From IMG/VR virus record IMGVR_UViG_3300028559_001111, positions 1-24,965 of that record: 24,965 bases of DNA; one strand, given 5' to 3'. Below, piece after piece: positions 1 to 24,965 of this stretch. Under the pieces are notes generated by a model. The model did no database searches, had not been told where the DNA came from, and saw only the letters and a list, made by a program, of their open reading frames with translations. Within the stretch, counting starts at the first letter, position 1. Each line of letters starts with the position of its first letter. The position numbers and the translations under genes were made by a program. Source of the DNA: a virus.

Positions 1-14
1 GATTATAAGAAAAG

Positions 15-49
15 AATATAATGTTACATATTTATAATAAAGGAATGTT
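15..49 (+). promoter_or_regulatory. Candidate promoter and RBS ahead of the first HNH gene
   Basis: A TATAAT hexamer lies at 17-22 and a second at 33-38. An AAAGGA ribosome-binding site at about 39-44 sits a few bases ahead of the ATG at 50. Because the window begins here, no -35 element can be judged. The RBS is convincing; the promoter is only suggested by base composition. Confidence 0.3.
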
Positions 50-739
50 ATGACATATGTACGAACAGACAAAATAGGATCGAGATATAAATTTATTCAT
101 GGTAGAACATGCGATATATGCAATAAATATTTTGAGTCAGTTAAAGGAAATAAGAAATCAATAACTACTAAAAATAATTGGTGTAGTTTAGAATGTAGAA
201 AAACGTATTTTAAACAAACAACGAGTAAGATTATTAATTGTAAATATTGTAATGATATACTAACAATATCAAATCATAGTATACGACAATATTGTAATCA
301 TAAATGTTATTCAGAGTATATGAAATTACATCCAAATGAATTTGATTTACATATAAAAGTAAACAAAATGCATCAATTCACAAACACGCCAGAATCGATT
401 GCAAAGGGAATACAAACAAAAAAAGAAAAAGGTTTGATTCAACAATGGGCCGATGAACGAAATATTGAATGGACAAAGTATTGGAAGATTTGCAATTATC
501 ATACAAGAAAAATGCGTAAAGTGATGTTAGAAACATGGGATGGATATGATTACATTGATGGTGAATACATAAAACATAATTTAACGTTACATTTTAGTGA
601 TAAAAATTATCCTAGTCTTGATCATATCAAACCTCGAAGTAAATGTTTTGAAGAAGGAATGACAGTTAGAGAATGTTGCGATCCATCAAATTTAGCTTGG
701 ACAAAACGAATAAATAATAGTAGAAAATACAATAAATAA
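50..739 (+). CDS. HNH-type endonuclease with two N-terminal zinc-finger-like Cys clusters
   Basis: A 229-aa protein, probably a free-standing homing endonuclease. Two four-cysteine clusters are visible: C21/C24 with C45/C49, and C64/C67 with C82/C86. They resemble zinc fingers used for DNA contact. The C-terminal part carries an HNH-like core: D191-H192 in LDHIKPRS, then SNLAWTKR with N214 and a closing RINNSRK. This is the usual DH...N...N pattern of phage HNH enzymes, where the first His is the general base and the Asn/His residues bind metal. The start at 50 is supported by the AAAGGA upstream. The next gene follows after 8 bases with its own RBS. Such genes typically spread by cutting allelic sites in related phages. 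The nuclease class is fairly secure; the target cannot be seen. Confidence 0.75.
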   Translation: MTYVRTDKIGSRYKFIHGRTCDICNKYFESVKGNKKSITTKNNWCSLECRKTYFKQTTSKIINCKYCNDILTISNHSIRQYCNHKCYSEYMKLHPNEFDLHIKVNKMHQFTNTPESIAKGIQTKKEKGLIQQWADERNIEWTKYWKICNYHTRKMRKVMLETWDGYDYIDGEYIKHNLTLHFSDKNYPSLDHIKPRSKCFEEGMTVRECCDPSNLAWTKRINNSRKYNK

Positions 740-747
740 AGGAAAAA

Positions 748-939
748 ATGAAACAACTACAAGATCAAAATCTTAAGATTAAAATTCAAATTTTAGCTGT
801 TGAAGATAATGTACTTATATCATCAGTAATACGTCAAATGATGGTACATAATTTAAACGTATATCATGGCGTTAGTGGTGTAGATGAAGCATACCATATG
901 TTATTAGATGAATTAACAAAAAAACAAGCTGCACTGTAA
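748..939 (+). CDS. Small hypothetical protein, 63 aa
   Basis: A 63-aa soluble protein with no family I recognise. The N-terminal 15 residues are rich in Lys, Gln and Ile. The middle (AVEDNVLISSVIRQMMVHN) faintly recalls the start of a response-regulator receiver fold, with acidic residues before a helix, but it is far too short to be a receiver domain. A clear AAAGGA RBS lies 6-10 bases ahead of the ATG. The stop codon shares bases with the ATG of a possible 20-codon ORF (TAATG at 937-941). Reality of the gene is likely from RBS, spacing and codon use; function is unknown. Confidence 0.6.
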   Translation: MKQLQDQNLKIKIQILAVEDNVLISSVIRQMMVHNLNVYHGVSGVDEAYHMLLDELTKKQAAL

Positions 940-1001
940 TGAATTGGATAATCACAACAACCTTTGGCAATGATGTCAAAATAATTTACGAGGTAAAATG
1001 A
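939..1001 (+). CDS. Possible 20-aa minigene coupled to both neighbours
   Basis: An ATG at 939 overlaps the previous stop (TAATG) and opens 20 codons, MNWIITTTFGNDVKIIYEVK. They end in a TGA that overlaps the thioredoxin ATG (ATGA at 998-1001). Both junctions are the translational-coupling overlaps used elsewhere in this window, and the ORF fills the only gap between the two genes exactly. It also contains the GAGG (990-993) that serves as RBS for thioredoxin. It could be a real micro-ORF, a coupling leader, or chance. No function is proposed. Confidence 0.35.
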   Translation: MNWIITTTFGNDVKIIYEVK

Positions 1002-1249
1002 AAAAGATTCTATATTTTACAGCAACATGGTGCGGTCCATGTACATATGTAAAACCGCAAATGCAAGAAATTTCTAATCAAATACCAATTTCTTTTATAG
1101 ATGTAGATTCTAATACAACTACAACGGAAAAATATAATATAAAAAATATACCAGCTGTCGTATTAATAGATAATAACGGCCGGGAATTAGGTAGATTAGT
1201 AGGAAGTAATGTAACAAAACAATCAGTAATCGATTTATACAATAAATAA
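998..1249 (+). CDS. Thioredoxin-like protein (WCGPC)
   Basis: An 83-aa minimal thioredoxin-fold protein. The active site W11-C12-G13-P14-C15 follows the first strand (KILYFTAT), and the cis-proline is in NIPAVVLID (P52). The family reduces disulfides through this CxxC pair, drawing electrons from a thioredoxin reductase. Phage versions often feed ribonucleotide reductase, but no reductase gene is in this window. It is shorter than bacterial thioredoxin (about 105-110 aa), lacking the N-terminal helix and strand, a size typical of phage glutaredoxin/thioredoxin hybrids. The GAGG RBS lies about 5 bases ahead of the start. Cytoplasmic. Confident in fold and redox motif; the partner is inferred. 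Confidence 0.9.
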   Translation: MKKILYFTATWCGPCTYVKPQMQEISNQIPISFIDVDSNTTTTEKYNIKNIPAVVLIDNNGRELGRLVGSNVTKQSVIDLYNK

Positions 1250-1263
1250 AAAAGGAACAAGTT

Positions 1264-1563
1264 ATGGAATGGAATCCAATTGGAGATCAAATACTTTTAA
1301 AAGTAGAGAAGGTTTCAGAAAAAACAAAAAGTGGAATTATCTTGGTAGATAGAGATATGCAATTCACCGCAGGAGAAGTAATAAAAGTAGGTCCTGGTAT
1401 ATTCACTATGACCGGTGACCGAATTCCTATGACAGTAAAAGAAGGTGATTCTGTATTAGTTTACAAATCTAATTTAGGTGAAAACAAAAGCATTATGATT
1501 GATGATGAAGATTATTATTTAATCCGAGAATCAGAAGTGGGCTTAGTAAAATCTGCAAAATGA
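1264..1563 (+). CDS. GroES-like co-chaperonin (Cpn10, functional analogue of T4 gp31)
   Basis: A 99-aa protein matching GroES through its whole length. The N-terminal PIGDQILLKVEK is the first strand, EKTKSGIILVD begins the mobile loop that binds GroEL, and GEVIKVGPG with KEGDSVLVYK are the conserved barrel strands. Co-chaperonins cap the GroEL ring; T4-like phages use their own (gp31) to fold the major capsid protein in the host chaperonin. The loop ends in IILVD, close to the hydrophobic IVL tripeptide of cellular GroES, so it resembles a cellular co-chaperonin more than diverged gp31. AAAGGA RBS at 1251-1256. The stop overlaps the next start (ATGA). Confidence 0.9.
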   Translation: MEWNPIGDQILLKVEKVSEKTKSGIILVDRDMQFTAGEVIKVGPGIFTMTGDRIPMTVKEGDSVLVYKSNLGENKSIMIDDEDYYLIRESEVGLVKSAK

Positions 1564-1793
1564 TAGAAACATTAGGATGGATTAGTACGGCATTAGTACT
1601 TGCCGGCTACATTTTAAATGCACGACAATTTTCAAAATCAGCAATGGTTGCTTGGATAGTAGGAGATATTGGTTGGATTACATATGATTTTTACATTGAT
1701 AATTTCAGTCATTTAGTACTTAGTTCAGTTATCATTGCAATAAATTTATACGGAATATGGAACTTATTATCAAAAAAGAAGACATCCAATTAA
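1560..1793 (+). CDS. Small three-helix membrane protein, PnuC/SemiSWEET-like pattern
   Basis: A 77-aa hydrophobic protein with three predicted membrane helices, at about residues 4-20, 28-47 and 50-71, separated by short polar links and followed by a KKKT tail that would be cytoplasmic. The helix pattern, with GWISTALVLAGYI and a Trp-rich second helix, resembles one half of PnuC-type vitamin transporters or SemiSWEET half-transporters, which form pores as dimers. I see no substrate residues that decide between these. It starts inside the GroES stop (ATGA), and its last 37 bases are shared with the phosphoribosyltransferase gene. The coupling hints at transport of a purine or nicotinamide compound next to a salvage enzyme, but that is inference. 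Confidence 0.6.
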   Translation: MIETLGWISTALVLAGYILNARQFSKSAMVAWIVGDIGWITYDFYIDNFSHLVLSSVIIAINLYGIWNLLSKKKTSN

Positions 1794-2263
1794 GGATAAA
1801 ACAATTAGCATTAGATATTGCTGACGATCACATAAAAACCGGTAACCTATTACCACCTGTAATGATATGCATACTTAATGGAGCATACATGTTTTATACG
1901 GATTTACTTAGAAATATGCCAATTGATGTTCAATCAGATTTTATCCGGTTAAAATCATATCAAGGACAAGATAATTCTGGAGGTATCGAAATAATCAAAG
2001 GATTAGAAGTAGATCTTAAAGGTCGCAATGTATACATTGTAGATGATATTTGTGATACTGGTACAACCATATTACAAGCATTACTTATGGTAAATGGACA
2101 TCTGCCACATAAAGCTAAAGTTGTCACATTAACACGTAGAGGTGGAGGTGTTGATTTAACTGATTTTTGTGGGTTTGTAATTGGAGATGAATTCATCGCC
2201 GGCTATGGATTGGATGCCAATGGGGTAGGGAGAAATTTGGAAGATTTATATAAGGTTAATTAA
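1757..2263 (+). CDS. Hypoxanthine/guanine phosphoribosyltransferase-like protein
   Basis: A 168-aa type I phosphoribosyltransferase. The PRPP-binding loop is VYIVDDICDTGTT (residues 92-104, with D96/D97 acidic pair). The ILNGAYMFYTDL segment (39-50) matches the conserved 'LKGA.xFxaDL' strand-helix of Hpt, and the flexible loop SYQG precedes it. The length and order fit bacterial Hpt (about 175-185 aa). The enzyme joins a 6-oxopurine base to PRPP to give IMP or GMP. In a phage this could salvage purines for DNA synthesis. In this genome a role towards a 7-deazaguanine base is conceivable but not shown. The start overlaps the preceding membrane-protein gene by 37 bases. The stop overlaps the polymerase start (TAATG). 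Confidence 0.85.
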   Translation: MELIIKKEDIQLRIKQLALDIADDHIKTGNLLPPVMICILNGAYMFYTDLLRNMPIDVQSDFIRLKSYQGQDNSGGIEIIKGLEVDLKGRNVYIVDDICDTGTTILQALLMVNGHLPHKAKVVTLTRRGGGVDLTDFCGFVIGDEFIAGYGLDANGVGRNLEDLYKVN

Positions 2264-4776
2264 TGGCATACCAATCAATAGCATATGATAAAAAATCCGG
2301 CGTGATGCACGTTTGGGATGATGAGTTAGGACATCAAAAGTTTCCTTTCAGAGCATACGCATATTTACCTGATGATAATGGCAAATATAAATCATTAGAC
2401 GGAACACGATTAAAACGTGTTGAAGGAAATCATAAAGATAATCCAACAGCATATGAATCGGATATCAATGAAGAAATGCGAACTCTTATTGATTTATACT
2501 ATGAATCAGATTTAGCATCAAGAGGTCATAGAGATTTCTTTTTTGATATAGAAACAGAACGAGATGAAGATGGATATTCAACACCAGAAGAGGCTCGAGC
2601 TAGAATTACATCTATTGCATATTATGACAAAGCAGGACAAGATCGCCGAGTATTAGTATTAGATGAAGAACGCCGGCTATATGGCACTGGTTTTAAATGT
2701 GATGAATATGAAGTTGAAATATTCAATTCAGAAGCAGGAATGTTAACACGATTTATTAATGCATTTGCAGAAATACAACCCACTGTAATTTCCGGATGGA
2801 ACACTGATAATTATGATATTCCATATTTGATTAACCGAATCAAAAAAATATTAGGTGCACAAGCAATTAAAAAATTATCACCAGCTGGTATTGTTGAATG
2901 GAGTCGAAGTCGAGAACGATATAAAATATTTGGTGTATCTAGTTTAGATTACTTGACACTTTATAAAAAATTTACATATACTGAACTTCCTAATTACCGA
3001 TTAGATACAGTTGCTAAATTTGAATTAGATCGAGGTAAAATTGAATATGATGGCGATTTGAATCATTTATTTGCAACGGATATTCATAAATTTGTTGAAT
3101 ATAACATGGTCGATGTTAATTTAGTTTATGATTTAGATGTGAAGCTTCAATTAATACCATTAGCTCGTACAATTTGTCATAAAGGCCACGTTCCGTATGA
3201 AGATGTATATTATGCATCAAAATATTTGGATGGTGCCGCTGTTGTTGATTTGAAACGCAATGGATTAGTTGCACCAAATAAACGATTCCGATTTATTGAG
3301 GATGAAACGGAAGCTGGTGAATTGGCAGGAGCATATGTAATGCCTCCGGTTCCTGGTTTATATAAATGGATATATGACTTAGATTTAACGTCACTATATC
3401 CTAGTATCATTATGAGCTTGAATATTTCACCAGAAACTAAAATTGGTGTAATTAAAAATTGGGAGGAAGAATGCCTATTAAGCAATACTGCTACACAAGT
3501 TACATTTGTAGACGGTACATATGTGCAAGATATAAAAACTTGGCTGCAAGACAATGCATATACGGTTGCCAGTAACGGAGCAGTATATCGTACGGATATT
3601 AAAGGATTCTTACCTGTCATTCTAGAAAAATGGTTTGAGGAACGGGTTGAGTTTAAAGATAAACGAGATGAGTATGAAGTAGGTTCTGAAAATTATAAAT
3701 TTTATGATGCATTGCAGTTAACCCAAAAAGTATTGCTCAATTCATTTTATGGGGTATTAGGACTCAAAACATTCCGTTTCCATGATATGGATAATGCAGG
3801 TGCAATTACAGCAACAGGCCAAAGTGTAATTAAATTTTCTGCAAAGGTTATTAATGCACATTATGCAAAAGAAACCGGAAAAGATCATTTTATTAATGCA
3901 ACGGGTATGAAAGCCGAGTTTGCATTCTACACAGATACAGATTCAACTTTTTGTAGTAGTTTACCATTAATACAAGCAAGATATCCAAATTTTGATGAAA
4001 CTGATGAACAATTTATGATTGATAGAACCAACGAAATTGCATCAGAAGTTCAGAAAAAAGTTAACGCAATGTATGATCAATATGCAGTTGTATTTCATAA
4101 TACCGAAACACACCGTTGGCAAATTAAACAAGAATACATTGCAAAATCTGGTTTATGGATTGCAAAGAAACGATATACACAATGGGTTATTTTCAAAGAA
4201 GGAAAACCTACCGATAAACTTGACGTTAAAGGATTAGATGCTGTTAGATCTAGTTTCCCAACAGATTTTAAAAAAATAATGAAAGAAACTATTTGGCATA
4301 TACTTAAAGAGCGCAATAAACCAGATACTACTGATATGATTCATAAATTCAAATCTGGATTGAAAGATTCCGAAGTAGTTAATGTGATGAAAAACTCTGG
4401 AGTGAAAGAAATATCAAAATACACCAAGAAACGTAAACCATTTTCTAGCTATAGATCTGGAACTCCTGCTCATGTAAAATCTGCAATTAATTACAATGAT
4501 TTGTTGACAATGCACGGGATTCGAGATGTAACTCCGATACAAAACGGAGAAAAAGTAAAATGGGCATACTTAGCAGATAATCCATTTGGATTTGATACAA
4601 TGGCCCTTCGAGGATATCAAGATCCACCACAAATAATAGAATTTGTCGCTCAATACATTGATAGAAATAAAATCTTTCAAAGAGAACTTCAAAATAAACT
4701 TGATGATTTCTATTCAGCAATGAATTGGGGTAAGTTTCCAGAAAATAATAATGCAAATAAATTTTTTAAGTTTTAA
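2263..4776 (+). CDS. Family B DNA polymerase with proofreading exonuclease (T4 gp43-like)
   Basis: An 837-aa replicative polymerase. The exonuclease sites are ExoI FFFDIETE (D95, E97), ExoII SGWNTDNYDIPYL (D185) and ExoIII YNMVDVNLVYD (D284). The polymerase sites are motif A YDLDLTSLYPS (catalytic D374), motif B KVLLNSFYG (489-497) and motif C YTDTDS (D558, D560). All catalytic residues are present, so both activities should be intact. It is slightly shorter than T4 gp43 (about 900 aa). The C-terminus, NNNANKFFKF, resembles the sliding-clamp-binding tail of T4/RB69 polymerases, with its aromatic 'FxxFxF' end. The start shares a base with the preceding stop, and the next gene starts inside its stop. 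It acts with the clamp and clamp-loader genes at 8894-11849. Confidence 0.97.
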   Translation: MAYQSIAYDKKSGVMHVWDDELGHQKFPFRAYAYLPDDNGKYKSLDGTRLKRVEGNHKDNPTAYESDINEEMRTLIDLYYESDLASRGHRDFFFDIETERDEDGYSTPEEARARITSIAYYDKAGQDRRVLVLDEERRLYGTGFKCDEYEVEIFNSEAGMLTRFINAFAEIQPTVISGWNTDNYDIPYLINRIKKILGAQAIKKLSPAGIVEWSRSRERYKIFGVSSLDYLTLYKKFTYTELPNYRLDTVAKFELDRGKIEYDGDLNHLFATDIHKFVEYNMVDVNLVYDLDVKLQLIPLARTICHKGHVPYEDVYYASKYLDGAAVVDLKRNGLVAPNKRFRFIEDETEAGELAGAYVMPPVPGLYKWIYDLDLTSLYPSIIMSLNISPETKIGVIKNWEEECLLSNTATQVTFVDGTYVQDIKTWLQDNAYTVASNGAVYRTDIKGFLPVILEKWFEERVEFKDKRDEYEVGSENYKFYDALQLTQKVLLNSFYGVLGLKTFRFHDMDNAGAITATGQSVIKFSAKVINAHYAKETGKDHFINATGMKAEFAFYTDTDSTFCSSLPLIQARYPNFDETDEQFMIDRTNEIASEVQKKVNAMYDQYAVVFHNTETHRWQIKQEYIAKSGLWIAKKRYTQWVIFKEGKPTDKLDVKGLDAVRSSFPTDFKKIMKETIWHILKERNKPDTTDMIHKFKSGLKDSEVVNVMKNSGVKEISKYTKKRKPFSSYRSGTPAHVKSAINYNDLLTMHGIRDVTPIQNGEKVKWAYLADNPFGFDTMALRGYQDPPQIIEFVAQYIDRNKIFQRELQNKLDDFYSAMNWGKFPENNNANKFFKF

Positions 4777-5018
4777 TGGCAACAGTAATAAAAAAAGTTC
4801 TCAATTTAATTGATGAATGTGATGATAGCAATACGGCACCAGATGTTAAAGAATGTTTAAACAATCTAAAATGCAAAATTGAACAACTTCAATTGCATGA
4901 AACAGAAATAATTAATAGGGCCTATATGGTTGGGTTTAATGACAAAGAAAATAATAGAAATATGCAAAATAACTATTATAAACAATCCTACGAACCATAT
5001 GTGTTTATTAAAAAATAA
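4776..5018 (+). CDS. Small hypothetical protein, 80 aa
   Basis: An 80-aa protein of unknown family, translationally coupled to the polymerase (TAATG at 4774-4778). The first 50 residues look like two amphipathic helices (VIKKVLNLIDE and VKECLNNLKCKIEQLQLHE), likely coiled-coil or helical hairpin. The C-terminal 30 residues are Asn/Tyr/Lys-rich and probably disordered. There are two cysteines in the helical part but no CxxC pair. Position directly after the polymerase suggests an accessory to replication, but nothing in the sequence proves it. The gene ends the polymerase unit; a promoter follows in the 45-base gap. Confidence 0.6.
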   Translation: MATVIKKVLNLIDECDDSNTAPDVKECLNNLKCKIEQLQLHETEIINRAYMVGFNDKENNRNMQNNYYKQSYEPYVFIKK

Positions 5019-5029
5019 ATTCTTTACAT

Positions 5030-5063
5030 TTGGAAAATAAGAATAAATTTATTATAATATAGT
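5030..5063 (+). promoter_or_regulatory. Sigma70-like promoter (TTGGAA-N17-TATAAT), copy 1
   Basis: TTGGAA at 5030-5035, a 17-base spacer, then TATAAT at 5053-5058. Spacing is the sigma70 optimum. The ATG at 5064 lies only 5 bases past the -10 box, so transcription should begin at or next to the start codon, giving a leaderless or nearly leaderless message; no Shine-Dalgarno is present. The same element occurs at 13870-13903. Over the 37 bases ending in the ATG the two copies differ at only 6 positions. It would drive the putative modification cluster 5064-8879 and perhaps the clamp genes. Confidence 0.65.
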
Positions 5064-5486
5064 ATGATTGGTTATAGAACACATTGGTTTGGTAAAGAAG
5101 TAGAAGGTCGCTTTACCGATATAGAAACCCTATTTATTGCAGATATAGATGCATTACAAATAAAATTACAACTTCCAGCACACGTTTATTTTTGTAGTCC
5201 TGCAACGGAACAATTAATTAAGAAAACAGAGTGGCAATGGGTATTTGATTTAATTTCCGACGATACTGTTGTTACGATTGAAGTGACACCTGGTATGTTA
5301 GAACAAATACCTCCGATGATTAGAATTCGAACCCATATCTTGTTAATGTTAGAGTGCGAGGATGCTGGATTGTTAAAAAAGACAGACAGTATTAAAGTTC
5401 TATACGCACCATATTCTTTGTATTGTACCACAGTGCATAATATGCAACAAGTTACACCTGATGATTACAAATTTGATAGACAATGA
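5064..5486 (+). CDS. Hypothetical protein, 140 aa, first gene of the putative modification cluster
   Basis: I do not recognise this 140-aa protein. It looks like a soluble alpha/beta domain: strands such as TLFIADIDA, HVYFCSP, TVVTIEVTP and SIKVLYAPY alternate with helices (ATEQLIKKTEWQWVFDLI; RTHILLMLECEDAGLLKK). There is no signal peptide or membrane segment. Three cysteines are scattered, with no metal motif. It begins 5 bases after a strong -10 box with no RBS, and its TGA overlaps the ATG of the QueD-like gene (ATGA at 5483-5486). The two are therefore probably translated together and may act in the same pathway. A nucleotide- or base-processing role is a guess from context only. Confidence 0.75.
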   Translation: MIGYRTHWFGKEVEGRFTDIETLFIADIDALQIKLQLPAHVYFCSPATEQLIKKTEWQWVFDLISDDTVVTIEVTPGMLEQIPPMIRIRTHILLMLECEDAGLLKKTDSIKVLYAPYSLYCTTVHNMQQVTPDDYKFDRQ

Positions 5487-5833
5487 AATATAGCGTAGTA
5501 GTAACATTTAGCATTGAAGGGTTTCATTGTTGGCCCGATGCTAAAGACATTTTTCCAGAAGTAGCATTTTTATCAGAACGCCATCGTCACATATTCGGCT
5601 TTCGATGTTATGCAACAGTAACACATACAGATCGCGATGAAGAATTCATTTTGTTGAATCGCAAAATTCAAAAAGGACTTAGAATTGGATTTACTGGTTC
5701 TGAATCAAATGTATTGGAATTTGGGTCAATGTCGTGTGAAATGATTGGAGAATGGTTATTAGAATCATTTCCAGCACTTTATAAAGTAGAAGTTTGGGAA
5801 GATTGGGAAAATGGTGCATTAATTGAAAGATAA
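5483..5833 (+). CDS. QueD / 6-pyruvoyl-tetrahydropterin synthase-like T-fold protein (divergent)
   Basis: A 116-aa protein with the layout of QueD/PTPS. It has an N-terminal strand VVVTFSIEGFH with H15, an HRH pair (H34, H36) followed by F, a mid-helix SCEMIGEWLLESF resembling the family's PTsE-x4-W segment, and a late VWEDWENGALI resembling V-x-E-T-x4-G. H15/H34/H36 would be the three zinc ligands and E106 the substrate-anchoring Glu. QueD makes 6-carboxy-tetrahydropterin, the second step to preQ0 and 7-deazaguanines. Two points argue for altered chemistry: the catalytic Cys four residues before the HxH is a Leu (L30), and the Asp-His segment is not evident. C16 sits next to H15. Coupled by ATGA to the gene before it. 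Family assignment is by motif reading only. Confidence 0.5.
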   Translation: MKYSVVVTFSIEGFHCWPDAKDIFPEVAFLSERHRHIFGFRCYATVTHTDRDEEFILLNRKIQKGLRIGFTGSESNVLEFGSMSCEMIGEWLLESFPALYKVEVWEDWENGALIER

Positions 5834-5837
5834 AAAA

Positions 5838-6443
5838 ATGAATAAACAAGTAATTAAAATGCGTCCAGAAGGTAGTTTTTTACACGAAGGATTTTTAGAA
5901 TTTTGTAATTTTTTAAAACAACGCAATGTAAAGCGTATTTTAGAAATTGGCTCATATGCCGGCGAATCAATCAATATGTTTAAACAAGTATTAGGCGATG
6001 ACGTTGTAATTGTAGCTATTGATCCATGGGATACATTGGATGATGAAAATGATTTAATACATGAAAATGATTTTCATCAAGTTGAGCGAGTATATAATGA
6101 AGCAGTTTTATCCCATCAACGCATAGTAAAATGTAAGCTATACAGTCAAGACATTGCTGATATGTTTGCAGATGGATATTTTGATTGTTTATATGTTGAT
6201 GGTTTGCATACTTATAACCAAGTTAAAATTGATTTGGAATTATATGTATCAAAAGTAAAAGAAAATGGTATTATTTCTGGGCATGACTATGAAATTGAAT
6301 ATACAGACAAACAACGAGCAGAAATTTTAAATTTTGAAGGAAACGATCGTTTAAGAAAAGCTGTGTCAAAAGCAGTTAATGAAGTAGTAGGTATTCCAGA
6401 ATTCACATTTGGTGATAGTAGTTGGGCATTAATAAAACAATAA
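5838..6443 (+). CDS. Class I SAM-dependent methyltransferase (Methyltransf_24-like)
   Basis: A 201-aa protein from the ATG at 5838. A TTG at 5823 would add five residues but lies inside the preceding gene. SAM motif I is ILEIGSYAGES (E36-G43). D62 in VVIVAIDPWD would contact the SAM ribose. FDCLYVDGLHTYNQVKIDLELY (D121, H124) and NGIISGHDY (D150) are typical of the Methyltransf_24 / class I O-methyltransferase group, which methylates sugars and small molecules. There is no DNA-methylase DPPY or PCQ motif, so the substrate is more likely a sugar or hydroxyl than an adenine or cytosine ring. It lies between the QueD-like gene and a glycosyltransferase, so the acceptor could be a hypermodified base or its sugar; that is inference. 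Confidence 0.8.
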   Translation: MNKQVIKMRPEGSFLHEGFLEFCNFLKQRNVKRILEIGSYAGESINMFKQVLGDDVVIVAIDPWDTLDDENDLIHENDFHQVERVYNEAVLSHQRIVKCKLYSQDIADMFADGYFDCLYVDGLHTYNQVKIDLELYVSKVKENGIISGHDYEIEYTDKQRAEILNFEGNDRLRKAVSKAVNEVVGIPEFTFGDSSWALIKQ

Positions 6444-6445
6444 AT

Positions 6446-7624
6446 ATGAGAAGAAACGAAGTAAGAAAAATATTCTATTTTGGGTTAGAGCCACTTAAAG
6501 CTCGTTACACCTATCAGCTTTCAAAAGAATGGATGCCAGCAACCTTTGAACCATATGAACGATGCGGAGCAGTTGAATTTATTGATATTGAAGGAGAATT
6601 TGATGAAGCACAAGAAATAAAAGTTGGTGCTGTGTTAGATGCTATTGGTCGCGGTAAATATAGTTTAACGCAGTGTCAAAACTTTTTGCAAAAAATATAT
6701 CAAGATGAAGTTCAATCTGGTGATGTTATTTTCTTGCAAGATTATTGGACTCCCGGCCTAGATGCAATTTGGTATGCTTTGGATCTTTATGGTATTGATG
6801 TTAAAGTATATTCAATGCTTCATGCACAAAGTGTTGATGAATATGATTTTACATATCCAATGGCACCATGGATGCGTCATTATGAATTAGGTCTAGATAA
6901 CCGAATGTCTGGTATTTTTGTTGGTAGCACAATACATAAACAGCAACTTCGCGAAGCTGGGTTTAAATCACCAATACACGTTGTATCATTGCCAATACAT
7001 AAACAAGCAACTTTAGATAAACTGCCAAATTATCAATTGGTTGATAAAAAAGATGTAATTGTGTATTCATCTCGATTAGACAAAGAAAAGAATCCATTTT
7101 TTATGTTAGAGGTAGCAGAAAGATTCTTAGCTGAAAATGAAATTTTTGAATGGCACGTAACCACATCAGGAAAGGAATTTCGAAGTATGTTGCCCGGAGT
7201 AATTGATGCAATGCAATCATTGTCTAAACGACAGCCTAGATTCCGATTGTTATCAGGATTAACAAAAGAAGAATATTACATGGAATTGGCTACATGTAGA
7301 ATTCAATTTAATACATCATTACAAGATTATGTTTCTTGGACTGTGATTGAAGCAACCGCATTTGGAGCTGACATTGTATATCCTAATTTCCGGAGTTTTC
7401 CTGAATTCATTGAACCATCTAGACTCTATATACCTTTTGACGTAGAAAGTGCATTACATGTAATGAAAACTGCATTATCTAACCCAAAGACGCATCCGCA
7501 TATTGTTGATTTATCTGACTTAGGTCGACAAATGGAAGCATTCATAATAATCAACGATGTTAATCAGGAATTAAACATATGGCACGAATCGCAATATTGC
7601 AAACATTTATTACAAGGACAATAA
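6446..7624 (+). CDS. GT4-type (GT-B fold) glycosyltransferase in the replication/modification cluster
   Basis: A 392-aa protein from the ATG at 6446, three bases after the previous stop; a TTG at 6422 would overlap that gene. The C-terminal half has the GT4 pattern: DVIVYSSRLDKEKNPFFMLEVAERF (R210 region, the nucleotide-sugar phosphate clamp), then DYVSWTVIEATAFGADIVYPNFRSFPEF, which aligns with the family's donor-binding 'E-x7-E' segment and holds E302. The N-terminal half is a second Rossmann-like domain (GDVIFLQDYW, IFVGSTIHKQQL). Cytoplasmic, no membrane segment. Its place between a methyltransferase and a guanine-transglycosylase-like enzyme, far from the sugar block at 16205 onward, raises the possibility that it glucosylates modified DNA, as T4 does by unrelated enzymes. 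A small-molecule or protein acceptor is equally open. Confidence 0.75.
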   Translation: MRRNEVRKIFYFGLEPLKARYTYQLSKEWMPATFEPYERCGAVEFIDIEGEFDEAQEIKVGAVLDAIGRGKYSLTQCQNFLQKIYQDEVQSGDVIFLQDYWTPGLDAIWYALDLYGIDVKVYSMLHAQSVDEYDFTYPMAPWMRHYELGLDNRMSGIFVGSTIHKQQLREAGFKSPIHVVSLPIHKQATLDKLPNYQLVDKKDVIVYSSRLDKEKNPFFMLEVAERFLAENEIFEWHVTTSGKEFRSMLPGVIDAMQSLSKRQPRFRLLSGLTKEEYYMELATCRIQFNTSLQDYVSWTVIEATAFGADIVYPNFRSFPEFIEPSRLYIPFDVESALHVMKTALSNPKTHPHIVDLSDLGRQMEAFIIINDVNQELNIWHESQYCKHLLQGQ

Positions 7625-7625
7625 A

Positions 7626-8879
7626 ATGAATAAAAATTTTATATATTTTCCGTCATTATCCGCAGGATCAATGGTATCTGCATTTAAAAAGGATACTAAA
7701 TTTACTGATGGTACCACAATGCGATTTTTCTCAAAAGAATATCCAGAAGAATGGAGACATCCATATTTCTTAATTACAGCAGGACATCATTATAAAAAAA
7801 TGGATTTTCGCAATGACATTGGATTAGATGATGATGTATTCGTATTTGGTGATTCTGGCGGATTCCAAATAGCAACCGGTGCATTGAAATGGGATAGCAC
7901 TATTCGAGAAAAGATTTTTCATTGGTTAGAAGCTAATTCAAATGTTGCAGCAAATCTAGATATTCCGCCTAGAGTTCAATTTGAAAATCGTTTTCAGGAA
8001 GCAATGGATATTTCATTTGATAACTTTAAATGGTTTGAAAAAAATCAATCTGGTAAAACTAAATTTTTAAATGTATTACAAGGAACATATAATGAAGAAT
8101 ACATTACATGGTATAATCGATTCAAAGATTTTGATTTTAATGGTTGGTGTATTGGCGGACCTAGAAAATTAGTTAATTTTATGTTCTCAATGGCATTGTT
8201 ATTAAAAGAACGAGAATTTGAAAAGAAACATGTACAATATGTCCATTTATTAGGTATATCAAAGATATCAGATTTCTTTATACTGTCTACTTTGCAAAAA
8301 TTACTCAATGAGTTAACAGGCGGTCGAGTACAATTATCAACAGATTCATCATCGCCAGGTCAATATCCTGTATATGGAACGTATTTGCATTCAACTAATT
8401 ATAAAACGCAGTCATTTACTGAATTATATTTTCCAAAGAATGCGGAATATCGAAGAAAAACTCATATCAAACAAGGCAAAGACGGTGCAATTTCTATTGA
8501 TAAAACAAAACATGTACCATGTAGCTTGGATTGCCCTGCTTGTAGCGATTTTACCTATGAATATTTAGGAGGCCAGACCACATCAGGTTTAGATCGATAT
8601 ACTCAAGAAGGAATGCCTAGAATGGTAATTCATAATACACATTTGTATGTTGATATGGCCAAAGACATTGATAAATTAGTTAGTAGTCACGCTGAATTGT
8701 TAGAAACAGCAGTACCATCAGATTTATTTACGGTTATTATATCATTGTATGAAATGTTTGAAGATCCATCAAATGCAATGTGGGTATATGAAAAATATAT
8801 CAAAACATATAAAAAATTCGGAGGAGATAGTATATCAACTACCGATGTTGAAAATTTCAATAAATTCTTTAAATTTTAA
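7626..8879 (+). CDS. tRNA-guanine transglycosylase-like enzyme, DpdA-type DNA 7-deazaguanine transglycosylase
   Basis: A 417-aa TIM-barrel TGT homologue. The base-binding motif is FGDSGGFQIATG (D76-Q81, the TGT general-acid Asp). N-x-D-I-P (D112), VLQGTY (Q152-G153) and WCIGGPR (G177-G178) follow in the TGT order. STDSSSPGQYPVYG supplies a candidate nucleophile D240. A zinc site is formed by C299, C303, C306 and H336 in VIHN, like the CxCxxC...HN site of TGT but with C-x3-C. Cellular TGTs swap guanine for a 7-deazaguanine in tRNA; phage DpdA relatives do so in DNA. DNA is favoured here by the setting between polymerase and clamp, the QueD-like gene, and a C-terminal FNKFFKF that copies the polymerase tail. 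The DNA substrate is inferred. Confidence 0.8.
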   Translation: MNKNFIYFPSLSAGSMVSAFKKDTKFTDGTTMRFFSKEYPEEWRHPYFLITAGHHYKKMDFRNDIGLDDDVFVFGDSGGFQIATGALKWDSTIREKIFHWLEANSNVAANLDIPPRVQFENRFQEAMDISFDNFKWFEKNQSGKTKFLNVLQGTYNEEYITWYNRFKDFDFNGWCIGGPRKLVNFMFSMALLLKEREFEKKHVQYVHLLGISKISDFFILSTLQKLLNELTGGRVQLSTDSSSPGQYPVYGTYLHSTNYKTQSFTELYFPKNAEYRRKTHIKQGKDGAISIDKTKHVPCSLDCPACSDFTYEYLGGQTTSGLDRYTQEGMPRMVIHNTHLYVDMAKDIDKLVSSHAELLETAVPSDLFTVIISLYEMFEDPSNAMWVYEKYIKTYKKFGGDSISTTDVENFNKFFKF

Positions 8880-8893
8880 AATAGGTTATAAAA

Positions 8894-9604
8894 ATGGAAA
8901 AAAGTAAATTACAAGCATTCATCAGTAGATATTATTTAGCTGGTAATTGCGAGGCAGTTAAGTTAAATGAAAATGCTAACGGTGTTAGTTGTGAATTGAT
9001 TGATATGGATCAAACAGTAGTAGGAAAGATCCAATGGAATACTACTCCGTTTATGAAAGGTGAATTAGGTATTAATCATACCGGTGCATTGATAAAAATG
9101 CTAGGAGCTTTAGGCGAAAATATTAATATTGATGTAAAAGATGCATCTGGTAAGAACTATGCAATGACAATTTCTGAAGGAAGCACAAAAGCAACTTTTA
9201 TGTTAGCAGATACCACAGTTATTCCAGCAGTTCCAACTATTAATGCAGAACCTGATTATCTGATACAAATTCCAGTAAATGATGAATTCATTAGCAAATT
9301 TATCAAAGCAAAAAATGCATTACCAGACGCAAAAAACTTTGCGGTGCAAGTACAAGGTGGAATTATTAAATTTATTATTAACTATACCACAGTTAATTCA
9401 GATAATATTTCTTTTGAAGTAGGAAATACTCCAGGTAAAGATATGGAACCGGTTTGTTTCTCGGCAGATAAATTGAGAGAAGTATTGATTTCAAATCGGG
9501 GTGATGCTGGTCAATTACATATTTCACCAGATGGTTTAGCTCGTATTGATTTTGTAGGAACAGATTTTGAATCTAGCTATTGGTTGGTGATGCTCCAGAA
9601 TTAA
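8894..9604 (+). CDS. Sliding clamp, T4 gp45-like DNA polymerase processivity factor
   Basis: A 236-aa protein, close to T4 gp45 (228 aa), whose trimer encircles DNA. The two halves have the alternating strand pattern of clamp domains: an N-terminal half to about 110, then PDYLIQIPVNDEFISKFIKAKNAL beginning the second half, and a closing ESSYWLVML strand as in gp45. Basic residues in the helices would face DNA. Sequence identity to gp45 is low, and the call leans on length, pattern, and the adjacent gp44- and gp62-like genes. The start has a weak AGG-type RBS and follows the transglycosylase by 14 bases. Expected partners are the polymerase (NKFFKF tail) and probably the transglycosylase. In T4 the clamp also activates late transcription. 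Confidence 0.85.
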   Translation: MEKSKLQAFISRYYLAGNCEAVKLNENANGVSCELIDMDQTVVGKIQWNTTPFMKGELGINHTGALIKMLGALGENINIDVKDASGKNYAMTISEGSTKATFMLADTTVIPAVPTINAEPDYLIQIPVNDEFISKFIKAKNALPDAKNFAVQVQGGIIKFIINYTTVNSDNISFEVGNTPGKDMEPVCFSADKLREVLISNRGDAGQLHISPDGLARIDFVGTDFESSYWLVMLQN

Positions 9605-9607
9605 GAT

Positions 9608-10036
9608 ATGCAAGTAAGAGTAAAAAAATTACATGAAAACGCAGTTATCCCGGCATATGGTAAGCCGGGTGACGCTGGATTAGATTTAACAGCTACCTCG
9701 ATTGAAAAAGACAGTTATGGTAATGTTGTATACGGAACGGGATTGGCTATTGAAATTCCCGCAGGTTATGTTGGATTAATTTTTCCTAGGTCATCTAATA
9801 GCAAAACTGATTTGTATTTAACTAATCATGTTGGGGTTGTAGATAGTGGATACCGAGGAGAGATTATGTTTAAATTTCGAGCAAATCCTAGTTTAATCAA
9901 TGCCGTTATCTATCAGGTTGGAGACCGAGTAGGACAATTAATAATAATACCTTATCCGCAAATTGAATTAACAGAAGCTATCGAGTTATCTGATTCAGAA
10001 AGAGGTGATGGCGGATTTGGATCAACAGGTAAATAA
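9608..10036 (+). CDS. dut: dUTP diphosphatase (trimeric dUTPase)
   Basis: A 142-aa trimeric dUTPase with all five motifs: DAGLDL (22-27), PRSS (60-63), GVVDSGYRGEI with catalytic D79, RVGQLIII (R107-Q110), and the C-terminal RGDGGFGSTG (132-141) that closes over the nucleotide. It hydrolyses dUTP to dUMP and pyrophosphate. This keeps uracil out of phage DNA and feeds dTMP synthesis. Length and motif spacing are typical, so it should be active. It sits three bases after the clamp gene and six before the clamp loader, inside the replication operon. Confidence 0.95.
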   Translation: MQVRVKKLHENAVIPAYGKPGDAGLDLTATSIEKDSYGNVVYGTGLAIEIPAGYVGLIFPRSSNSKTDLYLTNHVGVVDSGYRGEIMFKFRANPSLINAVIYQVGDRVGQLIIIPYPQIELTEAIELSDSERGDGGFGSTGK

Positions 10037-10042
10037 TAAAAT

Positions 10043-10969
10043 ATGTTTGGAAAACAAGAAAATACACTTTGGGTTGAATCATTTAGACCCGATACATTAG
10101 AAGGATACATAGGAAATGAACACATTATTGAAAAAGTTAAAATATTCATTGCTAATGGCGATGTTCCGCATCTATTATTTTATGGATCAGCTGGTACAGG
10201 TAAAACGACGTTGGCGAAAATAATTGCTAATTCAGTAGATGCTGATTTAATGTATATTAATGCATCAGATGAAAACTCAGTAGATGCCGTACGAGATAAG
10301 ATTAAGCGATATGCATCCACAGTTGGATTCAAAAGATGGAAAATCATTATTTTGGATGAAGCAGATTATTTAACACCAAATGCTCAAGCAGCTCTTCGCA
10401 ATTTGATGGAGACATATAGCAAAACAACACGTTTTATTTTAACATGTAACTATGTTGAAAAGATTATTGATCCAATTCAATCACGTTGTCAAACATTTGC
10501 TATTACTCCTCCAAATAAAACGGATGTAGCAAAAAGATTAGTAGCAGTACTTGAAGAAAAAAGTGTTCAATACGATATCAAGGATATTGCCGCAATTATC
10601 AATGCATCATATCCGGATATTAGACGAGCACTTAATGCAGCACAAGCATCTGTAGTTAACGGCAAATTGCAACTAGACAAATCAAGTGCAATTCAAGCCA
10701 ACTATATGTCTGAAGTTTTGGAAATGCTTAAGAACGCAAAAGACAAAAAGGCAACATTCACAAAAATACGACAATGCATTGCAGATAGCAAAGTTAAAGA
10801 CTTTACTCCACTGTATACATTTTTATATGACAATTTAGATGAATTTGCTCACGGACATGTAGCACCTTGCATTTTGATCATAGCAGAATCGCAATTCAAG
10901 GAGGCGAGCGTGGTGGATAAGGAAATCAACATAATGGCAATGTTTGTAAATTTATTAGGAGAAATATGA
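10043..10969 (+). CDS. AAA+ clamp loader subunit (T4 gp44-like)
   Basis: A 308-aa AAA+ ATPase. An N-terminal LWVESFRPDTLEGYIG is the standard clamp-loader opening. Walker A is GSAGTGKTT (48-56), Walker B IIILDEADYL (D105, E106), sensor 1 ILTCNY, and the arginine finger lies in the SRC motif (S147-R148-C149). A helical lid and a C-terminal collar domain follow. In T4 four gp44 subunits plus one gp62 open the gp45 ring and place it on primed DNA. Length is close to T4 gp44 (319 aa). The stop overlaps the next start (ATGA at 10966-10969). With the clamp at 8894 and the gp62-like gene at 11400, the set is complete. Confidence 0.95.
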   Translation: MFGKQENTLWVESFRPDTLEGYIGNEHIIEKVKIFIANGDVPHLLFYGSAGTGKTTLAKIIANSVDADLMYINASDENSVDAVRDKIKRYASTVGFKRWKIIILDEADYLTPNAQAALRNLMETYSKTTRFILTCNYVEKIIDPIQSRCQTFAITPPNKTDVAKRLVAVLEEKSVQYDIKDIAAIINASYPDIRRALNAAQASVVNGKLQLDKSSAIQANYMSEVLEMLKNAKDKKATFTKIRQCIADSKVKDFTPLYTFLYDNLDEFAHGHVAPCILIIAESQFKEASVVDKEINIMAMFVNLLGEI

Positions 10970-11181
10970 GTAAACCACAAATCAAACCAACAGATATGCA
11001 ACCTATCATTTGTACAGAATGCGAAGGTATGTATTTTCGACAAGTAATGGCAATTAACAAAGTATCAAAATTTTTAACAGGTGCAGACAAAGACACAATG
11101 GTACCTATCCCGGTATTCAGATGTGATGACTGCGGAGCAATACCAGCAGAGTTCCAACCAGTTAAATTGAAATCTAAGTAA
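10966..11181 (+). CDS. Small zinc-ribbon-like protein, 71 aa
   Basis: A 71-aa protein with two CxxC pairs, C16/C19 (IICTECEGMYF) and C53/C56 (FRCDDCGAIP), about 33 residues apart. This is a classical zinc-ribbon spacing. Such small ribbons usually support protein or nucleic-acid contacts. It is coupled at both ends: ATGA with the clamp loader and TAATG with the next gene. Conserved linkage inside the clamp-loader operon suggests a replication or transcription accessory role. I do not recognise a named family, and no function is assigned. Confidence 0.7.
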   Translation: MSKPQIKPTDMQPIICTECEGMYFRQVMAINKVSKFLTGADKDTMVPIPVFRCDDCGAIPAEFQPVKLKSK

Positions 11182-11396
11182 TGTCAATACCATATCATAA
11201 AGATACGATTAGCATTGTATTCAAGACATCAAATCGAAGCAATGCAAAAACAAAGATAAAAACGTTTCGCAATAAATCAATTGATGACATTGTTGATGCT
11301 AAGCGTATCATAGGTATTCCGGATAATGCAATAATACTAGAAATAGGAATGGGAAAACAACTAGAAGAACAATATCGTAAAAAGTATAAATTATAA
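11181..11396 (+). CDS. Small basic hypothetical protein, 71 aa
   Basis: A 71-aa protein, strongly basic in its first 40 residues (KTSNRSNAKTKIKTFRNK), then a short alpha/beta stretch DDIVDAKRIIGIPDNAIILEIGMGKQ and a basic tail. The charge pattern would suit nucleic-acid binding. No family recognised. Its ATG overlaps the zinc-ribbon stop, and the gp62-like gene follows after three bases. Its location between the two clamp-loader genes suggests it is co-expressed with them; nothing more can be supported. Confidence 0.6.
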   Translation: MSIPYHKDTISIVFKTSNRSNAKTKIKTFRNKSIDDIVDAKRIIGIPDNAIILEIGMGKQLEEQYRKKYKL

Positions 11397-11399
11397 TAA

Positions 11400-11849
11400 A
11401 TGGCAGAAGAAAAGAAAGGTGCAACAATTTTTGATTTCATCGACGGATTAACACACAAAAAGAAAGAATGGAATAAATGGTCTGAAACAGATCAAAAAAA
11501 GTTTTCTGTTTACATTACGAATCGTTGGTTGAGTATGAGAATGGAGTTTACGGAACTAGTTAATGAATTTCAAACATATACTATAGGACTTTTACGCCCA
11601 CAGGAAACATATCGTTTATATCATGAATTTCTGCCAGCATCTAAAGGATTTGCAAAATATATAAAAGGCAAATCTGAGGATAAGTATGAAAAAGCATTAG
11701 TTGAACAGATAGCCGAACATTATCAAGTTGCAAAATCAGAAGCTGCTGATTATTTAGATTTAATGGATAAAATGCAATGTGAACGTATTTTAACAATGTA
11801 CGGTTACAGTGAAGGCGACAAAAAGAAACTATTAAAGGGAATAAAATGA
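11400..11849 (+). CDS. Clamp loader small subunit (T4 gp62-like)
   Basis: A 149-aa, mostly helical protein. It opens with ATIFDFIDGLTHKKKEWNKWSETDQKKFSVYITNRWLSM and contains LPASKGFAKYIKGK, a pattern I associate with gp62-like clamp-loader proteins of T4-like phages such as cyanophages. T4 gp62 itself is longer (187 aa) and very diverged. In T4 one gp62 joins four gp44 to form the loader and lacks ATPase motifs, as this protein does. Position two genes after the gp44-like subunit supports the call. The stop overlaps the start of the next small ORF (ATGA at 11846-11849). Confidence 0.75.
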   Translation: MAEEKKGATIFDFIDGLTHKKKEWNKWSETDQKKFSVYITNRWLSMRMEFTELVNEFQTYTIGLLRPQETYRLYHEFLPASKGFAKYIKGKSEDKYEKALVEQIAEHYQVAKSEAADYLDLMDKMQCERILTMYGYSEGDKKKLLKGIK

Positions 11850-12007
11850 GTGTACATACACAAAAACATTATCAAGGTCCTTATTCGCTCTATAAATTTG
11901 CAGAAGATTTTAAACTTAATGCCTATGAATTTGATATCATTAAACGCATTGTAAGATGCCGGCATAAAGGTACATTTGAACAGGACTTAAAAAGACTAAA
12001 GATTTAA
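11846..12007 (+). CDS. Small ORF of 53 codons, apparently frame-disrupted; sense continues to 12060 in the -1 frame
   Basis: The ATG at 11846 overlaps the gp62-like stop and opens 53 codons, beginning MSVHTQKHYQGPYSLYKFAEDF, with a Cys/His/Arg-rich middle (IIKRIVRCRHKGTFEQDL). It stops at TAA 12005-12007. In the -1 frame the reading continues with TKDLIDIYLKEKLPNYLDITK and a TAA at 12058-12060. That is a plausible amphipathic helix in the same codon style, with no stop in the overlap. The switch would occur at or near TTAAAAAGA (11987-11995), which contains five A residues. The full product would be about 72 aa. Either a one-base indel (mutation or assembly error) has truncated it, or a -1 frameshift is programmed. 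No family name is secure. Confidence 0.6.
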   Translation: MSVHTQKHYQGPYSLYKFAEDFKLNAYEFDIIKRIVRCRHKGTFEQDLKRLKI

Positions 12008-12014
12008 TTGACAT

Positions 12015-12078
12015 TTACTTGAAAGAGAAGTTACCTAATTATTTGGATATTACTAAGTAATACATTTTTTTCAAGTAA
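12015..12078. repeat. Inverted repeat, 10-bp perfect arms, at the end of the replication operon
   Basis: TTACTTGAAA at 12015-12024 is the exact reverse complement of TTTCAAGTAA at 12069-12078. G-U and A-U pairs can lengthen the RNA stem to about 14 pairs around a 36-base loop. The loop contains a smaller palindrome, TTACTAAGTAA, at 12050-12060. No run of T follows the right arm, so a standard intrinsic terminator is not supported. It could mark a transcript end, protect a 3' end, or bind a regulator. Confidence 0.4.
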
Positions 12079-12092
12079 TATTTATTAGAGTA

Positions 12093-13865
12093 ATGATAAA
12101 ATTAAAGCGAATAATAGAACAAGGCGAGTTTGCGGCACAAATAGCTAAATCAAATGCAAAAATGGATGCTTTAATGGCTCGTCAACCACTTAGTGTAAAA
12201 AGTGATAGATTAGGCCCAACTGGCGAATACCAACCATTAGCAAATTTAAAACCACTTGACAAGTCTAGTACAACATCATCAGCTCAATCACAAGTAAAAC
12301 AAATATTTGATAAAGCTAAATCAATGCCATCTTCAATTGAAGATTGGAATTCAATTAAATCGATTGCTGATGCAATGCATACTGCATTATCGGGAATGGG
12401 CTCTGGGGACTTTTTAGAACAATTAAAGAAAATAAAATCGCTAGCCCAGTTTTCTGCACTAGTTAAAAATTGGGTGTATGATGGTCAAACATTATATCAA
12501 TGGCTCGAAGAAGAATATACATTAGAATGGCAAGAAATTTTAGATATTATCAAACCACTTCAAACAGTTGTTGGCAAATATACACGTGGATTATTTGATA
12601 CAATATATGATGATTTAAAATCTAAGGGTTGGAAAATTTCAACTAGTAATGTGCTAGATACAGATTTTATGTATAAAGGAATGTGGATCATCCGTAGAAA
12701 TTCAGCAGATATAACATATGGTAATAAATCGACAGGAATAGTTACATTTACTATAAAAAACTATTCAAATTTGAATTCTATTGAATCATTAACTACTGGA
12801 TTTTTTGAATCTGAACTATTAATAGGACAACTAGGAAATAAACTATATACATCTACGCCGTATACAGCAACTAAAACATTAAAAGAATGGGAAAGGATTT
12901 TATTAGGATCCAAAGATGTATACATTTATTTTCTATCTAAAAAATATAAAAGTATTGTAGAACAACATTTTCATAAACTTTTATCCAAAACATATGATAA
13001 TGCTAGAAAGTGGTGGATCAATAAACTATCCGACCCAGAATTTGCTAGAATATATTCTCGAGTTAACGGTATTAGCCGTAACGAAACTAAAAAAATTATT
13101 GAAGAATATAAACGTATAATTTTATCAATTTCAATTGAAACACAATTTTTTGGTGAATCAACCGAATATTCAGGTGTCTATCGGCCTAGCGGAAATTTTA
13201 TACAAATTGTATGTGATCTACTTAAGGCTTACTACGCACAGGATGCATTGTATGACAACGTTGACTTCTTAAGAAATAAAAAACTATTGGCAGATATATT
13301 GAGTACAACCGTTCATGAATTACAACATGCTATTTGGGCACACCAACCACTCAATAAAACAAAAACATGGGAACAAATTCAACCATATGATATTAATGTT
13401 GGAGGGCGATTTGAAAGAGAATGGTATAAAGTATTCGGAGCAAATGCGGCCGCAGTACTTCCAAATGAAAAACAACTTTCTACAATATCAAGTTTATATA
13501 AAATTCCAAAAACAAAATTAGATGATTGGGTAATTGAAACAAAAAATGTTAAATCGAGCAAAGGATTTTATCCATGTAATATTAATGAACATCAATCCAG
13601 GTTGTCTCAGTATAAACTAGAAAATGGATTATCTACTTCCGCTCCGATCCGAACGAAAGATATGATATCCGCAGTACAGATGGGGCCATCTGACATACGA
13701 GATACTAATTTATCTATGTGGTATTATATTATAATATGTTGGACTAGAAATTCAATGACAGATATAAACAGTTTTATTGGCTGGCTTAATACAAATTTAC
13801 TAGTAAAACGCGACACTAACAAATCTAATAAAAATACAGGTAAAGATTTTACTCAAACTGCATAA
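12093..13865 (+). CDS. Large protein with HExxH zinc-metalloprotease motif, 590 aa
   Basis: A 590-aa protein whose main recognisable feature is VHELQHA, an HExxH zinc site (H408, E409, H412) on a helix preceded by LLADILSTT. Further on, NINEHQSRL offers E499 as a possible third ligand, as in gluzincin-like folds. The N-terminal 75 residues are helical then low-complexity (Ser/Thr/Gln/Lys-rich), and the middle is a mix of helices and strands with no domain I can name. There is no signal peptide. Possible roles are a virion-associated or injected peptidase, a head-maturation protease, or an inactive structural relative. Neighbours do not decide. It begins a new unit after the inverted repeat; TTTATTAG precedes the ATG, but there is no Shine-Dalgarno. 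Confidence 0.65.
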   Translation: MIKLKRIIEQGEFAAQIAKSNAKMDALMARQPLSVKSDRLGPTGEYQPLANLKPLDKSSTTSSAQSQVKQIFDKAKSMPSSIEDWNSIKSIADAMHTALSGMGSGDFLEQLKKIKSLAQFSALVKNWVYDGQTLYQWLEEEYTLEWQEILDIIKPLQTVVGKYTRGLFDTIYDDLKSKGWKISTSNVLDTDFMYKGMWIIRRNSADITYGNKSTGIVTFTIKNYSNLNSIESLTTGFFESELLIGQLGNKLYTSTPYTATKTLKEWERILLGSKDVYIYFLSKKYKSIVEQHFHKLLSKTYDNARKWWINKLSDPEFARIYSRVNGISRNETKKIIEEYKRIILSISIETQFFGESTEYSGVYRPSGNFIQIVCDLLKAYYAQDALYDNVDFLRNKKLLADILSTTVHELQHAIWAHQPLNKTKTWEQIQPYDINVGGRFEREWYKVFGANAAAVLPNEKQLSTISSLYKIPKTKLDDWVIETKNVKSSKGFYPCNINEHQSRLSQYKLENGLSTSAPIRTKDMISAVQMGPSDIRDTNLSMWYYIIICWTRNSMTDINSFIGWLNTNLLVKRDTNKSNKNTGKDFTQTA

Positions 13866-13869
13866 TTAA

Positions 13870-13903
13870 TTGGAAAATGTCAATAAATTTCATATAATAA
13901 AGT
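13870..13903 (+). promoter_or_regulatory. Sigma70-like promoter (TTGGAA-N17-TATAAT), copy 2
   Basis: TTGGAA at 13870-13875, a 17-base spacer, TATAAT at 13893-13898, then the ATG at 13904 five bases later. It is nearly the same as copy 1 at 5030, including AATAAATTT inside the spacer and AGT just before the ATG. As there, there is no room for a Shine-Dalgarno, so a leaderless transcript is expected. It would drive the nuclease gene and the two genes coupled behind it. Confidence 0.65.
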
Positions 13904-14860
13904 ATGAAATCAGGAAATTATCTAAGTCCCATATATAAACTGTCAATGCCAGATGCAACGACAGTACCACGCAAAATATCTTATTCACAATGGTCAATGT
14001 ATGAACGATGTCCATTAAATTGGAAATTAGCTTATATTGATGGATTGGCGGCATTCACATCAAGCATTGATACAGTGTTTGGTACTGCATTTCACGAAAC
14101 GTTGCAATACTATCTAACGGTATTATATACAGAATCAGTTAAGAAAGCAGATTCATTGAATTTACCAGAAATATTGAAAAATAAATTGCGTGAAGAATAT
14201 TTGCGATGTGTGGCTGAAAATAACAATGAACATTTTTCAAATCCATTACAATTGGCAGAATATCACGGTGATGGTGTTGCTATACTAGATTGGTTCAAGA
14301 AAAAAAGAGCTGCATATTTTTCTACTAAGAATTATGAGTTAGTTGCAATAGAAATGGAACTATGTGTTCCTGCATCTGATAAAAACGATTCAGTATATTG
14401 GTATGGATTCATCGATGTTGTTATCCGACACACTGAAACTAACACAATACTTATATATGACATAAAAACATCACGTAGTGGCTGGAACGCAGCAGCTAAA
14501 TCAGATTCAATTAAAATGGCTCAATTGATTGCATATAAAAATTATTTTAGCAAACAATTCGGAATGCCAATAGATAACATTACAGTTGAATTCTTTATTG
14601 TTAAGAGAAAGATCATAGAAGAATCAATGTTTCCACAAAAACGCATTCAAATTGTAAGACCAGCAGCAGGATCAGTTACTAGAAAAAAAGTGCAAAAACA
14701 AATTGATGCATTTATTGAAAATTGTTTCGATGCAGAAGGCACAAAGAATGCAAATGGCATCTATCATGCAGTTGCCGGCAAAGGTGCTAAGAATTGTAAA
14801 TATTGTCCATTTAAAACAGATTACGAAAGATGTCCGAAAGAGAACAGGATCCGGGAATAA
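13904..14860 (+). CDS. PD-(D/E)XK nuclease, Cas4/RecB-like, with Fe-S-type cysteines
   Basis: A 318-aa nuclease of the RecB/Cas4 group. In order: ISYSQWSMYERCPLNWK (C36), GTAFHETLQ (H64), the metal site GFIDVVI (D171) and IYDIKTS (D186, K188), then QLIAYKNYF (Q207, Y211). Near the C-terminus lies CKYCPFKTDYERC (C298, C301, C310). One early and three late cysteines are what Cas4 and AddB use to hold a 4Fe-4S cluster. All PD-(D/E)XK residues are present. Family members resect DNA ends as 5'-3' exonucleases in recombination. A role in phage recombination or host DNA breakdown is inferred. The first Met follows the promoter directly; M15 is an alternative start. The next gene overlaps its end by 31 bases. 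Confidence 0.85.
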   Translation: MKSGNYLSPIYKLSMPDATTVPRKISYSQWSMYERCPLNWKLAYIDGLAAFTSSIDTVFGTAFHETLQYYLTVLYTESVKKADSLNLPEILKNKLREEYLRCVAENNNEHFSNPLQLAEYHGDGVAILDWFKKKRAAYFSTKNYELVAIEMELCVPASDKNDSVYWYGFIDVVIRHTETNTILIYDIKTSRSGWNAAAKSDSIKMAQLIAYKNYFSKQFGMPIDNITVEFFIVKRKIIEESMFPQKRIQIVRPAAGSVTRKKVQKQIDAFIENCFDAEGTKNANGIYHAVAGKGAKNCKYCPFKTDYERCPKENRIRE

Positions 14861-15072
14861 AATATAAGCATGAACATGTTTTTGTATATCGTTTTGAAAT
14901 GCAAACACATCCTAGTTGGCCAGGCAAACGAGTAGGCACACAAGAATATACACTGTGTACTAATTATCCGGATCCAAACAGCAAAGCAAATAGAACATTG
15001 TTAGAATCAATGCTTCGTACCGTGTATGGACATATGCCTAAGAGTGTTAAATTTTTACATGAAAAACTATGA
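14830..15072 (+). CDS. Small hypothetical protein, 80 aa
   Basis: An 80-aa protein of unknown family, starting inside the nuclease gene (31-base overlap) with a weak GAAAG just ahead of the ATG. It is charged and begins with Glu/Arg/Gln and two His residues (KYKHEHVFVYRFEMQ), followed by SWPGKRVGTQEYTL and a C-terminal helix (NRTLLESMLRTVYGH). There is no cysteine motif or membrane segment. The stop overlaps the next start (ATGA at 15069-15072), so three genes from 13904 to 15473 form one coupled unit. The function may relate to the nuclease, but nothing shows it. Confidence 0.6.
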   Translation: MSEREQDPGIKYKHEHVFVYRFEMQTHPSWPGKRVGTQEYTLCTNYPDPNSKANRTLLESMLRTVYGHMPKSVKFLHEKL

Positions 15073-15473
15073 ATCGAGTAGCAGTAATCGGAAATACAAA
15101 TTGGCAAAATAAACGCAAAGTTCAAGAAACTCTGCAAATGCTTAAACGCAAATTTGGAGAAGAATTGATAGTTGTTGGTGCCGGAGGAAATGAAGGCGCT
15201 AATAGCATGGTTAGAAAATATGCATTAGAATTTGGAATACAATATGAAGAATATAATCCTAGTTTTTCAGGATATAACATGTACTCTGCTATGCCAGAAT
15301 CATATTATGGAAAATCTTATCATTTTAGTCAGTTGCATCACCGCATGAAACTAATTGCAGAACGATGTGATTACATGATGATAATGACAAATGAAGATGC
15401 ATTAGATCCAGGACTCAAAACTGCATACACCAACATAAATAAATTAAAAAAACCGGTGGTTATCTTAGGTTAA
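15069..15473 (+). CDS. SLOG/DUF2493-like Rossmann protein
   Basis: A 134-aa protein with a nucleotide-binding Rossmann layout like the SLOG superfamily (YspA, DprA and Lonely-guy relatives). A first strand VAVIGNTNWQNKRKVQETL is followed by LIVVGAGGNEGANSMVRKYALEFG, where a GGNEGA loop precedes a helix as in the family's 'GGAxGaDxlaxxyA' signature. A later CDYMMIMTNEDALDPGLKTAYTNINKLKKPVVIL fits the last strand-helix-strand. SLOG domains bind nucleotides or nucleotide-derived signals or act as nucleosidases and ssDNA-binding modules. Phage examples are common but uncharacterised. It is coupled to the upstream small gene and ends the nuclease unit. Confidence 0.7.
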   Translation: MNRVAVIGNTNWQNKRKVQETLQMLKRKFGEELIVVGAGGNEGANSMVRKYALEFGIQYEEYNPSFSGYNMYSAMPESYYGKSYHFSQLHHRMKLIAERCDYMMIMTNEDALDPGLKTAYTNINKLKKPVVILG

Positions 15474-15500
15474 AATAAAAGTTAGTTATATTTATATAAA

Positions 15501-16166
15501 ATGGATTACAAAAAAATATATAACCAACTAATAAACCGAGCTCAATCTGAGAATCGACAAAAAGGTTGCGGAATATATTTTGAACGGCATCATATTATAC
15601 CTAAATGCATGGGCGGTACAAATGACCCAACAAATTTAGTGTTACTGACAGGCAAGGAGCATTTTATAGCACATACATTACTTTGTGAAATATATCTAGA
15701 TAATAATAAGTTACACTATGCATTATGGAGAATGATGAATCCGCAAAGTAAAAAGCATGTAAGAAATTATAATATTAGTTCGCGAGAATATGAGCGATGT
15801 AAATCAGTTCAAAGTAAATTAGTTCAACAATTGGGTAATCGTAACAAACATTTAGTTTCTGAAGAAACCCGAAATAAAATGAGATTGGCAAAATTAGGTA
15901 CAACTATATCTACTGAAACTAGAAAAAAAATAAGTAATACATTATCTGGTCATAAACAAAAACCAGAAACAATTGAATTACGCAGATCTAAATTAATTGG
16001 CAAACCAGGTTATTGGCTCGGTAAAACTAGATCTTATGGCCATAAACAAAAAATTAAAAATACATTATCAAATAAACCTATTATAACATGTCCGCATTGT
16101 AGTAAATCTAGCAAAGCAAATTGTTTTAAATTTTATCACTTTGAGAATTGTAAATTTAAAAAATAA
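15501..16166 (+). CDS. HNH homing endonuclease with NUMOD3-like repeats and C-terminal zinc motif
   Basis: A 221-aa free-standing homing endonuclease. The HNH nuclease is N-terminal: ERHHIIPKCMGG (H30, H31), NDPTNLVLLTGKEHFIAH (N45, H54, H58). Residues 120-190 hold DNA-binding NUMOD3-like repeats, with segments such as SEETRNKMRLAKLG, STETRKKISNTLSG and YGHKQKIKNTLS. The C-terminus has a Cys/His cluster (C197, C200, C208, C217). Such modular enzymes, as in T4-like and Bacillus phages, cut a site in related genomes lacking the gene. It lies alone between the nuclease unit and the sugar block, with non-coding bases on both sides and no Shine-Dalgarno, only an AT-rich TTATATAAA just ahead. This is typical of a mobile insertion. 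Confidence 0.88.
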   Translation: MDYKKIYNQLINRAQSENRQKGCGIYFERHHIIPKCMGGTNDPTNLVLLTGKEHFIAHTLLCEIYLDNNKLHYALWRMMNPQSKKHVRNYNISSREYERCKSVQSKLVQQLGNRNKHLVSEETRNKMRLAKLGTTISTETRKKISNTLSGHKQKPETIELRRSKLIGKPGYWLGKTRSYGHKQKIKNTLSNKPIITCPHCSKSSKANCFKFYHFENCKFKK

Positions 16167-16204
16167 TTATTATATTTTAAATAAAGTTATATAAAAGGAA
16201 AAAA
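16167..16204 (+). promoter_or_regulatory. AT-rich leader and RBS of the sugar block
   Basis: The 38-base gap is nearly all A and T, with TATATTTTAA near 16171 and TTATATAAA at 16188-16196 as possible -10 elements. AAGGA at 16195-16199 is a good RBS five bases before the ATG at 16205. The RBS is clear; the promoter is only possible. No terminator hairpin for the upstream endonuclease is seen here. Confidence 0.35.
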
Positions 16205-17695
16205 ATGGAGTTACCAAAGTTACAAAAAATCAACCCTAACAAGCCGAAGAAAAAGAAAATTTTATTGTTATCAGATGATTTTCGATTACCATCGGGAATT
16301 GGAACAATAAGCAAAGAAATCATTTTTAATACCGTTAAGCATTATGATTGGATACAATTAGGTGCGGCACTACAACATCCAGACGCTGGTAACGCATTTG
16401 ATATATCTGCAGACATTGCGCGAGAAACAGGTGTAGAAGATGCATCAGTTAAATTGATTGCATGGAACGGCTATGGAGATAGAAACATTTTATTTTCAAT
16501 ACTCCAACAAGAACGTCCAGATGCAATATTTCATTTTACAGATCCTAGATATTGGACTTGGTTGTATGCATTAGAACATGAAATTAAAACTACATATGCA
16601 ACGCCAATTATTTATTATTCTATTTGGGATGATTTACCATATCCAATGTGGAACGCACCTTTTTACGGTAGTTGTGACTTGATTATGGGAATTAGTAAGC
16701 AATCTGATAATATCCACAGAGAAGTGCTTAAACAGAATGGATTTAAAGTTGTAGATTATGATGAATCAGATGAACTTTGTGCTGAAGTTAGTGCAGACGA
16801 AATCATTACAGGCTTTGTTCCACACGGATTAAATCATAACACATTCAAACCATTAGCCGCAACAGATCCACAATACGTTGATATGTATGCAAAAATTAAA
16901 CAAGCTAATGATGTTGATTTTTTAGTATTTTGGAATAATAGAAATATTAGAAGAAAACAACCAGGTGATGTTATTTTAGCATTCAAACATTTTGTTAATA
17001 GTTTACCTGAAGCAAAACGTTCACGAGTTGCACTTTTAATGCATACGCAGGTAGTAGATGATAATGGAACTGATTTACGTGCCATATGGAAAACATTAGC
17101 GCCGGAGTGTAAAGTGTTATTTTCAGAAGCAAAGATTAATACACAAGAACTTAACGCAATGTATAATGTTGCAGATGTGGTAGTTAATATTGCTAGCAAC
17201 GAAGGATGGGGACTAAGTTCCACTGAAGCAATATTGGCAGGAACACCAATCGTTAACAATGTTACCGGAGGATTACAAGACCAATGCGGGTTTACGGATG
17301 AAAATGGGGAATGGATTAGATTCAACAATGAATTTGCAACTAATCACACCGGTAAATATAAAAATCATGGCATTTGGGTAAAACCAGTATTTCCAAGTAA
17401 CCGTTCACTGCAAGGTTCACCAGCAACTCCATATATCTTTGATGACCGAGTAAATTTTGAAGATGTAGCTGACGCATTTCGATATTGGTATGATATGGAT
17501 ACAATTGCGCGCAAAGCGGCTGGAGAAGAAGGTCGAGAATGGGCATTAGCAAATGGATTAACTGCAGAACAAATGGGTAACAAAATGATTTCAATGATGG
17601 ATTACTTATTTGAAGCAAAACCAATTGCAAGAAAGCGTTATACATTAACACAAGTTACAGAAACAAAATACGAAAAAACAGGAATAGTAGAATGA
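16205..17695 (+). CDS. GT4-family glycosyltransferase, 496 aa
   Basis: A GT-B fold enzyme. The N-terminal domain begins KKKILLLSDDFRLPSGIGTISKEI, where the GIGT loop contacts the acceptor side. The C-terminal domain begins at about 240 with FLVFWNNRNIRRKQPGDVILAF. The donor-binding signature NEGWGLSSTEAILAGTPIV gives E333 and E341, the E-x7-E pair of GT4 enzymes. It would move a sugar from a nucleotide donor with retention of configuration. No membrane segment. A shared octet-like LPKLQK occurs at its N-terminus and at the C-terminus of the next glycosyltransferase. It opens the sugar block. The acceptor, whether host surface glycan, virion protein or DNA, cannot be read from the sequence. 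Confidence 0.88.
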   Translation: MELPKLQKINPNKPKKKKILLLSDDFRLPSGIGTISKEIIFNTVKHYDWIQLGAALQHPDAGNAFDISADIARETGVEDASVKLIAWNGYGDRNILFSILQQERPDAIFHFTDPRYWTWLYALEHEIKTTYATPIIYYSIWDDLPYPMWNAPFYGSCDLIMGISKQSDNIHREVLKQNGFKVVDYDESDELCAEVSADEIITGFVPHGLNHNTFKPLAATDPQYVDMYAKIKQANDVDFLVFWNNRNIRRKQPGDVILAFKHFVNSLPEAKRSRVALLMHTQVVDDNGTDLRAIWKTLAPECKVLFSEAKINTQELNAMYNVADVVVNIASNEGWGLSSTEAILAGTPIVNNVTGGLQDQCGFTDENGEWIRFNNEFATNHTGKYKNHGIWVKPVFPSNRSLQGSPATPYIFDDRVNFEDVADAFRYWYDMDTIARKAAGEEGREWALANGLTAEQMGNKMISMMDYLFEAKPIARKRYTLTQVTETKYEKTGIVE

Positions 17696-17773
17696 GAATA
17701 ATTATAATCTAATACGAATATGGTCAGCTGAAATTCAAAATTTTAATATTAATAAACTAAAAAAATATACATT

Positions 17774-19024
17774 ATGAACAAAAGAACAGTAGTGGTATCT
17801 AGTCCGGTAGCAACTCAGTCGGGATACGGCCACCACGCTCGGGAAGTAATTAAACAATTCATAGATAAACGAGGAGCGGAATGGGACATCAAATTGCTTT
17901 CAATGCCATGGGGTCATACACCATTTACCTTTCCAATTCCAATGGATTGGCAACGCAGAATTATTCCACTTCCATTAACAGCTCAACCAGACATTTGGGT
18001 ACAAATAACAGTTCCAAATGAATTTCAGCCGGTAGGTAAATATAATATCGGCGTAACAGCTGGCACGGAAGGAGATGTTTGTCCCGCAGATTGGATTAAT
18101 AAAATCAATCAAATGCAAGTGGTAATTGTACCTAGTGAATTTACTAAATCAGTATTTACAGAAACTGCAAAACGCAATAATTTACCGATAACAACAAATA
18201 TTCAAGTTATCCCAGAATACTTTGACGAAACGCAATACAATAATAAAACAGTAACCACAGCTGTTGCTGGATTAGATGATATCAAAGAATCAGATACATT
18301 TTTAAGTGTAGGACATTGGTTGCAAGGTCAAGTTGGAGAAGATCGTAAAAATATCGGAGGAATGATTCATTGTTTCTTTAATACATTTAAAAATAAAAAA
18401 TCAACTCCAGCATTGCTACTTAAAACAAGCGGAGCAACGTATTCAGTAACGGATCGATTTGAAATCAAAGACAAAATAACACAAATTAAAAACATGTTTC
18501 CAGCAACAGATAAATTGCCTAACATATACTTGTTACATGGTGATTTAACCACAGCAGAAATGAATGCGTTATACAATCATACAAAAGTTAAGGCTATGAT
18601 ATCGTTTACAAAAGCAGAAGGATTTGGACGACCATTATTAGAATTTTCTAGTACTGGTAAACCTATTATTGCCCCACATTATTCAGGACAAGCTGATTTC
18701 TTAAAGAAAGATTTCATATGTGCTATACCTGGTCAATTAACTACAATACATCCTTCAGCACAAAATGAATTTTTAATTGCTGACGCAAAATGGTTTACTC
18801 CAGATTACGGGTATGCTGGCAAAATGATGCAAGAAGTACTTGCAAATTATAAAGCATGGTTAACATTAGGAAAACGGCAACGTTATTTTGCAATTACTTC
18901 ATTTACAGAAGAAGCTGTTAGTTCGATATATGATCGAGCATTGGAAATTATAGATGCCGGCGTTTCTAAAATACCAAAAGCTATTGAATTGAAATTGCCT
19001 AAATTACAAAAGGTTGGAAATTAA
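17774..19024 (+). CDS. GT4-family glycosyltransferase, 416 aa
   Basis: A second GT-B enzyme. The N-terminal domain starts VVVSSPVATQSGYGHHAREVIKQF, with a SGYG acceptor loop. The C-terminal domain carries TFLSVGHWLQGQVGEDRKNIGGMI and the signature KAEGFGRPLLEFSSTGKPIIAP with E282 and E290. The GEDRKN segment supplies the basic residues that hold the donor phosphates. A 78-base AT-rich gap separates it from the previous gene. There is no Shine-Dalgarno, but TATACATT lies just ahead of the ATG. It probably works with the preceding transferase on one glycan. Its end, KLPKLQKVGN, repeats the LPKLQK found at the start of the preceding protein. Confidence 0.88.
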   Translation: MNKRTVVVSSPVATQSGYGHHAREVIKQFIDKRGAEWDIKLLSMPWGHTPFTFPIPMDWQRRIIPLPLTAQPDIWVQITVPNEFQPVGKYNIGVTAGTEGDVCPADWINKINQMQVVIVPSEFTKSVFTETAKRNNLPITTNIQVIPEYFDETQYNNKTVTTAVAGLDDIKESDTFLSVGHWLQGQVGEDRKNIGGMIHCFFNTFKNKKSTPALLLKTSGATYSVTDRFEIKDKITQIKNMFPATDKLPNIYLLHGDLTTAEMNALYNHTKVKAMISFTKAEGFGRPLLEFSSTGKPIIAPHYSGQADFLKKDFICAIPGQLTTIHPSAQNEFLIADAKWFTPDYGYAGKMMQEVLANYKAWLTLGKRQRYFAITSFTEEAVSSIYDRALEIIDAGVSKIPKAIELKLPKLQKVGN

Positions 19025-19030
19025 CAATTA

Positions 19031-19054
19031 AATATTTATTATAAATAAAACAAT
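19031..19054 (+). promoter_or_regulatory. Candidate T4-type late promoter (TATAAATA)
   Basis: TATAAATA at 19040-19047 is an exact match to the T4 late promoter core, in one of the few intergenic gaps. In T4 initiation follows about 6-7 bases after this octamer, which here would fall at or just before the ATG at 19055 and leave no leader. The match could be chance in AT-rich DNA, but it occurs in a gap where no other start signal is present. Confidence 0.35.
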
Positions 19055-19681
19055 ATGAAAATAAGTTACGCGATTACGGTATGTAATGAGTTCGTTGAAA
19101 TTCAAAGATTAATTACACGATTGTTAAAAACAAAAAGACCGCAAGATAGCATTGTGGTTTTGTACGACGATGCAAATGGAGATCCTGAGATTGAAAACTA
19201 TTTGCGTTCACATTCTATTAACGGAGAATTTACGTGGCATAAAGGTAAGTTTGATGGTGATTTTGCAACATGGAAAAATCGTTTAAAATCATTATGTACT
19301 GGCGATTACATTGTATTCTTAGATGCAGATGAAATGGTTACTGATTATTTTATGCGAATTTTACCGGATATTTTAACTATAAATACATCAGCTGACATGA
19401 TTCGAGTACCACGCGTTAATCGAGTTAATGGAATCACCGATGCGCACATTGAAAAATGGGGTTGGAGAGTTGATATGCGTAAACGCATCAATTATCCGGA
19501 TTATCAATCTAGAATTTGTAAAAACATTCCAGAAATTACGTGGACTGGACGAGTGCACGAAACATTAACCGGATTTCAATTAGAAGCAGTACTTCCAGCA
19601 GATATTGAAGAGTTTGCATTGATTCACGTTAAAGATATTGAAAAACAAGAACGTCAAAACGAATATTACGAGACATTATGA
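19055..19681 (+). CDS. GT2-family glycosyltransferase
   Basis: A 208-aa GT-A fold enzyme. The opening ISYAITVCNEFVEIQRLITRLL is the usual GT2 start, and the metal/donor-binding DxD is in YIVFLDADEMV (D90-A91-D92). A conserved ITWTGRVHETLTG near the C-terminus is common in this group (WW.xxxHE-type), where His-Glu helps the acceptor site. It is somewhat short for the family. It would add a sugar with inversion. The stop overlaps the next start by four bases. It follows two GT4 enzymes and probably acts on the same glycan. Confidence 0.85.
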   Translation: MKISYAITVCNEFVEIQRLITRLLKTKRPQDSIVVLYDDANGDPEIENYLRSHSINGEFTWHKGKFDGDFATWKNRLKSLCTGDYIVFLDADEMVTDYFMRILPDILTINTSADMIRVPRVNRVNGITDAHIEKWGWRVDMRKRINYPDYQSRICKNIPEITWTGRVHETLTGFQLEAVLPADIEEFALIHVKDIEKQERQNEYYETL

Positions 19682-20274
19682 TTATAGATTTAAAACAACG
19701 AGTGAATGAATTAACTAACACATCATCTGATATTAATGAACATTTTCCAGCTATTATAAAGTATGGTTCTCAATGCAATCATATTACAGAAATGGGAGTT
19801 CGAGGTATTATATCTACATGGGGTTGGTTAGCAACAAATCCTAAAAAATTAGTTGCATATGATATTCAACATCCAAGTACTTGGGGAGGATCGTTAATAG
19901 ATGTAGAAGACACAGCAAATCACATTGGAACTAAATTTGAATTTAATTTAGCTAATGTATTAGATGTAGTTATCGAAGAAACTGATTTATTATTTATCGA
20001 CACTTGGCATTCTTATAAACAACTAACAGCTGAATTAAAATTGCATGCGTCTAACGTTAACAAATATATTTGTTTCCATGACACAACATCATATGCAACA
20101 GTTGATGAAAACAGTTATGAAATATGGGGGGATGAATGGAAAGCTGAAGGTGTTGGAATTTGGAAAGCAATTGAAGAATTTTTAGAAAATAATAAAGAAT
20201 GGTCTTTAGAAGAAAGATTCATGAATAATAACGGATTTACAGTTATAAAAAGAAAAGAAAAAAATGAATTATAA
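19678..20274 (+). CDS. Class I SAM methyltransferase-like protein
   Basis: A 198-aa Rossmann protein. HITEMGVRGIISTWGWL is motif I with a GVRG glycine loop, KLVAYDIQHP has the ribose-contact Asp, and LLFIDTWHSYKQLTAELKLHASNVNKYICFHDT matches the Methyltransf_24 / cephalosporin-hydroxylase-like pattern seen also in the gene at 5838. It may O-methylate a sugar of the glycan built by its neighbours. Motif I departs from the usual GxGxG, so the activity should be treated with some caution. Overlaps both neighbours (4 and 11 bases). Confidence 0.75.
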   Translation: MIIDLKQRVNELTNTSSDINEHFPAIIKYGSQCNHITEMGVRGIISTWGWLATNPKKLVAYDIQHPSTWGGSLIDVEDTANHIGTKFEFNLANVLDVVIEETDLLFIDTWHSYKQLTAELKLHASNVNKYICFHDTTSYATVDENSYEIWGDEWKAEGVGIWKAIEEFLENNKEWSLEERFMNNNGFTVIKRKEKNEL

Positions 20275-20917
20275 TGATTTAATTGCAGCTAATGTTACCA
20301 TGGTGCTGCCACATTGTTTTGAAACTATTAACAGACATAAGCAAATTATATCTAAACTTAAAGGTGATGTAATTGAATGTGGCGTTTGGCGTGGTGGATT
20401 TTCAATATTTTTAGCAAAAACATTTCCAAAGAAACATATATGGGTATCAGATTCATTTGCAGGATTTCAACCAATAACTAATGCAAATTATTCATACTTA
20501 AATGAGCGGCATCAACCAAATTATGATGTATCTGCTACACTTGATTCAGTAAAAGCAAATTTTAAACAGTTTGATATTAAAGATTCGCAAGTTACATTTT
20601 TGCCAGGATTTGTTAATGATACATTACCAACCTGCGGAATAACAGATATATGTTTGTTGCGAATTGACGTAGATGCATATTCTGCTACATTGGAAGTATT
20701 AACTGAATTGTATGATAAAGTTGTACCTGGCGGTTATATTGTATTTGATGATGCATGCTTATATGAAACTATGGATGCAATTAAAGTATTTTTTAAAGAT
20801 AAAAATATAGAGCCGTATTTATTGCATCCAGAAACAGATCAAAAATTATTAATTGATTTAGATGCTCCGAGTGAAGATAGTAAATATCCAACCGGATGTT
20901 ATATTATAAAACAATAG
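20264..20917 (+). CDS. TylF/MycF-family sugar O-methyltransferase
   Basis: A 217-aa protein matching the TylF group of macrocin-type O-methyltransferases. The marks are DVIECGVWRGGFSIFLAK (E38-G45, SAM loop), VSDSFAGFQP (D63), LLRIDVDAYSATLEVLTELYDKVVPGGYIVFDDA (D135, D137 and D162-D163, the metal-binding acids). These enzymes methylate sugar hydroxyls with Mg2+. All key acids are present. It starts 11 bases inside the preceding methyltransferase gene. Two methyltransferases side by side suggest two positions of a sugar or a capping step that ends chain growth. Confidence 0.88.
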   Translation: MNYNDLIAANVTMVLPHCFETINRHKQIISKLKGDVIECGVWRGGFSIFLAKTFPKKHIWVSDSFAGFQPITNANYSYLNERHQPNYDVSATLDSVKANFKQFDIKDSQVTFLPGFVNDTLPTCGITDICLLRIDVDAYSATLEVLTELYDKVVPGGYIVFDDACLYETMDAIKVFFKDKNIEPYLLHPETDQKLLIDLDAPSEDSKYPTGCYIIKQ

Positions 20918-20920
20918 TTT

Positions 20921-21559
20921 ATGGCAAACGGAATATACAAAATAACAGAAGATTTTGAAAAAGCACTAAGTGATTATACTGGAGCTCCATATGTAATTAC
21001 AGTAGATAATCAATCAAATGCATTGTTTTTAAGTTTAATGTATGAAAAAGTGTATGGTCTAGAAATAACAATACCTTCTAGAACGTACCCATCGGTCCCA
21101 TGTGAGATTATACATGCGGGAGCAAAAGTTAAGTTTAAAACAACAACTAATAAAACTTTAAAGGGTGCATATCAATTAGCTCCAACAAATGTGTGGGATT
21201 CTGCATTATGTTTTACTGCTGATATGTACAAACCAGGCACTCATATGTGTATATCATTTACTGGGCCTTATAAACATTTTAAGCTTAGTAAAGGTGGCGC
21301 AATATTAACAGACAGTTATGAAGCATACCTATGGTTTAAACGTGCTAGATATAGTGGTAGGCGAGAATGTTCATATCATGACGATCATTTTGATATGTTA
21401 GGATGGAATTTTTATATGATGCCGGAATTAGCAGCGCGCGGTATGTTATTAATGAATCAGTTTTATAATACGGATGGAACTAAAAAACATAATGATGATT
21501 TAGAATTACCATACCCAGATTTATCAAAATTTGAAATATATACTAAAGCAAATAGATAA
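20921..21559 (+). CDS. Compact DegT/DnrJ/EryC1/StrS-like aminotransferase
   Basis: A 212-aa relative of PLP-dependent sugar aminotransferases, which usually have 370-400 aa. Visible marks are FEKALSDYTGAPYVITVDNQSNALFLSL (cofactor phosphate region), ITIPSRTYPSVPCEIIHAGAKVKF, VWDSA (D93, the pyridine-N contact), and SFTGPYKHFKLSKGGAILT, where K118 aligns best with the Schiff-base Lys. GWNFYMMPELAARGM matches the 'GyNxRmxelqAA' helix. About 30 residues before D93 and the whole C-terminal domain are missing. It may be a minimal phage form or a decayed copy. The acetyltransferase next door is the usual partner, giving an acetamido sugar. Its stop overlaps that gene's start. Confidence 0.7.
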   Translation: MANGIYKITEDFEKALSDYTGAPYVITVDNQSNALFLSLMYEKVYGLEITIPSRTYPSVPCEIIHAGAKVKFKTTTNKTLKGAYQLAPTNVWDSALCFTADMYKPGTHMCISFTGPYKHFKLSKGGAILTDSYEAYLWFKRARYSGRRECSYHDDHFDMLGWNFYMMPELAARGMLLMNQFYNTDGTKKHNDDLELPYPDLSKFEIYTKANR

Positions 21560-22137
21560 TGAAGTTAGCATTGTATGGTTATGGAGGACATGCTCGTGAA
21601 GTAGCAGCTCAAATAGACCAAGATATTGAATTTTTTGTTGATGATGAGTATGCTAATAATGTAGCTCAACCAATATCAAAATTTAATCCTGCTATCTATT
21701 ATATGATGGTTGCTATTGGGGATAGTAAAGCTAGATTTGATGTGGTTCAAAAGTTACCTAAAGAAACAGTTTATTTTACCTATATTCATCCAACTGCTCT
21801 AATACTAGATGATGATATTAAAATTGGAGAAGGTAGTTTTATTGGTGCATATAGCATTTTAACTACAAATATTAAATTAGGCAAACATTCCATATTAAAT
21901 AGAGCAAATCATATAGGACACGACACAACAATAGGAGATTATTTCAGCGCTATGCCTGGAGCAATAGTATCAGGCAATGTAACAATACATGATTGTGTTT
22001 ATATGGGAACTAATTCATCAATTAAAGAAAAATTAAGCATTCATAGTTTATCTACTATAGGAATGAATTCAGGCGTAGTTAAACATATACAAGAACCGGG
22101 AGTTTACGTAGGTAGTCCTTCCAGAAAAATTAAATAA
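21559..22137 (+). CDS. NeuD/PglD-like sugar O- or N-acetyltransferase
   Basis: A 192-aa protein. The N-terminal Rossmann domain begins LALYGYGGHAREVAAQI, the nucleotide-sugar-binding GxGGHA-E signature. From about residue 85 there is a left-handed beta helix of hexapeptide turns (IKIGEGSFIGAYSILTT, IGHDTTIGDY, VTIHDCVYMGTNSSI), ending YVGSPSRKIK. The His in ANHIGHD is in the place of the PglD catalytic His. The family acetylates UDP-amino sugars or sialic acid with acetyl-CoA. With the DegT-like gene it resembles the PglE-PglD pair. Length is normal, and the gene should be functional. Confidence 0.88.
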   Translation: MKLALYGYGGHAREVAAQIDQDIEFFVDDEYANNVAQPISKFNPAIYYMMVAIGDSKARFDVVQKLPKETVYFTYIHPTALILDDDIKIGEGSFIGAYSILTTNIKLGKHSILNRANHIGHDTTIGDYFSAMPGAIVSGNVTIHDCVYMGTNSSIKEKLSIHSLSTIGMNSGVVKHIQEPGVYVGSPSRKIK

Positions 22138-22811
22138 TGAAACTACATATATTTTATCGACATTATAATATAACAGGAAATGATTTCAAACAACGCCCGG
22201 TTTGGTTTGACTATGAAGCTTGTTTCAAAAATTTATTAGATACTATCAATAATGATGAACGAGTAACATTACATGTTATAATGGATGGATCTATTCAAGA
22301 CAATTGGATCAAATCATATAGTGATCATTTTATAGCACATGAAATACAAGCTGGAAATGATCAAGCATCATTTTTATCTACATATTCATATGCAAACAAT
22401 ATTGATACCGATTTATATTATTTTTTAGAAAATGATTATTTACATGTACATGGTTGGGTTGATAAAGTTTTTGAGTTGTTTTCAACATATCAAGGACTAG
22501 ATTATGTTTCATTGTATGATCATAATGATAAATACTTTTTATCAATGTATGATGATTTAGTATCAAAAATATTCACAACAAACTCACATCATTGGAGAAC
22601 AACACCTAGTACGTGCGGTACTTATATAGTAACTAAAAAAGTATTTAAAGACGATTTTGAAGTACCATTTAGAATACCAGGCGATCATAATAAATTCTTG
22701 TATCTTAATCAAACAAAAGGCCGTGCTGTTATTACTCCAATACCTGGATTAGCAACTCATTGCATGGACGGCTTACTTAGCCCAACAATTAATTGGAAAA
22801 CATTATGCTAG
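22137..22811 (+). CDS. Probable glycosyltransferase-like protein, GT-A type
   Basis: A 224-aa protein with a GT-A look: KLHIFYRHYN start, a strand VTLHVIMDGS, and LYYFLENDYLHVHGW, where E-N-D-Y takes the place of a DxD site followed by the usual Trp-containing helix. STCGTYIVTKKVFKDDF resembles the later acceptor region. It is diverged from GT2, and I cannot name the family. Its last seven bases overlap the ATG of the next transferase. Setting and fold suggest sugar transfer. Confidence 0.6.
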   Translation: MKLHIFYRHYNITGNDFKQRPVWFDYEACFKNLLDTINNDERVTLHVIMDGSIQDNWIKSYSDHFIAHEIQAGNDQASFLSTYSYANNIDTDLYYFLENDYLHVHGWVDKVFELFSTYQGLDYVSLYDHNDKYFLSMYDDLVSKIFTTNSHHWRTTPSTCGTYIVTKKVFKDDFEVPFRIPGDHNKFLYLNQTKGRAVITPIPGLATHCMDGLLSPTINWKTLC

Positions 22812-23530
22812 TATCAACATTAAATTATAACCAACCAGAACTAACCGATAATCTAATTAAACAATTGAATCGAGGTAATGACTTATCTAAACATGAACTA
22901 ATGATATTAGATAATGGTTCTACAAAATCTGTAGCAAAAAGCACAACTCATCGATTAGAAGAAAATTTATTCTTTGGCGGCGGATTAAACGTTATACTAG
23001 AATATTTTTTATCAACCGATCATGAATACTTTGTATTGTTTAACAATGATTTAATCTTCCATGGTCCTCGATTAATTGATAACATGTTACGTGAAATGAA
23101 AGAACATGATTTAGCATTATATTCGCCAGCTATTACAAACACTGGGGCTGATCAGTGCTATTGGAGACAAATGTGGAACTGGGGTACGGGTCAAGTGCGA
23201 CTAGTTCCGTGGATTGATTTTATGTGTTTAGTTATGCGAAGAGACTTAGCTGAATATATAGTAAAATATCCGGACGAATTATTTTTAGGATGGGGGCCAG
23301 ACTTTTATTCTGGGATAAAAGCAGAAGAAGGCGGATTTAAAGTTGGCGTGAGTGATAACATTACATTATCACATCTTGTTAGCCAAACATTTGCAACAGG
23401 CGCTATTGAAATGAAAGAATCAGATTTTTGTTCACAAGCAGATGGGAATATGCATAAATTTTTCTTAAATTCTAAATATAATGATAAATTTATGGAATTT
23501 AGACAAATAGGATCTACATACGAAATATAA
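22805..23530 (+). CDS. GT2-family glycosyltransferase
   Basis: A 241-aa protein from the ATG at 22805; a TTG at 22793 would add four residues. MLVSTLNYNQPELTDNLIKQL is the GT2 opening, LMILDNGSTKS the donor-base strand, and YFVLFNNDLIF carries NND in the DxD place, as in rhamnosyltransferase-like GT2 enzymes. PWIDFMCLVMRRDL and LFLGWGPDFYSGIKAEEGG, with the acidic GPDF...EEGG stretch, fit the acceptor region. It overlaps the preceding gene by seven bases. The next gene starts one base after its stop. Confidence 0.83.
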   Translation: MLVSTLNYNQPELTDNLIKQLNRGNDLSKHELMILDNGSTKSVAKSTTHRLEENLFFGGGLNVILEYFLSTDHEYFVLFNNDLIFHGPRLIDNMLREMKEHDLALYSPAITNTGADQCYWRQMWNWGTGQVRLVPWIDFMCLVMRRDLAEYIVKYPDELFLGWGPDFYSGIKAEEGGFKVGVSDNITLSHLVSQTFATGAIEMKESDFCSQADGNMHKFFLNSKYNDKFMEFRQIGSTYEI

Positions 23531-23531
23531 T

Positions 23532-23975
23532 ATGAAAAATAATAAGTTACTTTGTACAATGCACGTAATGTGGTATGAGAGCCATATGATTAATGAAACA
23601 TTAGATTCTATACAATTGGCAATTGAAAACGCAGAACACGATGTTGAAATTTGGGGTAGCGGAAATCAAATGCGTGAGTTTATTTATGTAGATGATGTAG
23701 CTAGAGCATGTATACATTTAATGAATAATGATTTCACCGGCGCATATAATTGTAGTAGTGAAGTTGAAATAACAATTAATGATTTAGCAAATCTTATTGC
23801 AGAAATATTAGGATTCAATGGAAAAATTAATTATAATATAGATAAACCCGAAGGTCACCTTAGAAAAGGATTTACTTGTAATAAATTGCGTAGCACGGGT
23901 TGGAAACATGTTATTAACTTAAAAGATGGTATTAAATTATCATATGATTGGTATAAAGAAACAATAAACGAATGA
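23532..23975 (+). pseudogene. Chimeric remnant: glycosyltransferase N-terminus fused to C-terminus of GDP-L-fucose synthase
   Basis: A 147-aa ORF made of two unrelated pieces. Residues 1-37 (LLCTMHVMWYESHMINETLDS...) read like the start of a glycosyltransferase. From about residue 38 the sequence is the C-terminal third of GDP-L-fucose synthase (WcaG/Fcl): VEIWGSGNQMREFIYVDDVARA, YNCSSEVEITINDLANLIAEILGF, KPEGHLRKGFTCNKL, GW, and YDWYKE, each aligned with the E. coli protein. The Rossmann domain and catalytic Ser-Tyr-Lys are missing, so it cannot act as that enzyme. The join is near 23640-23650. A deletion between a transferase gene and an fcl gene explains it best. A GDP-mannose dehydratase gene, fcl's usual partner, begins at 24837. 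Confidence 0.75.
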
Positions 23976-24835
23976 TATCATTTACACTTTCAACATTTAA
24001 TACATTAAACTATTTAAAGTTAGCAGTTAAGTCAGTACGCCAAAATAGTTTTTATACAGACGCCCCATTTATTATTCATGCAGAAAATTGCACTGATGGG
24101 ACTAATGAATGGTTATTAGCAAATAAAGACATATATAACTTAGAAGTTTATATTGAAGAAAACGAAACTCCACGTGGTATTGGAGGAGGAATGAATTTTT
24201 GTGCTAGCAAAGTTCGTACTAAATATATCGGATTTTTATCATCAGATTTTTGGATGTCAAATGATTGGGATAAAGCTCTAGTTGATATTTGTGAACAAAA
24301 TGCAAATAAAAATGTATGGGCATTTAGTTATAGAGTTGAACCAGACATATTTAACGATCCAGTTTCGAGACCAGGAGTATTAAAATTAGATGTTGATACA
24401 TTTGGAGAATTTCATCATAACTTTGATAATGAAACATTTGATGAATGGAGTTCTGAATTAAGTTCAATGAATGATGTTGAATATAATATTCCAATGGGCG
24501 TAAGTGGTGTCATTAGTAAACAAGCGTGGGACTATATAGGAGGTAACGATGATAGATTTGCTCCAATGTATTGGGAAGATGCTGACATCTTTATCAGAAT
24601 GATAAATGAAGGGTATGAATTTAAGTTAACAAGCAAGTCAGTTTTATATCACTTTGCATCTAGAACAAGTAGATTTCCAGACGATAACTTAAATGTGCGT
24701 CCATCTCACTTAGCAGCATACGAACAACGATCACTTGAACGTTTTATTAATAAATATGGTAAATTACCACAACATGGTCCAAATGGAGAATATCTTCCAA
24801 TGCCTATAATTGATGGATCATCAAACAGAATATAA
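23972..24835 (+). CDS. GT2-family glycosyltransferase
   Basis: A 287-aa GT-A enzyme. The opening [25 protein letters not shown], the strand [16 protein letters not shown], and [26 protein letters not shown] match the family. SSDF takes the DxD position. [31 protein letters not shown] has the conserved E-D-x-D and closing His of GT2 enzymes. Its ATG overlaps the end of the chimeric ORF (ATGA). It is full length and probably works in the same glycan pathway. One base separates its stop from the next gene's ATG. Confidence 0.87.
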
Positions 24836-24836
24836 C

Positions 24837-24965
24837 ATGAAAAAAGTAGCCTTAATAACCGGAATTAACGGAATGGATGGAAGTCATTTAGCAGATTTCC
24901 TTTTAAAGAAAAATTATATTGTATATGGTCTAGAAAGACGATGTTCCAATGAAAATAAAAATAAC
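24837..24965 (+). CDS. gmd: GDP-mannose 4,6-dehydratase, N-terminal part (runs off the window)
   Basis: The first 43 codons of an extended short-chain dehydrogenase. [22 protein letters not shown] is the NADP-binding loop in the form special to GDP-mannose dehydratase (GITGQDGSYLAE... in most members), followed by YIVYGLERR with the phosphate-binding Arg residues. Gmd turns GDP-mannose into GDP-4-keto-6-deoxymannose, the precursor of GDP-fucose, GDP-rhamnose or GDP-perosamine. The fucose-synthase piece at 23646-23975 is its normal pathway partner. The gene continues beyond 24965, so integrity is unknown. Confidence 0.82.

Follow-up and report, generated by a model that had tools for sequence, protein, structure and literature searches.

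The eukaryotic enzyme DNMT1, which methylates cytosine, is held at replicating DNA by a PIP box for PCNA located in its N-terminal part. In T4, gp43, gp55 and gp33 bind the gp45 clamp through C-termini that can be exchanged for one another (PMC2988020); gp43 ends in SLDFLFG and gp55 in PSLDFLYEAND. The C-terminal tail of the RB69 polymerase was co-crystallised in the clamp pocket, and this tail is the clamp-binding element in T4/RB69 (PMC3012046). The T4 alpha-glucosyltransferase also binds gp45, as reported by Sommer 2004, cited in PMC13216743, and the pull-down was repeated in 2026; clamp binding was found not to be the main cause of the dominance of alpha-glucosylation (PMC13216743, 2026). 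Phage DpdA and DpdA2 proteins and the 7UI4 structure, with which the enzyme described here can be compared, feature a TGT-family fold, a catalytic Asp pair and 7-deazaguanine genes nearby (PMC6884629).

The window, that is, the whole stretch of DNA analysed, is a 24,965-base IMG/VR virus fragment (IMGVR_UViG_3300028559_001111) with 35 genes, including those for a family-B polymerase, a predicted DpdA-like enzyme, a sliding clamp and two clamp loader subunits (Table 1). With good confidence, the C-terminal seven residues of the DpdA-like protein can be read as a sliding-clamp docking motif of the T4 gp43-tail or PIP-box type, carried on a short flexible linker.

Table 1. Features of the window and of related contigs, with positions, strand and the evidence used
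Feature	Position	Strand	Evidence or remark
Family-B DNA polymerase, T4 gp43 type, 837 aa	2263..4776	+	PHROG 262, E 5.6e-178; Pfam DNA_pol_B
Polymerase C-terminal tail ANKFFKF, matching the motif	4753..4773	+	Position homologous to T4-type clamp-binding tail
TGT/DpdA-like DNA base-exchange enzyme (predicted), 417 aa	7626..8879, stop included	+	Pfam TGT sub-threshold, AF2 fold, Asp pair
Asp76 of DSGGFQ, counterpart of TGT catalytic Asp	7851..7853	+	Alignment
Asp240 of TDSSS, counterpart of TGT nucleophile	8343..8345	+	Alignment
Possible TGT-like zinc site, Cys299-x3-Cys303-x2-Cys306 ... His336	8520..8633	+	Sequence
Linker, residues 402-410, from last helix to tail; predicted disordered along with tail	8829..8855	+	AF2 model
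C-terminal docking motif (putative) FNKFFKF, residues 411-417, consensus PHI-x-x-[FY]-F-x-[FL]	8856..8876	+	Conservation in clades 1, 2
Sliding clamp, 236 aa	8894..9604	+	PHROG 223 processivity factor, E 3e-6; close homologue's model matches PCNAs
Clamp loader large subunit, gp44 type	10043..10969	+	PHROG 168, E 6.4e-85
Clamp loader small subunit, gp62 type	11400..11849	+	Pfam Phage_clamp_A, E 6.8e-7; PHROG 225, E 3e-17
PHROG 12062 members	L302:2322-3041, L297:6543-7271, L116:4615-5361		PA5oct one annotated 'structural protein'
Head-cluster protein beside prohead protease	G001 71828-72229; G002 66085-66558; G003 48192-48617		Ends KKYYDVG; NRYFRVG; SKYFDVQ

The Pfam TGT model matched the DpdA-like protein with an E value of 1.7e-4 and 21.2 bits, which is under the curated cut-off of 26.3 bits, and none of the PADLOC models matched it. 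Because phage DpdA families are divergent, the low score reflects a limit of the HMM rather than a defining property of the protein. The AlphaFold (AF2) model, built with 24 homologues and reaching a mean pLDDT of only 65, points to a TGT-type fold, the best Foldseek matches being the DNA preQ0 insertase DpdA 7UI4 (E 7e-5), the T. maritima TGT 2ASH and the TGT 4JBR (TM 0.37-0.54). Asp76 and Asp240, which we take, by analogy with TGTs, to be the catalytic Asp and the nucleophile, were found in all ten aligned proteins, including distant homologues. The residues of the possible zinc site were invariant in clade 1 (DpdA proteins 69-97% identical) and missing in its sister clade 2, in clade 3 of large phages, in PA5oct and in the DpdA2 of nt-1, all of which retained the Asp pair. 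The predicted reaction of the enzyme is the replacement of guanine in DNA by a 7-deazaguanine base. The clamp gene is the next gene, as the sequence-only reading had stated, and starts at 8894, 14 bases past the DpdA-like ORF; the model of a close relative's clamp is a predicted PCNA-fold ring subunit, with PCNA matches down to E 4.5e-12.

Reading of the ORF ends confirmed that the polymerase (...ENNNANKFFKF, with NKFFKF at codons 4756-4773) and the DpdA-like protein (...DVENFNKFFKF, with NKFFKF at 8859-8876) finish in the same six residues, although the full FNKFFKF, which the sequence-only reading had placed at 8859, begins at 8856. The codons differ at two of the six positions (AAT AAA TTT TTT AAG TTT in the polymerase; AAT AAA TTC TTT AAA TTT in DpdA), and therefore the match lies at the protein level rather than in a copied DNA end; recent copying of the polymerase end as DNA was ruled out on this ground. 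The polymerase and the DpdA-like gene are the only two of the 35 window genes with an [FYLIM]F-x-[FLIMV] end, and the number of gene pairs sharing six identical last residues expected by chance is ~3e-5 (35 genes, C-terminal composition). The looser motif by itself occurs in ~1.3% of random ends and is thus not rare, so that conservation carries the argument. In the DpdA model, residues 402-417 have pLDDT values <50 straight after the well-modelled helix 381-398 (~91), suggesting a flexible end outside the folded domain, as expected for a tag. Exact identity of the six residues was restricted to the window strain and near-identical relatives; in L003 (91%), the closest relative in which the two genes occur together, the polymerase ends in KFFSFGK and DpdA in FNKFFKF. 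What had been described as an identical peptide is accordingly a shared consensus, with the exact identity a local coincidence on top of it.

Homologues were gathered by whole-protein search and not by the tail. All 121 complete clade 1 DpdA ends carried F-x-x-[FY]-F-[KT]-F, apart from a final Leu in one and one extra residue in two. The motif is under constraint, in that F411, [FY]414 and F415 are fixed with synonymous Phe codon changes while positions 409, 410, 412 and 413 vary. Polymerases of the window's relatives end in KFF[SNTAK]F, either at that point or with G, GK or GN added. Clade 2, found via a 49%-identical protein, kept PHI-x-x-[FY]-F in 67/67 DpdA proteins (for example VFNQFFE, VMNKFFE, VISQFFEIG, VISKYFNVG and VITQFFDLGQ), with the linker STRDLVNNEV in place of the DSISTTDAEN of clade 1, and its polymerases mostly end in LGKFF[AST]F (e.g. 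LGKFFAF). A search for close homologues without the tail, which the sequence-only reading had proposed as a check, therefore yielded none in either clade. The DpdA gene is immediately upstream of the clamp gene in every clade 1 and clade 2 locus containing both. In Mel-JY01, whose polymerase is 46% identical to that of the window, and in two related contigs, no DpdA was found at this place and the clamp directly follows the polymerase; these polymerases end in SKFFNFK or RFFSFT/RFFSFI. The acidic residues of the T4 form of the motif were not found in the window tails, which carry Lys, whereas clades 2 and 3 have Glu/Asp.

We favour clamp docking above all because unrelated phages repeat the match between polymerase and DpdA tails, each with its own version of the tail. 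The polymerase of Vibrio phage 2.275.O (MG592671) ends in AANNTDLFDW and its DpdA homologue in VLNNNDLFGW. That of PA5oct ends in HFDSLFGW, and SFNSLFDV occupies the aligned place in its DpdA homologue. Clade 3 polymerases end in FNSLFEF, and [FY]xx[LF]F stands at the aligned place in 80/80 DpdA proteins (61 distinct). In both clade 3 and PA5oct an acidic extension follows the DpdA motif, which is thus not strictly C-terminal. Among complete clade 3 loci, those with the polymerase end FNSFFEF had FF in DpdA in 6/6 cases, compared with 7/72 of the others (Fisher 7e-6, uncorrected for shared ancestry). When the own polymerase/DpdA pairs of five lineages were set against all re-pairings, 2/120 scored as high, the observed one included, PA5oct and clade 3 being the near-exchangeable pair. 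Judged by their letters, the window protein, clades 1-3, 2.275.O and PA5oct all appear to carry a PHI-x-x-aromatic/Leu-Phe motif like the polymerase tail. Clade 3, PA5oct and 2.275.O have a PHROG 12062 protein encoded between polymerase and DpdA; because the 2.275.O member has processivity-factor matches as well (E 6.7e-5), this protein probably serves these large phages as their sliding clamp. The DpdA2 of nt-1, a T4-like phage with a polymerase ending in TITLESFFG that was checked as a T4-like comparison, had no tail, and the match of the Phosso DpdA end to the motif is doubtful. The GR7B and Aura homologues contained internal TLFGK and SLFGA pieces, and no family-B polymerase was found for comparison. 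Scans of viral contigs with the 2.275.O and PA5oct DpdA proteins as queries returned nothing.

Gene ends were also scanned in the large contigs of four relatives (101-169 kb, 752 coding-strand genes), where the loose motif was about as frequent as chance (~10 expected) and an FF-x-F end was found in all four contigs only on the polymerase and DpdA. As a caution, a small head-gene-cluster protein, an unlikely clamp rider, has a motif-like end in three of the four contigs (Table 1). The ends of this protein resemble the clade 2 DpdA tail VISKYFNVG. The late sigma factor gp55 (PHROG 234), wanted as an internal positive control, was not found in 8 contigs, which does not prove its absence. At loci where DpdA and clamp are in frame, a tail-linker-clamp read-through with the stop read as Gly was modelled; the clamp folded, while the tail (pLDDT <50) was not placed, the linker being only about six residues long.

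Several other origins of the shared tail were weighed. It could be a structural element of the DpdA subfamily, such as a hydrophobic plug or a dimer contact, with an incidental likeness to the polymerase; the GGDSISTTD stretch before the clade 1 tail, nearly as conserved as the tail itself, would suit this view. We regard it as unlikely, because the tail is predicted to be disordered, the linker changes between clades while the motif stays, and the motif tracks the polymerase's version in other lineages. The sequences alone imply only a common partner, and the phage SSB itself has a loosely similar end (FDDLFNS), so a replisome component other than the clamp, for example SSB, the clamp loader or the helicase, might be bound instead. 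This seems quite improbable given that the co-crystallised polymerase tail of T4/RB69 is a clamp-binding element (PMC3012046) and that the DpdA gene adjoins the clamp gene. The narrow distribution of the exact six-residue identity would fit chance or a recent DNA exchange that gave the transglycosylase gene the 3' end of the polymerase gene, but the motif is old, being shared by clades that are 49% apart, and the pairing recurs with different residues in other lineages, so that we give this origin hardly any credence. The docking tag of the sequence-only reading is thus partly borne out by the conserved tail and by the different but matching polymerase and DpdA tails of unrelated phages, from which we infer clamp binding and, with it, coupling to replication.

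Genes for 7-deazaguanine biosynthesis were found in the relatives; the window begins downstream of these genes and does not contain them. GTP cyclohydrolase I (FolE) and PTPS/QueD were each present in 13/16 contigs of clades 1 and 2, and a QueE-like radical SAM gene was identified by Pfam in G001 and by eye in clade 2 loci; in the relatives the polymerase is closely preceded by these genes. None of the 16 clade 1 and 2 contigs yielded a QueC at threshold while the controls were detected, which makes a CDG-type precursor the simplest guess and the base probably CDG-derived. Phage Bipper was likewise reported to have DpdA, FolE, QueD and QueE without QueC (PMC6884629). A gene of G001 upstream of the polymerase (L088:10468-11034) matches the Thoeris inhibitor Tad3 (Pfam PF25185, E 1.7e-33); lying between folE and queD, it places an anti-defence gene inside the base-modification cluster. 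The 169-kb contig G003 has DpdA sequence at both ends (28-1275 and 168427-169296), suggesting a circular complete or circularly permuted genome.

In the window, a purine-type phosphoribosyltransferase-like gene lies just before the polymerase (1757-2263), its G001 homologue matching Pfam Pribosyltran (E 1.1e-21), and a link to modified-base salvage is conceivable. Between polymerase and DpdA (5838-7624) are one methyltransferase-like and one glycosyltransferase-like gene; the latter keeps this position in the loci of clades 1 and 2 that were inspected, and its substrate might be the modified base or something else. A long row of glycosyltransferase-, methyltransferase-, aminotransferase- and acyltransferase-like genes, judged by eye (16205-24835), looks like a sugar or surface-glycan island.

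We propose that the DpdA tail, on its flexible linker, would give the clamp a peptide of the type that the polymerase of this phage also displays. Once loaded by the gp44/gp62 loader, clamps would hold DpdA on newly made duplex, where it would swap guanine behind the fork for a 7-deazaguanine base. This base would be the product of FolE, QueD and a QueE-like enzyme, whose genes lie just upstream in relatives. Our confidence in such replication-coupled modification is somewhat lower than that in clamp docking.

The T4 alpha-glucosyltransferase-gp45 pair is the closest parallel, as a phage DNA-modifying enzyme on the replicative clamp that is proposed to act with replication, binding being predicted in our case. 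Unlike DpdA, it glycosylates hydroxymethylcytosine and ends in KEQFDIITK, without a polymerase-like tail. The clamp-binding C-termini of T4 resemble the DpdA tail in being short hydrophobic C-terminal motifs on a flexible linker, common to unrelated proteins of one phage (PMC2988020); however, the T4 motifs are acidic (SLDFLFG) and occur on polymerase and transcription factors, whereas the tails of the window's clade are basic and occur on a base-exchange enzyme. In contrast to known DpdA and DpdA2 proteins, including the tailless one of nt-1, the enzyme has a putative clamp-docking tail and no PADLOC match, and QueC was not found in its relatives. DNMT1 is likewise a DNA-modifying enzyme with a PIP-type motif for a PCNA-fold clamp, as predicted here for DpdA, but it is an unrelated eukaryotic enzyme that methylates cytosine and has its motif in the N-terminal part. 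The sequence-only reading knew of no described clamp-tethered DNA transglycosylase, and no paper linking DpdA to a clamp was found in the open-access literature searched; the T4 alpha-glucosyltransferase is nonetheless a precedent, so that DNA-modifying phage enzymes bound to a clamp are a kind already known. The 2026 work on it also cautions that modification levels need not be governed by clamp binding (PMC13216743).

The docking reading is testable by a seven-residue deletion, and since the isolated phages PA5oct and Vibrio phage 2.275.O share the pairing, testing is possible without the uncultured window phage. Searching uncultured phages for gene ends that match the polymerase tail could also reveal their clamp clients. 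Two questions, how DpdA-type enzymes come to modify phage rather than host DNA and at what time they do so, would find a simple answer in a tail that docks on the clamp: the enzyme would modify whatever DNA carries the phage clamp. By a modest preference, we lean towards the view that in several large phage lineages DpdA is a dedicated replisome client, whose tail to the clamp evolves in step with the polymerase tail, and which would put a 7-deazaguanine, probably CDG-derived, on nascent DNA, with the pathway genes kept in the replisome cluster.
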